Source: Pseudogemmatithrix spongiicola (GTDB lineage Bacteria > Gemmatimonadota > Gemmatimonadetes > Gemmatimonadales > Gemmatimonadaceae). Taken from it: a DNA stretch of 64,000 bases. Below are positions 1 to 64,000 of this stretch, piece by piece. The translations under genes were made by a program, and so were the position numbers. Positions within the stretch are counted from its first letter, which is position 1. Every line of letters begins with the position of its first letter. The notes beneath the pieces are model-generated. The model was given only the letters and a program-made list of their open reading frames with translations, was not told where the DNA came from and ran no database searches. The stretch is taken from contig NZ_CP130613.1 of the NCBI RefSeq assembly GCF_030623445.1, forward strand, positions 806,001 through 870,000, in the 5' to 3' direction.

Positions 1-1
1 G

Positions 2-271
2 CCGATGATGAAGGTCGAGGTCGTCTCGCCGGACCAGTTCTTCGGCGACGTGCTCGGCGACATCTCGGCCCGCCGCGGCAAGATCGGCGGCATGACGCAG
101 CGCGGCGAGGCGCAGGTGATCGGCGCCACGGTGCCGCTCTCCGAGATGTTCGGGTACTCGACGCGCCTGCGGTCGATGACGCAGGGCCGCGCGGTGTACT
201 CGATGGAGTTCTCGCACTATGAAGAGGTGCCGAAGGCCAAGGCGGATGAAATCATCGCCAAGGTCAAGTAA
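2..271 (+). CDS. fusA: Elongation factor G, C-terminal fragment (partial)
   Basis: This is the 3' end of the translocation GTPase EF-G; the gene begins before the window. The visible 90 residues are the end of domain IV and domain V, with the typical stretch [17 protein letters not shown] near residue 23 and the family ending in which SMTQGRA is followed by a YEEVPK segment. EF-G moves tRNA and mRNA through the ribosome after peptide bond formation. It is followed after 79 bases by tuf, the usual str-operon order. The GTPase domain cannot be seen, so only the C-terminal identity is supported. Confidence 0.95.
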
Positions 272-277
272 CGGCAG

Positions 278-305
278 ATGTAAGCTGTAAGATGTGAGAT
301 GTAAG
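278..305. repeat. Four tandem heptanucleotides, consensus ATGTAAG
   Basis: Directly after the fusA stop the sequence reads as four consecutive 7-base units (atgtaag, ctgtaag, atgtgag, atgtaag). The array has no inverted arm, unlike the arrays at 1935-2004 and 8863-8923. It lies in the leader of tuf, about 46 bases upstream of its start. Confidence 0.7.
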
Positions 306-350
306 TAACCGCACCTGCAACAACACTTTCAACCAACTCAGGACGCAACA

Positions 351-1553
<1,203 letters not shown>

Positions 1554-1568
1554 CAACGAACGGGGAAC

Positions 1569-1595
1569 GCCGGGGCGGTGAACGCCGCCCCCGGC
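1569..1595 (+). other. GC-rich hairpin between tuf and rpsJ
   Basis: The arms gccggggcgg (1569-1578) and ccgcccccggc (1585-1595) can pair with one bulged base around a six-base loop. No T-tract follows, so it is not a canonical terminator. It could slow transcription or set mRNA ends between tuf and the S10 genes. Confidence 0.45.
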
Positions 1596-1613
1596 TGACC
1601 CAGTGGAGAATCA

Positions 1614-1922
1614 ATGGCTGGACGTATTCGCATCCGTCTCAAGGCATTCGATCACGCCGTGATCGACCAGGCCTCGGCGGACATCGTGCGGACCGCGGAG
1701 AAGACGGGGGCCCAGGTCTCCGGTCCGATCCCGCTCCCCACGAAGACGCAGCGCTGGACCGTCCTCCGCTCGCCGCACGTGGACAAGAAGTCCCGCGAGC
1801 AGTTCGAGCTGAAGACGCACAAGCGGGTGATCGACATCCTCGACTCCAAGGCTGTCACGGTGGACGCGCTGACGAAGCTCGATCTGCCGGCTGGCGTGGA
1901 TGTCGAGATCAAGGTGGAGTAG
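1614..1922 (+). CDS. rpsJ: 30S ribosomal protein S10
   Basis: S10 (NusE) is a 30S head protein and also partners NusB in transcription antitermination. The 102-residue length and the N-terminal motif [15 protein letters not shown] are typical, as is the loop segment [21 protein letters not shown] ribosome site at 1605-1608 lies five bases before the ATG. It is the first gene of the S10 block here, 60 bases after tuf and 161 bases before rplC; the latter gap holds an inverted heptad repeat. Confidence 0.98.
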
Positions 1923-1934
1923 CAACGACGGACT

Positions 1935-2004
1935 GCAGTTGAAAGTTGGGAGTCATGAGTTGGGAGTAGTTCCTGCCAACTCCCTACTGCCAACTCACAA
2001 CTGC
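1935..2004. repeat. Inverted heptad-repeat hairpin between rpsJ and rplC
   Basis: The left arm (1935-1966) and right arm (1973-2004) are imperfect inverted copies around a six-base loop. Each arm is built from 7-base units close to AGTTGGG/GAGTTGG on the left and CCAACTC/CAACTCA on the right, so the period of seven continues through the element. The same unit recurs at 8863-8923. The pairing would form a long stem in the mRNA between two ribosomal genes. Confidence 0.75.
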
Positions 2005-2083
2005 CCGTCGACAGTCCTCCGGCCTCAACGGATGCTGCAAAGGGCAGCACCGGGCCGCGACTAACGAATCAAGCGAGCAACTC

Positions 2084-2767
2084 ATGATCGGTATCATTGG
2101 CAAGAAGCTGGGGATGACCCAGATCTTCGACGCACAGGGGCAGCAGATCCCCTGCACGGTGGTGGAGGCCACGCCGAATCCGGTGACGAAGGTCGTCACG
2201 CCGGAGCAGGCGGGCTTTGCCAGCGTGGAGCTCGGCTACGGCGCGCAGCGCCTGGCCCGCGAGTCGAAGAAGGGCGAGCGCACGCCGAAGGGCCGTCGCG
2301 CGACGAAGGCGGAAGTCGGGCACGCCAAGAAGGCGGGGCTCGAGGTGCCGCCGGCCGTCCTGCGGTCGTTCCGGCTCGACGATGCGCCCGGGAAGAACCC
2401 GGAAGTTCCGACGTACAACGTCGGCGACGTGATCAAGGTCGACATCTTCACGCCGGGTGAACTGGTGAAGGTGACCGGCACGTCGAAGGGGCGTGGCTTC
2501 CAGGGCGTGGTGAAGCGCCACGGCTTCGGCGGCGGTCCGAACACGCACGGCAACACGAAGCATCGCCGTCCGGGTTCGATCGGACCGGGCACCGACCCGT
2601 CGCGCGTCATCAAGGGCAAGAAGATGCCGGGCCACTACGGCGCCGAGCGTCACACCCAGATCAACCTGCGCGTCGAGAAGATCGATGCGGAGCGTAACCT
2701 GATCTACATCCGCGGCTCCGTCGCCGGCCCGACCAACGGGATCGTGCTCGTCCGCAAGCAGGGATAA
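2084..2767 (+). CDS. rplC: 50S ribosomal protein L3
   Basis: L3 is an early-assembling 23S rRNA binder near the peptidyl-transferase centre. The protein (227 residues) begins MIGIIGKKLGMTQIF, the family signature, and contains the conserved loop KGRGFQGVVKRHGFGGG that reaches toward the active site. The ending GIVLVRKQG is also typical. It starts 161 bases after rpsJ, beyond a repeat hairpin, and ends three bases before rplD, so it is probably co-translated with rplD. The ribosome site before its ATG is weak (gcgag). Confidence 0.98.
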   Translation: MIGIIGKKLGMTQIFDAQGQQIPCTVVEATPNPVTKVVTPEQAGFASVELGYGAQRLARESKKGERTPKGRRATKAEVGHAKKAGLEVPPAVLRSFRLDDAPGKNPEVPTYNVGDVIKVDIFTPGELVKVTGTSKGRGFQGVVKRHGFGGGPNTHGNTKHRRPGSIGPGTDPSRVIKGKKMPGHYGAERHTQINLRVEKIDAERNLIYIRGSVAGPTNGIVLVRKQG

Positions 2768-2770
2768 CCG

Positions 2771-3640
2771 ATGTCTGAAACCAATAACTTCCAGGCGGCG
2801 GCCTTCACGGCGCTCGGCACCCCGCGCGATGCGGTGCAGCTGCCGACGGCGACGTTCGACGGCACCGTGAACATGCCGGTGATGCACCAGGCGGTGAAGG
2901 CGATGCTCGCCAACCAGCGCCAGGGCACGCACGCCACCAAGACGCGCCGCTGGGTGACCGGCGGTAACCAGAAGCCGTGGAAGCAGAAGGGCACCGGCCG
3001 CGCCCGTCAGGGCTCGACGCGCGCCCCGCACTTCGTCGGCGGCGGCACGGTCTTCGGCCCGCAGCCCCGTGGCTACGAGCAGAAGGTGCCGCGCCAGATC
3101 AAGGCGCTGGCCCGCAAGTCCGCGCTGAACGCCCGCGCGCGCGAGAACAGCGTGATGGTGATCGACCGCTTCGCGTACGATGCCCCGAAGACGGCGCAGC
3201 TCGTGCAGCTGCTGGCCCGTCTCGAGGTCGCGCACAAGAAGGCGCTGATCCTGACCGACGGCGTGAAGCCGATGGTCTACCTCTCCGGCCGCAACCTGCC
3301 GAACGTCGTCGTGATGCCGTACAGCGACGCCTCCACGTACGACATCCTCTGGTCGGATGTGGTGCTGGTCGAGGCTGGCGCGATCGGCCACGAGCTCTCG
3401 CCGGTGGCGGAGAAGGCCGTGGAGAAGGTGAAGGTGAAGAAGGCCGCGTCGAAGAAGGCGCCGAAGGCCGAGAAGGCCGAGAAGGCGACGGCCAAGAAGT
3501 CGGCGGCGAAGAAGGCCGCCCCGAAGGCCGCTGCCAAGAAGGCGCCGGCGAAGAAGGCTGCTGCGAAGCCTGCCGCGAAGAAGGCGGCGGCCAAGGCCGA
3601 GAAGGCCGCGAAGGCGGCCCCCAAGAAGAAGGGGAAGTAA
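2771..3640 (+). CDS. rplD: 50S ribosomal protein L4 with long Ala/Lys tail
   Basis: L4 lines the nascent-chain exit tunnel and in some bacteria represses its own operon. Core signatures are the loop QKPWKQKGTGRARQGS, FGPQPR and ALRKSAL-like ARKSALNARA. The family is usually about 205 residues, but this protein has 289: residues 219-289 are an almost pure Ala/Lys/Pro tail with AAKK, APAKK and AEKA repeats, like a histone H1 C-terminus. The tail stays in frame and ends exactly at the gap before rplW, so it is real coding sequence. It would be strongly positive and disordered, and may bind rRNA or DNA. Confidence 0.96.
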   Translation: MSETNNFQAAAFTALGTPRDAVQLPTATFDGTVNMPVMHQAVKAMLANQRQGTHATKTRRWVTGGNQKPWKQKGTGRARQGSTRAPHFVGGGTVFGPQPRGYEQKVPRQIKALARKSALNARARENSVMVIDRFAYDAPKTAQLVQLLARLEVAHKKALILTDGVKPMVYLSGRNLPNVVVMPYSDASTYDILWSDVVLVEAGAIGHELSPVAEKAVEKVKVKKAASKKAPKAEKAEKATAKKSAAKKAAPKAAAKKAPAKKAAAKPAAKKAAAKAEKAAKAAPKKKGK

Positions 3641-3643
3641 CCG

Positions 3644-3931
3644 ATGGCAACTCTGCATCGCACCATCGTGCGCCCGATCGTCACCGAGAAGTCGTCGGCG
3701 GCGTACCAGGAGCGCGGCGAATACACGTTTGAGGTCCATCCGACGGCCAACAAGACGGCCATCAAGCAGGCGATTGAACGCCTGTTCGGTGTCACCGTGA
3801 CGGGCGTCTGGACCTCGCAGCAGCGCGGGAAGCCGCGGCGCGTCGGCACGTCGGCCGGCCTGCGTCCCCGCTGGAAGAAGGCGATCGTGACGCTGAAGTC
3901 GGGCGACTCGATCGAGATCTTCGAGGGCTAA
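3644..3931 (+). CDS. rplW: 50S ribosomal protein L23
   Basis: L23 sits at the tunnel exit and is the docking site for trigger factor and the signal recognition particle. The 95 residues contain the family segments [31 protein letters not shown] and the basic loop with [18 protein letters not shown]. It lies three bases after rplD and five before rplB, in normal S10 operon order. Nothing unusual was seen. Confidence 0.97.
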
Positions 3932-3936
3932 GACCA

Positions 3937-4770
3937 ATGGGAATCCGTCAGTTCAAGCCCGTGAGCGCCGCGACGCGCTTCCGTTCGGTCTCGGATAACG
4001 CCGAGATCACGCGGAGCACGCCGGAGAAGTCGCTGACCGAACCGCTCAAGAAGAGCGGCGGCCGCGACAACCACGGCCACATCTCGATGCGCCGCCTCGG
4101 CGGCGGTCACAAGCGCAAGTACCGCATCATCGATTTCAAGCGCAACAAGCACGGCATGATCGCGACCGTGCAGCATATCGAATACGACCCGAACCGCTCG
4201 GCGCGCATCGCGCTGGTCGAGTACGCGGACGGCGAGAAGCGCTACATCCTGCACCCGAAGGGTCTGGCCGTGGGCGACACGATCGTCAGCGGCAAGGGCT
4301 CCGACGTGCGCACGGGCAACGCGCTGCCGCTGCGGGAGGTCCCGCTGGGCACCGCGGTGCACAACGTGGAGCTCAAGCCGGGCAAGGGCGGCCAGATGGC
4401 CCGCTCGGCCGGCACCAGCCTGCAGGTCGTGGCGAAGGAAGGCGAGTACGTGACCCTGCGCATGGCCTCGACGGAAATGCGCATGATCCACGGCGACTGC
4501 CTCGGCACGATCGGCGAGGTCGGCAACGCCGAGCATGAGTTGATCTCGTGGGGCAAGGCCGGCAAGACCCGGTGGCTGGGTCGCCGTCCGAAGGTCCGCG
4601 GTGAAGTGATGAACCCGGTCGATCACCCGCACGGTGGCCGCACGCGCGGCGGCCGGAACGTGGTGAGCCCCTGGGGCAAGAAGGAGGGCGTCAAGACGCG
4701 CAACAAGAAGAAGGCGTCGCAGCGTCTGATCGTCCGTGGCCGGAAGCGCGGCAAGGCCACCCAGAGCTAA
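3937..4770 (+). CDS. rplB: 50S ribosomal protein L2
   Basis: L2 is needed for subunit joining and peptidyl-transferase activity. The 277 residues carry [20 protein letters not shown] early and [11 protein letters not shown] followed by a shortened glycine loop (RTRGGRN) in the C-terminal domain; this His-containing segment is the functional centre of the family. The C-terminus is very basic. It sits between rplW and rpsS with short gaps, in the standard order. Confidence 0.98.
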
Positions 4771-4785
4771 CAGGGATACGACATC

Positions 4786-5106
4786 ATGGCACGCTCAATC
4801 AAGAAGGGACCGTTCATCCAGGATGCGCTGCTCAAGCGCGTCGTCGCGATGAACGCGAAGAACGAGAAGAAGGTCGTGAAGACCTGGTCGCGCGCGAGCA
4901 CGGTGATCCCGGAGTTCGTGGGACACACGATCGCGGTGCACAACGGGAACAAGTTCATCCCGGTGTATGTGACGGAGAACATGGTCGGGCACAAGCTCGG
5001 CGAGTTCGCCCCGACGCGGTTGTTCCGTGGTCACACGGGCAACAACAAGACGGACAAGAAGGCGGCGCCGGCAGCAGCGGCGGCCCCGGCCAAGGGAGGC
5101 AAGTAA
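4786..5106 (+). CDS. rpsS: 30S ribosomal protein S19
   Basis: S19 binds 16S rRNA in the 30S head with S13. Residues 1-92 match the family: [38 protein letters not shown] and [11 protein letters not shown]. At 106 residues it is about 14 longer than usual, because of a C-terminal [16 protein letters not shown] tail, which echoes the Ala/Lys tail of L4. It ends three bases before the rplV start. Confidence 0.97.
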
Positions 5107-5109
5107 GCC

Positions 5110-5469
5110 ATGACCGAAGCACGGGCCATCCAGCGGTCGACGCGGCAGTCGCCCTACAAGATGCGTCTGGTCATCGACCAGATCCGCGGCTTGGCGGTGA
5201 ACGACGCGCTCGCGCTGCTCAAGTTCAGCAAGAAGCACGCGTCGCATGAGATCGCGAAGGTGCTGAACAGCGCCGTCGCGAACGCCGAGCAGGCGGCGCG
5301 CAACGCGAACACGTCGCTCGACGTGGACGCGCTGTACGTGAAGCATGCGATCGTGAACGAAGGCGTGAAGCTCAAGCGGTGGACGCCGGCGGCCATGGGC
5401 CGGGCGACGCCGATGCACAAGCGAACCAGCCACGTGGAGATCATCGTGGCCGAGAAGGAAGGTCGATAA
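5110..5469 (+). CDS. rplV: 50S ribosomal protein L22
   Basis: L22 extends a beta-hairpin into the exit tunnel. The 119-residue protein shows the family pattern: [15 protein letters not shown] near the start, [10 protein letters not shown] in the middle, and the hairpin with [22 protein letters not shown]. Its stop codon overlaps the ATG of rpsC by one base (taATG), so the pair is translationally coupled. Confidence 0.97.
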
Positions 5470-6131
5470 TGGGACAGAAGACGCATCCGATCGGCTTCCG
5501 CCTCGGCGTGAGCACGACGCATCGCTCGAAGTGGTTTGCCAAGAAGGATTTCCCGGCGCTGCTGAAGGAAGACGCGCTGCTGCGTAAGTACCTGAAGGCC
5601 CGCCTGGGCGGCGCGGCCATCAGCGACATCACCATCGAGCGGAAGCCGGGGAAGGTCGTCGTGACCATCCACACGGGCCGCCCGGGCGTGGTGATCGGCA
5701 AGAAGGGCCAGGCGGTGGAGGAGCTCAAGACGGAGCTCCAGCAGCTGACCGGCAAGGAAGTCGGTGTGAACGTCGAGGAGATCAAGCGCCCGGAGATCGA
5801 GGCGCAGCTCGTCGCCGACAACATCGCCGCGCAGCTGGCGCAGCGCATCTCGTTCCGTCGCGCGATGAAGCGCGCGGTGCAGAGCGCGATGCGCATGGGC
5901 GCGGAAGGCATCAAGGTGAAGTGCTCGGGTCGCCTCGGTGGCGCCGAGATCGCGCGCGTGGAAGGCTATCACGAGGGTCGTGTGCCCCTTCATACGCTGC
6001 GCGCTGACATCAACTATGCGACGTCGACCGCGAAGACGACCTTCGGCACCATCGGTGTGAAGGTGTGGATCTTCAAGGGTGAGGTCGTCGAGGGGCGTCG
6101 TGGCGGGTCCACGTACTCCTCCGACGCGTAA
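5469..6131 (+). CDS. rpsC: 30S ribosomal protein S3
   Basis: S3 forms part of the mRNA entry tunnel and helicase. The start at 5469 is chosen because it gives the invariant N-terminus [13 protein letters not shown]; an upstream in-frame ATG at 5379 lies inside rplV. The 220 residues include the KH domain with [17 protein letters not shown] and the C-terminal domain with [10 protein letters not shown] and [11 protein letters not shown]. It is coupled to rplV by a one-base overlap and is followed by rplP after 12 bases. Confidence 0.98.
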
Positions 6132-6143
6132 GGAGACTGACCG

Positions 6144-6572
6144 ATGCTAGCACCGAAGCGGGTCAAGTTCCGCAAGATGTTCAAGGGTCGCACGACGGGT
6201 CTCGCCCGTCGCGGCGCGACGGTCGCGTTTGGCACGTTCGGCCTGCAGGCGCAGGAGCCGGCGTGGATCACCGCCCGTCAGATCGAGGCGGCTCGTGTGG
6301 CGCTGACGCGTCACATCAAGCGTGGTGGTAAGGTTTGGATCCGCATCTTCCCGGACAAGCCGGTGACGAAGAAGCCTGCCGAGACCCGCATGGGTAAGGG
6401 CAAGGGCTCGCCGGAACTCTGGGTGGCCGTGGTGAAGCCGGGCCGCGTGTTGTTCGAGATCGAAGGTGTGACGAAGGAGATCGCTCAGCAGGCGCTCGGG
6501 CTCGCCGCCGCCAAGCTGGGCGTGAAGACGAAGTTTGTGGCGCGTGAGGAGGCGCAGGGCAATGAAGGCTGA
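6144..6572 (+). CDS. rplP: 50S ribosomal protein L16
   Basis: L16 helps position A-site tRNA and is assembled late. The 142 residues begin [15 protein letters not shown] and carry the signatures [41 protein letters not shown] and [15 protein letters not shown]. Its end overlaps the rpmC start by 11 bases, a common L16-L29 arrangement that implies coupled translation. Confidence 0.98.
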
Positions 6573-6768
6573 CCAGATCCGGGAGCTGAGCGCGGATGAA
6601 ATCCACGCCCGCCTGGCCGAGCTGGAAGAGGAGCGTTTTCGGCTCCGCTTCCGGGGCGCCACGGAGCCGCTGAGCAATCCGCTCCGGCTGCGCACGATCC
6701 GCCGCGACATCGCGCGGCTTCAGACGGTCCTCCGCGAGAAGGCGGAGCGTACGGAGGCTGCGCGCTAA
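6562..6768 (+). CDS. rpmC: 50S ribosomal protein L29
   Basis: L29 is a two-helix protein beside L23 at the tunnel exit. The ATG at 6562 gives [18 protein letters not shown], the normal N-terminus; the in-frame upstream ATG at 6535 would add nine residues encoded inside rplP. The 68-residue length and the pattern [12 protein letters not shown]...[16 protein letters not shown] fit. It overlaps rplP by 11 bases. Confidence 0.95.
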
Positions 6769-6788
6769 CGCGCGCAGGAATATGAAGA

Positions 6789-7070
6789 ATGGCTGAAACG
6801 GAAAAGACCGCCGCCCCGACCCGCACGTCCCGCAAGGTGCGCACGGGCCTCGTGGTGAGCGATAAGATGGACAAGACCATCGTGGTCGCGATTGAACGTC
6901 GCGTGCCGCACCCGGTGTACGGGAAGATGGTGACGAAGACCAAGCGCCTGAAGGCGCACGACGAGGCGAACTCGGCGAAGGTCGGCGACACCGTCCGGAT
7001 CGTCGAGACGCGCCCGCTGTCGAAGGACAAGCGGTTCCGCCTCCTCGAGATCGTCGAACGCGCGCGATAA
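6789..7070 (+). CDS. rpsQ: 30S ribosomal protein S17
   Basis: S17 is a primary 16S rRNA-binding protein of the OB fold. The 93 residues contain [57 protein letters not shown]. The first dozen residues are a non-conserved lead-in rich in Ala and Thr. It lies between rpmC and rplN with short gaps. Confidence 0.97.
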
Positions 7071-7083
7071 GGGGAACTGACCA

Positions 7084-7452
7084 ATGATCCAACAGGAATC
7101 GGTCGTGAAGGTCGCGGACAATTCGGGTGCCAAGAAGGCGCTCGTGATCCGCGTCCTCGGCGGCACGCGCAAGCGCTACGCCGGCCTTGGCGACAAGGTC
7201 GTGGTGGCGGTGAAGGACGCGCTGCCGAACGGCACCGTCAAGAAGTCCGACGTGGCGAAGGCCGTCGTCGTGCGCACGGTGAAGGAAGTGCGCCGCAAGG
7301 ACGGCAGCTACATCAAGTTCGATGAGAACGCCGTGGTCATCATCGATGACAAGGGCGAACCGCGCGCCACGCGCATCTTCGGGCCGGTGGCCCGTGAGCT
7401 CCGCGAGAAGCGCTATATGAAGATCGTATCGCTGGCCCCTGAGGTGCTGTAA
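7084..7452 (+). CDS. rplN: 50S ribosomal protein L14
   Basis: L14 bridges the two subunits together with L19. It has exactly the usual 122 residues, from [20 protein letters not shown] through [15 protein letters not shown] to [24 protein letters not shown] (read in two parts). It is followed two bases later by rplX. No unusual feature. Confidence 0.98.
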
Positions 7453-7454
7453 CC

Positions 7455-7853
7455 ATGCGGATTCTCAAGCAGCGCAAGACCGCGGGACAGAAGAGCGTCC
7501 TGCGTCATGCCCGCAACGCCGAGCGCGTCACGACGTCGATCACCAAGGGTGACACGGTGCGCGTGCTGCGCGGCGACGACAAGGGCAAGGAAGGCAAGGT
7601 CATCCGCGTGCACCTCAAGAAGGGCCGCGTGACGATCGAAGGCATCAACATCGTGAAGCGGCACCGGCGCGCGCGCACGGCCGAGGAGCAGTCGGGCATC
7701 ATCGAGATGCCGGCCCCGGTGGCGCTGAGCAACGTGATGCTGCTGGACCCGAAGTCGGGGGAGCCCACGCGCATCCGCGCGCGGATCGACGCCGACGGTA
7801 CGAAGGAGCGCATCAGCGCCAAGAGCGGGCAGGCTATCCCGCGCGGCCGCTGA
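7455..7853 (+). CDS. rplX: 50S ribosomal protein L24 with N-terminal extension
   Basis: L24 is one of the two assembly-initiator proteins of the 50S subunit. The KOW motif is clear (TKGDTVRVLRGDDKGKEGKV, then RVTIEGINIVKRH). At 132 residues it is about 27 longer than the usual 105; the extra part is mostly the basic N-terminal lead-in (about residues 1-28), which uses the only ATG that fits the two-base gap after rplN. The C-terminal part includes SNVMLLDPKSGEPTRI. Confidence 0.95.
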   Translation: MRILKQRKTAGQKSVLRHARNAERVTTSITKGDTVRVLRGDDKGKEGKVIRVHLKKGRVTIEGINIVKRHRRARTAEEQSGIIEMPAPVALSNVMLLDPKSGEPTRIRARIDADGTKERISAKSGQAIPRGR

Positions 7854-7867
7854 GCGAGGACTGACCA

Positions 7868-8536
7868 ATGGCGACGACCAAGACGCAGGAAAAGAAGAAG
7901 GGTGGCGCGGGCGAGAAGCGCGCGTCGATGCTCCCGAAGGAGCACAAGGGCGCGGGCCTTCCGGTCCCGGCCCCGCGCCTGCACGGCTACTACGTGAAGA
8001 CGGTGCGCGGCAAGCTGATGCAGCAGTTCGGGTTGAAGAACCCGCACCAGGTGCCGAACCTCACGAAGATCGTGCTGAACGTGGGCATGGGCGAGGCGAT
8101 CAAGCAGCCGAAGATCCTCGACGCGATCGTGGACGAGGTGGCGACGATCACCGGCCAGAAGCCGCTGCGCACGAAGGCGAAGAAGTCGATCGCCAACTTC
8201 GGCCAGCGCGAAGGCCAGGAGATCGGCGTGTCGGTGACGCTGCGCGGTGCCCGGATGTGGGAGTTCCTCGACCGCTTCATCTCGACGGCGATCCCGCGCA
8301 TCCGTGACTTCCGCGGTCTCTCGACCCGCGCCTTCGACGGGCGCGGCAACTACAGCCTCGGCGTGAAGGAGCAGATGATCTTCCCGGAGATCAACTACGA
8401 CCTCGTCGAGCAGATCCACGGGATGGACATCACGTTCGTGACGACCACGAACCGCGACGACCTCGCGTTCGCGCTGCTGCGCGAGCTCGGGATGCCGTTC
8501 CGCGGCGATGACAAGCCCATCGTCGTCCAGGGCTGA
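7868..8536 (+). CDS. rplE: 50S ribosomal protein L5 with N-terminal extension
   Basis: L5 binds 5S rRNA and touches P-site tRNA. The core starts near residue 38 ([18 protein letters not shown]) and shows [30 protein letters not shown] and [20 protein letters not shown]. The family usually has about 180 residues, and this protein has 222; the extra 38 or so are an N-terminal Lys/Ala/Pro-rich segment that starts with an ATG right after rplX, with no alternative start closer to the core that fits the spacing. Confidence 0.96.
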
Positions 8537-8543
8537 GGAAACC

Positions 8544-8849
8544 ATGGCCAAGAAGAGCACGATCAACAAGAACGAGCGCCGCAAGCAGATGGCGGCGAAG
8601 CAGGCCCCGAAGCGCCGGGCGCTCGGTGCCATCGTGAAGTCCGTGACGGCGACGGAGGAGGAGAAGCGCGCTGCCCAGGTGGCGCTGCAGAAGCTCCCGC
8701 GGAACGGGGCCAAGACCCGCATCCGCAACCGCTGCCAGATGACCGGCCGCTCGCGCGGCAACCTCCGGGCCTTCGGCCTCAGCCGCATCGCGTTCCGCGA
8801 GATGGCGCTGCAGGGCTTGATTCCCGGGGTGAAGAAGGCGTCGTGGTAA
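8544..8849 (+). CDS. rpsN: 30S ribosomal protein S14, zinc-free form
   Basis: S14 is a late 30S head protein. The ATG at 8544 gives [17 protein letters not shown]; a longer in-frame start at 8508 would overlap rplE by 29 bases and is not conserved. The 101-residue length and [21 protein letters not shown] without CxxC pairs mark the long, zinc-independent (C-minus) form. It is the last gene before a 190-base gap that contains a heptad inverted repeat. Confidence 0.96.
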
Positions 8850-8862
8850 AGGGGCAGTAGTG

Positions 8863-8923
8863 AGTTGGGAGTAGGGAGTTGGAAGTAACGGCTCTCACAA
8901 CTCTCAACTCCCTACTTCCAACT
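8863..8923. repeat. Inverted heptad-repeat hairpin between rpsN and rpsH
   Basis: The left arm (8863-8887) and right arm (about 8899-8923) pair with about three mismatches around an 11-base loop. Reading from 8859 in steps of seven gives units such as tgggagt, agggagt, tggaagt on the left and ctctcaa, ctcccta, cttccaa on the right. It is the same family as the element at 1935-2004. The rest of the 190-base gap (8924-9039) holds no gene and an aggag ribosome site before rpsH. Confidence 0.75.
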
Positions 8924-9039
8924 GCAGTTTGTAGTTCTCTCAGAAGGTAGGCCCACCGGCACAACGCCATGGGAACCCCCTTCTTCCATTCCTACAGGTC
9001 CGGCGCTCGCCGGAAACCAGAGGAGCTTAGGTACTCAGT

Positions 9040-9438
9040 ATGAGCATGACTGACCCGATCGCCGACATGCTCACGCGGATCCGCAATGCTGTCGGTTCGA
9101 AGCATCGCCGCGTGGACATCCCGGCGTCCAAGATGAAGGTGGAAATCGCTCGCCTGCTCAAGGAGAGCAACTTCATCACCGATTACAAGACCATCGAGAC
9201 CCCCGAGGGCAAGAAGGTCCTCCGCGTGGCGCTCAAGTATGCCGGCAACACGCCGGTCATCCGCGAGCTCAAGCGCGTCTCGTCGCCCGGTCTGCGCCAG
9301 TACGTCGGCGCCGCGGAGATTCCCCGCGTGCGCAACGGCCTCGGCGTGGCCATCCTGTCCACCTCCAAGGGCCTGATGACGGACCGCGAGGCGCGCCAGC
9401 AGCGCACCGGCGGCGAGTTGCTCGCCCTGGTCTGGTAA
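9040..9438 (+). CDS. rpsH: 30S ribosomal protein S8
   Basis: S8 binds the central domain of 16S rRNA and in many bacteria represses the spc operon. The 132 residues run from [17 protein letters not shown] to the signature [20 protein letters not shown]. An aggag ribosome site lies upstream (around 9021). It follows the 190-base repeat-bearing gap, so it may also have its own promoter, and it is 13 bases before rplF. Confidence 0.98.
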
Positions 9439-9451
9439 GGAGACCACGCAC

Positions 9452-9991
9452 ATGTCGCGTATTGGCAAGCTTCCCATCACCGTGCCTGCGGGCGTGACGG
9501 TGAAGGTGGAAGGCAATGTGGTCTCCGCGAAGGGCCCCAAGGGGGAGCTCAAGCGGACGATCCACCCGGAAATGAAGGTCGCGCTCGAGGGCAGCACCAT
9601 CACGGTGGAGCGCCCGTCGGACGAGACCGCGCACAAGTCGCTGCATGGCCTCTCGCGCACGCTCATCGCCAACATGGTCGAGGGCGTCTCGAAGGGCTAT
9701 CAGAAGACGCTGGAGATCACGGGCGTCGGCTTCAAGGCCGAGCCGAAGCCGTTCGGCCTGCAGCTGGCGCTGGGCTATTCGCACCAGATCCAGTACAAGG
9801 CCCCGGCGGGCATCAAGCTGTCGGCGCCGCAGCCGACGCAGGTCGTGATCGAGGGCGCGGACAAGGAAGTCGTGGGCCAGGTGGCTGCGGAGATCCGCAA
9901 CCTGCGCAAGCCGGAGCCCTACAAGGGCAAGGGCATCAAGTACCAGGGCGAAGTCATCCGGCGTAAGGCCGGCAAGGCGGGAGGTAAGTAA
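9452..9991 (+). CDS. rplF: 50S ribosomal protein L6
   Basis: L6 has two related domains near the factor-binding site. The 179 residues show [14 protein letters not shown] at the start, the middle [20 protein letters not shown], and the C-terminal signature [17 protein letters not shown] followed by [10 protein letters not shown]. Its stop overlaps the rplR start by one base. Confidence 0.98.
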
Positions 9992-10347
9992 TGCCGGGGA
10001 AGCGTGTACCGAAGACGCGTGCGGGGCTCCGCGCGCGCCGTCACGTCCGCGTGCGGGCGAAGGTTGCGGGTACGGCCGAGCGTCCGCGCTTGGTGGTGTT
10101 CCGTTCGCTCAAGCACATGACCGCCCAGCTGGTGGACGACGTGCAGCATAAGACCCTCATGACCGTGACGGACAGCGGCCTGACGGGCAAGAAGACGGAG
10201 AAGTCGGTCGAAGTCGGCAAGCGCGTCGCCGAGAAGGCGAAGGCGGCCGGGATCACGAAGGTCGTGTTCGACCGTGCGGGTTACCAGTATCACGGCCGCG
10301 TGAAGGCGGTGGCCGACGGAGCCCGCGAAGGCGGGCTGGAGTTCTAA
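9991..10347 (+). CDS. rplR: 50S ribosomal protein L18
   Basis: L18 carries 5S rRNA with L5. The 118 residues show [37 protein letters not shown] and the C-terminal [20 protein letters not shown] with EGGLEF. The start overlaps the rplF stop by one base and the stop is directly followed by the rpsE ATG, so three genes are tightly coupled. Confidence 0.97.
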
Positions 10348-11073
10348 ATGGCTGAACAGAGTGGTGCTTTCGGCAATGGCGGCGGCCAGGGTGGCCGTGG
10401 TCGCGGTGGTCCGGGCGGCGGACGTGGTGGTCCGGGCGGCGGGCGCGGGCGTGGCGGGCCGGGTGGCCCGGGCGGCCGCGGCGGTCCGGGCGGTCCCGGC
10501 GGGCGCGGCGGTGAAGGCCGTGGCCGCGGCGGCCGCGACAACGCCCCGCAGCAGGAGCGCGAGGGTTCGGATCTCCTCGAGAACGTGATTGCCATCAATC
10601 GCGTCGCGAAGGTCGTGAAGGGCGGCCGTCGGTTCAGCTTCAACGCGCTCGTCGCCGTCGGCGACGGGCAGGGGAAGGTGGGCGTGGCGACGGGCAAGGC
10701 GAACGAAGTGTCGGAAGCGGTCCGCAAGGCCGTGGACGCCGCGCGTCGCCGGATGGTGAGCGTCCCGATGACGGGCGCGACCATCCCGCACGAGATCGTC
10801 GGCAAGCACGGGGCCGGCAAGGTCCTGATGAAGCCGGCGGCGCCCGGTGCCGGCGTGATCGCCGGTGGCGCGGTGCGTGCGGTGCTGGAATGCGTCGGCA
10901 TCCACGACATCCTCACCAAGTCGCTGGGTTCGACGAACCCGCACAACATGGTGCTTGCCGCCCTTGATGGCCTCACGGCCCTCACGACGGTGGAGCAGAT
11001 CGCCCGCGAGCGCGGCGTCGAAGTCTCGGCGCTGCCCTACAAGTCGCGCGCGAAGTCCAAGGAGGTTGTGTAA
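10348..11073 (+). CDS. rpsE: 30S ribosomal protein S5 with RGG-rich N-terminal domain
   Basis: S5 lies at the mRNA entry site and affects decoding fidelity. The conserved core begins near residue 75 ([20 protein letters not shown]) and contains [13 protein letters not shown] and the C-terminal [13 protein letters not shown]. The family usually has about 165 residues, but this one has 241. Residues 11-63 are almost only Gly, Arg and Pro, with many RGG and GPGG units, like eukaryotic RNA-binding RGG boxes. The extension begins at the ATG that abuts rplR and stays in frame, so it is likely translated. It should be positive, flexible and RNA-binding. Confidence 0.96.
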
Positions 11074-11325
11074 ATGCCACGCACGTTCGTTTGGCACCGC
11101 ACCCGCGGTCCGCAGCACACCGAGCCGAATACGCTCACCGAAGGCAAGGTCCGCATCACGCAGGTGCGGTCGGGCATCGGCCACGATAAGCGCATGAACG
11201 CGACCCTGGAGGCCCTCGGCCTCCGGCACCACCAGGACTCGGTGGTGCACCAGGACTCGCCGGCTCTGCGCGGCATGATCAAGCGCGTGCGTCACTTGGT
11301 TGAAGTGACGCCGGTCAAGGAGTAA
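11074..11325 (+). CDS. rpmD: 50S ribosomal protein L30 with N-terminal extension
   Basis: L30 is a small protein bound to 23S rRNA. The core runs from about residue 24 ([20 protein letters not shown]), then [17 protein letters not shown] and [11 protein letters not shown]. Typical L30 has about 60 residues, and this one has 83 because of some 20 residues at the N-terminus ([18 protein letters not shown]). The ATG directly abuts the rpsE stop. It is followed by rplO after four bases. Confidence 0.93.
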
Positions 11326-11329
11326 TACC

Positions 11330-11791
11330 ATGAGCGACGAGAAGATCACCCTGGGCACCCTGGCGCGTACGCCGGGCTCGCACCGGAACCGCAAGCGCCT
11401 CGGGCGCGGCCCGGGCTCCGGCACGGGCAAGACGTCGGGCAAGGGTCACAAGGGCATCAAGGCCCGCGCCGGCCACCACGGCCCGGGCGGCAACAAGCCG
11501 CACTTCGAAGGCGGCCAGATGCCGCTCACGCGTCGCGTGCCGAAGCGTGGCTTCACGAATCCGTTCCGCGTCGAGGCGCAGGTCATCGGCCTCGACGACC
11601 TCGCTCTCGTGACGGGCAGCGAAGTGACCATGGAGACGCTCGAGGCCGCCGGTCTCGCCAAGGCGTCGAAGGGTCCGGCCAAGCTCCTCGCCAACGGCGA
11701 GGTGGGCAAGGCTTATACGGTGAAGGGGCTCAAGGTGAGCGCCGCCGCCAAGGCCAAGATCGTCGCCGCCGGCGGCGCGGTCGAGGCGTAA
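11330..11791 (+). CDS. rplO: 50S ribosomal protein L15
   Basis: L15 is a late 50S assembly protein. The 153 residues show the glycine/lysine-rich N-terminal loop ([20 protein letters not shown]) and [17 protein letters not shown], then a C-terminal globular part with Ala/Lys. It precedes secY by three bases, the normal spc-operon order. Confidence 0.97.
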
Positions 11792-11794
11792 GAC

Positions 11795-13126
11795 ATGGCC
11801 CAGGCGAATCCGCTGGCGGCGGCAGGCAACATCTACCGCACGCCGGAGCTCTGGCAGAAGATCACCTTCACGTTCCTCTGCCTGGTGATCTACCGGGTGG
11901 GCTCGCACGTCTCCGCCCCCGGCGTGGACGTGACGGCGATGATGGACTTCTTCGCGAGCCAGGGTGGCGGGCTGCTCGGGCTGTACGACCTGTTCGTGGG
12001 CGGGAATCTTTCCCGCTCGACGATCTTCGCCCTCGGCATCATGCCGTACATCTCGGCCTCGATCTTCATGCAGATCGCGGCCGCGGTGGTCCCGGCGCTC
12101 GACAAGCTGAACAAGGACGAAGAGGGCCGGAAGCGCATCACGCAGTGGACGCGCTACGGCACGGTGGGCCTCGCGGCGGTGCAGGGCTACGGCTATGCGC
12201 TGTTCACGTCGGGCATCACCGGGGCAGTGGTCAACCCGGGCTCGGGTTTCATCTTCCAGATGGTGCTCTTCCTCACGACGGGCGCGCTGTTCGTCATGTG
12301 GCTGGGTGAGCAGATCACGGAGCGCGGCCTCGGCAACGGCGCCTCGCTGCTGATCTTCTTCTCGATCGTCGAGCGCTTCATCCCGAGCATCTTCCAGACG
12401 TTCGGGTTCGTGGCGACGGGCGCGGTGTCGCTGCTCTCGCTGCTCGGCATGACGGCGGTGATGGCGCTGGTCGTCGCCGGCGTCGTCGCGATGACGCTGG
12501 CGGCGCGCCGCATCGCCATCCAGATCCCGCAGCGCACGATGGCCAAGGGCCGTCAGCGCGAGGCGGCGAAGAACTTCATCCCGCTCCGCATCAACACGGC
12601 GGGCGTGATGCCGATCATCTTCGCCCAGTCGATCATTGTCGTGCCGGGCGCGATCGCGCAGTTCTCGGGCAACCAGCGCCTCGCGCAGTTCAGCGAGTAT
12701 TTCGCGCCGGGTACCTGGGTGTACTTCGTGCTCTCGGCCGTGCTGATCATGTTCTTCACGTACTTCTACACCAGCATCATCTTCAATCCGGTGGAGCTGG
12801 CGGAGAACCTGAAGAAGCAGGGCGGCTTCATCCCGGGCATCAAGCCGGGTGCGAAGACGGCCGAGTACATCGACCAGGTGGTCACGCGCATCACGCTGCC
12901 GGGCGCCGCGTTCCTCACGGCGATCGCCCTCCTGCCGATCTTCCTCGCGGACCTGTTCGCGGTGCCGTTCCAGTTCGGCGGCACGTCGCTGCTCATCGTG
13001 GTGGGCGTCGCGCTCGACACGATGGCGCAGATGCAGCAGCACCTGCTGCTCCGCAAGTACGATGGCTTCATGAAGAAGGGTGCGCGCGTGCGGTTCCGCG
13101 GGCGCAACGTCCAGCAGGGCTTCTAA
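11795..13126 (+). CDS. secY: Preprotein translocase subunit SecY
   Basis: SecY is the membrane pore of the Sec export system and works with SecE, SecG and SecA. The 443 residues form ten predicted membrane helices and carry family motifs: RVGSHVSAPGVD near residue 30, GLYDLFVGGNLSRSTIFALG, LGEQITERGLGNGASLLIF and QQGGFIPGIKPG-like KQGGFIPGIKPG in the cytoplasmic loops. It is co-transcribed with the ribosomal genes and ends directly before adk (stop at 13124-13126, adk GTG at 13127). Confidence 0.98.
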   Translation: MAQANPLAAAGNIYRTPELWQKITFTFLCLVIYRVGSHVSAPGVDVTAMMDFFASQGGGLLGLYDLFVGGNLSRSTIFALGIMPYISASIFMQIAAAVVPALDKLNKDEEGRKRITQWTRYGTVGLAAVQGYGYALFTSGITGAVVNPGSGFIFQMVLFLTTGALFVMWLGEQITERGLGNGASLLIFFSIVERFIPSIFQTFGFVATGAVSLLSLLGMTAVMALVVAGVVAMTLAARRIAIQIPQRTMAKGRQREAAKNFIPLRINTAGVMPIIFAQSIIVVPGAIAQFSGNQRLAQFSEYFAPGTWVYFVLSAVLIMFFTYFYTSIIFNPVELAENLKKQGGFIPGIKPGAKTAEYIDQVVTRITLPGAAFLTAIALLPIFLADLFAVPFQFGGTSLLIVVGVALDTMAQMQQHLLLRKYDGFMKKGARVRFRGRNVQQGF

Positions 13127-13765
13127 GTGATCGTGGTCCTGCTTGGGCCCCCGGGCGCCGGCAAGGGAACGCAGGGGGAGCGCATCGCCGCCGCCCTCGG
13201 CATCCCCAAGCTGGCGACCGGCGATGTGCTTCGTGCCGCCGTCAAGGAGGGCACGAAGCTCGGGCTCGAGGCCAAAGGCTTCATGGACCGCGGGGACCTC
13301 GTGCCGGACAGCGTCATCCTGGGCATCATCAAGGAAGCGCTGCTCTCGCCGGCGTATGCGAAGGGCGCGATCCTCGATGGCGTGGTGCGCACGGTGCCGC
13401 AGGCCGAGGGGTTGAAGCGCCTCACCGCCGAGATCGGCAAGGGCGTCGATGTCGTGCTGGATTTCCAGATCGACGACGAGCTGCTCGTCTCGCGCCTGTC
13501 GGGCCGCACGACCTGCGACAAGGAGCAGAAGCCGTTCACGGGCCTCCAGCCCGGGACGCCGTGCCCCGATCAATGCGGCGGCACGCTCATGCGCCGCAAG
13601 GATGACGAGCCGGAGGCCATCCGCAACCGGCTGAGCGTGTATCACGCGCAGACGAAGCCGGTCCTCGCTTGGTACGTGGGCCAGGGCGCGAACGTGCAGC
13701 ACATCGACGCGGTCGGCTCGTTCGACGACGTGTTCGCGCGCGCGCTCAAGGCCGTCGGCCGCTAG
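13127..13765 (+). CDS. adk: Adenylate kinase
   Basis: Adenylate kinase converts AMP and ATP to two ADP. The P-loop GPPGAGKGT is at residues 7-15, then the AMP-binding ATGDVLR and the family segment GVVRTVPQAEGL. The start is a GTG that abuts the secY stop. Length (212) fits the long form with a LID. In the LID only three Cys are present (TTCDKE, PCPDQC), with CX3C rather than the usual four-Cys zinc set, so the zinc site appears incomplete. The spc-operon position secY-adk-map is standard. Confidence 0.96.
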   Translation: MIVVLLGPPGAGKGTQGERIAAALGIPKLATGDVLRAAVKEGTKLGLEAKGFMDRGDLVPDSVILGIIKEALLSPAYAKGAILDGVVRTVPQAEGLKRLTAEIGKGVDVVLDFQIDDELLVSRLSGRTTCDKEQKPFTGLQPGTPCPDQCGGTLMRRKDDEPEAIRNRLSVYHAQTKPVLAWYVGQGANVQHIDAVGSFDDVFARALKAVGR

Positions 13766-13782
13766 TCGCGGCGAAGCCTCCC

Positions 13783-14535
13783 GTGATCCAACTCAAGAGT
13801 CCCCGCGAGCTCGAGACGATGGCGGCCGGTGGCCGCATCCTCGCCGCGACGCACCAGCACATCAAGCCGGCGCTCTTGCCCGGCGCGTCGACGCTCGACA
13901 TCGACAAGATGGTCGAGGCGTTCATCCGCTCGCATGCGGGCGCGACGCCGTCGTTCAAGGGGCTCTACGGATTCCCCGGCTCGGCCTGCATCTCGCTGAA
14001 CGAGGAGATCGTGCATGGCATCCCGAGTGCCAAGCGCATCCTCAAGTCGGGCGACATCATCACGGTGGATATCGGCGTGTACTACGGTGGCTTCCACACG
14101 GACAGCGCGTGGACCTACGCCGTGGGGCAGATCACGCCGGAGGCGCAGCGGTTGATGGATGTGACGGAGCAGTCGCTCTACGCGGCCATCAAGGAGTGCA
14201 AGCTCGGCAACCACATCGGCGACCTCGGAGCCGCCTGCTCGGCCGTGGTGGAGAAGGCCGGGTACTCGGTGGTGAAGGACCTCGTCGGGCACGGCGTAGG
14301 CGCCGTGATGCACGAGGAGCCCCAGGTGCCGAACTACGGCAAGCCGAAGCGCGGCCCGCGCCTGCAGGTGGGCATGACGCTGGCGATCGAGCCGATGGTG
14401 AACGCGGGCGGGCCGGCCACGAAGACGCTCGCCGACAAGTGGACCATCGTGACGCTCGATGGGGCGCTGTCGGCGCACTTCGAGCATACGGTGGCGATCA
14501 CCGCCGACGGGCCGCGGATCCTAACGACCCTGTAG
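13783..14535 (+). CDS. map: Methionine aminopeptidase, type I
   Basis: This enzyme removes the N-terminal methionine from new proteins. The start GTG at 13783 gives a 250-residue protein, the usual size; longer in-frame starts overlap adk. The metal ligands are all visible: Asp96, Asp107, His170, Glu203 and Glu234, with His79 in the substrate site. It is the last gene of the ribosomal superoperon here. Downstream, where infA and rpsM would be expected, the next gene is convergent and unrelated. Confidence 0.96.
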   Translation: MIQLKSPRELETMAAGGRILAATHQHIKPALLPGASTLDIDKMVEAFIRSHAGATPSFKGLYGFPGSACISLNEEIVHGIPSAKRILKSGDIITVDIGVYYGGFHTDSAWTYAVGQITPEAQRLMDVTEQSLYAAIKECKLGNHIGDLGAACSAVVEKAGYSVVKDLVGHGVGAVMHEEPQVPNYGKPKRGPRLQVGMTLAIEPMVNAGGPATKTLADKWTIVTLDGALSAHFEHTVAITADGPRILTTL

Positions 14536-14552
14536 TCGCGCTGCCGGCGCTG

Positions 14553-14575
14553 CCGGCGCTGCTCAGCGGCGCCGG
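14553..14575. terminator. Hairpin between convergent map and the secreted-protein gene
   Basis: The arms ccggcgc (14553-14559) and gcgccgg (14569-14575) pair around a nine-base loop in the 46-base gap between two convergent genes. There is no T-run on either strand, so it may act only as a weak bidirectional end. A short gcgctgccg direct repeat lies just before it. Confidence 0.4.
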
Positions 14576-14581
14576 TGACAG

Positions 14582-15142
14582 CTACCGCGCGGCGCTGCGG
14601 AAGACGTGCCGATACCGCAGCGGCTGCGGCAAGCGCGGCGAGCTGACGGTGACATCGAGCGTCAGTGTCGTGCCGGCCGCCTCGAGGCGCCAGGCGTTCT
14701 CACGACGACCGTCCTCGGCTTCGAAGACCTGCCGCACCGTAACGCTGCCGTCGGGAGACGTCGCGACGGTCACGCGCGCCTGAAAGGGTTCGCCGGCGGC
14801 GTTGCGCCACTCGCGCGGGCTGCCGTCGCGCCGCGCGCGCAGCTCGGGCTGTCCCGCGTACTGCACGACGATGGAATCGGGCGGCAGCGCGAAGCGCACG
14901 TCGGCGGGTGGTTGGTTGGTCGCCTTGAGGCGGCTGCGGCCGATGCCGCGCGTGACAAAGCTCATCTGCGCGACGGCGCGCTCGATGGCGGCCGGTACGT
15001 CGTCGCTGGCTGCGGCGTCACGCACGAATCGGCCGACGAGGCGCTCGCTCGGGGCCGGTGCGCCGGCGGAGCTGCCGGGTTGAGCCGCAAGCGGCATCGC
15101 GAACACAAGCGCGACGCCCATCCACGCCAGCCACGACCTCAT
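14582..15142 (-). CDS. Putative secreted protein of unknown function
   Basis: This 186-residue protein is not recognised. The start at 15142 is chosen because it gives a clear signal peptide (MRSWLAWMGVALVFAMPLAA, likely cleavage near AQP) and overlaps the ftcD stop by four bases (ATGA). The mature part is rich in charged residues and beta-prone segments (FALPPDSIVVQYAG, TVRQVFEAEDGR, TTLTLDVTVSS). It ends in HVFRSAAR. The position as the second gene of a two-gene unit with ftcD suggests co-expression but not a shared role. No catalytic motif was seen. Confidence 0.75.
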   Translation of the reverse strand: MRSWLAWMGVALVFAMPLAAQPGSSAGAPAPSERLVGRFVRDAAASDDVPAAIERAVAQMSFVTRGIGRSRLKATNQPPADVRFALPPDSIVVQYAGQPELRARRDGSPREWRNAAGEPFQARVTVATSPDGSVTVRQVFEAEDGRRENAWRLEAAGTTLTLDVTVSSPRLPQPLRYRHVFRSAAR

Positions 15143-16656
15143 AGCTGCGCCTCGACCGCCGTCGTGGCCCGCGTCGCCGCGCTCGATGCAGCGGCGACCA
15201 AACGCTTCGCCTCCTCGGCCATCGGCGCACCCGCCGCCTTGTCGGGCATCCCGACGACATTGATGCGCACGTTGTACGCGGCGCCCTTCGCCGCCGCCTC
15301 GGCGAGCAGCGCGGCGACACCGGCGTCGGAGGCGGCATTGGTGTTGCCCTTCGTCGCGCAGATGGCCGCAAGCTCGGCGACCTCGGCGCACCAGCGCGCC
15401 GTTTCCAACGGGACTTCCGCGGCCTTCATCAAGGCCGCCTGGATCGCCACGGTGCGCGCCGAATCCTGCTCCGGCGTGTCCTTCGGCAGCTTGTAGGCGT
15501 TGCTCACCAAGGCGTACGCTGCCGCGTCTTCGTCCTTCAGCGCATGCAGGCGGCGCACCAGCGCGTTGGCGCGGAGGCCGAGTTCCTTCATCTCGTCTTC
15601 GACGGCCGCGTACTTCTTGCGGCCGACGGTCAGGCCCGCGACCATCTGCGCGAGTGCAGCGGCGAGCGAACCCACCAACGCGGAAACCGATCCACCGCCG
15701 GGCACCGGCGCCGAGCTCGCGACATCGCCGATGAAACCGCTGAGCGATTCGCCGCCGCTGATGGCGGCACGCACCTTGCGCTCGAGGACGAAGTCAGGCT
15801 TGTAGTCGCGCCAGCGCAGGTGCCGCGCGGCGGCTTCGAACAGCGCGCGCTCGGGCACCAGCCCCACGATCTCACTCCACGTGGGCGTGACACCCTGCGC
15901 CTCGGCTTCCATCTTCACCATCTCGTAGGCGCGGTGCAGGGGCGTGGCGTCGAGGTCGACGAGGTTCATCGAGACCTGCGCCTGACCATCGACCTCCATG
16001 CCGAGGCCCTTCACACCCTTCAAGCCGCCGCTCGACCCGCGCACGGCCTTCGCGACGTTCTTGGCGACCTGCAGGTTCTCCTTGCCGCCGAGGTAGACGT
16101 TGTAGGCGACGAGGAAGGGGCGCGCGCCGATGACGGTCGCGCCGGCGGTGGGGTGGATCTTGTTGGGCCCGAAGTCCGGGACGCGATTCGGGTTCGTCCC
16201 GATCTCCGTCCGTGCGAGCTCGAACTCGCCGCGACGGATGTCCGCGAGGTTGGTGCGGTCGGGCCGCGTGGCGGCGCGCTCGTAGAGATAGACCGGAATC
16301 CCCAGCTCCTTGCCGACGCGCTCGCCAAGCGTGCGCGCGAGCACGACGCAGTCCTCCATGGACGCGCCTTCGAGCGGAATGAAGGGGCAAACGTCGGTGG
16401 CGCCGATGCGCGGGTGCTCGCCCGAATGCTTGGTGAGGTCGATGCGCTCGCTCGCGACCTTGATGCCGCGGAACGCGGCCTCGGCGGCCCTCTCGACCGG
16501 CGCGACGAAGGTGACGACGGTGCGGTTGTGGCTCGGGTCCGAGCTCACATCAAGGACGACGATGCCGTCTACGGACGCGATGGCGTCACGGATGGCGTCG
16601 ATGGTGGACTGGTCGCGGCCTTCGGAAAAGTTCGGGACGCACTCAACGAGAGACAT
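15139..16656 (-). CDS. ftcD: Bifunctional glutamate formiminotransferase / formimino-THF cyclodeaminase
   Basis: FtcD takes the formimino group from formiminoglutamate (histidine breakdown) onto tetrahydrofolate and then releases ammonia to give methenyl-THF. The N-terminal transferase half starts MSLVECVPNFSEGRD and holds KHSGEHPRIGATDVCPFIP and PNKIHPTAGATVIGAR. The C-terminal cyclodeaminase half (from about residue 320) has SSAPVPGGGSVSALVGSLAAAL and AAFLMK-like helices. At 505 residues it is a full fusion. A TAGATT element (16690-16695, minus) lies 33 bases upstream, followed by a small hairpin at 16670-16687 in the leader. No other hut gene is in the window. Confidence 0.93.
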   Translation of the reverse strand: MSLVECVPNFSEGRDQSTIDAIRDAIASVDGIVVLDVSSDPSHNRTVVTFVAPVERAAEAAFRGIKVASERIDLTKHSGEHPRIGATDVCPFIPLEGASMEDCVVLARTLGERVGKELGIPVYLYERAATRPDRTNLADIRRGEFELARTEIGTNPNRVPDFGPNKIHPTAGATVIGARPFLVAYNVYLGGKENLQVAKNVAKAVRGSSGGLKGVKGLGMEVDGQAQVSMNLVDLDATPLHRAYEMVKMEAEAQGVTPTWSEIVGLVPERALFEAAARHLRWRDYKPDFVLERKVRAAISGGESLSGFIGDVASSAPVPGGGSVSALVGSLAAALAQMVAGLTVGRKKYAAVEDEMKELGLRANALVRRLHALKDEDAAAYALVSNAYKLPKDTPEQDSARTVAIQAALMKAAEVPLETARWCAEVAELAAICATKGNTNAASDAGVAALLAEAAAKGAAYNVRINVVGMPDKAAGAPMAEEAKRLVAAASSAATRATTAVEAQL

Positions 16657-16689
16657 GGCGCTCGCGGTCGGGTTCGGGGGTGAACCCGA

Positions 16690-16695
16690 AATCTA
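16690..16695 (-). promoter_or_regulatory. Candidate -10 element of ftcD (TAGATT)
   Basis: TAGATT on the minus strand lies 33 bases before the ftcD ATG. It matches the -10 hexamers seen before other genes in this window. No clear -35 was found, so the support is modest. Confidence 0.35.
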
Positions 16696-16704
16696 GTGTC
16701 GGTC

Positions 16705-19700
16705 CTAGAGGTTTAGCGTCTCCTGGACGGTATTGCCGCGCCGCGATGGTCTCGGGCCGGCGCGATCTTCGAAGGTAGGCTCCGCGAGTTCATCCGCGCT
16801 GATCAACTTCGACCCAAGAATGCGAACGAGGAGTGCTGCGTGGGTCGCGAACTTTGCGCAGCTGTGTTCAAGGACCCAGAGCAACTGCAGGAGTTCGTTG
16901 TCGAAGGTCCAGCGCTCCGGTCGAATGTCATCGAGCGGGGACGAGCGCTTCCCCGAGCGCTCTTTCATGCGGCCGGCCAACCAACGCTGGACGACCTTGT
17001 AGCCACTGACCTGAAACTCGTAGACCTCGGGTGAGACGCCAGTGAAGCGGCCATCACCCACCCTCAGCTCTCGCTTCGCGGCATCATACGAGAACGATTC
17101 TGGATACTCGGCTGGATCATCAGAGGTGCCCTTCGCGCACTTAATGGCGCCGGCGGGAATGCGGCCGGCGCGACGACTGGTAGGCACGAACCGTTCCCCG
17201 TAGGTGTGCAGGAAGAGCCATTCGCGGCCCAACGCGACGGCCTCGTCGAAGAGGCGCGGGTTCGTCGTGAGGGGAATGCGAGGGCCCGGAATGCTCAACT
17301 CATCGGCGAACGTTTCGGCATAGGCCGGCCCCGCGAGCATCGCGTAACAGTAGGCGAAGAAGTCCTCGGCCGAGACGGATTGGCCAAGGCGAGCGGTCAG
17401 CAGCGCGAGGATGCCGGTTGCAATGTTGGGCTCGCGGCCGTCGCGATCGCGGTAGAGGGGGACTATGTCGCGCCCGCCTCGAGCATTGAAGTAGTCCAGA
17501 TCCGGCAAATAGCATGTTGCAGACGCTGCTCCTCCAGTTCCGAGCTGAAGCGTGAACTTCGTCGCTAAGTATACCTGACGCTCGCTGTGGCAATGCTGCA
17601 GTGAGGGGCGGAGATAGTCACCGACACGAGGGTCGATAATCGCGCTCCTGATGTCGAAGCTTCGATACGCGTACGGTTGCGAGCTTGGCATGGGCTCATC
17701 CGGCGTGAGCAAGCCAAGCGGTGTGAGCTTCGGTGAACCGGCGATCAGCGGTGCCACCTCTTTGGATATTTTGAGGTCGCGAGTCTCCTTGAAGACCAGG
17801 GCACGCGAGCTGCTAGCAAGCAGCGTGCGCCAGCGGACGTCCAGTGTCCCAACGTCCGCAGCGATCGGCCACGTCCGCTTGAATTGCAGTCCGCTCTCCT
17901 GCCACGGAAACAGATCCGTCAGTCGCGGCCAAGTGTTCCATGCGCCCCCAGTGCTCGGCAACATTGGCTCGTGCGGCTCGTTCGCTGTCACCGCAATCCA
18001 GGGCACATCGGCCAATGACCGGATCGACTCCAGTGCAGCGAGCTTCTCCGCAGTGCTACCATCGATCGCGTGGTACCACACCTTGCAGGCACCATCGGTT
18101 GGGCCACGGCGCACGCCGATGGCAATGCACACTGGCGTCTGGATCGCAAAGACGTTCTCGGACTTCCGCGCTCCGCGCCCCTCGCCGCCGAGATCGAGAA
18201 TCCACATCTCCTCAAACGTGGAGCGCATTGTCGCCCTCACGCCAGCGAACGCGTGGCCGAGCAGATAGGACGAAGCAGTGATGAAACTGACAATACCCTT
18301 GCCCGCCCCGCCTTGCTGTTCGAACACCTTCCACAGCGCCCAGCGCCAGAAGTAGACGTAGTCGTTGTAGAGGTTCTTGGCATGCACCCCGTAGCCGAGG
18401 TCCGAGAGGGGTTCAATGAAGTCTTGGAGCAGAGGACGGCTGTCGTCACCGCCATCGCCGAACCGCACCCAGCCGCCCTTGCGCGGACCGGCAGCGGCGT
18501 TCTGCGCGCGCTGTTCACGGTCGTAAGGTGGGTTGCCGATGCAAACCATCACTGGAGTGCTTTCCTTCACCCTACGCGCGCGTTCGTGCTCTTCGCCGAG
18601 TTCCTTGTAGAGCAGCGGAAGGTGCTCTGGCGGCTCCTTGTGGGGCGACTCAAGGGTATCCGTCAGGTACACGCGCACGCCATCGGATCCTGGCTTGGCG
18701 TTCTCGGCGTGAATCATCTGCGTCAATCGCAGGTGCGCGACGGCGTACGGCCCGACCAATAGCTCAAAACCGTGGAGGTTCTTTGCTGCGGTGCTGGCCG
18801 CGCTGCGCCGAGCCCCGGTACCAGAGCGCGCTTCGACAGCGTCCAACGAGTGCTCCAACGCTGCCAGCAGGTACGTTCCAGTTCCCACCGCAGGGTCGAG
18901 CGTTATGACCTGAGGATCGGTAAAGTCGCGATCGGCGTCGAAGCGATCGCGCAACAGCTCGGCTACCAAGCGCACCTGGCAATGCACGACTTCGATCGGC
19001 GTGTAGTACACGCCCCGGTTCTTGCGCATCTCGGGGTCGTAGGCCGCCAGGAAGTCTTCGTAGAAATAGAGCCACGGGTCACCCTTGCTCTTCTTCATTA
19101 GCTGAGCCGGGTCCACCGCCGAGATCGTGCGCTCGAGATAGCTGAAGGGAATCGCGAGATGCTGACGGGCCTGCTCGTCGCTCAGGATCTTCAAGGCTGA
19201 GGCCAGCAGCGAGTGTCCCGTCGCGAGCGACTTGGCCGCTGCGTCGATGGAGAACGCGGTGTCGCCCTCGATGCGCGCAAGCAGGAGCGCGTAAGTCAGC
19301 GTCTGGGCGTACGCGTCGGCGAATTCCTCATCGCTCGCGGATGGGAACAGGTAGCGTCGCCAGTCCTTTGCGAGAGCGGTAAGCTCCTCGTTCTCCGCCT
19401 TCACTGCTGTGAGCACGGCGCCGCGCAGCAAGCGGCATAACGGTGCGAGAGTGGCGGCGAGCTGCTTGGGCGACGAGGGTGCAATCGGCTCCCACCGCAG
19501 AAACTCCCGCAGAACTGCAGTGAGCTTCGCTGCCGCGGGTGCGCTCACGGCATTCGCACCCTCGGTGATCGGATCCTCACCGATAGTTGCGCTCGCCACT
19601 CGCTCGCCGGACCGCATCAGGACGAACTCGCGCCCGTTGCAGTAGAGCAAGTTGGGTAAGCCTTTGAACCGCTCCCACTGCTGGCGATCGCCTCCGCGGA

Positions 19701-20037
19701 GCCGAGTTGGGTCGGCTGGCTTCTCAGGGGCCTTCAGCTCGACGTGGCCTGTGAGGAGTCCCGAGGTGAACACGCCGATATCGGGGCGGCCCAGTCCATC
19801 GTCGGCGAGGATCTCAGTGTGCGTACGCACTTCTAGCCCGAAGAGACTGCCAGCCGCCTGCAGCAACGTGCTAACGGGTGGCTTCAGTTGGTCTTCTGGC
19901 TGGTATCGCCCTTTGCTCTCGAAGCCGCGCTTCAGTCCGTCCGCGTACGCGCGCAAAGTCTCGACAAGCGTTTCGTCAACGCCGATGTCAGACACCTCGG
20001 GTGGTGCGGTCGGGACCTTCCGGCGACTTGGGGGCAT
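16705..20037 (-). CDS. Single-chain restriction-modification enzyme (type IIG / ISP-like)
   Basis: This 1110-residue protein joins a nuclease, an adenine methyltransferase and a specificity region in one chain. The nuclease signature is D86 with E100-L-K102 (PD-(D/E)xK). The methyltransferase has motif I DPAVGTGTYL at 381-390 and the catalytic GNPPY at 501-505 of N6-adenine enzymes, preceded by VYYTPIEVVH. The C-terminal third resembles the type ISP specificity domain (YEFQVSGYKVVQRWLAGRMK). No helicase motifs lie between nuclease and methyltransferase, so it fits type IIG better than true ISP. No partner gene flanks it. Its DNA is visibly richer in A/T with different codon use than its neighbours, so acquisition by transfer is likely. 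The recognition site cannot be read from the sequence. Confidence 0.88.
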   Translation of the reverse strand: MPPSRRKVPTAPPEVSDIGVDETLVETLRAYADGLKRGFESKGRYQPEDQLKPPVSTLLQAAGSLFGLEVRTHTEILADDGLGRPDIGVFTSGLLTGHVELKAPEKPADPTRLRGGDRQQWERFKGLPNLLYCNGREFVLMRSGERVASATIGEDPITEGANAVSAPAAAKLTAVLREFLRWEPIAPSSPKQLAATLAPLCRLLRGAVLTAVKAENEELTALAKDWRRYLFPSASDEEFADAYAQTLTYALLLARIEGDTAFSIDAAAKSLATGHSLLASALKILSDEQARQHLAIPFSYLERTISAVDPAQLMKKSKGDPWLYFYEDFLAAYDPEMRKNRGVYYTPIEVVHCQVRLVAELLRDRFDADRDFTDPQVITLDPAVGTGTYLLAALEHSLDAVEARSGTGARRSAASTAAKNLHGFELLVGPYAVAHLRLTQMIHAENAKPGSDGVRVYLTDTLESPHKEPPEHLPLLYKELGEEHERARRVKESTPVMVCIGNPPYDREQRAQNAAAGPRKGGWVRFGDGGDDSRPLLQDFIEPLSDLGYGVHAKNLYNDYVYFWRWALWKVFEQQGGAGKGIVSFITASSYLLGHAFAGVRATMRSTFEEMWILDLGGEGRGARKSENVFAIQTPVCIAIGVRRGPTDGACKVWYHAIDGSTAEKLAALESIRSLADVPWIAVTANEPHEPMLPSTGGAWNTWPRLTDLFPWQESGLQFKRTWPIAADVGTLDVRWRTLLASSSRALVFKETRDLKISKEVAPLIAGSPKLTPLGLLTPDEPMPSSQPYAYRSFDIRSAIIDPRVGDYLRPSLQHCHSERQVYLATKFTLQLGTGGAASATCYLPDLDYFNARGGRDIVPLYRDRDGREPNIATGILALLTARLGQSVSAEDFFAYCYAMLAGPAYAETFADELSIPGPRIPLTTNPRLFDEAVALGREWLFLHTYGERFVPTSRRAGRIPAGAIKCAKGTSDDPAEYPESFSYDAAKRELRVGDGRFTGVSPEVYEFQVSGYKVVQRWLAGRMKERSGKRSSPLDDIRPERWTFDNELLQLLWVLEHSCAKFATHAALLVRILGSKLISADELAEPTFEDRAGPRPSRRGNTVQETLNL

Positions 20038-20120
20038 CGGAGCGGTAGTGGCAGGGTCAGTCTGCTTGACGAAAGCCGCTGGCGGGCGACACGTGGTATC
20101 AGTGTCTCGCCCCCTGGCAC

Positions 20121-20126
20121 ATTCTA
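20121..20126 (-). promoter_or_regulatory. Candidate -10 element of the restriction-modification gene (TAGAAT)
   Basis: TAGAAT on the minus strand matches the TATAAT consensus at five of six positions and lies 83 bases before the ATG at 20037. A CTGGCG hexamer stands 17 bases upstream, in place of a normal -35. The leader is long for this window. Confidence 0.4.
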
Positions 20127-20160
20127 ACTCAGGGGCACGTCTGCGCCAGCCACTCGCTGT

Positions 20161-20985
20161 TCAGTTCGTTCTTAGGCTCTGGTTCAGCCTGTTCTGCAGC
20201 CACCGGTGCATGGCCGGATTCCCCGCAAGCACGGCGCTCGGGCCGAAGGCCGTGAGATGCGCGCCGCTCATGTCGGTGGCTCGGCCCCCCGCCTCGCGCA
20301 CGAGCAGCATGCCCGCCGCGAAGTCCCACGGCGACAGCATCATCTCCCAAAAGCCGTCGAAGCGTCCGCAGGCCACGCTGGCCAAGTCGATGCTCGCCGC
20401 GCCGGGCCGGCGCACGCCGCTCACATGCGCCATGACCGCCGCCATCTGGCGATGGTAGGGGTCGATGTCGTTCGGGTCCCTGAACGGGAACCCCGTGCCG
20501 ATCAGCGCGCGCTGCGGATCGGTGATGTCCGATACGCGAATTGGCTGGCCGTTGAGCTGAGCGCCGCCGCCGGCGCGCGCCGTGAAGACTTCATCACCGG
20601 GCACGTCGTGCACCACGCCGACGACTGGCTCGCCGTCCACCAGGATCGCGATGCTGACCGCGTACTCGGGATAGCCGTGCAGGAAGTTCGTCGTGCCGTC
20701 GAGTGGGTCCACGACGATCGCCACCCCATGCTCGAGCAGCTCGCGCGGGACGCTGGCCGCGCTCTCCTCGGCGAGCACGGTGGCCCGCGGGACGCCCTCG
20801 CCCATCACCGCGAGGATGGCCGCTTCGGCCGCCAGATCCACCTCGGACACGAAGTCCGTGGGGCCTTTCGACCGCCAGTCGAGGTTGCGGATGTCCGGCG
20901 CGGCATCGCGGATCACCGCCGCGCCCGCCGCTGCCGCGCGCACCGCCACCGCCAGCCAGTCCGTGCGCTCCTGTTGAAGCCCCAT
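20161..20985 (-). CDS. Inositol monophosphatase-family phosphatase
   Basis: Members are Mg-dependent phosphatases acting on inositol phosphate, histidinol phosphate, PAP or fructose bisphosphate. The 274 residues show the metal site: Glu73-Glu74 in LAEESAA, the signature DPLDGTTNF from Asp93, and WDFAAGMLLVREAGG in the C-terminal half. All catalytic residues are present. The substrate is not resolved: SuhB-like inositol phosphatase is the default, histidinol phosphatase (HisN) is an alternative. The gene is divergent from trpS with only 23 bases between the starts, so their promoters overlap. Confidence 0.9.
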   Translation of the reverse strand: MGLQQERTDWLAVAVRAAAAGAAVIRDAAPDIRNLDWRSKGPTDFVSEVDLAAEAAILAVMGEGVPRATVLAEESAASVPRELLEHGVAIVVDPLDGTTNFLHGYPEYAVSIAILVDGEPVVGVVHDVPGDEVFTARAGGGAQLNGQPIRVSDITDPQRALIGTGFPFRDPNDIDPYHRQMAAVMAHVSGVRRPGAASIDLASVACGRFDGFWEMMLSPWDFAAGMLLVREAGGRATDMSGAHLTAFGPSAVLAGNPAMHRWLQNRLNQSLRTN

Positions 20986-21002
20986 CTCAGTCTCCGTAAC
21001 TT
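20974..21002 (+). promoter_or_regulatory. trpS promoter, predicted leaderless
   Basis: TTGAAG (20974-20979), a 17-base spacer and TAACTT (20997-21002) form a good sigma-70-type promoter. The -10 ends six bases before the trpS ATG, so the expected start of transcription is the A of the ATG itself. The -35 lies within the start of the divergent phosphatase gene. Confidence 0.65.
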
Positions 21003-21008
21003 CGTGGG

Positions 21009-22001
21009 ATGACGCGTGTCTTCAGCGGGATCCAGCCCTCGGGCGAATTGCACATCGGCAACTACCTCGGGGCCGTCAAGAACTGGGTCGCGCTGCAGGG
21101 CCAGCACGAGTCGTTCTTCTGCATCGTAAACTACCACGCCATCACGGTGGCGTACCTGCCGGACGACCTGCGTCGCCGCACCCGCGACATGGCGATCTCG
21201 CTGCTGGCCTCCGGCCTCGACGAGGCCAAGTGCACGCTGTTCGTCCAGAGCGACGTGCCGGAGCACACCGAGCTGCAGTGGATCTTCAACACGGTCACGC
21301 CGCTGGGCGAGCTCGAGCGCCAGGTGCAGTTCAAGGACAAGGCGGGCAAGCAGGAGCAAGTCATGGCCGGCCTGCTCAACTATCCCGTGCTGCAGGCGGC
21401 GGACATCCTGCTGTACCTCGCCGACACGGTGCCCGTCGGCGAAGACCAGGTGCAGCATCTCGAACTCTCGCGCGTCGTGGCCCGCAACTGGAACGCCCGC
21501 TTCTCGCCCGACGCGCCGTACTTCCCGGAGCCGCAGCCCAAGCTCACGCCGACGCGGCGCATCGTCGGGCTCGACGGCCAGGCAAAGATGAGCAAGTCGC
21601 TAGGCAACACCATCGGCCTGCTCGAGACGCCGGACGAGATGTGGAACAAGCTGCGGCCGGCCATCACCGACCCGGCGCGGCAGCGGAAGACCGATCCCGG
21701 CACGCCGGAGAACTGCAAGACCGTCTTCGAGCTGCACAAGGCGTTCTCGAGCGCCGAGACGGTGAAGGAAGTGGACGAGAACTGCCGCGGCGCCAAGTGG
21801 GGCTGCATCGACTGCAAGAAGGTGCTGCACGCGAACATGGTGGCCGAGCTGACGCCGATCCGCACGCGGGCCGAGGCGCTGCAGGCCAATCCCAAGCAGG
21901 TGGACGCGTTGCTCGCCGAGGGCGGTCGCAAGGCACGGGCGGTTGCGCAGGAGACGATCCGCACGGTGAAGGACAAGATGGGGCTCGACGCGCGTGGATG
22001 A
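21009..22001 (+). CDS. trpS: Tryptophanyl-tRNA synthetase
   Basis: This class I synthetase charges tRNA-Trp. The 330 residues carry the HIGH-type motif (SGELHIGNYLGAVKNW at about 11-26) and the KMSKS motif (GQAKMSKSLGN), and the length fits the bacterial TrpRS family. A Cys-bearing segment WGCIDCKK occurs near residue 262. The start codon seems to be the first base of the mRNA: no ribosome site precedes it, and a promoter ends six bases upstream. The 3' end overlaps the next gene by eight bases, so it heads an operon of up to five genes. Confidence 0.96.
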   Translation: MTRVFSGIQPSGELHIGNYLGAVKNWVALQGQHESFFCIVNYHAITVAYLPDDLRRRTRDMAISLLASGLDEAKCTLFVQSDVPEHTELQWIFNTVTPLGELERQVQFKDKAGKQEQVMAGLLNYPVLQAADILLYLADTVPVGEDQVQHLELSRVVARNWNARFSPDAPYFPEPQPKLTPTRRIVGLDGQAKMSKSLGNTIGLLETPDEMWNKLRPAITDPARQRKTDPGTPENCKTVFELHKAFSSAETVKEVDENCRGAKWGCIDCKKVLHANMVAELTPIRTRAEALQANPKQVDALLAEGGRKARAVAQETIRTVKDKMGLDARG

Positions 22002-22560
22002 ATTCGCGCAGTGGATCGAGGTGTTTCGCCTCGACCTCGGGGCGAAGCTGCTGATCGCCATCCTCGCGGGCGGCGCCATCGGGCTTGAGCGCGAGCTGCG
22101 GCACAAGCCGGCGGGCCTGCGCACCAACATCCTCATCTGCCTCGGATCGGCGCTGCTCATGGACCTCTCGATGCGCATCGCCGGCCCAAGCGGCGGCGAT
22201 CCCGGCCGCATCGCGGCGCAGGTCGTGACGGGCATCGGCTTCCTCGGCGCGGGGACGATCCTGCACACGCGCGGCACGATCACCGGCCTGACGAGCGCGG
22301 CGACCATCTGGGTCGTCGCGGCGATCGGTCTCACGGCGGGCGCCGGGTTCCTCTTCGAGGCGCTGGCCGCGACGATCACCGTGATGGTCGTGCTCGAGGG
22401 CATGGGCTACATCGAGCGGCGCTTCTTGGACCGGCCCAGCGATACCGCTGAGGGCATTCCACCGGACGAGTTCGACGCGCGGACCGGCGGACGGCGTGGT
22501 GGCGATGCTTCGCAGCGCCGGCGGGCGAGCGATCGCCCGCACCAAGGCGACGACGCGTGA
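21994..22560 (+). CDS. MgtC/SapB-family membrane protein
   Basis: The 188-residue protein has four or so membrane helices and the family segment AGGAIGLERELRHKPAGLRTN followed by CLGSALLM and the glycine-rich VVTGIGFLGAGTI. MgtC relatives modulate the F-ATPase or Mg homeostasis; the biochemical role is not settled. The GTG at 21994 overlaps the trpS stop. The last 45 residues are a hydrophilic, disordered tail (GRRGGDASQRRR). It overlaps the following dehydrogenase start by four bases (GTGA). Confidence 0.85.
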   Translation: MDEFAQWIEVFRLDLGAKLLIAILAGGAIGLERELRHKPAGLRTNILICLGSALLMDLSMRIAGPSGGDPGRIAAQVVTGIGFLGAGTILHTRGTITGLTSAATIWVVAAIGLTAGAGFLFEALAATITVMVVLEGMGYIERRFLDRPSDTAEGIPPDEFDARTGGRRGGDASQRRRASDRPHQGDDA

Positions 22561-23597
22561 GCGGCGAGCGCCTGATGGTCGTGGACCTGCGCTCCACGGC
22601 GCAGGCCTTCAACCTGCCGGACCGCGTCGCGCAGGCGATCACCGATGCCACGCCCGCGGGCTGGCGCGTGCACATCGTCTCGGCAGTCACGGACTCCTTC
22701 GGTGACGGCGCGCAGGCGCCGAGCGAGGAGTCGTTGCGCGTGATTCCTGACGCCGAGGTCTACGTGGGCTTCGGCATGCCGCGGGCGCTGTTCTTGGCGG
22801 GCGCGAAGCTCCGCTGGGTGCAGACCGGAACCGCGGGCGTGGCGACGCTCCTGTTCGACGAGATGCGGAACGGCGCGTGCCAACTCACGAACGCGGCGGG
22901 GCTCTATGGCCCGACGATCGCCGAGCATGTGTTGGCTGGCGTGCTGCACTTCCTGCGGGCCTTCGATCTCGCCGAGGAGATGCGTCGCGAGAAGGTCTGG
23001 GACCAGAGCGCCTTCGCGACGCCGCGCGCGCTGGTGCGCGAGGTGGATGAACTGCACGTGCTCGTGGTCGGTGCGGGCGGCTTGGGTAGCGAGATTGCCC
23101 GTCGCTTTTCCGCGCTTGGGGCGCGTGTCAGCGGCGTGCGCCGACGGCCGGGACTCGGCCTGCCACCGGGGTTCGATGCCATCCACGGGCTCAGCGAGCT
23201 CGATGGCTTGCTGCCGCTCGCCGACGTGGTGGTGCTGGCCACGCCGCTGACGGAGGAGACGCGATCGGTCTTGGATGCCCGGCGCATGAAGGGCCTCAAG
23301 CCCGGCGCGATCGTCGCGAACGTGGCGCGCGGCGCCCTGTTGGATGAGGCCGCGCTGGTCGACGGCCTCGTGGCGGGCCGCATCCGCGGCGCGGTGCTCG
23401 ACGTGTTCGCCAAGGAACCGCTGGCGGCGGATAGCCCGCTGTGGCAGCTTCCACGGGTCGTCTGGACGCCGCATGTGAGCGGCGTCTCGCCGCGCCGGTT
23501 CTGGGACCGGCTGCAGGACTTGATCCTCGACAACTGGGCGCGCTACCGGGCGGGGGATCCCCTCCGCAACCTGGTGGACAAGCGCGCCGGTTACTGA
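22557..23597 (+). CDS. D-isomer-specific 2-hydroxyacid dehydrogenase family protein
   Basis: These enzymes reduce 2-keto acids with NAD(P)H. The 346 residues show the Rossmann motif GAGGLGS (about 174-180), the catalytic Arg in NVARGALLDE, the acidic residue in the loop DVFAKEPL, and the catalytic His in WTPHVSG. The N-terminal half is the substrate domain. The start GTG overlaps the upstream stop (GTGA). The substrate cannot be told; glyoxylate/hydroxypyruvate reductase-like and phosphoglycerate-type are both possible. It is in the trpS operon without an evident pathway link. Confidence 0.88.
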   Translation: MSGERLMVVDLRSTAQAFNLPDRVAQAITDATPAGWRVHIVSAVTDSFGDGAQAPSEESLRVIPDAEVYVGFGMPRALFLAGAKLRWVQTGTAGVATLLFDEMRNGACQLTNAAGLYGPTIAEHVLAGVLHFLRAFDLAEEMRREKVWDQSAFATPRALVREVDELHVLVVGAGGLGSEIARRFSALGARVSGVRRRPGLGLPPGFDAIHGLSELDGLLPLADVVVLATPLTEETRSVLDARRMKGLKPGAIVANVARGALLDEAALVDGLVAGRIRGAVLDVFAKEPLAADSPLWQLPRVVWTPHVSGVSPRRFWDRLQDLILDNWARYRAGDPLRNLVDKRAGY

Positions 23598-23622
23598 GCA
23601 CCACTAGGCACCAACGGGCGCG

Positions 23623-24687
23623 ATGGAAAAGATCATCAAGGCGGCAGTCGAGCGTGGGGCCAGCGACCTGCACATCAAGGCAGGCGACGTGTTCCGTGCG
23701 CGCATCGACGGCAAGCTGGTGCCGCTCACCAAGCAGGCGCTGACGCCCGACCAGACGAAGGCGATCGCGCTGCGGCTCATCGCCAACGAAGACGACCGCG
23801 CGCGCATCGACAAGATCAACGACTACGATTGCTCGTGGGGCGCGCCGGGCATCGGGCGCTTCCGCGTGAACATCCTGCGGCAGCGCTCGAGCTTCATGAT
23901 CGTGATGCGCGTGATCCCGTTCGAGGTGCCGAGCTTCGAGCGCCTCGCGGTGCCCGGCGTGCTGAAGCAGGTGTCGGAGGCCGAACGCGGCATGATCCTC
24001 GTCACCGGCGTCACGGGCTCGGGCAAGAGCACGACGATGGCGGCGATGATCAACCACATCAACCAGCATCACAACAAGCACATCGTGACGCTGGAGAACC
24101 CGATCGAGTTCCTGCACCGCGACCTGCAGAGCTCCGTCACGCAGCGCGAGATCGGCGTGGACACGGAGAGCTTCCGTATGGGGCTGCGCGCGGCGCTGCG
24201 CCAGGATCCGGACGTCGTGTTGATCGGCGAGATGCGCGACGCCGAGACGATCGACACGGCGATGAAGGCCGCCGAGACGGGGCACCTGCTGATCTCGACG
24301 GTGCACACGCCCGATGCGCAGAGCACGGTGCTGCGGATCATGGCCATGTTCCCGCCCGAGGAACAGGACGTGGTGCGCGTGCGGTTGGCGGAGTCGCTGC
24401 ATGCAGTGATCTCGCAGCGCTTGCTCCCGCGGAAGGACGGCAACGGGCGCGTGGCGGCGCTGGAAATCATGATCGTCACGCCGACGATCCGCGACCTGAT
24501 GCTCGACCGCGACAAGGTGAATGAGATCCGCGATTACATCGCCGCGGGCCACGAGCAGTACGGCATGCAGACCTTCGACCAGCACCTCGAGCAGCTGGTG
24601 AAGGAGGACGTCATCGACCTCAAGGTCGCGCTGGCGGCCTCGACGCGCCCGTCAGACCTGGCGCTCAAGTTCAACATGGGTGGCTGA
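23623..24687 (+). CDS. PilT-like twitching-motility ATPase
   Basis: PilT/PilU ATPases power type IV pilus retraction. The 354 residues carry the Walker A GVTGSGKST at 129-137, the Walker B-like DVVLIGEMRD (about 197-206), the Asp box region EFLHRDLQS and the His box HLLISTVHT with His228. The N-terminal PAS-like PilT domain contains GASDLHIKAG. The C-terminal family motif AIRNLIR of PilT is not seen here (VTPTIRDLMLDRDKVNEIRDYI occupies that part, read in sections), so PilU or a diverged PilT are options. No other pilus gene lies in the window. Confidence 0.9.
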   Translation: MEKIIKAAVERGASDLHIKAGDVFRARIDGKLVPLTKQALTPDQTKAIALRLIANEDDRARIDKINDYDCSWGAPGIGRFRVNILRQRSSFMIVMRVIPFEVPSFERLAVPGVLKQVSEAERGMILVTGVTGSGKSTTMAAMINHINQHHNKHIVTLENPIEFLHRDLQSSVTQREIGVDTESFRMGLRAALRQDPDVVLIGEMRDAETIDTAMKAAETGHLLISTVHTPDAQSTVLRIMAMFPPEEQDVVRVRLAESLHAVISQRLLPRKDGNGRVAALEIMIVTPTIRDLMLDRDKVNEIRDYIAAGHEQYGMQTFDQHLEQLVKEDVIDLKVALAASTRPSDLALKFNMGG

Positions 24688-24688
24688 G

Positions 24689-25564
24689 ATGCAGCTGCAG
24701 GGAATCTTCGCGCCGGTCATCTCCACCTTCCACGCGGGCTCCGAGGACCTCGATCTCGACGGATTCGCCGCGAACGTGCGCTCGCACATCGCGGAGGGCC
24801 TGGACGGCATGGTGGTCGCGGGCTCGACGGGTGAGGCGGCGTTGCTCAGCGAAGCCGAGCGCGGGGCGCTGGTGGCGACGGCTCGCGAGCACACGCCGGC
24901 GGGCAAGCTGGTCATCGCGGGCTGCGGCGGCGAGAGCACGCGGCAGACGGTGGCGCGGACGCAGCAGGCCAAGGCGAGCGGCGCCGATGCCGTCCTGGTG
25001 GTCGCGCCGCACTACTACGCGAATGCGATGACGGAGGAGGTGCTGCGCGCGCATTATCGGCGCGTGGCGGACGAATCGCCGCTGCCGGTGATCCTCTACA
25101 ACATCCCGAAGTACATGCACTTCGCGCTGTCCGCGGAGCTGGTGGCGGAACTCGCGCAGCACGGCAACGTAATCGGCATCAAGGACAGCTCGGGCGTGCT
25201 CGACATGCTCAAGGGATTCCTCAAGGCGCAGTCGCCCACCTTCAGTGTGCTCACGGGCAGCGGCAGCGGCCTGCAGGCGGGGCTTGAGGCCGGGGCGCGT
25301 GGCGGCATCCTCGCGGTCTCGCTGTTCGCGGCAGGGTTTGCGCTCGAGGTGCTCGAGGCCGTGCGCGGCGGCGAGCCGGAGCGCGCCGCGAAGGCGCAGG
25401 CGCGGCTCAAGCCGATGGCCGATGTGATCGTGGCCAAGCTTGGCGTGCCCGGCGTGAAGGCGGCGATGGAGGCCGTCGGCAAGGTGGGTGGAATGCCGCG
25501 CATGCCGTTGCTGCCGCTGGATGCGGCGGGGCGCGCCGAAGTCGCTGCCGCGCTCGCCGGCTGA
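24689..25564 (+). CDS. DapA/HOGA-family aldolase (4-hydroxy-2-oxoglutarate aldolase-like)
   Basis: The family splits or joins pyruvate with an aldehyde through a Schiff-base lysine. The lysine is in VIGIKDSSG, the catalytic Tyr in VILYNIPKY, and GSTGEAALLS replaces the DapA-type GTTGE motif. Segments such as CGGESTRQTVARTQQA, ADAVLVVAPHYY and FSVLTGSGSG resemble 4-hydroxy-2-oxoglutarate aldolase more than DapA. The start at 24689 (MQLQGIF) abuts the PilT stop; a GTG at 24680 would add three residues. A role in lysine synthesis is possible, but I think an HOGA-like or other pyruvate aldolase more likely. Confidence 0.75.
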   Translation: MQLQGIFAPVISTFHAGSEDLDLDGFAANVRSHIAEGLDGMVVAGSTGEAALLSEAERGALVATAREHTPAGKLVIAGCGGESTRQTVARTQQAKASGADAVLVVAPHYYANAMTEEVLRAHYRRVADESPLPVILYNIPKYMHFALSAELVAELAQHGNVIGIKDSSGVLDMLKGFLKAQSPTFSVLTGSGSGLQAGLEAGARGGILAVSLFAAGFALEVLEAVRGGEPERAAKAQARLKPMADVIVAKLGVPGVKAAMEAVGKVGGMPRMPLLPLDAAGRAEVAAALAG

Positions 25565-25579
25565 ACCCCAAACGACTTC

Positions 25580-25638
25580 ACCACGAAGACACGGAGACAC
25601 GAAGGACTGGTTCCTTCGTGTCTCCGTGCCTTCGTGGT
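25580..25638. repeat. 27-bp inverted repeat of the CACGAAGA octad type
   Basis: Arms 25580-25606 and 25612-25638 are inverted copies with one mismatch around a five-base loop. Each arm reads as 8-base units (cacgaaga, cacggaga, cacgaagg). It lies 16 bases after the aldolase gene and would make a strong hairpin in either strand's RNA, so it may serve as a transcription end or be a dispersed repeat. Confidence 0.75.
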
Positions 25639-25652
25639 AATGGCGGTTGCAG

Positions 25653-25681
25653 TTGCCGTTCGCCGTTTCACGCCATAGATT
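25653..25681 (+). promoter_or_regulatory. Candidate promoter upstream of purA
   Basis: TTGCCG (25653-25658), a 17-base spacer and TAGATT (25676-25681) resemble a sigma-70 promoter. The expected transcription start, near 25688, lies on the first base of the terminator hairpin at 25689-25717, so transcription would at once meet a terminator before reaching purA. Confidence 0.5.
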
Positions 25682-25688
25682 CTTTCTA

Positions 25689-25717
25689 CGCCCCGCGCAT
25701 CCGCGGGGCGTTTTTTT
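25689..25717 (+). terminator. Intrinsic terminator upstream of purA
   Basis: A perfect nine-base-pair stem (25689-25697 with 25702-25710, four-base loop) is followed directly by seven T (25711-25717). This is the clearest factor-independent terminator in the window. It could end the trpS-aldolase operon, or act as an attenuator for purA because a promoter lies just upstream. Confidence 0.85.
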
Positions 25718-25761
25718 GTGCCCGTCCGTGGGGCCTGGCTGCGTCTTCCGCCTGACCGAAC

Positions 25762-27042
<1,281 letters not shown>

Positions 27043-27066
27043 GGCGCACGCCGGCCGGCGTGCGCC
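27043..27066. terminator. Perfect 24-base palindrome after purA
   Basis: ggcgcacgccgg is followed by its exact inverse complement at 27043-27066, directly behind the purA stop. There is no T-run, so it is a hairpin-type end rather than a textbook terminator. The remaining 229 bases to 27295 have no gene and hold the leader of the next cluster, with a ggaggg ribosome site at 27285-27290. Confidence 0.55.
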
Positions 27067-27295
27067 AGGCACGGTGTCGGCGTGACGTCTGGCTGACGGT
27101 CGGTTGACGCTCAAGCACTTTCGCGACGCCGAGTGCCGCCCCGTGTGAGGCCGCTCACAGCCCAATAGCAGTCCCCTGCGCATCTTGCGCCGCACCACAC
27201 TGCGGGAAACATTTAGCCTCGGTTGGGACCCCGGCGACGACACCGCGTCGTCGCCGTGGGTGAACGCCCGCCCCACATGTCCTTGGAGGGACTGT

Positions 27296-27862
27296 ATGAA
27301 GCGCGCTGTACTCGCTGCCTCGCTCGTGCTCGTGACTGCTGCCTGTGGTGGTGGCGGCGCGACTCCCGGTCCGACGCCGAACCCGGACATCCCGACGTGG
27401 TACACGTCGATCCCGACGGACCCGAATATGCTGTATCAGGCGGCGACCTCCGAGTCGCGTGACCTGCAGCTTGCGGTGAACAAGGCGACGGCCGACGGCC
27501 GCAACGGCATCGCGCAGCAGATGGAGACGAAGTTCCAGGGTCTCTCCGAGCGCTTCCAGGAAGAGACGGGCCTGGGCGCCGAGTCCGAGTTGCTTGACCA
27601 GTTCCGCACGGCCTACCGCGGCGTCGTGAACCAGACGCTGAACGGGTCGCGCGTGAGCCGTCAGGAAATCAAGCAGAACGGCGTGACGTACCGCGCCTTC
27701 GTGTTGGTGGAAATGCCGATCGGTGCCGCGAACCAGGCGCTGATGCAGCGCATCCGCTCCAACCAGGCGATGTACACGCGCTTCCGTGCGGCCCAGGCGT
27801 TCGAGGAGCTGGATCGTCAGGTGAAGGCCTACGAGGAGTCGCAGCGCAGCGGCAATCCGTAA
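27296..27862 (+). CDS. LPP20-type lipoprotein
   Basis: The 188-residue protein begins with a lipoprotein signal (lipobox VTAAC, Cys17) and should be anchored in the envelope. The mature part starts PDIPTWYTSIPTDPNMLY and has a long Ala/Gln-rich helical stretch (AVNKATADGRNGIAQQMETK), the pattern of the LPP20 lipoprotein domain. The ATG at 27296 was chosen for the signal peptide and the strong GGAGGG site five bases before it. It opens the caspase cluster: 31 bases later comes a second lipoprotein, then the caspase-like gene. LPP20 domains have no known enzyme activity; an envelope structural or chaperone role is a guess. Confidence 0.8.
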   Translation: MKRAVLAASLVLVTAACGGGGATPGPTPNPDIPTWYTSIPTDPNMLYQAATSESRDLQLAVNKATADGRNGIAQQMETKFQGLSERFQEETGLGAESELLDQFRTAYRGVVNQTLNGSRVSRQEIKQNGVTYRAFVLVEMPIGAANQALMQRIRSNQAMYTRFRAAQAFEELDRQVKAYEESQRSGNP

Positions 27863-27893
27863 GCGTTCGGTTGTAGTCGTACCAGTTCTTCAG

Positions 27894-28682
27894 ATGGAGA
27901 CGCGCTGGTCCCGCCGGTGGCTGCCGCTGACGACAGTGGCTCTGCTGCTGGCGGGACTTGCCTGTGCTGGGGGACCCCGTCAGCCGGCCACGGTGACGCT
28001 TCGCGCGGCGCCGGTCAGCTACGCGTACCCCGTCTGGTTCGTGCAGGGGGGTGGGGTGAGCGGGTTGACGGTGGGCTATGCCCCGGCTTATACGACGAAG
28101 GCGGCGGCGGAGAGCGTGGCGGTCATCGATGCGCACGCGCGGGCTCGGCTGACGAGCCGGATGCGGCTGGTGGTGGAGAAGGGTTTCGAGGCGGTGGCTG
28201 GAGAGACACTGGAAAGTCAGGGCGAGGACAGCCAGGAAACGCCCCTCGCCGACAGCTTCCCGGTGTTCGTGAAAGGCAGCGTGACCGTGGGCGGCATGCA
28301 CGTGGTCGCGGTGACCCCAGACTCCACGGGCCCGGGGTTGCCGAGCGGGCTGGTGACCTTGGGTTCGGAGCCCCCGGGCTGGATCCAGGTGCCGCCGGCG
28401 GCCGACGGCGACTGGTGGTACGCGGTAGGGGTGTCAACTGCGTACTTCCGGGAGTACTATGGATGGGATGAAGCCGAGCGCCACGGGCGGCAAACGCTGG
28501 CCCTGAACGCCGGTGCACGTATGCGTTCGTTGATGGAGCAGACGGAAGAAGAGCAGCGCGCGGTGTTGCAGGTCAGCACGGCCGTTGAGTTGGGTTCGGT
28601 GTCCGTGGTGTCGCGCTGGCGTGATGCCAACAACTGCTATGTGCTGGTCCGCGGCCGCGTATTGGCCGTTCGGACGCGGTAA
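27894..28682 (+). CDS. Second LPP20-like lipoprotein
   Basis: The 262 residues start with a lipoprotein signal (LLLAGLAC, Cys24). The mature N-terminal half is beta-rich and not recognised (VSYAYPVWFVQGG, VKGSVTVGGMHVV). The C-terminal half looks like an LPP20 domain (PPGWIQVPPAADGDWWYAVG, then an Ala/Arg-rich helix and SVVSRWRDANNCYVLVRG). It may therefore be a distant relative of the preceding gene. It lies 31 bases after that gene and 30 before the caspase-like gene, in one apparent transcript. Function unknown. Confidence 0.75.
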   Translation: METRWSRRWLPLTTVALLLAGLACAGGPRQPATVTLRAAPVSYAYPVWFVQGGGVSGLTVGYAPAYTTKAAAESVAVIDAHARARLTSRMRLVVEKGFEAVAGETLESQGEDSQETPLADSFPVFVKGSVTVGGMHVVAVTPDSTGPGLPSGLVTLGSEPPGWIQVPPAADGDWWYAVGVSTAYFREYYGWDEAERHGRQTLALNAGARMRSLMEQTEEEQRAVLQVSTAVELGSVSVVSRWRDANNCYVLVRGRVLAVRTR

Positions 28683-28712
28683 GGTTCCCCACTGCTGGAG
28701 AGGATGACTGCC

Positions 28713-31241
28713 ATGGTCCCCACCTACGTCACCTTGACTGGTCGCGCGCTCCGTGCGGCACTGCTGGTGCTTGTTGCCCCGCTCACCCTCGCGGCGCAGC
28801 AGTCGAACACCGCCGAGATCGAGGTCATCGCGGACAGCGTCGGCCAGCCGGTGCTGGTGAACGGCCGGCAACTGGGGACGACGCCGTCCACGCTGCGCAT
28901 CCAGCCGGGCAACGGCGTGCGCATCGAGGTGGGCCGCGGCGCGCGGATGCGCGGCTTGTCGCTCGACGTACCCGCGGGCTCGCGGATCAAGGTTGAGATG
29001 ACGATGCCGCGCGATACGCAGCCGCTGCCACCGGTGCGCACGGAGGCGGAGGTCCAGCGGCAGCTGTTGGCGTCGAATGCGTATCCGATGCCTCGCGAGC
29101 CGGTCGCGCCGGTGCAGCCGCGTCGGCCGGGGTTCTTCGGCAGCGTCCTGATCGGCGGTGCGCTGGCCGGCGGTGCGGCGTTCGCGGGCTCCGCGGCGCT
29201 GTGCGACCAGAAGTTCACGTCGCCGTCGCCGTCGGGCGGCTACGTCAACGGGCAGTACTATGCGCCGGGGCAGCACTCGCTCGGACCGCTCGCCAGCTGC
29301 CGGGCGGGCGCGGCCGGCATCGGTGCGCTGGTCGGCACGGGCGTGATCCACATGATCCGCCGCGGCGGATACCGTGGGAAGCAGGAGAGCTTCACGCGGG
29401 ACCAGGCGCAGTACGCCACGGAGCGTACCGCCTACGAGCGTGCGGTGCAGCAGCGGGAGCAGCGCATCAAGGACGACGTGCAGAAGTCGCTCGACGAGGA
29501 CCAGTCGCGTCGCCGCGAAGTGGCTTCGGCGAACGATCGCGCGATCCGCGCGAACCAAGAGCTTCCGCTCGTGACGTTCCTGAACACGCAGCGCACGCAG
29601 GTGGTCGGCGGGCGGACGAACTCGCAGCCGCCGCAGTTGCGCATCGAGAACGTGTCGTTTGCCGATGCGGACGGAGACTCGATCATTTCCGCCGGCGAGC
29701 GCGCCACGGTGCGCGTGCGGCTCCGCAACTCGGGGCGCGGGGCCGGCGTGAACGTGCGCGTCGAGGCCAAGTCGAATTCGCGCCTGCGCTTCCAGCCGGG
29801 ACAGCTCGGCGCGGTCGCGCCGGGCGATGTCCGTGAGGCCGTGATCGAAGTGGTGGCCACGCAGGACGTGATTGACGAGCAGGCGGCGCTGGAGATCATC
29901 GCCGTCGAAGGCAATGGCTTCGACTCGCAGCCGCTGCAGCTCCAGGTGCCGGTGCTGGCGTATCGGCCACCGGACCTGCAGATCCTCGGTGCGCAGGCGG
30001 TGGATGGCGAAGGCAAGACGATCATCGCGCCGGGCACGCAGGCGACGGTCACGGTGCGCGTGCAGAACCGCGGCGAGGGCAAGGCGGAGAACGTGCGGGT
30101 GACGATCGCCCGCGGCGAGAACGTGTTCTTCACGGACGACTTCCAGGCGCCGACGATCACGCGCGAGCTCGGCACGATGCGTCCGGGGCAGTACGAGGAC
30201 ATCAAGGTCGAGGTGCTGCCGAACAACCGCGCGACGGCGTTCGCGCTGACGGCGGCCGTCACCGAAGGTTCGGGGCGCTACAACGTGCCGGCGCGCGACC
30301 TCGGCTTGGCGCTGAACAGCGCCTCGCGCGGCATGGCGCAGGTGGTCGCGGTGCAGGCACCGCGGCCCGTGCCGGGCGGCGCGTCGGCGGCCGCGGGGAG
30401 CTTCGGGTCCGACCTCCTGCAGAACATCCCGACCGTGGCCGAGAACCCCAACGCGATCGCCGTGATCATCGGCAACGCAACGTACCAGGGCGACATTCCG
30501 CCGGTGCAGTTCGCGGCGAACGATGCGGAGGTCATGGCCCAGTACGCCCAGAAGGCACTGGGAATCCGCCCCGGGAACATCATTCGGCTGAACAATGCCA
30601 CCGGCACCCAGCTGCGCACGACCTTCGGCGTGCAGAACAATCCGAACGGTCGCCTGCGCAGCCAGATCCGTCCGGGCGTGAGCGAGGTCTTCGTCTTCTA
30701 CTCGGGTCACGGGGCACCGGACGCCAGCGAGCGAAAGGCCTACATCATGCCGTCCGATGCCGACGCGTCGTTCCTCTCGACGACCGGTTTCAGCGTGGAT
30801 GTGCTCTACGAGAACCTGGCGGCGATGGGAGCCAAGCACGTGACCGTGGTGCTCGATGCGTGCTTCTCGGGTGCAACGGGCAACGGCGACATGCTCATTC
30901 GGTCGGCCTCACCGATCGGCATCCAGGTCAATGATCCGGCGCAGCGCTTCCAGGGCGGGAATGCGACGATCATCGCGGCCGCCGAGGGCCAGCAGCTGGC
31001 CAATTGGTACGACGAGAAGAACCACGGCTTGTTGACGTATTTCTTCCTGAAGGGGCTGCAGGGTGCCGCGGACAAGGATGGCAACGGCGTGACGGTTGAC
31101 GAGATGAAGGCTTTCCTGACGGACCAGTCGTACGGCATCCCATACGAGGCGCGCCGCCTGCACGGGCGCGATCAGACGCCTCAGGTGTTCGGCACCGGCA
31201 GCCGTGTGCTGCGTCCGGCACCGGCCGGCGGGCAGCCGTAA
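28713..31241 (+). CDS. Exported PEGA-CARDB-caspase (C14-like) protein
   Basis: The 842-residue protein starts with a signal peptide (ALLVLVAPLTLAAQQ). The ATG at 28713 is chosen because GGAGAGG lies nine bases upstream; an in-frame ATG at 28704 sits directly on that site. In order there are a PEGA-like domain (about 33-97), a glycine-rich hydrophobic segment (140-165), a coiled-coil Gln/Arg/Glu region (225-285), two CARDB-like beta modules (305-415, 420-530) and a caspase-like domain (about 580-800). The catalytic dyad is His666 in FYSGHG and Cys717 in LDACFSG, both intact. It is a likely exported cysteine protease with specificity after basic residues or Asp unknown. The stop overlaps the next gene by one base. 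Confidence 0.85.
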   Translation: MVPTYVTLTGRALRAALLVLVAPLTLAAQQSNTAEIEVIADSVGQPVLVNGRQLGTTPSTLRIQPGNGVRIEVGRGARMRGLSLDVPAGSRIKVEMTMPRDTQPLPPVRTEAEVQRQLLASNAYPMPREPVAPVQPRRPGFFGSVLIGGALAGGAAFAGSAALCDQKFTSPSPSGGYVNGQYYAPGQHSLGPLASCRAGAAGIGALVGTGVIHMIRRGGYRGKQESFTRDQAQYATERTAYERAVQQREQRIKDDVQKSLDEDQSRRREVASANDRAIRANQELPLVTFLNTQRTQVVGGRTNSQPPQLRIENVSFADADGDSIISAGERATVRVRLRNSGRGAGVNVRVEAKSNSRLRFQPGQLGAVAPGDVREAVIEVVATQDVIDEQAALEIIAVEGNGFDSQPLQLQVPVLAYRPPDLQILGAQAVDGEGKTIIAPGTQATVTVRVQNRGEGKAENVRVTIARGENVFFTDDFQAPTITRELGTMRPGQYEDIKVEVLPNNRATAFALTAAVTEGSGRYNVPARDLGLALNSASRGMAQVVAVQAPRPVPGGASAAAGSFGSDLLQNIPTVAENPNAIAVIIGNATYQGDIPPVQFAANDAEVMAQYAQKALGIRPGNIIRLNNATGTQLRTTFGVQNNPNGRLRSQIRPGVSEVFVFYSGHGAPDASERKAYIMPSDADASFLSTTGFSVDVLYENLAAMGAKHVTVVLDACFSGATGNGDMLIRSASPIGIQVNDPAQRFQGGNATIIAAAEGQQLANWYDEKNHGLLTYFFLKGLQGAADKDGNGVTVDEMKAFLTDQSYGIPYEARRLHGRDQTPQVFGTGSRVLRPAPAGGQP

Positions 31242-34096
31242 TGCGTCAGCTTCGGTGGGGCCTCGTGGCCGCGGTTGCGTTGATCTCGTGCGTGCCGGAG
31301 ATCACGGTGGAGCCGCCGGAGGCGGGAACGGTGACTGTCACGGTCGCATCGTCGACGATCCTTCAGGGTGGCACCACGCAAGCGACGGCGAATGCCGTCG
31401 ACACGCGCGGTCGTGCGTTGACGAGCGAGCCGAGGACGTGGTCGTCGTCGAACAACTCCATTGCGACCGTGAGCCCCACCGGGTTGGTGACGGGTGTGGG
31501 CGCGGGAACCGCCAACATCTCGGCGACGGTACTCGGCCGAGCCGGATCGGTGGCGGTCACGGTGGCGCCGCCGGTGGCGTCGGTGCAGGTGACGGCGCCG
31601 GATTCATCGATTGTGCGCGGGCAGACCGTGCAGCTCACGGCCACGCCGCGGACGGCGGGCGGTGCGGTCGTGACGGGTCGCACGGTGAACTGGTCGTCGG
31701 CGAGCCCGTCGGTGGCGACGGTGTCGACGTCTGGGCTCGTGTCGGCCGTTGGGGTCGGGTCGGCCGTCATCACGGCGACCGTTGACGGCATCAATGGTAC
31801 GTTGACGATCACCGTGGCGACGGACGTCGCGACGGTGCAGGTGGCGCCGACCACGGCGACCCTGACGGAGACGACCCCGACTCAGCAGTACACGGCTACG
31901 CCGCGCAACGCCGCGAACACGGCGTTGACGGGCCTTACCGTCACGTGGTCCAGCTTGGATACGACCATCGCGACGGTGAGCGCGAGTGGGCTGGTGACGG
32001 CCGTGCGTCCGGGGTCGACGACGATCCGGGCGACGGTGGATGGGGTGAATGGCAACGCAACGGCGAACGTGAACGTGTGTTTCCCCACCCCGTACAATTT
32101 CGGGCCCACGGTCAACGGGTCCCTGGTCTCCGGCGACTGTGGGGTGGCGGGCGGCGGCGTTGAGGATCTCTTCCGGTCCACCGAGCCGAGCACTCGGCTC
32201 ATCTATTGGGCGATGCCGCAGCCGACGGCCGCCGGTCAGGTCTCCGTACTGCGAGAGCTGCGGCCTGGCGTGGTCACGAGCGATGCACTGCCGGCGGGCG
32301 GCGGCAACTTCGCCTATACCGTCGCGGGCGGCGGCACGACGCGGTTCCGCATCCGCACGAGCGGCTTCGCGTTGCCGTTCAACTACGAGTTCAACGTGCC
32401 GGCCTCCGATCCGGCGCAGTCCGCGTCGTGGCCGGCGGCTGCCTGCCGGACGATCCCGATCATCTACGGCTCCACGACGATTTCGGTGAACCGCGCACTG
32501 GCGGCTGGGGACTGCCAGTCGTCGTCGCGACTGTTCCATTCGTGGCTTGTCGCGCTGCAGGCCGGCGAGCAGATCACGGTCACGCAGAACTCCACGGCAA
32601 TCGATCCCATCGTGTACATCACGCAGGGCGGCGTGGATCTTGCCTCGGACAACAACAGTGGCGGCGGCGTCAATGCGCGCCTCGTGTACACCGCGCCGTC
32701 GACGGGGAACTACGAAGTGCGCACGATGGCGGCGGTAGCCGGCACGTCGGGCGCATACAGTGCCACGTTCACGATCGCCCAGGCAGCGGTGGCGTCCGTG
32801 ACCGTGACGAGTGCCGCAACCTCAGTCGTGCGCGGCCAGACGATCCAGTACACCGCGACGACCCGCGACGCCTCCAACAACGTCCTCACCGGTCGCACGG
32901 TCACGTGGTCCTCGGACAACACGTCCATCGCGACCGTCAGCGCGACGGGCGTGGTGACGGGAGTCGGCGTGGGTTCGACGACGATCCGCGCCACCAGCGA
33001 GGGCGTGCAGGGCACGCGTGCCATCACGGTCACCACCGACGTCAACGCGGTGGTCGTGACGCCGTCCACCTTCACGCTCAATGCAGCAGGCGCGACGCAG
33101 CAGCTGACCGCTGACCCGCGCAATGCGTCGAACGTCTCGCTCACGGGCCGCACGGTCACGTGGAGCAGCCTCAACACGGCCGTGGCGACGGTGAGCGCCA
33201 GCGGCCTCGTGACGGCGGTGGCGAACGGCACCGCCACGATCCGTGCCACGGTCGAGGGCGTGATCGGCCAGGCAACGGCCACCGTGAACATCACCGTCAA
33301 TCCGTGCACGGCGACGGCGTACACGCTGGGCTCGACCATCAACGGCCAGGTCACGACGAGCGACTGCTTGTTCGAGACGAACTTCTGGGAAGACCGGTTC
33401 TCGTTCTCGCGGGCGTCGAGTGCCTACATCACCTTCCCGGTGACGCCCTCGGGTGGGACCGTGGACCTCGTCACGTACACCACGCAGAACAGCGCGGGCA
33501 CGGGCACGCCATACTTCTGGACGCGCTTCAGCGCCGCGGGCACTGCGAATCGGTTGTTCGGCTCGGGGACCTTCATCTTCGCGGTCGGGAACGCGACCAC
33601 GCCGCCCGTGAGCTACTCGCTCAGCTCGTCGGTGGCGACCAGCGTGCCGCCGGCCTGCCAGTCGTTGTTCACCATCATCGGCAACGGCATCAGCATCGGC
33701 AGCAGCTGGGATGCGTCATCCTGCACGCGGCTGGGCAAGCGCGAGGGCCGCTTCCGCGTGCGCCTGAACGCCGGACAGCAGATCACGGTCGGCATGTCGT
33801 CCACGATCGATACGTACCTCGAACTCTGGGCGACGAACGCGGACACCGTCACCACGCAGGTCGCGTTCGACGATGACGGTGCGGGCGGCACGAACTCGCT
33901 CATGACCTACACGGCCAGCACCGGTGGCTTCTTCGAGATCAAGACGACGCACTTCAGCAGCACGGCGCAGACGGGGACGTACACTCTCACCATCTCGACG
34001 TCGCCGCTGAGCATCCAGGCGCCGTCGCTGCTCTCGCCATCCGTGAACATGGGTGCGCCGCTCATGGCTCCTGCGCGACACCGAGGGCGGCAGTGA
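31241..34096 (+). CDS. Lipoprotein with five Big_2 domains
   Basis: The 951-residue protein has a lipobox LISC at Cys17. It contains five bacterial Ig-like (Big_2) domains at about 30-108, 113-193, 197-278, 518-598 and 602-686, each with the TWSS...IATVS.TGLVTGV pattern. Between domains 3 and 4 and after domain 5 lie beta-rich modules with Cys pairs (NGSLVSGDC, NGQVTTSDC) and aromatic turns that resemble pre-peptidase (PPC) domains: three or four in all. It overlaps the caspase-like gene start by one base, so the two are coupled. It is probably a surface or envelope binding or scaffold protein; the ligand is unknown. Confidence 0.85.
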   Translation: MRQLRWGLVAAVALISCVPEITVEPPEAGTVTVTVASSTILQGGTTQATANAVDTRGRALTSEPRTWSSSNNSIATVSPTGLVTGVGAGTANISATVLGRAGSVAVTVAPPVASVQVTAPDSSIVRGQTVQLTATPRTAGGAVVTGRTVNWSSASPSVATVSTSGLVSAVGVGSAVITATVDGINGTLTITVATDVATVQVAPTTATLTETTPTQQYTATPRNAANTALTGLTVTWSSLDTTIATVSASGLVTAVRPGSTTIRATVDGVNGNATANVNVCFPTPYNFGPTVNGSLVSGDCGVAGGGVEDLFRSTEPSTRLIYWAMPQPTAAGQVSVLRELRPGVVTSDALPAGGGNFAYTVAGGGTTRFRIRTSGFALPFNYEFNVPASDPAQSASWPAAACRTIPIIYGSTTISVNRALAAGDCQSSSRLFHSWLVALQAGEQITVTQNSTAIDPIVYITQGGVDLASDNNSGGGVNARLVYTAPSTGNYEVRTMAAVAGTSGAYSATFTIAQAAVASVTVTSAATSVVRGQTIQYTATTRDASNNVLTGRTVTWSSDNTSIATVSATGVVTGVGVGSTTIRATSEGVQGTRAITVTTDVNAVVVTPSTFTLNAAGATQQLTADPRNASNVSLTGRTVTWSSLNTAVATVSASGLVTAVANGTATIRATVEGVIGQATATVNITVNPCTATAYTLGSTINGQVTTSDCLFETNFWEDRFSFSRASSAYITFPVTPSGGTVDLVTYTTQNSAGTGTPYFWTRFSAAGTANRLFGSGTFIFAVGNATTPPVSYSLSSSVATSVPPACQSLFTIIGNGISIGSSWDASSCTRLGKREGRFRVRLNAGQQITVGMSSTIDTYLELWATNADTVTTQVAFDDDGAGGTNSLMTYTASTGGFFEIKTTHFSSTAQTGTYTLTISTSPLSIQAPSLLSPSVNMGAPLMAPARHRGRQ

Positions 34097-34965
34097 GGCC
34101 AGTCGGTGACATGAAGGTCGGGGTCGCCATCATCGGATTGTTCCTCCTGGGCGCCGCACCCGTCGGCGCCCAGGCCGGGCGCTGCTCGCCGGGCGTCGAG
34201 CAGGAGTGGCAGCGCCTGCGCGTCACGCGGTTCATTCCGCCGGACAAGTCGCGCGCGCAGATGGAGCAGGTGCTGCTCGGTGAGGCGCGGCGGCAGGCGG
34301 TGCAGCAAGCCGTCGGCATCACGGTCTCCACGAGCACCACGCGCTCGCAGTACGAGGCGATGGCCAACGGGGAGTCGCGTGAGTACCGCGACAACTTCTT
34401 CGAACTCTACTCGCAGGATGCGGCCGGCCTGATCGTCGAGGAGAAGCACACGACCACCAGCCGCGGGGCGGATTCGCTGTCGATCGCCTACGAGGCTCGC
34501 GTCGGTTGCGAGTCCGGGTCCGAGGCCGCGGGGTTCACCGCGTCCGTTTCGACGAATCAAGACACGTACCGCGAGAAGGACTACATCACGATCCGCGTCG
34601 AGGTGTCGGATTCCGCGCGCGTGTACCTGTTCTCGATCGCCCAGGACGGCGTGGCGCGGCTCATCTTCCCGAACCGCGTGGACCTGAACAACGCGTTCGG
34701 TGCCGGCGACGCCCGCTTCGTCCCGCGCACCGGCGCGCCGTACAGCTTCACCGCCGAACTCGATTCGCGGTTCGGGCCGTCGCAAAGCGAGATGCTGATG
34801 GGGATCTTCTACCGCGGCCGCGGCCCCGAGCTCTTCCGGAGTGCCGACGCGTTCCAGAAGGAGTTCACCCTCGAGGAAATCAATCGCGTGCTGCTGCGCG
34901 TGCCGCGGTCGGAGCGCAGTCGCGTGCTGGCCGGGTACGAGATCCGCAGCCGTGCCGACCGCTGA
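34093..34965 (+). CDS. DUF4384 protein, first paralogue
   Basis: The 290-residue protein has a signal peptide (VGVAIIGLFLLGAAPVGA). The GTG at 34093 overlaps the upstream stop and has a gaggg site five bases before it; an ATG at 34111 is the other option. Residues 30-150 hold a helical part (EQEWQRLRVTRFIPPDKSRA, EYRDNFFELYSQDAAG), and 155-250 a DUF4384 domain (VYLFSIAQDGVARLIFPN). The next gene encodes a clear paralogue. DUF4384 proteins often occur with or fused to caspase-like proteases, which fits the neighbourhood; a substrate or sensor role is inference. Confidence 0.82.
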   Translation: MRPVGDMKVGVAIIGLFLLGAAPVGAQAGRCSPGVEQEWQRLRVTRFIPPDKSRAQMEQVLLGEARRQAVQQAVGITVSTSTTRSQYEAMANGESREYRDNFFELYSQDAAGLIVEEKHTTTSRGADSLSIAYEARVGCESGSEAAGFTASVSTNQDTYREKDYITIRVEVSDSARVYLFSIAQDGVARLIFPNRVDLNNAFGAGDARFVPRTGAPYSFTAELDSRFGPSQSEMLMGIFYRGRGPELFRSADAFQKEFTLEEINRVLLRVPRSERSRVLAGYEIRSRADR

Positions 34966-35914
34966 GCGGCGCGGCTGCGCCTTGTCGCGCTGCCTGCATC
35001 GGGTGCTCTTCACGGCCGCTGCTTCGACGGCGGTCCTGAGCCTCGCCTGCTCGTCGCCGCCTGCTGCGCGCCCCGCGCCCGCGGCGGCGCCCGCTGCGGA
35101 TCCCTGGCCCGCGTCCTCCGGGCAACCGCGAAGCGCGAGCTGCGGGCCGACCCTCGAACAGGAGTGGCAGCGCATCCGGCTCGCCCGCTTCGTGCCGGCG
35201 GACCGCTCCCGCGCGCAGATGGAGCAGGTGCTGCTCAGCGAGGCTCGCGTGCTGGCGGTGCAGCAGGCTGTCGGCATCACGATCGCGACGACGACCTCGC
35301 GGGCGCAGTACGAGGCGATGGCGAACGGCGAGAGCCGCGAGTACCGGGACCATTTCTTCGAGCTCTACTCGCAGGACGCCGCCGGCGTCATCGTGGAGGA
35401 ACGGCATCGTGCGGCGCGGCCGCACGCGGATTCGATCACGGTGTTCTACGAGGCCCGCGTCGCCTGCGACGCGGGCACGGAGGCTGCCGGCCTCACGGCG
35501 TCGGTGAGCACGGACCAGCTGGTGTACCGAGAGGGTGATGGCATCCGCATCACGGCGGAGGCGTCCGACGCCACGCGACTCTACCTGTTCTCGGTGCTGC
35601 AGGATGGGTCGGCGTGGCTGATCTTCCCCAACCAAGCGGATTCGTCGAATCGGCTCGCGCCGGGGACGCGACGGTCCATCCCGAGGCCGGGCGCCAACTA
35701 CGAACTCAAGGCGCAACTCGAGCCGCGCTTCGGCGCCGCGCAATCCGAACTCCTCTTCGCCATCTTCTACACCGGCGATGGTCCGGCGCCGTTCCGGGCC
35801 CAGGATGCGTTTACGGCGAAGTTCTCGCTGGAGCAGATCAATCGGGTTCTGCTCCGCATCCCGCGCGCCGAGCGCAGCCGCGCGGTGGCAGGCTACGAGA
35901 TTCGCGCGCGATAG
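34952..35914 (+). CDS. DUF4384 lipoprotein, second paralogue
   Basis: This 320-residue protein is a tandem copy of the preceding gene: EQEWQRIRLARFVPADRSRA, EYRDHFFELYSQDAAG and LYLFSVLQDGSAWLIFPN match block by block. It differs in having a lipobox (LSLAC, Cys33 from this start), then an Ala/Pro linker, so it is membrane-anchored, whereas the first copy looks soluble. The GTG at 34952 overlaps the upstream stop by 14 bases; a TTG at 34982 gives a shorter signal. It closes the caspase cluster before the regulator gene. Function unknown. Confidence 0.8.
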   Translation: MPTAERRGCALSRCLHRVLFTAAASTAVLSLACSSPPAARPAPAAAPAADPWPASSGQPRSASCGPTLEQEWQRIRLARFVPADRSRAQMEQVLLSEARVLAVQQAVGITIATTTSRAQYEAMANGESREYRDHFFELYSQDAAGVIVEERHRAARPHADSITVFYEARVACDAGTEAAGLTASVSTDQLVYREGDGIRITAEASDATRLYLFSVLQDGSAWLIFPNQADSSNRLAPGTRRSIPRPGANYELKAQLEPRFGAAQSELLFAIFYTGDGPAPFRAQDAFTAKFSLEQINRVLLRIPRAERSRAVAGYEIRAR

Positions 35915-35942
35915 CACGTTGCGCCTGCCCTAGGCATCTCAG

Positions 35943-35973
35943 TTGACGGGCAGCGTGCGGCCGGAGTTACGTT
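35943..35973 (+). promoter_or_regulatory. Candidate promoter of the SARP-AAA regulator gene
   Basis: TTGACG (35943-35948) is followed after 19 bases by TACGTT (35968-35973); the ATG comes nine bases later. The spacing is a little long, but the -35 is nearly consensus, so transcripts would have a leader of only a few bases. It lies in the 68-base gap between the last DUF4384 gene and the regulator. Confidence 0.5.
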
Positions 35974-35982
35974 CGTTCGCGA

Positions 35983-38900
35983 ATGCCGACCTCCGCTGAC
36001 CTGCCCGTGCACCTGAAGTCGTTCGGGGCACCTCAACTCGAGCGACTCGAGGACGGGGTGGCGCACGCTGTCCTCCGCGGCGGCAAACCCCTCGCCCTGC
36101 TGATCTACCTCAGCACCCTCGACGGCCGCCCCGACACCCGCGAACATCTCGCCGACCTCCTCTGGGGCGACGAATCCCCGGACCGCTCCCGCGCCTCGCT
36201 CCGCCAAGCCGTCTACGCGCTCAAGCAAGCCCTCGGCGACGAGATCCTCCGTAGCGACCGCGAGTTCCTCTCCGTCGACATCGAGCGGCTGCCCAGCGAC
36301 CGCCACGCCTTCCTCGCCGCCTCGCGTCGCAGCGACTTCGACGCGATGCTCGCCGCCTACGGCGGTGCCTTCTGCGACGGGCTGCCGATCGGCGGCGCGG
36401 TGGAGTTCGAACGCTGGATGCGCGCCGAGCGGCTGCGCCTGGAACGGCTCTTGTTGGATCAAGCCGCTGGTGTCATCCCGGCGCGACTGGCGGCCGGCGA
36501 GAGCGAGGCCGCGCTGCACGTCGCGCGCGAGCTGGATCGCCTGTTCCCCGACCGTTCCGAAGTCGTCGTGCAGCTCTTCGACGCGCTGGTCTCGACGGGC
36601 AATCGCATGGAGGCCATCGAGCGCCTGAGCGCCCACGGCGCGCGACTGGCCTCGCAGGAGATGTCGCTGCCGCCGCCGCTGGCCGAGCGCATCGCGCGGG
36701 CGCGGCGTGCGGCGGCGGATCCGGCGCACGTGCCGGCGGGGCCGGCGATGGCGCTCGCGACGGTCGGCCAACAGCTCGTGGGCCGCGAGCCGTTGCTCGG
36801 TGAGCTCTCGCGCATGGCGGAGAAGTCGCGCGCGGGCGCGGTGCAGCGCGTGCTGCTCTACGGGCCCGCGGGCGTGGGCAAGACGCGCGTGCTCGACGAG
36901 CTGGAGGCACGCCTGCGGCTGCGCGGCGCCCGCGTGGTGCGCGTGAGCGTGCAGCCGGCCATGCAGGACGTGCGCTTCGCCGCGCTGGTGGACCTGGTGC
37001 GCGCGCTGTGCGCGCTGCCGGGTGCCCTCGGCATCACGGAGCTCTCGGCGACGCAGCTCATCGGCATCGTGCCGGAACTGCGCGAGCGATTTCCCGGCGC
37101 GACGATCGCTCGTGCGGTGCGGAGCGACGCCGACCGCCGCCGCGCGCTGCAGGATGCGCTCGCCGACCTGCTGGCGTCGGTGTCCGAGGAACGTCTGGTC
37201 GTCGTGATGGTCGACAACCTGCACCACGCGGACGAGGAATCGCTGCTGGTGATCGGCGGGACACGGCCCATCGCCACCAGCCGCCTGCTGCAGCTGTGGA
37301 CCTCGCGCAACTCGACGGACACCGCGGTGGGCACCGACCTCAGCGTGATCGAGGTCTTGCCCTTCGGCGTCGACGATATCCGCGCGCTGCTCTCGGCGGT
37401 GGCCACGCTGCCGGAGATTCCCTGGGCGGACGACCTCGTGGTCGCCCTCGAACGGCGCTCGCGCGGCGTGCCGCAGCTCGTGCTCGCCATGGTGCGCTCG
37501 CTCGGCGCGGCGCGCCTGCTGCACGTCGAGCGAGGGGCGTGGACCAGCGATCGGCCCGACGCACTGCTGGCGATGGCCAACGAGACGGCGGGCACGACGG
37601 CGCTCGTCGCGGGGCTCGACCCGTTGGCGCGCCTCTCGCTCGAGGTGCTCGCCACCTGGGGACGTCCGCTGGAGGAGCGCGATTTCATCGGGACCATGCA
37701 GAGTCGCACGGCGCCTCCCACGGAGGACGCCCTGCGCCAAGCGCTGCGTCATCTCGAAGGACTGGGGCTCGCGCAGTCCCGCGACCTCACCTGGGCCCTG
37801 GCGCACGATACCATCGCCGATGAGTTGCGCAGTGTGCCGGCGCCGGTGGCGGCGGAATCGCCGGCGGAGCTGCTGTTCCGCTACTGGCGGAGCGCCGAGC
37901 GACTCACCGTGGCGGTGCTGGGCCAACTCGCCCTGATCGCCGGGCGTGATGAATCGTCGGCGATGGCGGTGCGGTTGGGGCGCGCGGCGCTGGAAGCCCC
38001 GAAGGTGCGCGAGTCGGGACTGCGCGGCCGCGCCTTGGGGCGCCGCCTCGCGCGCATGTGTGGCCGGCCGGAGTGGGAAGGGCGCATCCTCCGAGGGTTC
38101 GGCTTCTGGGGACGCCAATCGGAGCGCGCACGCGTGCTCGCGACGGTTGGTGGCATGCTCCTGTTGGGCGCTGTCTCGTGGCTCGCGTTGCGGCTGCAGC
38201 CGCGCGTGGTCGTGCTGACGCCGCCGATGGCGGAATCGGGCATCAAGATCGCGATGCCGCTCGAGGTACAGCCGCGCGTGCGCGTTGAAGACGGATTCGG
38301 ACGACCCTGGCGTACGCCACTTGCCGTCGCGGTGCGCACGGATGCGGGGCGGCTTTTTGGCGATACCATACGGACCACACGGGACGGCACGGCGCAGTTC
38401 GAGCGTCTGGCCTTGCAGCTCGACGCAGTCGAGGCGTCGGAGCCGGCGCGCCAAGTGCATCTGCTCGTGACCGGGCCGTGGTTCGTCCGCGCCGCGCGGG
38501 CGCCCATGACCGGTGTGTTCACCGGGACGGTCGGCGATGACTTCCGGATCACCAAGCTGGAGGTGAACCGCGTGCCGGTCGGCGACTCGTTGATCGTGGA
38601 CGTCGCGGCGGGGGATTCGCTGCTGGTGGATCTGACCTTTCAGTACACCACCGTGCGCGCGACGGCGAACTACCTCGTCGGGGCGGCGGCGACATGGGAG
38701 CCTCGCGAGGACGCCTCGATCCGCCTCGCTGGACTGCCGCGGCCCGTGCACGAGGCGTGGCGCCACGTCACGTTCAGCCTGCGTGCCCCGTCGGCGCCGG
38801 GCAATCACTACGTCGTGGTGCTGTTCGGCTTGGACGACACCGTCGAGCACATGTTCGCGAGTACGAACTGGATGTTCGGCGCGCCGCGCTGGAATGACGG

Positions 38901-39117
38901 CGATGACATCCAGGACCAACCGCCGCAGTTCTACGAGGAGCTACGCCTCCTCGGGCGCGCGAAGGTGGGCCACACCATGCGCGGGCGGCTACGCACACGC
39001 CAGGCGGATGTGCGCGTCGGCGACTCGGTGAACGTGACGGTCAGCCCGTCGCGTGAAGAGGGGTGGGAATGGGCCATCGGGCGTGCCATCCACGTTCGCG
39101 TGCGCCCCGTGCGCTGA
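35983..39117 (+). CDS. Membrane-anchored SARP/BTAD-AAA regulator (AfsR-like)
   Basis: The 1044-residue protein has, in order, a winged-helix DNA-binding region (about 10-95, HLADLLWGDESPDRSRASLR), a bacterial transcription-activator helical domain (105-240), an AAA/STAND-type ATPase with Walker A GPAGVGKT at 294-301, a helical C-terminal ATPase half, one membrane helix (about 718-738, VGGMLLLGAVSWLALRL) and then about 300 residues that would lie outside the cytoplasm, rich in beta strands (LLVDLTFQYTTVRATANYLV). AfsR-like proteins activate genes on phosphorylation or nucleotide binding. The membrane helix and outer domain are unusual and resemble the CadC/ToxR layout. It follows the caspase cluster and may sense envelope state to control it. 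Confidence 0.85.
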   Translation: MPTSADLPVHLKSFGAPQLERLEDGVAHAVLRGGKPLALLIYLSTLDGRPDTREHLADLLWGDESPDRSRASLRQAVYALKQALGDEILRSDREFLSVDIERLPSDRHAFLAASRRSDFDAMLAAYGGAFCDGLPIGGAVEFERWMRAERLRLERLLLDQAAGVIPARLAAGESEAALHVARELDRLFPDRSEVVVQLFDALVSTGNRMEAIERLSAHGARLASQEMSLPPPLAERIARARRAAADPAHVPAGPAMALATVGQQLVGREPLLGELSRMAEKSRAGAVQRVLLYGPAGVGKTRVLDELEARLRLRGARVVRVSVQPAMQDVRFAALVDLVRALCALPGALGITELSATQLIGIVPELRERFPGATIARAVRSDADRRRALQDALADLLASVSEERLVVVMVDNLHHADEESLLVIGGTRPIATSRLLQLWTSRNSTDTAVGTDLSVIEVLPFGVDDIRALLSAVATLPEIPWADDLVVALERRSRGVPQLVLAMVRSLGAARLLHVERGAWTSDRPDALLAMANETAGTTALVAGLDPLARLSLEVLATWGRPLEERDFIGTMQSRTAPPTEDALRQALRHLEGLGLAQSRDLTWALAHDTIADELRSVPAPVAAESPAELLFRYWRSAERLTVAVLGQLALIAGRDESSAMAVRLGRAALEAPKVRESGLRGRALGRRLARMCGRPEWEGRILRGFGFWGRQSERARVLATVGGMLLLGAVSWLALRLQPRVVVLTPPMAESGIKIAMPLEVQPRVRVEDGFGRPWRTPLAVAVRTDAGRLFGDTIRTTRDGTAQFERLALQLDAVEASEPARQVHLLVTGPWFVRAARAPMTGVFTGTVGDDFRITKLEVNRVPVGDSLIVDVAAGDSLLVDLTFQYTTVRATANYLVGAAATWEPREDASIRLAGLPRPVHEAWRHVTFSLRAPSAPGNHYVVVLFGLDDTVEHMFASTNWMFGAPRWNDGDDIQDQPPQFYEELRLLGRAKVGHTMRGRLRTRQADVRVGDSVNVTVSPSREEGWEWAIGRAIHVRVRPVR

Positions 39118-39132
39118 GCGGCCGCTCGGCGC

Positions 39133-39891
39133 CTACCAGGTCGGCTCAGGAATGGCGCGCGTCGCTGGCCGCCCGAAGCGGTAGCCCTGGAAAAGCCGCA
39201 CGCCCATGTCGCGCAGCACGGCAACCTCGTCGTCCGTCTCCACGCCCTCGGCGATCACCGTGATGTCGAGTGACGCGCAGGTCTGCAGCGTGCCCGCGAT
39301 GATCGCGCGGCGCGTGCGGTCCTGGTGGATGTTGCGGATCAAGGCCATGTCGAGCTTGATGAGGTCGGGCTCGAAATCCGCCAGCAGGGCAAGGCCCGCG
39401 TAGCCGGCCCCGAAGTCGTCGATGGCGGTCTTGAAGCCCTTCCGCTTGTACTCGGCGAAGATGCCCTTGAGATGCGCCCGGTCGCCGATGGGTTCGGCTT
39501 CGTTGACCTCGAAGATGATCTGCGAGGTGGGGAAGCCGAGTTCGGCGGCGGCCTCGAGTGTGACGCGGATGCAGGTCTCGGGGCGGTACACCGCGTTCGG
39601 CAGGAAGTTGATCGAGACCGGCGTCGACAGCTGCAGCTCGGCGGCGACGCTGATCGCCGCCACGCGCGCGGCTTGGTCGAAGCGATAGCGATTGTGGTCG
39701 TTGACCTTCGCCAGCACGTCCGCGGCGCCCTCGCCGTGGAGGCCCCGCACGAGCGCCTCGTGCGCGAAGACCGTCTTGGCCTCCACGTCCACGATGGGCT
39801 GGAAGGCCATGGTGATGGCGAAGTCGAGGCCTGCGCCGTCTCGGCAGGCGCGGCAGCTCAGGGCGGGCGGAGGGGAGGGCAGGGCGGGCAC
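39133..39891 (-). CDS. EAL-domain cyclic-di-GMP phosphodiesterase
   Basis: EAL proteins break cyclic-di-GMP to pGpG. The 252 residues are almost one EAL domain: the motif EAL is at 45-47 in AHEALVRG, with [15 protein letters not shown], the loop [19 protein letters not shown] and [11 protein letters not shown]. All main metal-binding residues appear present, so activity is expected. No GGDEF or sensor domain is attached; the first 25 residues include a short CRAC segment. The start is GTG. A GATACT element ends six bases upstream, predicting a leaderless message. It is divergent from glyS. Confidence 0.9.
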
Positions 39892-39897
39892 AGGGGA

Positions 39898-39903
39898 AGT
39901 ATC
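39898..39903 (-). promoter_or_regulatory. Candidate -10 element of the EAL gene, leaderless
   Basis: GATACT on the minus strand ends six bases before the GTG at 39891, so transcription would begin at the start codon. No -35 match was seen. The same six-base distance occurs for trpS, corA and the kinase gene. Confidence 0.45.
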
Positions 39904-40017
39904 GGCAGCACGCCGCGATGGTGCCAGATGGCGCGTGGCTCGGACCCCGGGCCGATACGCTGCGCGTTAGATTTCGGCTGGTCGCCCGCTCTCCCACGCC
40001 CGACTTTTCGCTCTCGT

Positions 40018-41391
40018 ATGCGTCCCGACGTCCTCGAAACGCTCGTCTCGCTGGCCAAGCGCCGCGGCTTCATCTTCCAGTCCTCCGAGATCTACGGCGG
40101 CACGGGCTCGGTGTGGGATTATGGCCCGCTCGGCGTCGAGCTCAAGAACAACGTGAAGGCGCGCTGGTGGAATGCGATGGTGCGTGAGCGCGATGACGTC
40201 GAGGGCCTCGACGCCGCGATCCTCATGCACCCGAAGGTCTGGGAAGCGTCCGGTCACGTGAGCGGCTTCTCCGACCCGCTGGTGGACTGCAAGGCCTGCA
40301 AGGCGCGCTTTCGCGCCGACAAGCTCGCCGATGCCCAGTGCCCGCGGAAGCCGAGCAAGAAGCCGGGCGAGCACACGGATTGTCAGCTCACGGAGCCCCG
40401 GCAGTTCAACCTGATGTTCAAGACGTTCATGGGCCCCGTCGAGGACTCGGCGGCCGTCGTGTACCTGCGTCCCGAGACGGCGCAGGGCATCTTCGTGAAC
40501 TTCCTGAATGTGCAGCAGGCGACGCGGCAGAAGGTGCCCTTCGGCATCGCGCAGATCGGCAAGGCGTTCCGCAACGAGATCACGCCGGGCAACTTCACGT
40601 TCCGCACGCGCGAGTTCGAGCAGATGGAGATGCAGTTCTTCGTCGAGCCGGGCACGGACATGGAGCACTTCGAGCGCTGGAAGCAGGCGCGCCTCGATTG
40701 GCACCTGGCGCTGGGCCTCGACCGCGACCGCCTCGAGTTCCACCAGCACGGCGAGAAGGAGCTGGCGCACTACGCGCGTGCGGCCTTCGACATCAACTTC
40801 GACTTCGGCGGCTCGCTGGGCTTCCAGGAGATCGAGGGCGTGCACAACCGCAGCGACTTCGACCTCACGCAGCACCAGCAGTTCTCCACGAAGAAGCTCG
40901 AGTACGTCGATCAGGCGGCGAACAAGCGGTATGTGCCGTACGTGATCGAGACGTCGGTGGGCGCGGACCGCGTGACGCTGGCCATCATGGTGAACGCGCT
41001 GCGCGAAGAGGCCGTCCCCGGCGAGCAGGAAGGACGCACGGTGATGGGCTTCCACCCGGCGCTGGCGCCCATCAAGGCCGGCGTCTTCCCGCTGACCAAG
41101 AAGGACGGCCAGCCGGAGATGGCGGAGAGGCTCGCCGCGGCGCTGCGCAAGAAGTTCAACGTGTTCTACGACGAGGCGGGCGCCATCGGGCGTCGCTATC
41201 GCCGGCAGGACGAGGCAGGCACGCCGTTCGGCATCACCATCGACGGGGACTCCACCGCGAACAACGACGTGACGATCCGCTTCCGCGACAACATGGGGCA
41301 GATCCGCGTCGGGGCGGACAAGGTCGTGGAAGTGATCGCGAAGTATCTCGAGGCCGATCACAAGACGGCCGACTCGGCATTGGTCGGCTGA
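40018..41391 (+). CDS. glyS: Glycyl-tRNA synthetase (single-chain alpha2 type)
   Basis: This class II synthetase charges tRNA-Gly. The ATG at 40018 gives [20 protein letters not shown] and a protein of 457 residues. Motifs of the archaeal/eukaryal-like dimeric form are visible: [48 protein letters not shown] and the class II motif 3 [15 protein letters not shown] Cys cluster ([15 protein letters not shown]) may bind zinc. Longer upstream in-frame starts fall inside the divergent EAL gene. It opens a small operon with the M3-like peptidase 10 bases later. Confidence 0.95.
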
Positions 41392-41401
41392 GGCAGGCCG
41401 C

Positions 41402-42928
41402 ATGTCCGCCAGCGACGCCAGTCCGCTCGACGCGCTGCGTGCGCGCGGCGAGGCCTTCCTCGAGGCCATCTCCGCGGAGTATCACGCGGCGTACGCCGGC
41501 CTCAAGGCCGCGCCGCAGATCCAGCCGATCTATGCCGCACACGCGGCGGCCTACGGTGACGAGGCGTTTGCGCAGGCGCTCGAGTTGCTGCGCGGCTCCG
41601 CCGAAGGGAGCGAAGACCGTCGCTCGGCGCGCCTGCTCGTGGACTGGCTGCTCGAATCGCGCGTCGGGCGCGAACTCGCCGCGCTCGACGAACGCGAGAT
41701 CGCCTGGGAGAACGCCGCCGTCGTGTCGTTACCCGATGGCACGCAGGAGCCGTACCAGCGCGTGCCGATCACGCTGGGCAACACGCGCGACGCGAAGGCG
41801 AGGCACACGCTCGACGATGCGCGCGCCAAGCTCGTCCTGGCCGAGCTCGCGCCGATGCGGCAAGAAAAGCTCGAGCGCGAGCACGAGGTCGTGTCAAAGC
41901 TCGGCATCGCCGGCAGCTACAATGCGACCTGGGAGACCCTGAGCGGCATCTCTCTCGCCGCGCTGCGTGCCGAGTGCGAAGCCTTCCTGCGTGGCACCCA
42001 GCACGTGTGGGACGACGTCTTCCCCGAGTTCCTGAAGAAGGGACTCGGCATCACGCCCGACGAGGCGACGCGCGCCGACGTGGCCGCGCTGATGCGCGCG
42101 CCCGAGTTCGATGCCTATTTCACCGCGGAGGCAATGGAGCGCCAGGTGCGCCGCCAGGTGACGGAGATGGGCATCTCGCCGGACGCCGAGGGCCGCGTGC
42201 GCTACGACACCGGCGAACGCGAAGGCAAGCGGCCGCGGGCCTTCTGCGCGCCGGTGCGCATCCCCGACGTGGTGCATCTCGTGCTGCGCCCGCACGGCGG
42301 CCAGAACGACTGGATGACGCTGCTCCACGAGCTGGGCCATGCGCTGCACTTCGCCAACATGCACCGCACGCTGCCCTTCGAGTTCCGCTGGCTCGGCGAC
42401 AATTCCGTGACCGAAGGCTACGCGATGCTCTTCGATCACCGGCTCAAGGACCGCGGCTGGCTCGCGCGCTACTCGGGGCTCGACAAGAAGGCGATGCCGG
42501 CGTTCCTCCGCTACATGGGCTTCGAGGAGCTGCACTTCGTCCGGCGCTACTGCGCGAAGCTCATTTACGAGACGGAGCTCCACAGCGGCGCGGTTGCGTG
42601 GTCGGCGCTGCCGGACCTGTATGTCGAGACGCTGACCAAGGCGACGGGGTTCCGCTACCAGCGCAGCGATGCGTTCGTGGATGTGGATGCCCGCTACTAT
42701 GCTGCGCGCTACCTGCGCGCGTGGCAGCTGCAGGCCTTGCTCGATGAATCGCTGCGCGAGCGCTTCGACGACGACTGGTGGCGCAATCCGCGCTGCGGAC
42801 CGTGGATGGTCGAGGAGCTCTTCGCGCACGGGCAGCGCGAGCTGGCGCACGAGCAGGCGGAGCGGGTGGCGGGGAAGAGGCTGTCCTTTGCGCCGGTCAT
42901 TGCCGGCATCGAACGCATGCTGGGCTGA
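41402..42928 (+). CDS. M3-family-like zinc metallopeptidase
   Basis: The 508-residue protein carries the zinc motif HELGH at 309-313 with the third ligand Glu338 in TEGYAMLFD, a pattern of M3 oligopeptidases (thimet, PepF). The preceding helical half (about 1-290) is typical of this fold. FMRWLGDNSVTEG-like FRWLGDNSVTEG and RYLRAWQLQALLDE support the family. No signal peptide is seen, so it probably degrades peptides in the cytoplasm. It lies 10 bases after glyS and three bases before the aminotransferase gene. Confidence 0.87.
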   Translation: MSASDASPLDALRARGEAFLEAISAEYHAAYAGLKAAPQIQPIYAAHAAAYGDEAFAQALELLRGSAEGSEDRRSARLLVDWLLESRVGRELAALDEREIAWENAAVVSLPDGTQEPYQRVPITLGNTRDAKARHTLDDARAKLVLAELAPMRQEKLEREHEVVSKLGIAGSYNATWETLSGISLAALRAECEAFLRGTQHVWDDVFPEFLKKGLGITPDEATRADVAALMRAPEFDAYFTAEAMERQVRRQVTEMGISPDAEGRVRYDTGEREGKRPRAFCAPVRIPDVVHLVLRPHGGQNDWMTLLHELGHALHFANMHRTLPFEFRWLGDNSVTEGYAMLFDHRLKDRGWLARYSGLDKKAMPAFLRYMGFEELHFVRRYCAKLIYETELHSGAVAWSALPDLYVETLTKATGFRYQRSDAFVDVDARYYAARYLRAWQLQALLDESLRERFDDDWWRNPRCGPWMVEELFAHGQRELAHEQAERVAGKRLSFAPVIAGIERMLG

Positions 42929-42931
42929 GCC

Positions 42932-43777
42932 ATGGCGACGGTGTACCTGAACGGCAAGTTCGTCCCGAAGGGCGAAGCGATGATTTCGGTGGAGGATCGC
43001 GGGTTCGTCTTCGGCGATGGCATCTACGAGGTGGTGCGTGCCATCGGCGGCCGACTCTTCGAGTGGCCGGCGCACGCCGAGCGCCTCGCCTATGGGCTGC
43101 GCGAGTTGCGCATCGATGCGACGGGCACGGACGCGCTTGGCGACGTCTGCCTGCAGTTGCTGCGCGACAATGCGCTCACCGAGGGCGAGGCCACGCTGTA
43201 CCTCCAGGTGAGCCGCGGCGCCGCGCCGCGCACGCACTACTTCCCGCCCGCGGGCACCGCGAACACGGTCTATGCCTCGGCGTCGCGCTTCGTACCGAAC
43301 ATGGAGATGCGCAACAAAGGCGTGAAGGCGATCACGTATCCCGACCAGCGCTGGGCCCGCTGCGACATCAAGACCGTGAACCTGCTCGGGCCCGTGCTGG
43401 CGCGACAGGCCGCGGTGGAGCAGGGCGCGTACGAGGCGATCCTGCACCGCGATGGCATGGTCACGGAAGGTGCCGCGACCACCTGCTTCGCGGTGATCGA
43501 TGGCGTGCTGCGCACCACGCCGCTCTCGAACTACCTGCTGCCGTCCATCACCCGCGCGGTGTTGATGGAGATCATCCGCGGAGCGGGGATCCGCTGCGAG
43601 GAGCGTGCATACACCCTGATGGACCTGCGGAAGGCAAGCGAGATCTTCGTCTGCGGCACGACGACGGACGTGCAACCGGTCGTGACGCTCGATGGGCAGC
43701 CGGTGGGCGATGGAGCGCCGGGACCGACGACGGTGGCGATCCGCGAGCTGTTTGCCAAGCGGCTATACGGCCGCTGA
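42932..43777 (+). CDS. dat: D-amino-acid aminotransferase (class IV)
   Basis: This PLP enzyme moves amino groups between D-amino acids and keto acids and can supply D-Glu or D-Ala for peptidoglycan. The 281 residues show EDRGFVFGDGIYEVVR, the PLP lysine in CDIKTVNLL (Lys147), and the cofactor segment VTEGAATTCFAV with Glu near 178. YFPPAGTANTVYASA is a family-typical middle part. The branched-chain aminotransferase group is the nearest alternative. It is coupled to the peptidase gene by a three-base gap. Confidence 0.88.
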   Translation: MATVYLNGKFVPKGEAMISVEDRGFVFGDGIYEVVRAIGGRLFEWPAHAERLAYGLRELRIDATGTDALGDVCLQLLRDNALTEGEATLYLQVSRGAAPRTHYFPPAGTANTVYASASRFVPNMEMRNKGVKAITYPDQRWARCDIKTVNLLGPVLARQAAVEQGAYEAILHRDGMVTEGAATTCFAVIDGVLRTTPLSNYLLPSITRAVLMEIIRGAGIRCEERAYTLMDLRKASEIFVCGTTTDVQPVVTLDGQPVGDGAPGPTTVAIRELFAKRLYGR

Positions 43778-43817
43778 GCCGCATGGTATCCACGGCGTTC
43801 CGACCGCTGGGCGATTG

Positions 43818-44462
43818 ATGCCCCGCCGCAAGCGCTGGCAACTCCCCGACGCGCCGCCCACGCCGGCGGCCGAGGACTCGACGGGTCGCGTCTTGGCGGA
43901 GATCGCCCACGCCGTCCTCAACGCCAACGACGCCCGCGACGCGTACCAGTTCGCGCTGGATCGCGCCTGCCCGGCCGTCGGGGCGGCGCTCGGGGCGGTG
44001 TTCCTCCTGGAGGGGGCCGCCGAGGTCATGCGCCCCGTGGCCGCGCACAATTGGCCTGATCGCTGGCGCCGCTGGCTGGGGGAGATGCGTGTGCGTGTCG
44101 GCTTCGGGCCGGCCGGCGAGGCGGCCGCCGAGCGCCGCCTCATCGAGGTCGGCGACGTGTTCGCCGACCCCGCGCTCGAGGACTGGCAGGACGTGGCGCG
44201 CGAACTCGGCTTCCACGGCATCGTCTCCGTGCCCCTCGCCGGCCCGGCTGGCCTCGCCGGAGCGGCCAGCTTCTACTTCGCGACGCCTGGGGCGCAGCGC
44301 CCGGGGACGAAGGCCATGCTCCGCGTCGTCGGCGACCTCCTGGCCACGGCCCACGAGTTGGAGAGGCTCCGACGCCAGTTGCGGCTCGCCGAGGCCGCGC
44401 TCGAGGACGAACGCTCCGCGGTGGCGCCGCGTAGAGGGGACAGCGAAGCAACCGACGTGTAG
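43818..44462 (+). CDS. GAF-domain protein
   Basis: The 214-residue protein is mostly one GAF domain: TGRVLAEIAHAVLNANDARD, AVFLLEGAAEVMRPVAAHNW, RRLIEVGDVFADPALEDW and HGIVSVPLAGPAGLAGAASF. GAF domains bind small molecules or sense redox/light. The C-terminal helix (ELERLRRQLRLAEAAL) is a likely coiled coil. No output domain is attached. The ATG at 43818 is used; there is an in-frame start at 43692 inside the aminotransferase gene. Ligand and partner are unknown. Confidence 0.8.
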   Translation: MPRRKRWQLPDAPPTPAAEDSTGRVLAEIAHAVLNANDARDAYQFALDRACPAVGAALGAVFLLEGAAEVMRPVAAHNWPDRWRRWLGEMRVRVGFGPAGEAAAERRLIEVGDVFADPALEDWQDVARELGFHGIVSVPLAGPAGLAGAASFYFATPGAQRPGTKAMLRVVGDLLATAHELERLRRQLRLAEAALEDERSAVAPRRGDSEATDV

Positions 44463-44487
44463 ATTTGAGGTGTCTCATCGGCACCTC
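44460..44487 (+). promoter_or_regulatory. TAGATT element and leader hairpin before the MoxR cluster
   Basis: TAGATT (44460-44465) overlaps the GAF stop and resembles other -10 elements in the window. A six-base-pair hairpin (gaggtg 44467-44472 with cacctc 44482-44487) follows. The remaining leader to 44557 is unremarkable apart from an aggag at 44490-44494. No -35 was found. Confidence 0.35.
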
Positions 44488-44557
44488 TCAGGAGAACCCC
44501 CCAACGTGTCTCGTCATCAGCAGTCCGGCCGCACGCTGGCAGCAGCAGCGCACCGCC

Positions 44558-44815
44558 ATGCCCGCCGCCGACGTCCTCGCGCATGCGCGCGACTTCTTTG
44601 CCCGACGCTCCGGCATCTACGCCGCGTTCCTCGAGAAGCAGGGCCCGAACTGGATGAGCCTGCGCGGCCAGGGCGGCGAGGAGATCGTCATCGCCGCCAC
44701 CGAAGAGGCCGGCGGCACCGCCGTGAGCGCGTCGAGCTACATGTTCGACGCCCAAGTGGCCCAGTTCCTCTCGACCCTGCCGCCGGCCGTCGAGACGGCC
44801 GGGTCCGTCGCGTGA
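44558..44815 (+). CDS. Small protein of unknown function
   Basis: This 85-residue protein is not recognised. The ATG at 44558 gives a compact, mostly helical N-terminus (ADVLAHARDFFARRSGIYAA) and a C-terminal part with GQGGEEIVIAATEE and FDAQVAQFLSTLPPA. There are no Cys, no membrane segment and no signal. Its stop overlaps the start of the ubiquitin-fold gene (GTGA), so the two are coupled; the pair may act together with MoxR. Confidence 0.6.
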   Translation: MPAADVLAHARDFFARRSGIYAAFLEKQGPNWMSLRGQGGEEIVIAATEEAGGTAVSASSYMFDAQVAQFLSTLPPAVETAGSVA

Positions 44816-45135
44816 GCGCCGCCGTCAACATGCTGCGTGCACGCCCCGGCGTGCTCGCGCTCGGCGCCGAGGCCCCGAATGCCATCACCGTGCGCGTGCA
44901 GATGCCCGAACTCTGGGACACGCTGGCCGTGCGCTGCGCGCCGGACACCTCCGTGCTCGCGCTCAAGCAGGCCGCGCTCGACGCCTTCCTGCCCGTGCAC
45001 CAGCCGACCGTGGACTTCGTGATGAAGTTGCGCGGCTTCGAGGTACTCGATGAGTCGCAGCCGCTCGATGTGGCCGGCGCACGCGATGGCTCCACGTTCC
45101 TGCTCACCTACCGCCATCGGCGGCCGGTCCGCTGA
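44812..45135 (+). CDS. Ubiquitin-fold small protein
   Basis: The 107-residue protein shows a beta-grasp pattern much like ubiquitin: a strand-turn ITVRVQMPELWDTLAVRC, the helix with PDTSVLALKQAALDAF, and the end MKLRGFEVLDESQPLDVAG followed by DGSTFLLTYRHRRPVR. The C-terminus lacks a Gly-Gly, so conjugation like ubiquitin is not suggested. The GTG at 44812 overlaps the upstream stop. It lies directly before the MoxR gene, whose probable CTG start overlaps its stop. It might be an adaptor for the AAA ATPase; this is inference from fold and position only. Confidence 0.72.
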   Translation: MSAAVNMLRARPGVLALGAEAPNAITVRVQMPELWDTLAVRCAPDTSVLALKQAALDAFLPVHQPTVDFVMKLRGFEVLDESQPLDVAGARDGSTFLLTYRHRRPVR

Positions 45136-46151
45136 GCGCTGCATCCGTCGCCCCGCAGCCTGATCGCGACGCCCTGCTGGCCGCCGCGCAGCGTCTGCGC
45201 GCGGAGGTCGGCAAGCGCATCGTCGGGCAGCATGAGGTGCTCGACGAGATCCTGATGGCGCTGGTTGCCGGCGGCCACGCGCTGCTGGTCGGCGTGCCCG
45301 GGCTCGCGAAGACGCTGATGATCCGCTCGGTGGCCGAGGCCATGTCCCTCGACTTCCGGCGCATCCAGTTCACGCCCGATCTGGTGCCCAGCGACATCAC
45401 CGGAACCGAGCTGTTGGAGGAGGACACGCAGACGGGCCATCGCGCGTTCCGTTTCGTGCAGGGCCCGGTGTTCGCGAACATCGTCCTCGCGGACGAGATC
45501 AACCGCGCACCGCCGCGCACGCAGGCCGCATTGCTCGAAGCCATGCAGGAGCATCGCGTGACGGCGGCTGGCGCGACGATGCCGCTGCCGGAGCCGTTCT
45601 TCGTGCTCGCCACGCAGAATCCCATCGAGCAGGAAGGCACGTACCCGCTGCCCGAGGCGCAGCTCGACCGCTTCCTCTTCGACATTCGCATCGGGTATCC
45701 CGGGGCGGACGAAGAAGTCGCGATCCTGCGGGCCACGACGGGCGTCGACAACGCGCCGCTCGCGCCGATGCTCGATGCCCACCAAGTGCGTGACCTGCAG
45801 CGCATGACGCGTGAGGTCGCCGCCGCGGATGCGGCGCTGCGCTACGCGGCCGCGCTCGCCCGCGCCACGCGGCCGTCCGGCGACGAAGCGACGCCGCTCG
45901 TGAAGCAGTATGTCCGCTGGGGCGCCGGGCCGCGCGCCGGTCAGGCGCTGATTCTCGGGGCGAAGGCAGCGGCACTGCTCGCCGGCCGGCCGAATGTGGC
46001 GCCGGCGGACATCCGTCGCGTCGCGCGCCCGGTGCTGCGGCATCGCGTGCTGCCGAACTTCGCGGCCGAGGCCGAAGGGATCACGGCGGAGCGCATCGTC
46101 GAGGACCTGCTCGAGCGCGTGCCCGAACCCCGCGGCCTCACCGGGATCTGA
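45132..46151 (+). CDS. MoxR-family AAA ATPase, probable CTG start
   Basis: MoxR ATPases act as chaperones that help assemble or activate partners, usually with vWA-domain proteins encoded nearby. The Walker A is GVPGLAKT and the Walker B VLADEINRAPP with arginine/sensor segments ATQNPIEQEGTYPLPEAQLD. The conserved N-terminus AAAQRLRAEVGKRIVGQHEVL is encoded from about 45180 on, but the frame, open from 45054, has no ATG, GTG or TTG before GTG 45237, which would delete 35 residues including IVGQ. The best start is CTG at 45132, overlapping the upstream TGA, which gives 339 residues, the usual size. Confidence 0.85.
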   Translation: MSAASVAPQPDRDALLAAAQRLRAEVGKRIVGQHEVLDEILMALVAGGHALLVGVPGLAKTLMIRSVAEAMSLDFRRIQFTPDLVPSDITGTELLEEDTQTGHRAFRFVQGPVFANIVLADEINRAPPRTQAALLEAMQEHRVTAAGATMPLPEPFFVLATQNPIEQEGTYPLPEAQLDRFLFDIRIGYPGADEEVAILRATTGVDNAPLAPMLDAHQVRDLQRMTREVAAADAALRYAAALARATRPSGDEATPLVKQYVRWGAGPRAGQALILGAKAAALLAGRPNVAPADIRRVARPVLRHRVLPNFAAEAEGITAERIVEDLLERVPEPRGLTGI

Positions 46152-46153
46152 CG

Positions 46154-47017
46154 ATGCCGGTCGGCCCGTACGGCGCGTTGCTCGACGCCGTGCGCGGCGT
46201 GCGTTGGCCCGCGCGGCGGCCGGTCGCGCAGGGCGCGCCTGGGGCGCACCAAGCCCGCTCGCGCGGCGTCGCGCCGGAGTTCGCCGAGTACCGGCCGTAT
46301 CGGCAGGGCGATGATCCGAAGCGACTGGACTGGAAACTGCTCGCCCGCAGCGACAAGGCCTTCGTGCGGCTCGCGCCCGATCACGCGGTGCTCGGCACCA
46401 CGCTGCTGCTCGACGCGAGTGCGTCGATGGCGTTCCCGGAGAGTGAGCCGAACAAGTGGCTGCAGGCGAAGCGCCTCGTCGTGGGGCTCGCGGCGGTGAC
46501 GCACGCCAGTGGCGATCCGGTTGGCGTGTCGATTGCCACGGCGGACGGCCTGCGGCGCTTGGAGCCGCGGACGCGCGCGGGTATCGTGGGCGACATCGCG
46601 CGCAGCGTCGACGTCGTGCAACCCGGTGGTGCGCCGCCGCTCGCCGATGCGGTGACCTCGGCGGCTGCGCGTGTCCTTGTGGTGACCGATTGCCTCGGCG
46701 ACCTCGAGATGCTGCGCCGGGCGCTCGCGCGGCATATCGCACGGGGCGGTGAGGCGTGGCTGGTGCATGTGGTCTCCGCGGCAGAGCTAGAGCCTGCCGC
46801 GGATCCGATGCTCGCCGTGGACCCGGAGGATGCCAGTCGACAGCGGCCGTTGTTCGCGGCGACGCGCGCCGGGTATCAGGCGCAGTTCGCGGAGTTCCGG
46901 GCGGCGACGGCCCGCGCGCTGCGAGCGGATGGCGTGCAGTACGTCGAGGTGCGCGATGACGAGCCGAGCGAGGCGGCGGTGCGGCGCATCGCGCGTCCGC
47001 CGGAGACCGCGCGATGA
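46154..47017 (+). CDS. DUF58 (vWA-like) protein
   Basis: DUF58 proteins carry a von Willebrand-A-like fold and pair with MoxR. The 287 residues show FAEYRPYRQGDDPKRLDWKL, the family signature, then LLLDASASMAFP with the DxSxS metal motif and DCLGDLEMLRRAL. The DxSxS site is intact, so metal-dependent ligand binding is possible. No membrane segment is seen. It lies two bases after the MoxR stop and overlaps the BatA-like gene by four bases. Confidence 0.87.
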   Translation: MPVGPYGALLDAVRGVRWPARRPVAQGAPGAHQARSRGVAPEFAEYRPYRQGDDPKRLDWKLLARSDKAFVRLAPDHAVLGTTLLLDASASMAFPESEPNKWLQAKRLVVGLAAVTHASGDPVGVSIATADGLRRLEPRTRAGIVGDIARSVDVVQPGGAPPLADAVTSAAARVLVVTDCLGDLEMLRRALARHIARGGEAWLVHVVSAAELEPAADPMLAVDPEDASRQRPLFAATRAGYQAQFAEFRAATARALRADGVQYVEVRDDEPSEAAVRRIARPPETAR

Positions 47018-48330
47018 CGTTTGTGCTGCCGTGGGTCTTCGCGCTCGGGGTTGCGACGGCGGCCGGCGTGGTCGCGCTGCACCTGCTGAGCACACAGCGT
47101 CCGCCCGTTCGTCCGCTGCCGACGGCGCGCTTCGTGCCTGAGTCTGACGTGCGCGCGGTGTCGCGCACGTCGCGGCCGACAGACCTGCTCTTACTGGCGC
47201 TGCGCGTGCTCGCGGTGCTGCTGATTGCCGCAGCGTTTGCGCAGCCGATTCCCGATGCGCCGGGGCCGGCGGTGCGCCGGGTGGTGGCTCTCGAGTGGAC
47301 GACCGCGCTCGTCGACGCCGACGCGGCCCGCACGCGCGCAGCGGCGCTGCTGGGCGACGGCGATGCCTTGGTGGTGTTCGACACGGCGGCCCGCGTGCTC
47401 CCGGCAGCCTCGCTGGAGGGTCTCGCGCTCCCGACGGTGCGCGCGGCTGCGCTCTCGCCGATGCTGGTCGCAGTGCGTGATGCGGCGGCGACGATTGCGC
47501 GGGGGGCGGATTCGCTCGCGGTGACCGTGCTGAGCGCGTTCCCCTCCGAGGCATGGGACGCCGCGACTCCGGCGCTACGCGCGACGTGGCCGGGGCGCGT
47601 GGAGCTCGTGCAGCTCGCGGCTGCGGTCGACACGCTCGTGGCGCCGCCGACACAGCTTGCGTCGATCGGAACGGACGATCCCGTCGCGGCCGGCGTCGCG
47701 TCGCTCGACGATGCGTCCGCCGCTCCCGGTGCGCTGAGGCAGCGCGGTGCGCATGCCGTCCGGGTGCAGCGCGGCCCCGTCGGCTCTGAGGATTCGCTCT
47801 GGCTGCAGCGTACGGCCGGCGGCGTGTTGCTGGCGTGGCCAGACGATACGACGCGGCCCGTGCGAGCGGATGGCGTCCTGGGGACGCTCGGTGAAGAGGC
47901 TGCGCTCGTGGCGCCGCTGGCGCGCCTCGACCTCACGATGTCCGCGACGGGATCCGCCGACCGTGCGGCGAACCGCATCATCGCCCGCTGGCGCGACGGC
48001 GAACCCGCTGCAGCCGAACGCGCGCTGGGGCAGGGCTGCCTGCGCGAGGTGGGCATCGGCGTCCCCGCGCGCGGGGACCTCACGCTCCGTGCGCCGTTCC
48101 TGCAGCTGCTGCGCGTGTTGGTGGAACCCTGCGGTGGCCAGCGGTCGCCGTCGCCGGAGGACTCCGTGCTAGCAGCCTTTGCCGGCTCGGGCACGCTTGC
48201 TGCTGCCACCGCATTCGCGGGCTCGCAGGCGACGTCGGCACTCACGCCGTGGTTGTTGCTGCTGGCATTGGTCCTTCTCCTGTTCGAGCAGTGGTGGCGC
48301 CGCCGGGATCAGGCCGATGACGCTCGCTAA
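47014..48330 (+). CDS. BatA-like membrane protein
   Basis: The 438-residue protein begins with the BatA (aerotolerance) N-terminal domain: helix FVLPWVFALGVATAAGVVAL, the loop RPPVRPLPTARFVPE and a second helix LLLLALRVLAVLLIAAAFA. The rest is a vWA-like region without a clear DxSxS, so metal binding is doubtful. A third helix (LTPWLLLLALVLLLFEQWW) near the end anchors it with the middle outside the cytoplasm. It overlaps the next gene by 14 bases. Confidence 0.82.
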   Translation: MTFVLPWVFALGVATAAGVVALHLLSTQRPPVRPLPTARFVPESDVRAVSRTSRPTDLLLLALRVLAVLLIAAAFAQPIPDAPGPAVRRVVALEWTTALVDADAARTRAAALLGDGDALVVFDTAARVLPAASLEGLALPTVRAAALSPMLVAVRDAAATIARGADSLAVTVLSAFPSEAWDAATPALRATWPGRVELVQLAAAVDTLVAPPTQLASIGTDDPVAAGVASLDDASAAPGALRQRGAHAVRVQRGPVGSEDSLWLQRTAGGVLLAWPDDTTRPVRADGVLGTLGEEAALVAPLARLDLTMSATGSADRAANRIIARWRDGEPAAAERALGQGCLREVGIGVPARGDLTLRAPFLQLLRVLVEPCGGQRSPSPEDSVLAAFAGSGTLAAATAFAGSQATSALTPWLLLLALVLLLFEQWWRRRDQADDAR

Positions 48331-50380
48331 GCGCCTTGCGGCCGCCCGCACGCGCATCCTCGGCGCGCTGCTGCTCCGTGCCCTGCTGCTCGGCGCGGTG
48401 GCCGGGCTCGCCAGCTTCGCGCTCCTGTTGCTCCTCGATGTGGCGATTGGGCTGCCGCACGGCTTGCGAACCGTGACCACGTCGCTGCCGTGGGCGCTGG
48501 CAGCGCTGGTGCTTGGCGTCGGCGCGATCCGCGCCGTGCGCAACGTCCATCGCACCGACGATGAAGCGCTCGCCCTCTGGTTCGAGGCGCGCATTCCCGA
48601 GCTGCAGTACGCACTGGTGACGCGCCTCGGTGCCCCGCTGCCGTCGCTCGATGCGCGGATTGCCGACGCGCCGCTGGAGACCGTCCTCGGCGGCGCCGCC
48701 CGGGCGGCGCTGCGTCCGCCGGCGATCGCGGCGGTGGTTGGCGTTGCATTGCTCTGGTTCATGCCCAGCGGCGCGGTGGCGCGCATCGCGAGCCCACGCC
48801 CCGGCGACGCGCTCGCGCGCCCGGGTGCGGCGGCGCGCGCCGTCAGCAATCCGCTGGCGACGATCGTGGCCGACGTGTCGCCGCCGCCGTACAGTGGCCT
48901 CGCGTCGACGAGCGTCGACGATCCCGCCGCGCTCACGGCGCTGGTCGGGAGCCGCATCCGCGTTCGCGGGTTCGGAGGCGACGTGCGCGCCAGCCTTGGC
49001 GAAGCTCCCGCGCTTGCGGCGGCGCCCGATGGCAGCGGCTGGGCGGTCCTAGTGACCATGCCGGAGCGTCCCACCGCCATGCGACTCCGTGCGGGCGCCG
49101 AGGAGCGCGTGCTCTTGCTCGACCCGCTGGCGGACTCGGTGCCGGTGCTGCGGCTGGACACTCCGCAGCGCGACAGCGTGATGCGGCGCGCCACGGGCGG
49201 CTTGCCGATCGCCGCCACGCTGCACGACGATCTTGGACTCGCCGCGGCGAGCTTCGAGGTCATCATCAGCAGCGGGGACGGCGAGCTGTACGAGTTCCGC
49301 TCCCTCACGTTGTCGGCACGCCGCTTCGCGGATGCCACGCGCGACGACCGTATCGCGGGCGCGTTGAATCTCGACTCGCTCGCCCTCAAGCCCGGCGACA
49401 TCCTGCACCTGCGCGCCGTCGCGACCGACCGCAACGACGTCACGGGCCCGGGCCGAGGCGTGTCGGAGACACGCACGATCCGTCTCGCCCGCGCCGATGA
49501 GTACGACAGCGTCGCCGTGGATCCCGCGCCGCCGTCCGAGCCCGAGAAGGACGCCCTCTCGCAGCGGATGATCCTGCAACAGACCCGCGAGTTGGTCGCG
49601 CGCGTGCCGCGGCTCTCGCGCAGCGCCGTCGTGCGCGAGTCCCGCATCATCGCTGTGGACCAGACCAAGCTGCGGCAGCGGGTCGGTCGCGTCGTGTTCG
49701 AGCGCCTTGGCGAGAACGAAGGCGAACACGCGCACTTTCCCGGCGACGGCCATGCACACGGTGAGGAGCGTCCGCTCGATCCAAACGATATCCTGGCCGC
49801 GGCGGAGCGCGCCGCGAACGCGGACCCGACGCGCAGTCTCGACAATCACGGGGAAGAGACGCCGATCGTGGCGCTGAATCGCCCGTTGCTCGAGGCCTAC
49901 AACCACATGTGGCGTGCGGCGTCCGAGCTCGAGCTCGGCGAACCGGCGGCCGCGATTCCGTGGATGGAACGCGCCATCGCCGCGCTCCAGGCGGCACGCG
50001 CGGCCGAACGCATCTACCTGCGCGGCCGTCCCTCGCCCGTGGTGGTGGATCTCGCGCGCGTGCGCCTTGCCGGGAAGGACGAGGGCGCCCCGACCGGCCG
50101 CAGTGCGCGCCCGGTTGCCGATCCGACGCGCGCCGAGCGGCTGGCGCGCTTTGACCGCGTGCTCGGACTCGTCACCGCCGCGCCAGCTGCCACCGCGGAC
50201 TCGCTCCTGATGCTGCGCGTCAGCCTGCCGGAGTCCGCGCGCCGTGAGGCCGCGGCCTTGGATGCCGCGGCGAACGCGTTGCGGCGCGGTGGTGACGTGA
50301 CGGCGGCGTTGAGTGCTGCCCGTCGTGCCTTGGTCGCGACGCCTCCGCGTCGCGGGGCGCTCGGCGCGTGGGGGCAGTGA
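48317..50380 (+). CDS. DUF4175-like membrane protein
   Basis: The 687-residue protein has two N-terminal membrane helices (LLLRALLLGAVAGLASFALL and about 47-68), a third at about 135-150, then a large extracytoplasmic part. The segment LHDDLGLAAASFEVIISSG and PPPYSGLASTSVDDPAALTA resemble DUF4175 proteins. The C-terminal part is helical, with QQTRELVARVPRL and AERAANADPT, and ends in an Arg/Ala-rich tail. The ATG at 48317 is preferred over one 46 codons upstream, which lies within the BatA-like gene. It belongs to the MoxR cluster; role unknown. Confidence 0.75.
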   Translation: MTLAKRLAAARTRILGALLLRALLLGAVAGLASFALLLLLDVAIGLPHGLRTVTTSLPWALAALVLGVGAIRAVRNVHRTDDEALALWFEARIPELQYALVTRLGAPLPSLDARIADAPLETVLGGAARAALRPPAIAAVVGVALLWFMPSGAVARIASPRPGDALARPGAAARAVSNPLATIVADVSPPPYSGLASTSVDDPAALTALVGSRIRVRGFGGDVRASLGEAPALAAAPDGSGWAVLVTMPERPTAMRLRAGAEERVLLLDPLADSVPVLRLDTPQRDSVMRRATGGLPIAATLHDDLGLAAASFEVIISSGDGELYEFRSLTLSARRFADATRDDRIAGALNLDSLALKPGDILHLRAVATDRNDVTGPGRGVSETRTIRLARADEYDSVAVDPAPPSEPEKDALSQRMILQQTRELVARVPRLSRSAVVRESRIIAVDQTKLRQRVGRVVFERLGENEGEHAHFPGDGHAHGEERPLDPNDILAAAERAANADPTRSLDNHGEETPIVALNRPLLEAYNHMWRAASELELGEPAAAIPWMERAIAALQAARAAERIYLRGRPSPVVVDLARVRLAGKDEGAPTGRSARPVADPTRAERLARFDRVLGLVTAAPAATADSLLMLRVSLPESARREAAALDAAANALRRGGDVTAALSAARRALVATPPRRGALGAWGQ

Positions 50381-50991
50381 TGGCCGAGTTCAACTGGGCC
50401 ACCGCGCAATACGACTCCGGCGACTGGGACTCGGCGCCGATGGTCGCGCCGAATCTCATCGACTCGATCGCGCGCTACACGACGATCGATGTCGCGCCGA
50501 CTGGCGTGGTCGTCCCGCTCGGCTCGCGCGACCTGTTCAAGTATCCGCTGGTGTTCCTCACCGGCCACCTGCCCGTGCGCTTCAGCGACGTCGAGCGCGA
50601 CACGCTGCGCGAGTATTGCCGACGTGGTGGATTGCTCTTCGTGGACGACCATAACCACGACATCGACGGCGAGTTCCACCGCACCGCTTGGGAGGAGATC
50701 GCGCGCGCCGTCGGCCCGCTGCGCGACCTGCCGAACGACCACGAGCTGTATCGTGCGTTCTTCGAGTTCCGCGACGGGCCGCCGACGACCAGCCACGAGC
50801 TCAACGGCTGGGGCGACAACCTCGTGCACAAGCACCTGCAGGCCGTGCTGCTCGACGGGCGCATCGCCGTGCTCTACAGCAGCAAGGACTACGCGTCGGA
50901 GTGGAACTACCATCCCGACAACAAGCGCTTCATGTCGCAGGACAACACGCGCTTCGGCGTGAACGTGGTGGTGTATGCGCTCACCCGCTGA
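50380..50991 (+). CDS. DUF4159 protein
   Basis: The 203 residues begin MAEFNWATAQYDSGDWDS and contain YPLVFLTGHLPVRFSDVE, LREYCRRGGLLFVDDHNHD and the ending FGVNVVVYALTR, the DUF4159 pattern. The fold is thought to resemble glutamine-amidotransferase-like/vWA helpers, with no shown activity. The ATG at 50380 overlaps the upstream stop (TGATG) and has a gggggc site; a GTG at 50368 is also possible. It fits the MoxR-DUF58 neighbourhood, where DUF4159 is common. Confidence 0.82.
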   Translation: MAEFNWATAQYDSGDWDSAPMVAPNLIDSIARYTTIDVAPTGVVVPLGSRDLFKYPLVFLTGHLPVRFSDVERDTLREYCRRGGLLFVDDHNHDIDGEFHRTAWEEIARAVGPLRDLPNDHELYRAFFEFRDGPPTTSHELNGWGDNLVHKHLQAVLLDGRIAVLYSSKDYASEWNYHPDNKRFMSQDNTRFGVNVVVYALTR

Positions 50992-52093
50992 GTCGCTGCG
51001 GCGCGCGTGGCGCATCGAGGGGTTGCTGCGGGGCGCGGCGCTGGCGGCGCTGGCCGTGGCGGTGGCCGCATCGTTCTGGCAGTTGCGCCGCGGCAGCGAT
51101 GTGCCGACGACGCGGCACGCGGAACTCGGGGGCGCACCCGATGCGGTGCTGCGCGACTCACTGGCCGCGCTCGCGCGCGCCGGCCGCGCCATCACGTGGT
51201 CCGGGCCGCTGCGGGCGGTGATGGCCGTGGCCGAGCCGCTGCGCGAGCCGCTCCCTGCCTGGCGCATCGCGGCAGTCGGCGATAGTGCCTTGGAGCTGCG
51301 CGATTCGCTCGACGTCTTGGACTCGCTCAACGTGGCGGGCGTGGTCGTCACTGAGCCGACCCGCGGCGCGCCGCAGCTGCGCGAGGCCGCGTCCGTGGCG
51401 CTCGCCGGCATGCCGACCCCTGCCGCGCCACAGTCCGTACTCGTGCTGGGTCTCGTGGGCTGGGAAACGCGCTTTGCGATGGCGGCGCTGGAAGAACTCG
51501 GGTGGTCCGTCGACGCGCGTCTCGAGCTAGGCCGCGGCCGCAGCGTCACCCAGGGTGCAACGACACCGAACCGAGCGCGGCATGGCGTCGTCGTGGTCTT
51601 CGACAGCGCGACCGCGCGCCGTGATGCGGCCGCACTCGAGCGCTTCGTGCGCGCGGGAGGCGGAGTGATCCTGGCCGGCTCGGCAGCCGCGAGCCGCGCG
51701 CTGCCGGCGCGCGCCGATTCCGTGATTCTTTCCCGTGGAGACAGCAGCGTCGTCGCGCGTGCGCGCCGCGTGGGGCGTGGCCGTGTGCTCGCGCTGCCGG
51801 AAGCGGAGACCTGGCGCTGGCGCATGCAAGGCGAAGGCGCGGCGGTCGAGGAGCACCGCCGTTTCTGGTCTAGCTTCGTCGGCATGGCCGCTCCCGCCGC
51901 GCTCGGCGCGCCGCAAGCGGACGCGAGGGCCTCCGCGCCGCGCGCCGCCCTGACGCAGGCGCTGGGCCCTGAGCGTCCCGACGCGCGCCGCTCCGTGCCC
52001 ACGCCCGCTACCCTTCCGTGGTGGTTGGGCCCTCTCATCTTGTTGGCCCTGTTCGCCGAGTGGGCGTCCAGGCGCCGCCGTGGAGTTCCATGA
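50975..52093 (+). CDS. Membrane protein of the MoxR cluster
   Basis: The 372-residue protein has an N-terminal helix (GLLRGAALAALAVAVAASF) and a C-terminal one (LPWWLGPLILLALFAEW), so its middle (about 40-340) should be outside the cytoplasm. That middle has a glutamine-amidotransferase-like pattern (VLVLGLVGWETRFAMAALEE, FVRAGGGVILAGSAAASRAL) but no catalytic Cys is visible. It overlaps the DUF4159 gene by 17 bases and the deacetylase gene by four. No precise family is claimed. Confidence 0.7.
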   Translation: MRSPAESLRRAWRIEGLLRGAALAALAVAVAASFWQLRRGSDVPTTRHAELGGAPDAVLRDSLAALARAGRAITWSGPLRAVMAVAEPLREPLPAWRIAAVGDSALELRDSLDVLDSLNVAGVVVTEPTRGAPQLREAASVALAGMPTPAAPQSVLVLGLVGWETRFAMAALEELGWSVDARLELGRGRSVTQGATTPNRARHGVVVVFDSATARRDAAALERFVRAGGGVILAGSAAASRALPARADSVILSRGDSSVVARARRVGRGRVLALPEAETWRWRMQGEGAAVEEHRRFWSSFVGMAAPAALGAPQADARASAPRAALTQALGPERPDARRSVPTPATLPWWLGPLILLALFAEWASRRRRGVP

Positions 52094-53013
52094 GTCTCGC
52101 GTTCATCTCGCACGCCGATTGCGGCCGCCACGACAACGGATGGAAGCATCCCGAGCACGTCGGTCGCGTCCGCGCGATTACCAGTGCCCTCAAGTACCAT
52201 CCCGAGCTGTTCATGGCGCTGGAGCTGCTCGAAGGGCGGCACGCCACCGTCGAGGAGCTCGCGCTGTGCCATGACCGCGGGTACATCGACGCCGTGCGCG
52301 CACTGAGCGAGGCGGGCGGCGGCCGCTTCGACGCTGACACCGCGGTGAGCGAGGGCAGTTGGGACGCCGCGCGCGCCGGCGTGGGCTGCGTGCTCGAGGC
52401 CGTGGAGCGTGCGATGGACGGTCGCAACCGGCGCAGTTTCTGCGCGGTGCGCCCGCCGGGGCATCACGCGCTGCGCGCGCAGGGCATGGGGTTTTGCCTC
52501 TTCGGCAACGTCGCCATCGCGGCGAAGCATGCGTTGGTGCGCGGCGCCGGGCGCGTGCTCATCGTGGATTGGGACGTACACCATGGGAACGGCAACCAGG
52601 CGCTCGTCGAAGACGACCCACGGATCCACTTCGTGTCCATGCACCAGTGGCCGTGGTATCCGGGGTCGGGCGCCGCGGAGGACCGCGGCCCGCGCAACAC
52701 GGTGTGGAACGTCCCGATGGGGCCGGGGCTCGCGCCGAAGCGCTATCTCGACGCGCTGTTCGGCGCGGTCGATGCCGCCACCGCGCATTGGACGCCTGAC
52801 CTCGTGCTGGTCTCGAGCGGCTTCGACTCCATGGCGCGCGATCCGCTTGGCGGGTTCACGCTGGAGCTCGAGGACGTCGCCACGCTCACGCGCGGGCTGG
52901 TCGAACGGGCCGAGCGCTGGTGTGGCGGGCGGTTGGTGAGTGCGCTGGAGGGCGGGTACGAGCCGGCACGCGTCGGGGCGGGCGTGATTGCCCACCTGCA
53001 GGCGCTGCAGTGA
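52090..53013 (+). CDS. Histone-deacetylase-family amidohydrolase
   Basis: Bacterial members deacetylate polyamines, acetoin-like or protein substrates. The 307 residues show the active-site motifs RPPGHHA, VDWDVHHGNGNQ (the zinc Asp-His pair) and SSGFDSMARDP with the third ligand, plus EGGYEP at the end. The ATG at 52090 overlaps the upstream stop (ATGA). The N-terminal part (HPEHVGRVRAI) is typical. A link to the MoxR cluster by position is clear, but a functional link is not. Confidence 0.9.
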   Translation: MSLAFISHADCGRHDNGWKHPEHVGRVRAITSALKYHPELFMALELLEGRHATVEELALCHDRGYIDAVRALSEAGGGRFDADTAVSEGSWDAARAGVGCVLEAVERAMDGRNRRSFCAVRPPGHHALRAQGMGFCLFGNVAIAAKHALVRGAGRVLIVDWDVHHGNGNQALVEDDPRIHFVSMHQWPWYPGSGAAEDRGPRNTVWNVPMGPGLAPKRYLDALFGAVDAATAHWTPDLVLVSSGFDSMARDPLGGFTLELEDVATLTRGLVERAERWCGGRLVSALEGGYEPARVGAGVIAHLQALQ

Positions 53014-53042
53014 GGCCGTCTGGCGGCGGAGCCGGGACGCCG

Positions 53043-53048
53043 TAGCTT
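53043..53048 (+). promoter_or_regulatory. Candidate -10 element of corA, leaderless
   Basis: TAGCTT (53043-53048) ends six bases before the ATG at 53055. A CTGGCG hexamer stands 17 bases upstream. No ribosome site is present between element and ATG. Confidence 0.5.
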
Positions 53049-53054
53049 CCCCAC

Positions 53055-54104
53055 ATGCCGAAGAAGCGCCGCGCCTCGCTCCGCCTGCACCGGCACGAAC
53101 GCCACCATGCGCCGCCGACGCAATCCACGCCGCGCAGCTGGTTCCGCGACGCGCAGGGACGCGTGCACCGCGACCTCGAGCACGCCGCGCTCAGCCGCGC
53201 CGTCGCGTCGGGCGAGGGCCTGCTGTGGGTGGACGTCCAGGCGGCGAGCGCCGAGCAGCGCGCGCTCCTCGGCACGGTCTTCAAGTTCCACCCGCTGAGC
53301 ATCGAGGACACCACCTCTGCCGAGGGTCGCGTCAAGGTCGAGGAGTTCCCCGAGTACATGCTCGTCGTGGTGCGCGGCGTGCGCTTCGTCGCCGAGACGG
53401 AGGACCTCTACGACATCGAGACGTTCAATCTCTGGACCTTCGTCGGGCGCAACTTCGTGGTCACGGTCCACGGCCCGCACGCGCCCGGCGTGGATGCCGC
53501 CGTGGACCGGCTCGGGCGCGATCCGACCTTGCTCGAACGCGGTCCCGGGCGCCTCATGCACCACATCCTCGACGCCACGGTCGATGCCTACTTCCCGATC
53601 GTCGACCAGCTCGATGATTTCGTGGACGGGCTCGAGGAACGCGTGTTCGTGCACTTCGACCAGGAGGCGCTGCGGGACATCTTCTCGGTGAAGCGACTGG
53701 TCCTCACGCTACGCCGCCACCTCTCGCCCATGCGCGAGGTGTTCAACGTGCTGCAGAGTCGTCCGTCGCCGCACGTATCGCCGGACACGCAGGTCTACTT
53801 CCGTGACGTGTACGACCACGTCATCCGGCTCAACGAGAACCTCGACACCTACCGCGACCTGCTCTCGAGCACGCTCGACTCGTACCTGACGCAGATCTCC
53901 AATCGCATGGGGTTGGTGACCAAGGGCCTGACGGTGGTCGCGACGCTCAGCGTGCCGTTCGTCGTGGTGAGCGGCATGTGGGGCATGAACTTCGCGCAGA
54001 TCCCGCTCTCCGACTGGCCGCACGGGTTCTGGGTGATGCTGGCGGTGCAGCTGGGGTTGGGCGGCGGCCTCGTATGGCTGCTGCGCCGCAACGGTTGGCT
54101 CTAG
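53055..54104 (+). CDS. corA: CorA-family magnesium/cobalt transporter
   Basis: CorA is a pentameric Mg channel. The 349 residues have the cytoplasmic domain (FHPLSIEDTTSAEGRVKVEE), the long stalk helix (ENLDTYRDLLSSTLDSYLTQ), and two membrane helices with the filter GMWGMNF, a version of the family GMN motif. The N-terminus is Arg-rich. It starts with a message predicted to be leaderless. It ends nine bases before the kinase gene, which nevertheless has its own TAGATT element. Confidence 0.9.
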   Translation: MPKKRRASLRLHRHERHHAPPTQSTPRSWFRDAQGRVHRDLEHAALSRAVASGEGLLWVDVQAASAEQRALLGTVFKFHPLSIEDTTSAEGRVKVEEFPEYMLVVVRGVRFVAETEDLYDIETFNLWTFVGRNFVVTVHGPHAPGVDAAVDRLGRDPTLLERGPGRLMHHILDATVDAYFPIVDQLDDFVDGLEERVFVHFDQEALRDIFSVKRLVLTLRRHLSPMREVFNVLQSRPSPHVSPDTQVYFRDVYDHVIRLNENLDTYRDLLSSTLDSYLTQISNRMGLVTKGLTVVATLSVPFVVVSGMWGMNFAQIPLSDWPHGFWVMLAVQLGLGGGLVWLLRRNGWL

Positions 54105-54107
54105 ATT
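54102..54107 (+). promoter_or_regulatory. Candidate -10 element of the kinase gene, leaderless
   Basis: TAGATT (54102-54107) overlaps the corA stop region and ends six bases before the GTG at 54114. There is no clear -35 and no ribosome site, so the message would start at GTG. Confidence 0.5.
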
Positions 54108-54113
54108 TGACTC

Positions 54114-55094
54114 GTGTTCTGCCCTGACTGCGGTACCTGGAACCGGAGCGCCCTGCGCCATTGCGCGCAGTGCAACCGCGCGCTGCCCGACCTGCCGTCG
54201 GCGGTGGATGCACCGGACCACCTGATCACCTCGCTGCGGCACGCCACGGGCCAGCGCTATCGCATCGTGCGGCGGATCGGCGCGGGTGGCATGGCGGATG
54301 TGTACGAGGCACGGCACCACCAGCTGAACCGGCCGCTGGCCGTGAAGGTCATGCATGCCCACCTCGCGCGGGACCGCGAGATGCGCGAGCGCTTCCGGCG
54401 CGAAGCCGAGGCCGCCAGCCGGCTCGGCCACCCGTTCATCTGCGCGCCGCTGGACTACGGCGAGACCGAGGACGCCGTGTATCTCGTGCTGCCGTTCCTC
54501 GGTGGTGGCTGCTTGGCCGACGACCTCATGCGGGAGCGCACCGTCGACGCCGCGCGGACGGCGCGCATCGCCGCGCAGGTCGCGACCGCGCTCGATTACG
54601 CGGCGCGGCAGGGCGTCATCCATCGCGACGTCAAGCCGGACAACGTGCTCTTCGATGCCGACGGCAACGGCATCCTCACGGACTTCGGCATCGCGACCGC
54701 GTACTTCCATGGCCGCATGACGGCCGGTGGCCGCGCGATGGGGACGCCGCACTACATGGCGCCCGAGCAGGCGATGGGCCGCTTCGTCGACGGGCGCGCC
54801 GATCTCTACGCGGTCGGCGTGATGATGTACGAGTGCCTCACGGGCGCCACGCCCTTCGACGGCCCCGATGGCTACGCGATCGGCTACAAGCACGTGCACG
54901 AGCGGCCGAAGCCGCTGTCCAGCGTCGCGCCGGAGGTCCCGCCAGGGCTCGCCGCCATCGTGATGGCCCTGCTCGAGAAGGACCCGAACGCGCGCTACCA
55001 GCGCGGGCACGATCTCGCCGACGCGATCTACCACTGGATGCACGAGACCGGGATCCGCGAGGAGCCCCCGGTGCGCGCCGCGCGACCGCAATGA
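54114..55094 (+). CDS. Zinc-ribbon serine/threonine protein kinase
   Basis: The 326-residue protein starts with a zinc ribbon (Cys3, Cys6, Cys17, Cys20) and continues with a Hanks-type kinase: glycine loop GAGGMADVYEA, ATP Lys78, catalytic HRDVKPDN with Asp172, DFG at 190-192 and MGTPHYMAPEQ. All key residues are intact. There is no membrane helix and no PASTA domain, so it is soluble. The start is GTG. The stop overlaps the priA ATG (ATGA), so kinase and priA are coupled. Substrates are unknown. Confidence 0.92.
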   Translation: MFCPDCGTWNRSALRHCAQCNRALPDLPSAVDAPDHLITSLRHATGQRYRIVRRIGAGGMADVYEARHHQLNRPLAVKVMHAHLARDREMRERFRREAEAASRLGHPFICAPLDYGETEDAVYLVLPFLGGGCLADDLMRERTVDAARTARIAAQVATALDYAARQGVIHRDVKPDNVLFDADGNGILTDFGIATAYFHGRMTAGGRAMGTPHYMAPEQAMGRFVDGRADLYAVGVMMYECLTGATPFDGPDGYAIGYKHVHERPKPLSSVAPEVPPGLAAIVMALLEKDPNARYQRGHDLADAIYHWMHETGIREEPPVRAARPQ

Positions 55095-57352
55095 CGGTAG
55101 CCGCGCGCCTCGTTGAGGTCGCGCTCCCGCTGCCGCTGCTGCGCACCTTCACGTACGCGGTGCCGGAGCGGACACGGCATCCGCTCCTCCCGGGCAGCCG
55201 CGTCGTCGCGCCCGTGCGCGGCAAGCGCGTCATCGGCATCTGCGTCGGCGAGAGCGATGGTGCGCAGCTGGGCGGCAAGGAGGCCAAGGCGCTGCTCGAC
55301 GTCCCCGATGCGACACCCGCGCTGCCGCCGGACCTGCTCGCCGTCTGTCGGTGGATCAGCGAGTACTACGTCGCTCCGCTCGGGCTCGTCTGCCGTGCCG
55401 TGCTCCCGGCCGCGCTCGGCAGCGCGACCAAGCCCGACGCACCCGGCAAGCAGGAGCGGATTCTCGTGCTCAGCGGCGAACTGCCAACCCTGCTCGGCCG
55501 CGACGAAGCCTTCAAGCGCGCGCCGCAGCAGCGCCAGCTCTACGAGTTGCTCGAACAGCTGGGCGGTCGTGCAGCGGTCACGCATCTCGTCGAACAGTTG
55601 GGGTGCACGCCAAGCGTCGTCACGGGACTCGTGAAGCGCGGCCTCGTGCGCATTGAGCAGGCCAGCCGCCTGCGCGACCCCTTTGCCGACCGCAGCGTCG
55701 CGCGCGCAGCCCTGCCGACGCCGACGCCCGCGCAGCGCGAGGCCATCGACCGCATCGTCGCGAGCCCGCCCGGCGCCGTGACGCTGCTGCATGGCATCAC
55801 GGGCAGCGGCAAGACGCTCGTGTATCTGGAAGTCCTGAAGGAGATGGTGCTGCAGCAGGGGAAGTCGGCCATCGTGCTCGTGCCGGAGATCGCGCTGACG
55901 CCACAGGCTGTGGATCGCTTCCGGGCCGTGTTCGGCGACCAGGTCGCCGTCCTGCACTCCGGCCTGAGCGACGGCGAGCGCCTCGATGCCTGGCGCGCCT
56001 TGCAGCGCGGGGAGCGTCGCATCGCCGTCGGCGCGCGTTCCGCGGTGTTCGCGCCGCTCGAGAACCTCGGGGCGATCATCGTCGACGAAGAGCACGAGGC
56101 GAGCTACAAGCAAGCCGAGACGCCACGCTACCACGCGCGCGAGGTCGCCATCATGCGCGCCCGCGAGACCGGCGCGCGCTGCGTGCTCGGCTCGGCGACC
56201 CCGGCGCTGGAGACGTGGGTGAATGCGCGCGACGGACGCTACGGCCAGATTTCGCTGCCCGAACGCGTGGGTGGCGGCGCGCTGCCCCCCGTACGCGTCG
56301 TGGACCTGCGCCAGGAACTCCGCGCGGCGCCCGCACCCCAGCGGGCCCTTCGCAGCGTGCTGAGTGTGCCGCTCGAGCGCGCCCTGCACGATCGCCTCGC
56401 CCGCGGCGAGCAGAGCATCCTGCTGCTCAACCGCCGCGGCTACGCCAGCTTCGTGCAGTGCGACGAGGGCCATGTCGCGACCTGTCCTAACTGCTCGATT
56501 TCGCTGACGTATCACCGCACGCCCGAGCGCCTGGTGTGCCACTACTGCATGCACCAGGCCTCCGCCGAGTCAAACTGTGCGGACTGCGGGTTGCCGTTCA
56601 AGCGGCAGCGAGGCCTCGGGACGCAGCAGGTGGAGCGCCTGCTCGGCGATGTGCTCCCCACCGCGCGCATCGCGCGGATGGACGTCGACACCACCAGCGG
56701 CAAGTGGGCGCACACGGCGATCCTCGATCGCGTCGCGAGTCACGAGGTCGATATCCTGCTCGGCACGCAGATGATCGCCAAGGGTCTCGACTTCCCGAAC
56801 GTGACACTCGTGGGCGTGATCGATGCGGACATCGGCATCAACCTGCCGGACTTTCGCAGTTCTGAGCGCACGTTCCAGCTGCTCAGCCAGGTCGCAGGCC
56901 GTGCCGGGCGCGGGCCGAAGGGCGGGGAAGTCTTCATCCAGACGCGCGCGCCGAGCCATCATGCCGTGCGCTGCGCGATGACGCACGACTACCTCGGCTT
57001 CGTCAACGAGGAGCTGCCGGCGCGCGATTCGCCGCCGTATCCGCCGACGCTCCGGCTGGCGAATGTCGTGGTCAGCGGACTCGACGAAGCGGCGGTCGCT
57101 GCGTTCGCCACGGAGGTGGCGGACTGGCTCACGCAGGCGGAGCTCCGCTTCGGCCTCGGCGTCACGCTGCTCGGACCCGCGCCCTGCCCACTCGAGCGCA
57201 TCAAGAACCGCTGGCGCTGGCATGTGCTGCTCAAGAGCGAGCGGCAGGCGCCGCTGACGCGGCTGCTGCGCGGCCTGCTGACGGGGATTGAGGTGCCAGC
57301 GCGGCACGACCTGCGCCTCGTGGCGGATCGCGACCCGGTCAGCCTGCTCTGA
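55091..57352 (+). CDS. priA: Primosomal replication-restart helicase PriA
   Basis: PriA reloads the replisome at stalled forks. The ATG at 55091 overlaps the kinase stop; longer in-frame starts fall inside the kinase gene. The 753 residues have the 3'-DNA-binding domain, Walker A GITGSGKT, the DEEH box (VDEEHEASYKQ), helicase motifs GSATPALE, GTQMIAKGLDFPN and QVAGRAGR. The zinc region is QCDEGHVATCPNC...LVCHYC...SNCADCG: seven Cys instead of eight, since the first CxxC lost its second Cys (CDEGH). This may weaken one zinc site. Confidence 0.95.
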   Translation: MTVAARLVEVALPLPLLRTFTYAVPERTRHPLLPGSRVVAPVRGKRVIGICVGESDGAQLGGKEAKALLDVPDATPALPPDLLAVCRWISEYYVAPLGLVCRAVLPAALGSATKPDAPGKQERILVLSGELPTLLGRDEAFKRAPQQRQLYELLEQLGGRAAVTHLVEQLGCTPSVVTGLVKRGLVRIEQASRLRDPFADRSVARAALPTPTPAQREAIDRIVASPPGAVTLLHGITGSGKTLVYLEVLKEMVLQQGKSAIVLVPEIALTPQAVDRFRAVFGDQVAVLHSGLSDGERLDAWRALQRGERRIAVGARSAVFAPLENLGAIIVDEEHEASYKQAETPRYHAREVAIMRARETGARCVLGSATPALETWVNARDGRYGQISLPERVGGGALPPVRVVDLRQELRAAPAPQRALRSVLSVPLERALHDRLARGEQSILLLNRRGYASFVQCDEGHVATCPNCSISLTYHRTPERLVCHYCMHQASAESNCADCGLPFKRQRGLGTQQVERLLGDVLPTARIARMDVDTTSGKWAHTAILDRVASHEVDILLGTQMIAKGLDFPNVTLVGVIDADIGINLPDFRSSERTFQLLSQVAGRAGRGPKGGEVFIQTRAPSHHAVRCAMTHDYLGFVNEELPARDSPPYPPTLRLANVVVSGLDEAAVAAFATEVADWLTQAELRFGLGVTLLGPAPCPLERIKNRWRWHVLLKSERQAPLTRLLRGLLTGIEVPARHDLRLVADRDPVSLL

Positions 57353-57412
57353 CCGGCGTCGGGAGGGCGTCCTGAGGTTCCCTCCAGCCCCCTCCGGGGC
57401 GAGATTTCACCC

Positions 57413-57913
57413 ATGACGCAGACCATCCCCCTCGGCTCGGACGCACGCGAGCGTTTCGTCCTGGAAATCGCGAACGTGTTGGCGCCGGAGCGCATTGTCG
57501 AGGCGTACTTCTTCGCGCCGCTTCGACAGGGGCAGATCGAGACGGGCGTCTGCGTGCTGGCCGCGCTGCCCGAGGGGGCGGACCCGCAGCCAACTGAGCC
57601 GGTGTCTGGTGATTCCAGCGACACCGAGGCCCTGGCCGAAGCCAGCGCTCCCGCCTTCCCCGAGGGCGCGCGCATTTCCTCGCGCCACGTGGTCTACTCG
57701 GCGCGCTACCGCTGGACCCGCAAGGGTCCGGAGCGCGGCAAGTGGGAGTGCGAGGTGATCGCGGAGGCCGACGCGCCGTTGATCACCGTCGAGGCCGTGG
57801 TGCAGGGCGTGCAGCGGCGCGCCAGCGAGCCGCTCGAGGTCCAGAAGATCGACGGCGACGCCGTGCGCGCGATGGTGGCCGAGGCCCAGCGGCAGTGGCC
57901 GAAGACGGCGTAA
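57413..57913 (+). CDS. Hypothetical protein
   Basis: The 166 residues are not recognised. The first 55 or so look like a beta-rich domain (RFVLEIANVLAPERIVEAYF, GVCVLAALP), then an acidic linker with Ser/Glu/Ala, and a C-terminal half with beta strands (SSRHVVYSARYRWTRKGPE, WECEVIAEADAPLITVEAVV). No signal or membrane helix is present. It lies 60 bases after priA and overlaps the Fur-family start by 19 bases. A link to regulator or priA is not shown. Confidence 0.72.
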   Translation: MTQTIPLGSDARERFVLEIANVLAPERIVEAYFFAPLRQGQIETGVCVLAALPEGADPQPTEPVSGDSSDTEALAEASAPAFPEGARISSRHVVYSARYRWTRKGPERGKWECEVIAEADAPLITVEAVVQGVQRRASEPLEVQKIDGDAVRAMVAEAQRQWPKTA

Positions 57914-58371
57914 CCTCCGCCTTCGTGCGGTATCTCCGCGAGCACAATCTGCCCGTGACGGCGCAGCGGCTCGCGATCGCCGAGGTGTTGTTGAGTGCCG
58001 ACCGCCATCTCTCGGCCGAGGACGTCGCCGCCGAAGTGAGTGCGCAGGGCCGCAAGGTCGGCACGGCCACCGTGTATCGCACCATCGACACGCTGCTGGA
58101 GAGCGGGCTCATCGTCGAGCGGGACTTCGGCGAGGGCTTTCGTCGTTTCGAGCCGGCGCGCGACGTCCCGAACCATGAGCATCTCGTGTGTTCCGTCTGT
58201 GGCAAGGTCGAGGAGTTCCGCGATGAGCGGCTCGAACGCATGACCACGATCGTGGCGGAGTCGCGCGGCTTCGCTCGCCAGAGCCATCGGCTCGTGATCC
58301 ACGGTGTGTGCCGCGACTGCCAGCGCGGCGGCGCCGCCACACCTTCGCCGTCGCCTTGGGGGCGTCGCTAA
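57895..58371 (+). CDS. Fur-family metal-dependent regulator
   Basis: Fur/PerR/Zur proteins repress genes in response to metals or peroxide. The 158 residues show the winged-helix part (REHNLPVTAQRLAIAEVLL, TATVYRTIDTLLESG) and the metal part NHEHLVCSVCGK with a second CRDC pair near the end (structural zinc). A His-rich HEHLVC stretch supports sensor function. GTG 57895 is used because it gives the usual N-terminus; GTG 57925 is the shorter option. It ends two bases before the CcdA-like gene, suggesting co-expression. Confidence 0.88.
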   Translation: MAEDGVTSAFVRYLREHNLPVTAQRLAIAEVLLSADRHLSAEDVAAEVSAQGRKVGTATVYRTIDTLLESGLIVERDFGEGFRRFEPARDVPNHEHLVCSVCGKVEEFRDERLERMTTIVAESRGFARQSHRLVIHGVCRDCQRGGAATPSPSPWGRR

Positions 58372-58373
58372 CC

Positions 58374-59102
58374 ATGGAAACTGCTGCCTCGCTGAGCCTT
58401 GCCATCGCCTTCGGCGCGGGCATCCTGAGCTTCCTGAGCCCGTGCGTGCTACCCCTCGTGCCCAGCTACATCACGTTCATCACGGGCATGAATTACGAAG
58501 ACCTGCAGGGCTCGCGGAAGGACACGCTGATCCATGCGCTGCTCTTCGTGGTCGGTTTCTCACTGATCTTCCTCGCCTTGGGAGCCGGCGCGACCGTCTT
58601 CGGACAGGTGATGATCCAGAACCGCGACATCATCAGCCGCATCGGTGGCGTGCTCATCATCGTGTTCGGCCTCTACCTGCTCGGCGCGTTCAACCTCTCG
58701 TTCCTCATGAAGGACACGCGCCTGCACCTGGCCGATAAACCGCTGGGGTATTTCGGCAGCGTCGTGGTGGGCATCGCCTTCGGCGCCGGGTGGTCACCGT
58801 GCATCGGCCCCATCCTCGGCGCCATCCTCACGATGGCCGCGAACGAGAACGACGTGAGCCGCGGGCTCACGCTGCTCGGCGCCTACTCGGCGGGCCTGGC
58901 GATTCCCTTCGTGGCCTCGGCGCTGATGGTCGAGCGCTTCCTCGAGGTCTTCGCCAAGGTGCGGCGGCACATGATCTGGGTGAACCGCTTCGCCGGCACG
59001 TTGCTGGTGTTCGTCGGCGTGCTCATGCTCACGAACCGCTTCACGATCCTCGCCAACTGGCTCCAGGCGTTCACGCCGGAGTGGTTGTTCAACCGGATCT
59101 GA
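58374..59102 (+). CDS. CcdA-like thiol-disulfide transporter
   Basis: CcdA/DsbD-type proteins carry electrons across the membrane for cytochrome c maturation or disulfide reduction. The 242 residues have six predicted helices and the two active Cys: FLSPCVLPLVPSY near the first helix and WSPCIGPILGA near the fourth. The ATG at 58374 is preferred; an in-frame start at 58308 lies inside the fur gene. It is convergent with the ABC exporter, and the two coding ends overlap by 14 bases (59089-59102). Confidence 0.9.
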   Translation: METAASLSLAIAFGAGILSFLSPCVLPLVPSYITFITGMNYEDLQGSRKDTLIHALLFVVGFSLIFLALGAGATVFGQVMIQNRDIISRIGGVLIIVFGLYLLGAFNLSFLMKDTRLHLADKPLGYFGSVVVGIAFGAGWSPCIGPILGAILTMAANENDVSRGLTLLGAYSAGLAIPFVASALMVERFLEVFAKVRRHMIWVNRFAGTLLVFVGVLMLTNRFTILANWLQAFTPEWLFNRI

Positions 59103-60891
59103 GCGCGGGCTCCTCGGGGCGGCCCGCCGGGTCGCCCTCGATCTCGTCCTCCAGCTGCTGCCGCCGCAACAGCGTCCAGTAGCGCCCCTGCCGCCGCAGC
59201 AGCTCGTCGTGCGTGCCCTGCTCGGCGACGCGGCCCTCGTCGAGCACCAGGATCCAGTTCGCATCGCGGATCGCCGTGATGCGGTGCGACGCGATGATCG
59301 CCGTGCGGCCGGCCAGCGCGTGGCGTAGTTCGCGGAGAATTGCCGCTTCGGTGTGCGTGTCCACCGCCGAGAGCGCGTCGTCGAGAATCACGACGCTTGG
59401 CCGACGCGCCAAGGCGCGGGCGAGCGAGGCGCGTTGCTTCTGTCCGCCCGAGAGGTTGATGCCGCGCTCGCCGAGCATCGTGTCCCAGCCGCCCGGAAAC
59501 CCCTCGATCGTCTCACGCAGCTGCGCGACCTCGGAAGCCCAGCGCGCATCGTCCGGGTTCTCGCTGCCGTAGCCAAGGTTGGTCGCAAGCGTCTCGCTGA
59601 AGAGCAGGCTCTCCTGCGGCACGAAGCCGATCTCCTGGCGGAGCACGGCGAGCGGGATGTCCCGCACGTCGACGCCGTCGATGAGCACGCGGCCCCCCGT
59701 GACGTCGGCGAGACGCGGAATGAGCTCGAGCAGCGTGGACTTGCCCGAGCCCGTCGCGCCGACGATGCCGAGCGTGGCGCCCGGCGGTACCGTCACCGAG
59801 ATGTCCTGGAGGACCTCGCGCGGCGTCTCGCCCTCTCGTGCCGGGTAGGCAAAGCGCACGTGCTCCAGCGTGATGCCGCGTCCGCCGCTGGTTGGCGGCA
59901 GCGGCACGGCGACGCGCGGCGGCGCCGGATCGGCGACGGCCGGCGTGGCATCGAGGATGTCGAGCAGGCGCGTCATGGACGCCGCGCCGCGCTGGAAGAG
60001 GCTGGTGACCCAGCCCAACGCGATCAGCGGCCAGGTGAGGTTCGCGAGATACAGGCCGAACGCCACGAACGCGCCCACGCTGATGGTCCCCGCCACGACC
60101 TGCGCGCCGCCGAACCCCAGCACGGCGGCCGCGCCGAGGCCCGCGAAGAACGTGAAGCTCGGACCCATCATCGCATTGAGCCGCACCAGCGCGACGTTCC
60201 GTTCGAGGTAGTCGCGCGAGATGTCGTCGAAGCGCCGCTGCTCGGCGTCCTCCTGGCGGTAGGCGCGGATGATGCGGAGGCCCGAGAGGTGCTCCTGCAC
60301 GAGCGTGGTGAGGTCGCCGAAGCGGGCCTGCACGCGCTCGAAGCGGTCGTGGATCGCCTTGCCAAGTCGCAGTGTGATCAGCGGCAGCACGATCATCGGC
60401 GCGAGGGCAATGAGCGTCAGCCGCGGCGAGATGGCGATCATGAACGACAGGGCGAACACGCCGCCGAAGATCGTGTTCGTGAGGTACATGATGGCCGGCC
60501 CGACGGCCATGCGCACCGCGCCGATGTCGTTCGTGAGCTTGGCCATCAGCTCGCCCGTGCGCGTGCGCCCGTACCAACCGGGGTCGAGCCGCGCGAGGTG
60601 CGCGAACAGGTCCTCGCGCAGGTCGTGTTCGATGATGCGCGAGACGCCGTTGAGGATCTCGCGCATCTGGAACCGGAATACCGCCATCCCCAGGGTAACG
60701 CCGACCATCGTGGCGGCGGTCTTGAGGATGTCGCGGAGAGGCGCGCCGGCGGCCATCGCGTCCAGCGCGTGCCGGATCAGCGTCGGCAGCCAGCTGAACA
60801 TCGCGGTGGAGAGCACCACGCAGAGCAGCCCGTACGCGATGCGCCAGCGGTACGGTTTGACCCAGGGCAAAACCCGCGTGAGCGAGGTCAC
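59089..60891 (-). CDS. ABC exporter (fused membrane and ATPase domains)
   Basis: The 600-residue protein has six membrane helices in an MsbA/LmrA-type fold (about 1-310), then a nucleotide-binding domain with Walker A GATGSGKST, Q-loop VPQESLLF, signature LSGGQKQR and Walker B VVILDDALSAVD. Half-transporter of this kind works as a homodimer. The substrate (lipid, drug or other) cannot be told. The start is GTG. Its end overlaps the CcdA-like gene on the other strand. It is divergent from the glycine-zipper lipoprotein gene, with 83 bases between. Confidence 0.92.
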   Translation of the reverse strand: MTSLTRVLPWVKPYRWRIAYGLLCVVLSTAMFSWLPTLIRHALDAMAAGAPLRDILKTAATMVGVTLGMAVFRFQMREILNGVSRIIEHDLREDLFAHLARLDPGWYGRTRTGELMAKLTNDIGAVRMAVGPAIMYLTNTIFGGVFALSFMIAISPRLTLIALAPMIVLPLITLRLGKAIHDRFERVQARFGDLTTLVQEHLSGLRIIRAYRQEDAEQRRFDDISRDYLERNVALVRLNAMMGPSFTFFAGLGAAAVLGFGGAQVVAGTISVGAFVAFGLYLANLTWPLIALGWVTSLFQRGAASMTRLLDILDATPAVADPAPPRVAVPLPPTSGGRGITLEHVRFAYPAREGETPREVLQDISVTVPPGATLGIVGATGSGKSTLLELIPRLADVTGGRVLIDGVDVRDIPLAVLRQEIGFVPQESLLFSETLATNLGYGSENPDDARWASEVAQLRETIEGFPGGWDTMLGERGINLSGGQKQRASLARALARRPSVVILDDALSAVDTHTEAAILRELRHALAGRTAIIASHRITAIRDANWILVLDEGRVAEQGTHDELLRRQGRYWTLLRRQQLEDEIEGDPAGRPEEPALRSG

Positions 60892-60974
60892 AGTCCCGCC
60901 ACGGCGGTTGAGGAACTGCGGTCCAAGCGCGAAGTTCTACCGCAACGCGGGACCCCCACACCAGGAGATGGCAT

Positions 60975-61754
60975 ATGCTGAAGAATTCTATCCGGCAGTC
61001 CGTATTCGCGCTGGCCGTCGTGGCCGTTGCCGCCTGCGGCGGCGGTGACTCGTCCGAGGCGGCGCGCGAGATCGAGCTCGCGCCCGCGGATTCGGGCGCC
61101 GCGCTGAGCGACGCACCGGCGCAGACCGCTGCCCCCGCCGCGCCGACGCCCGCCACACCGGCTCCCGCGCGGTCCACGGCTGCGGCGCGGCCCACGACAT
61201 CGACCCCGGCCGCGGCGACCGCCCGCACCGGCGCCCTCTCCGCGGGCGCCACGCTCGCGCTGGCCTCGGGTTCGCGCATTTGCACCAACACCCACAAGGT
61301 CGGCGATCGCTTCACTGCGACCACCACGGCCGATGTCCAGGCCACGAACGGCGTCACCATCCCAGCCGGCTCTGAGGTCACGCTGGAAGTCGTCGAGTCC
61401 GCGCGCGGCCAGAACGGCCGTGACAACGTGAAGCTGGCCTTCAAGCCCGTTTCCATCTCCGTGCGCGGCGCGAGCAGCAACCTCACGGCGGACGTCACGC
61501 GCGTTGCGGCGCTGGAGTACGACCGCGTGCAGAGCAATACAACGCAGGCGGGCAAGGTCGCGGCAGGCGCTGCGGTCGGTGCCATCGCCGGCCAGGTCGC
61601 AGGCCGCGACACCAAGAGCACGGTGATCGGCGCTGCGGTGGGCGCCGCCGCGGGTGGCGCGGTTGCCGCCGCGACCACCGACTACCATGGCTGCCTTGCA
61701 GCCAACGCGGCGCTCACGATCACGCTCACGGAGCAACTGACGGTGCGCGGCTAA
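60975..61754 (+). CDS. Glycine-zipper lipoprotein
   Basis: The 259 residues have a lipobox VAAC (Cys21), an Ala/Pro/Thr linker (about 50-85), a beta-rich domain (ICTNTHKVGDRFTATTTADV, VTIPAGSEVTLEVVES) and two glycine-zipper helices (GKVAAGAAVGAIAGQVAG, STVIGAAVGAAAGGAVAAA). Glycine zippers pack in membranes or make oligomers; outer-membrane lipoproteins such as SlyB carry them. AGGAGA seven bases before the ATG supports the start. It ends just before a perfect palindrome. Confidence 0.83.
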   Translation: MLKNSIRQSVFALAVVAVAACGGGDSSEAAREIELAPADSGAALSDAPAQTAAPAAPTPATPAPARSTAAARPTTSTPAAATARTGALSAGATLALASGSRICTNTHKVGDRFTATTTADVQATNGVTIPAGSEVTLEVVESARGQNGRDNVKLAFKPVSISVRGASSNLTADVTRVAALEYDRVQSNTTQAGKVAAGAAVGAIAGQVAGRDTKSTVIGAAVGAAAGGAVAAATTDYHGCLAANAALTITLTEQLTVRG

Positions 61755-61769
61755 GCCCTCCGCCGTCGA

Positions 61770-61807
61770 CGAAGGGGGGAGGCGCCGCGCGGCGCCTCCC
61801 CCCTTCG
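61770..61807. terminator. Perfect 38-base palindrome between convergent genes
   Basis: A 19-base arm (61770-61788) is followed with no loop by its exact inverse complement (61789-61807). It sits between two convergent genes (ends at 61754 and 61812), so it can serve as a hairpin end in both directions. No T-run is present. Confidence 0.65.
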
Positions 61808-61811
61808 TGCA

Positions 61812-63539
61812 TCAGTACCCGACCGCGCCGCCGCTGCCGCGCGGCTCGTGCACCCCGTGCCACACGCTGCCACTGCGCATGACGGCATTCACGTTCGCAA
61901 TGCCACCCTGCGCCGTGAGCTCGTGGCCCATCCGTCGCAGGCGCCGTAGCGTGCGGTCGTCGAAGCCCTGCGACTCGTGGCGGATCGCATCCGGCAGCGC
62001 CTGGTGATGCATGCGCGGTGCGCGCATCGCCTCGGTGAGCGGCATGCCGAACTCGATCACGTTCAAGATCACCTGCGTGGTGGCCGTGATGATCGTCGGG
62101 CCACCCGCGGCGCCCACCACAAGCAGCACGTCGCCCTGCGGATCCAGCACGATCGTCGGTGACATCGCACTCAGCATCCGCTTGCCCGGCTGGATCGCGT
62201 TCGCCTCGCCCTGCACGAGGCCGAACATGTTCGGCGTGCCCGGCTGTGCGGCGAAGTCATCCATCTCGTTGTTCAGGAAGAACCCACCGCCGCGCACCCA
62301 CACCGCGCTGCCATAGCCGCCGTTGATCGTCGTCGTGGTCGCGACGGCATTGCCCCGCGCGTCCACCACCGAATAGTGCGTCGTGTGCTCGGGCTCCGGA
62401 CCGCTCTCGAACGCCGGTGTCCGTGACGCGCGTCGGCGGCTGATCTGCGACGCCAGCCCCGCCGCGTACTCCTTGCTCACCAGCTGCTCACGCGGCACCG
62501 GCACGAAGTCCGGATCCGCCAGCTTCGCGTTGCGGTCCATGAACGAGCGCCGGAACGCCTCGGCCAACAGGTGCACGTATTCGGGGCTGCCGAATGGCGG
62601 CAGCGGGGCGAAGCGCTCGAGGATGTTGAAGGTCTCACTCATCGTGATGCCGCCCGAACTCGCCGGTGGCATCGTGATCAGCGTATGGCCGCGGTACGTG
62701 GTGAGGATCGGCTCGCGCCACTTGGGCTCGTAGCGCCGCAAGTCCTCGCGCGTGATGATGCCGCCGCCCTGCCGCATCTCTTCGACCAGCGCTTCGCCCA
62801 CCGGTCCGTCGTAGAACGCCTTCGGCCCCTGCTCGGCGATCAGCTGCAGCGACCGCGCGAGCTCCGGCTGCCGCAGCGTGCTGCCCGGCGCCGGGGGCGC
62901 ACCGTTCGGATAGAACGTCGCGCAACCGGCGAACTCGCAGAGCCGCCGCTGCGCGCCGCGCAGCGAGAGGAACAGCGCGCTGTCCACCGGGAAGCCATCG
63001 CGCGCGAGCCGGATCGCCGGCGCCATCACCTCGGCCAGCGACTTCGTGCCGTAGCGCTCCAACGCCGCCGCCATGCCCGCCACCGCGCCGGGCACGCCGC
63101 TCGCGAGATGGCCCGTGAGGCGACGGTCGGTGAGCTTGCCCGTGCTGTCCACGTACATGTCACGCGTCGCCGCCAGCGGCGCGACCTCGCGGTAGTCCAG
63201 CGCCGCCGTGCGCCCGTCGGCCATGCGGATGGTCATGAAGCCGCCGCCGCCGATGTTCCCGGCAAACGGATAGGTCACCGCGAGCGCGAAGCCCACGGCG
63301 ACCGCGGCGTCGACCGCGTTGCCGCCCGCGCGCATGATCTCCGCCCCCGCGGCGCTCGCCAAGTCGCTGTTGCTCGAGACCATCGCGTTGGCCCCCGTGA
63401 CCGGCTCCCGCAGTTCGGGAAAGCGCCAGCCACCCGCATACGTGCCGCTCAGTCGCGCGTCGGTGCCGGCGCTCGGTTGGCGGCAGGCGGTCAGCGCGAC
63501 CGCGAGAAGGGTCAGGCTCCACAGCGTGCGACGCATCAC
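61812..63539 (-). CDS. ggt: Gamma-glutamyltransferase (lipoprotein)
   Basis: GGT cuts the gamma-glutamyl bond of glutathione and similar peptides and is made as a precursor that cleaves itself before a Thr. The 575 residues have a lipobox LTAC (Cys19), the large-subunit segment NAVDAAVAVGFALAVTYPF, the cleavage site at Thr386 in EHTTHYSVVD, and GGGFFLNNEMDDF and SAMSPTIVLD of the small subunit. Its start overlaps the stop of the next gene on the same strand (ATGA). It probably acts in the periplasm. Confidence 0.92.
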   Translation of the reverse strand: MMRRTLWSLTLLAVALTACRQPSAGTDARLSGTYAGGWRFPELREPVTGANAMVSSNSDLASAAGAEIMRAGGNAVDAAVAVGFALAVTYPFAGNIGGGGFMTIRMADGRTAALDYREVAPLAATRDMYVDSTGKLTDRRLTGHLASGVPGAVAGMAAALERYGTKSLAEVMAPAIRLARDGFPVDSALFLSLRGAQRRLCEFAGCATFYPNGAPPAPGSTLRQPELARSLQLIAEQGPKAFYDGPVGEALVEEMRQGGGIITREDLRRYEPKWREPILTTYRGHTLITMPPASSGGITMSETFNILERFAPLPPFGSPEYVHLLAEAFRRSFMDRNAKLADPDFVPVPREQLVSKEYAAGLASQISRRRASRTPAFESGPEPEHTTHYSVVDARGNAVATTTTINGGYGSAVWVRGGGFFLNNEMDDFAAQPGTPNMFGLVQGEANAIQPGKRMLSAMSPTIVLDPQGDVLLVVGAAGGPTIITATTQVILNVIEFGMPLTEAMRAPRMHHQALPDAIRHESQGFDDRTLRRLRRMGHELTAQGGIANVNAVMRSGSVWHGVHEPRGSGGAVGY

Positions 63540-64000
63540 CGTTCGACTCCCGTGGCCCGCCAGCGCAGGCCGATCCGTGTGGTATACTGCTCCTGCGACC
63601 GACGGGCGCCGACCGGCAGACCCTCGCGCGATCCGATGGCCGTCGTGTAGTCCTGCATCAGTTGCAGCGCGAACCGCTCACCGAGCGGCATCACGAACCC
63701 GTAGCTGATGGCAATCGCGAACGCGTTCTGCGCCTTGGCCTCGGCGTCGCTGAGCGCATCCGTTCCGGAGTAGTTCGCCCATTGCGAGAGCCCCACGCCG
63801 ATCTCGAACAGCTGCCCGAAGCTGCGCGGCTCGGGCGAGCGGAACGTCGCCAGGACCTGTCGGAGTTGGATGTCCCCGCGCGAACTCGTGCTGTTGCCGC
63901 GCTGGATCGGCACCGAGGCCAACGTGCCGCTCACGCCGATCGCGCCGGACTTGAGCCCGACGTCCACGCCCGCGCGGTACTGCCAGGTGTCGCCGAGGAA
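63536..64000 (-). CDS. Outer-membrane-type protein, C-terminal fragment (partial)
   Basis: The gene enters from beyond the window's right edge; the visible 154 residues begin FLGDTWQYRAGVDVGL and alternate hydrophobic and polar residues like beta-barrel strands (FAIAISYGFVMPLGERFALQ, YTTRIGLRWRATG). The end in aromatic-rich strands also fits an outer-membrane barrel, but the last residue is Arg, not Phe. Its stop overlaps the ggt start, so the two genes are coupled. Identity beyond this is not supported. Confidence 0.6.
   Translation of the reverse strand, partial: FLGDTWQYRAGVDVGLKSGAIGVSGTLASVPIQRGNSTSSRGDIQLRQVLATFRSPEPRSFGQLFEIGVGLSQWANYSGTDALSDAEAKAQNAFAIAISYGFVMPLGERFALQLMQDYTTAIGSREGLPVGARRSQEQYTTRIGLRWRATGVER

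Follow-up and report, generated by a model that had tools for sequence, protein, structure and literature searches.

Caspase relatives of bacteria have mostly been discussed as cytosolic enzymes of cell death and defence. The window analysed here, a stretch of 64,000 nucleotides (G000:C1:806001-870000) of the complete 3.26 Mb genome of Pseudogemmatithrix spongiicola, raises the question of what a caspase-like protease does when it is encoded in a row of genes for exported and lipid-anchored proteins. A sequence-only reading of this window had proposed that six plus-strand genes at 27296-35914 form one envelope caspase system. The host genus includes many planktonic Gemmatimonadota MAGs. The genes of the locus are the following:

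27296..27862, + strand: g1, LPP20-family lipoprotein of 188 aa (sequence and family profile; near-invariant Cys17 after a hydrophobic stretch)
27894..28682, + strand: g2, divergent LPP20-like protein of 262 aa, probable lipoprotein (family profile comparison)
28704..31241, + strand: g3, caspase-like protease of 845 aa, predicted to be exported (Pfam, alignment, structure model)
31241..34096, + strand: g4, Big_2 repeat lipoprotein of 951 aa with the lipobox LISC (Pfam)
34093..34965, + strand: g5, exported DUF4384 protein (Pfam; alternative ATG start at 34111)
34952..35914, + strand: g6, second DUF4384 protein, probable lipoprotein (start GTG 34952 or TTG 34982)
35983..39117, + strand: g7, SARP-type regulator (winged helix, BTAD and AAA_16, one predicted membrane helix)
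39133..39891, - strand: EAL-domain protein, probable c-di-GMP phosphodiesterase, between g7 and glyS

The seven same-strand genes lie downstream of purA, and the flanking genes (dapA, purA, glyS) are housekeeping ones. Gaps of 31 and 21 bases separate g1 from g2 and g2 from g3; the genes g3 and g4 overlap by 1 base, g4 and g5 by 4 bases, and g5 and g6 overlap if g6 begins at GTG 34952. Export signals were called by eye and from hydropathy. Hydrophobic N-termini ending in Cys were found in g1, g2, g4, and g6, and Sec-type signals in g3 and g5. The order, spacing, and signals described earlier for six exported or lipidated proteins were borne out, but the extent was incomplete, as g7, a seventh gene on the same strand 68 bases downstream of g6, had been overlooked. 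The EAL-domain gene occupies the same place between g7 and glyS in one close species (G002), and its membership in the cassette is uncertain. The scan of the locus for promoters and terminators gave nothing above chance that suits an operon. Recent foreign DNA was rejected as a reading, as the GC content is flat across the locus. In the whole genome, g3 is the single match to PF00656, and g5 and g6 are the only strong matches to DUF4384.

The g3 protein scored 44.5 bits against PF00656 (cut-off 21.4, E 1.9e-11), which by sequence places it in peptidase family C14. The Big_2 and DUF4384 calls made before held as well (6e-55 for Big_2; 8e-13 and 3e-13 for DUF4384). The dyad previously given as His666/Cys717 corresponds to H669 and C720 counted from the ATG at 28704, since the earlier start lay 9 bases later. 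H669, C720, and D718 were invariant in the alignment of 22 relatives. In the AlphaFold model, the two dyad residues fall within, or close off, two predicted strands (E661-673 and E712-720), that is, at the canonical caspase positions in the active site. As judged from the alignment and the model, the caspase active site of g3 is intact. We take D718, by homology to metacaspases, to be the acidic residue of the S1 pocket. An EF-hand-like loop was also considered in the caspase domain; a loose pattern fits 21 of the 32 sequences, and the loop was not used because the window copy is degenerate.

The N-terminus of g3 contains a signal peptide (...TLAAQQ) and a weak PEGA match, followed by a coiled coil (232-285), two Ig-like/CARDB domains (312-540), and the caspase domain (about 584-830). 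The double Ig-like region and the caspase domain were well predicted, and the N-terminal third was modelled poorly (pLDDT about 30). A possible hydrophobic membrane hairpin (143-216) is not resolved by the model. The best solved-structure matches of the caspase domain were human MALT1 (3v4o, TM 0.70 over the target, E 9.1e-10) and metacaspases. Integrins and transglutaminases, which were also among the top structure matches of g3, presumably correspond to the Ig-like part only. The caspase sequence profile gave no match among the solved structures. Like MALT1, g3 has Ig-like domains adjoining the protease, and a specificity for Arg is expected. Unlike MALT1, g3 is bacterial and predicted to be extracytoplasmic, and Pfam gave no death-domain match, the signal peptide/PEGA region being there instead; the likeness is one of fold comparison, and g3 is not filed as a paracaspase. 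With the orthocaspases and metacaspases (C14, PF00656), it shares the caspase domain, the His/Cys dyad, the Asp two residues before the Cys (DACFSG), and the metacaspase fold. It differs from them in its predicted export, in its CARDB/Ig domains (a relative has BamE-like domains), and in being encoded together with LPP20 and DUF4384 partners; most of the studied bacterial C14 members are cytosolic or cyanobacterial.

The complete gene order was found in G002 only, and the six-gene order was rejected as a conserved unit. With this one related genome having the order and the dyad lying in the modelled active site, neither of the outcomes named beforehand as refuting the earlier proposal occurred. 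The unit is a core triad of caspase, DUF4384, and LPP20, which were adjacent in 24 distinct loci (the window, G002, G004, G012, G013, G027, G028, G034, G062, G073, G090, G096, G113, G121, G143, G179, G220, G238, G252, L100, L109, L111, L115, and L117). Of these loci, 22 lie in Gemmatimonadota genera, one in G062, a distant member of the phylum sample, and one on an Ignavibacteriales contig (L100), so that the triad spans at least two bacterial phyla. The commonest order was caspase-DUF4384-LPP20 with short gaps or overlaps; L100 has the order LPP20-g2-caspase-DUF4384. The extracytoplasmic location claimed earlier for the caspase finds support throughout its subfamily, as nearly all caspases of the triad loci have export signals, including a lipobox in the Ignavibacteriales copy. 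In a tree of 32 caspase domains, all caspases of the module formed one group (support 91/92), outside of which fell four other Gemmatimonadota caspases. The window copy clustered with the G002 caspase and with those of G009 and G001, which are not linked to the cassette.

A caspase lay at the locus in 17 of the 21 genomes of the phylum sample having this LPP20, while PF00656 was present anywhere in 43 of the 249 genomes sampled. We estimate (24 kb out of some 3.6 Mb) that a caspase would lie within 12 kb of LPP20 by chance with a probability below 1% per genome. In the host genus, LPP20, the membrane SARP, and a module-type caspase were present in the same seven of 17 genomes. On the purA tree, these seven do not form a single clade, which indicates at least two gains or losses, each affecting all three genes; with so few events, the co-occurrence is supportive and not proof. 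Sites lacking the cassette were also seen. No gene separates purA from glyS in G005, one unrelated FAD-type gene lies between them in G003 and G010, and in G015 this FAD-type gene is accompanied by sequence without recognised cassette genes. In G001 and G009, SARP, LPP20, and DUF4384 genes surround purA/glyS and the caspase is elsewhere in the genome; the operon is therefore not obligatory. These unlinked copies favour the explanation that g3 is a secreted protease of general function whose neighbours are unrelated to it, so that their association would reflect shared secretion or expression and not one mechanism. We consider this very unlikely in view of the joint presence and absence of the genes, the retention of the triad across families and in a second phylum, and the in-frame fusions of caspase and DUF4384 in one open frame in G239, G208, G228, and G114 of the same phylum. 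The triad loci, the joint presence and absence, and the empty sites uphold the earlier claim that the genes belong together.

Compared with G002, dN/dS was 0.04 for g1, 0.17 for g2, 0.18 for g3, 0.16 for g5, 0.29 for g6, and 0.19 for g7 (0.05 for purA). Strong purifying selection acts on the core genes, and g1 is the most conserved gene of the cassette. The exception is g4 (dN/dS 0.69, 45% identity, and a length change), and for these reasons the Big_2 protein behaves as a surface-exposed variable component. Judged by eye, g4 probably also holds PPC-like repeats. Big_2/PPC-type lipoproteins adjoin the triad also in G034, G004, G012, G013, and L109, and this lipoprotein is a variable add-on to the cassette. 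The presence of such lipoproteins in these loci, the overlap of g3 with g4, and the fast evolution of g4, which is usual for surface proteins, would suit a role of g3 in surface-protein maturation. Namely, g3 would trim or release the adhesin-like g4 at the cell surface, and the SARP would merely control the expression of the operon. However, no Big_2 lipoprotein lies beside most of the triad loci, and it therefore cannot be the general substrate. We regard maturation as possible but rather unlikely, and rank it second after envelope signalling and ahead of both death or defence and unrelated neighbours.

The LPP20 score of g1 itself (21.9 bits) is under the Pfam cut-off of 25.9. Nevertheless, the LPP20 assignment made before was confirmed at the family level, as 17 of the 21 proteins in its family match LPP20, and a profile of the family finds the H. 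pylori LPP20 structure 5ok8 at 1.2e-5. The g2 protein has no Pfam match; four of the 13 members of its family match Pfam LPP20, and the profile-profile comparison with LPP20 (E 2.8e-9) suggests that the g2 family is a divergent LPP20 relative. The 5ok8 match and the lipoprotein signal of g1 are features of the LPP20/FlgP/FlgT lipoproteins. Unlike them, g1 does not occur with flagellar genes; its partner is g2, joined by a caspase in part of the family. The wider distribution of LPP20 was taken from a scan with a tighter LPP20 alignment. The LPP20 and g2 pair occurs also in Latescibacterota, Balneolia, Ignavibacteria, Bacteroidetes, and Calditrichota, mostly without a caspase. One such pair lies near a MltC-type lytic transglycosylase. 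Because the pair is found in several phyla and is mostly caspase-free, it is an old envelope device to which caspase and DUF4384 were probably added later, and the occurrence of these lipoproteins without a caspase in many genomes indicates that they have another, older role.

The DUF4384 domain (PF14326) was found in g5 with 48.7 and in g6 with 50.1 bits (cut-off 27), and the two proteins are 60% identical. DUF4384 has been described as an accessory domain of cyanobacterial orthocaspases in 23 cases (PMC8283722). Unlike there, g5 and g6 are separate exported proteins with an extra N-terminal domain, and one or two of them occur per cassette. The predicted strand-helix-strand-strand order of the DUF4384 proteins hints at an LPP20-like N-terminal domain, which we do not claim: the profile comparison was not significant (probability 4.9), and FlgT_N matched weakly in one of 20. 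Structure searches with DUF4384 returned only generic Ig-like matches of low TM.

The g7 protein resembles the SARP (BTAD) regulators in its winged helix, BTAD, and AAA parts (BTAD 28.5 bits, cut-off 22.1; AAA_16 64; Trans_reg_C 21.2, below the cut-off of 26.2). By hydropathy, it is a single-pass protein with one membrane helix (aa 718-736) that is Arg-rich on its inner side. The putative extracytoplasmic domain of ~305 aa is conserved and matches no Pfam family above the cut-off; over positions 751-850 of the alignment, its conservation exceeds that of most of the ATPase part. Immediately beyond the membrane helix, on the outer side, all ten aligned sequences (two of them near-identical copies) share a Pro-Arg pair, which stands in the motif LQPR in this genome. 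The ToxR/CadC regulators likewise combine one membrane helix with a domain on the outside; g7 differs from them by its SARP-AAA part. This membrane-anchored transcription factor belongs to the cassette, although its full form was seen in the host genus only; elsewhere, other AAA regulators, kinases, or none are nearby.

A caspase together with AAA_16 regulators looks like known conflict architectures, and the cassette is patchily distributed, with a gene content that varies. An envelope executioner or anti-phage effector with a SARP/STAND-like AAA sensor, which lyses the cell or attacks its neighbours, would fit these features. Weak matches to the PADLOC 'caspase' and NCBIfam EACC1-type models point in the same direction. 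However, the former is generic (26.8 bits) and the latter scored 61 against a cut-off of 140, so that identity with a defence system was rejected. The other six cassette genes matched none of the PADLOC defence models, and no defence genes were found in the cassette. As the protease is by its signals exported, the core genes are strongly purified by selection, and LPP20 with g2 is an old envelope pair, we find this explanation highly doubtful.

The conserved side-by-side pattern of the genes points to a caspase for envelope work and not for intracellular defence. We estimate at roughly 0.55 the probability that the locus encodes an envelope proteolysis and signalling cassette rather than a system for defence or cell death in the cytosol. 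The parts of the scheme that we infer are the formation of a complex, the activity of the protease, its specificity for Arg/Lys, the substrates, and the direction of the signal. In it, the cassette would be gained or lost en bloc between purA and glyS, and g3 would be exported through Sec to work in the periplasm or at the outer envelope. It would probably cleave after Arg or Lys, as do the characterised non-metazoan C14 enzymes (PMC5756287). The proteins g1 and g2 together with g5 and g6 may keep g3 in a complex beneath the outer membrane and regulate its activation. A scaffold role of the LPP20 proteins is suggested by their kinship in fold with FlgP, a protein that builds ring scaffolds; an SHS2-like fold is common to Lpp20, FlgP, and FlgT (PMC12222027). 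The most likely targets would be the variable lipoprotein g4 and/or the membrane-anchored g7, whose extracytoplasmic domain may sense or be altered by the complex and so link the state of the envelope to transcription.

The LQPR site of g7 fits the preference of MALT1, which requires Arg at P1 and favours a hydrophobic residue at P4 (PMC3500650). Since many sites would fit too, this is a lead only. A MALT1-like circuit, in which the exported Ig-caspase on the LPP20/DUF4384 lipoproteins cuts g7 at this Pro-Arg, seems to us improbable.

The earlier interpretation is thus supported in part. That a minority of the bacterial caspases is exported had been inferred before (PMC3501461), so the location alone is not new. 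The same first genome survey reported no intact caspase dyad in this phylum, from one sequence, and extracellular roles of caspases have been speculated on (PMC4933709). In the literature searched, LPP20 and DUF4384 were not found treated together, three papers name DUF4384 along with caspase, and our limited search gave no description of a SARP-AAA protein that carries both a membrane helix and a domain outside the cytoplasm. Within this literature, the module of linked genes, its occurrence in more than one phylum, and its connection to a membrane SARP appear undescribed.

Exported caspases that are otherwise unexplained thereby gain a concrete list of partners, namely LPP20 and DUF4384, joined in a single genus by a membrane transcription factor, and DUF4384 gains a testable role as a caspase partner. 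If the MALT1-like circuit were true, envelope events would change gene expression via caspase-driven regulated proteolysis. These results suggest that caspase-type proteolysis may act in bacterial envelope signalling.

The EAL-domain gene between g7, which encodes the membrane-anchored SARP regulator of the cassette, and glyS is present in the window and in the genome of one close relative, G002, and it is absent from the purA-glyS site in relatives lacking the cassette. The gene may be part of the cassette insert.

Window 39133-39891, - strand: EAL-domain protein, probable c-di-GMP phosphodiesterase.

An EF-hand-like acidic loop lies late in the caspase domain of g3, the exported caspase-like protease (about aa 790-801), and also in its relatives. 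The loose calcium-loop pattern was matched by 21 of the 32 caspase sequences, the window copy being degenerate. Features of module loci (adjacent caspase, DUF4384 and LPP20 genes) in other genomes were as follows.

L105 6791-8953: module caspase with N-terminal BamE-like repeats (weak Pfam match) replacing the PEGA/hairpin region.
L083 10732-17927: three tandem caspase genes adjoining DUF4384 and LPP20, in G062, a distant member of the phylum-level sample.
L073 12145-16323; L071 2073-5525; L035 11190-14225; L030 8740-13563: signalling proteins beside the module.

BamE-like N-terminal repeats at that position were also seen by eye in other Gemmatimonadaceae module caspases. The signalling proteins are AAA_16 SARPs that lack a membrane helix, along with a regulator of the LuxR-AAA_16 type and a Ser/Thr kinase.

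In other phyla, two further genes lie near the older envelope pair of LPP20 and the divergent LPP20-like g2.

L097 6266-8924: a larger LPP20 protein together with a lytic transglycosylase of the MltC type (Mltc_N + SLT).

Coiled-coil proteins of similar appearance were noted by eye at L096, L088, L107 and L121. The proximity of the transglycosylase and the larger LPP20 protein hints at a cell-wall role for the older pair.
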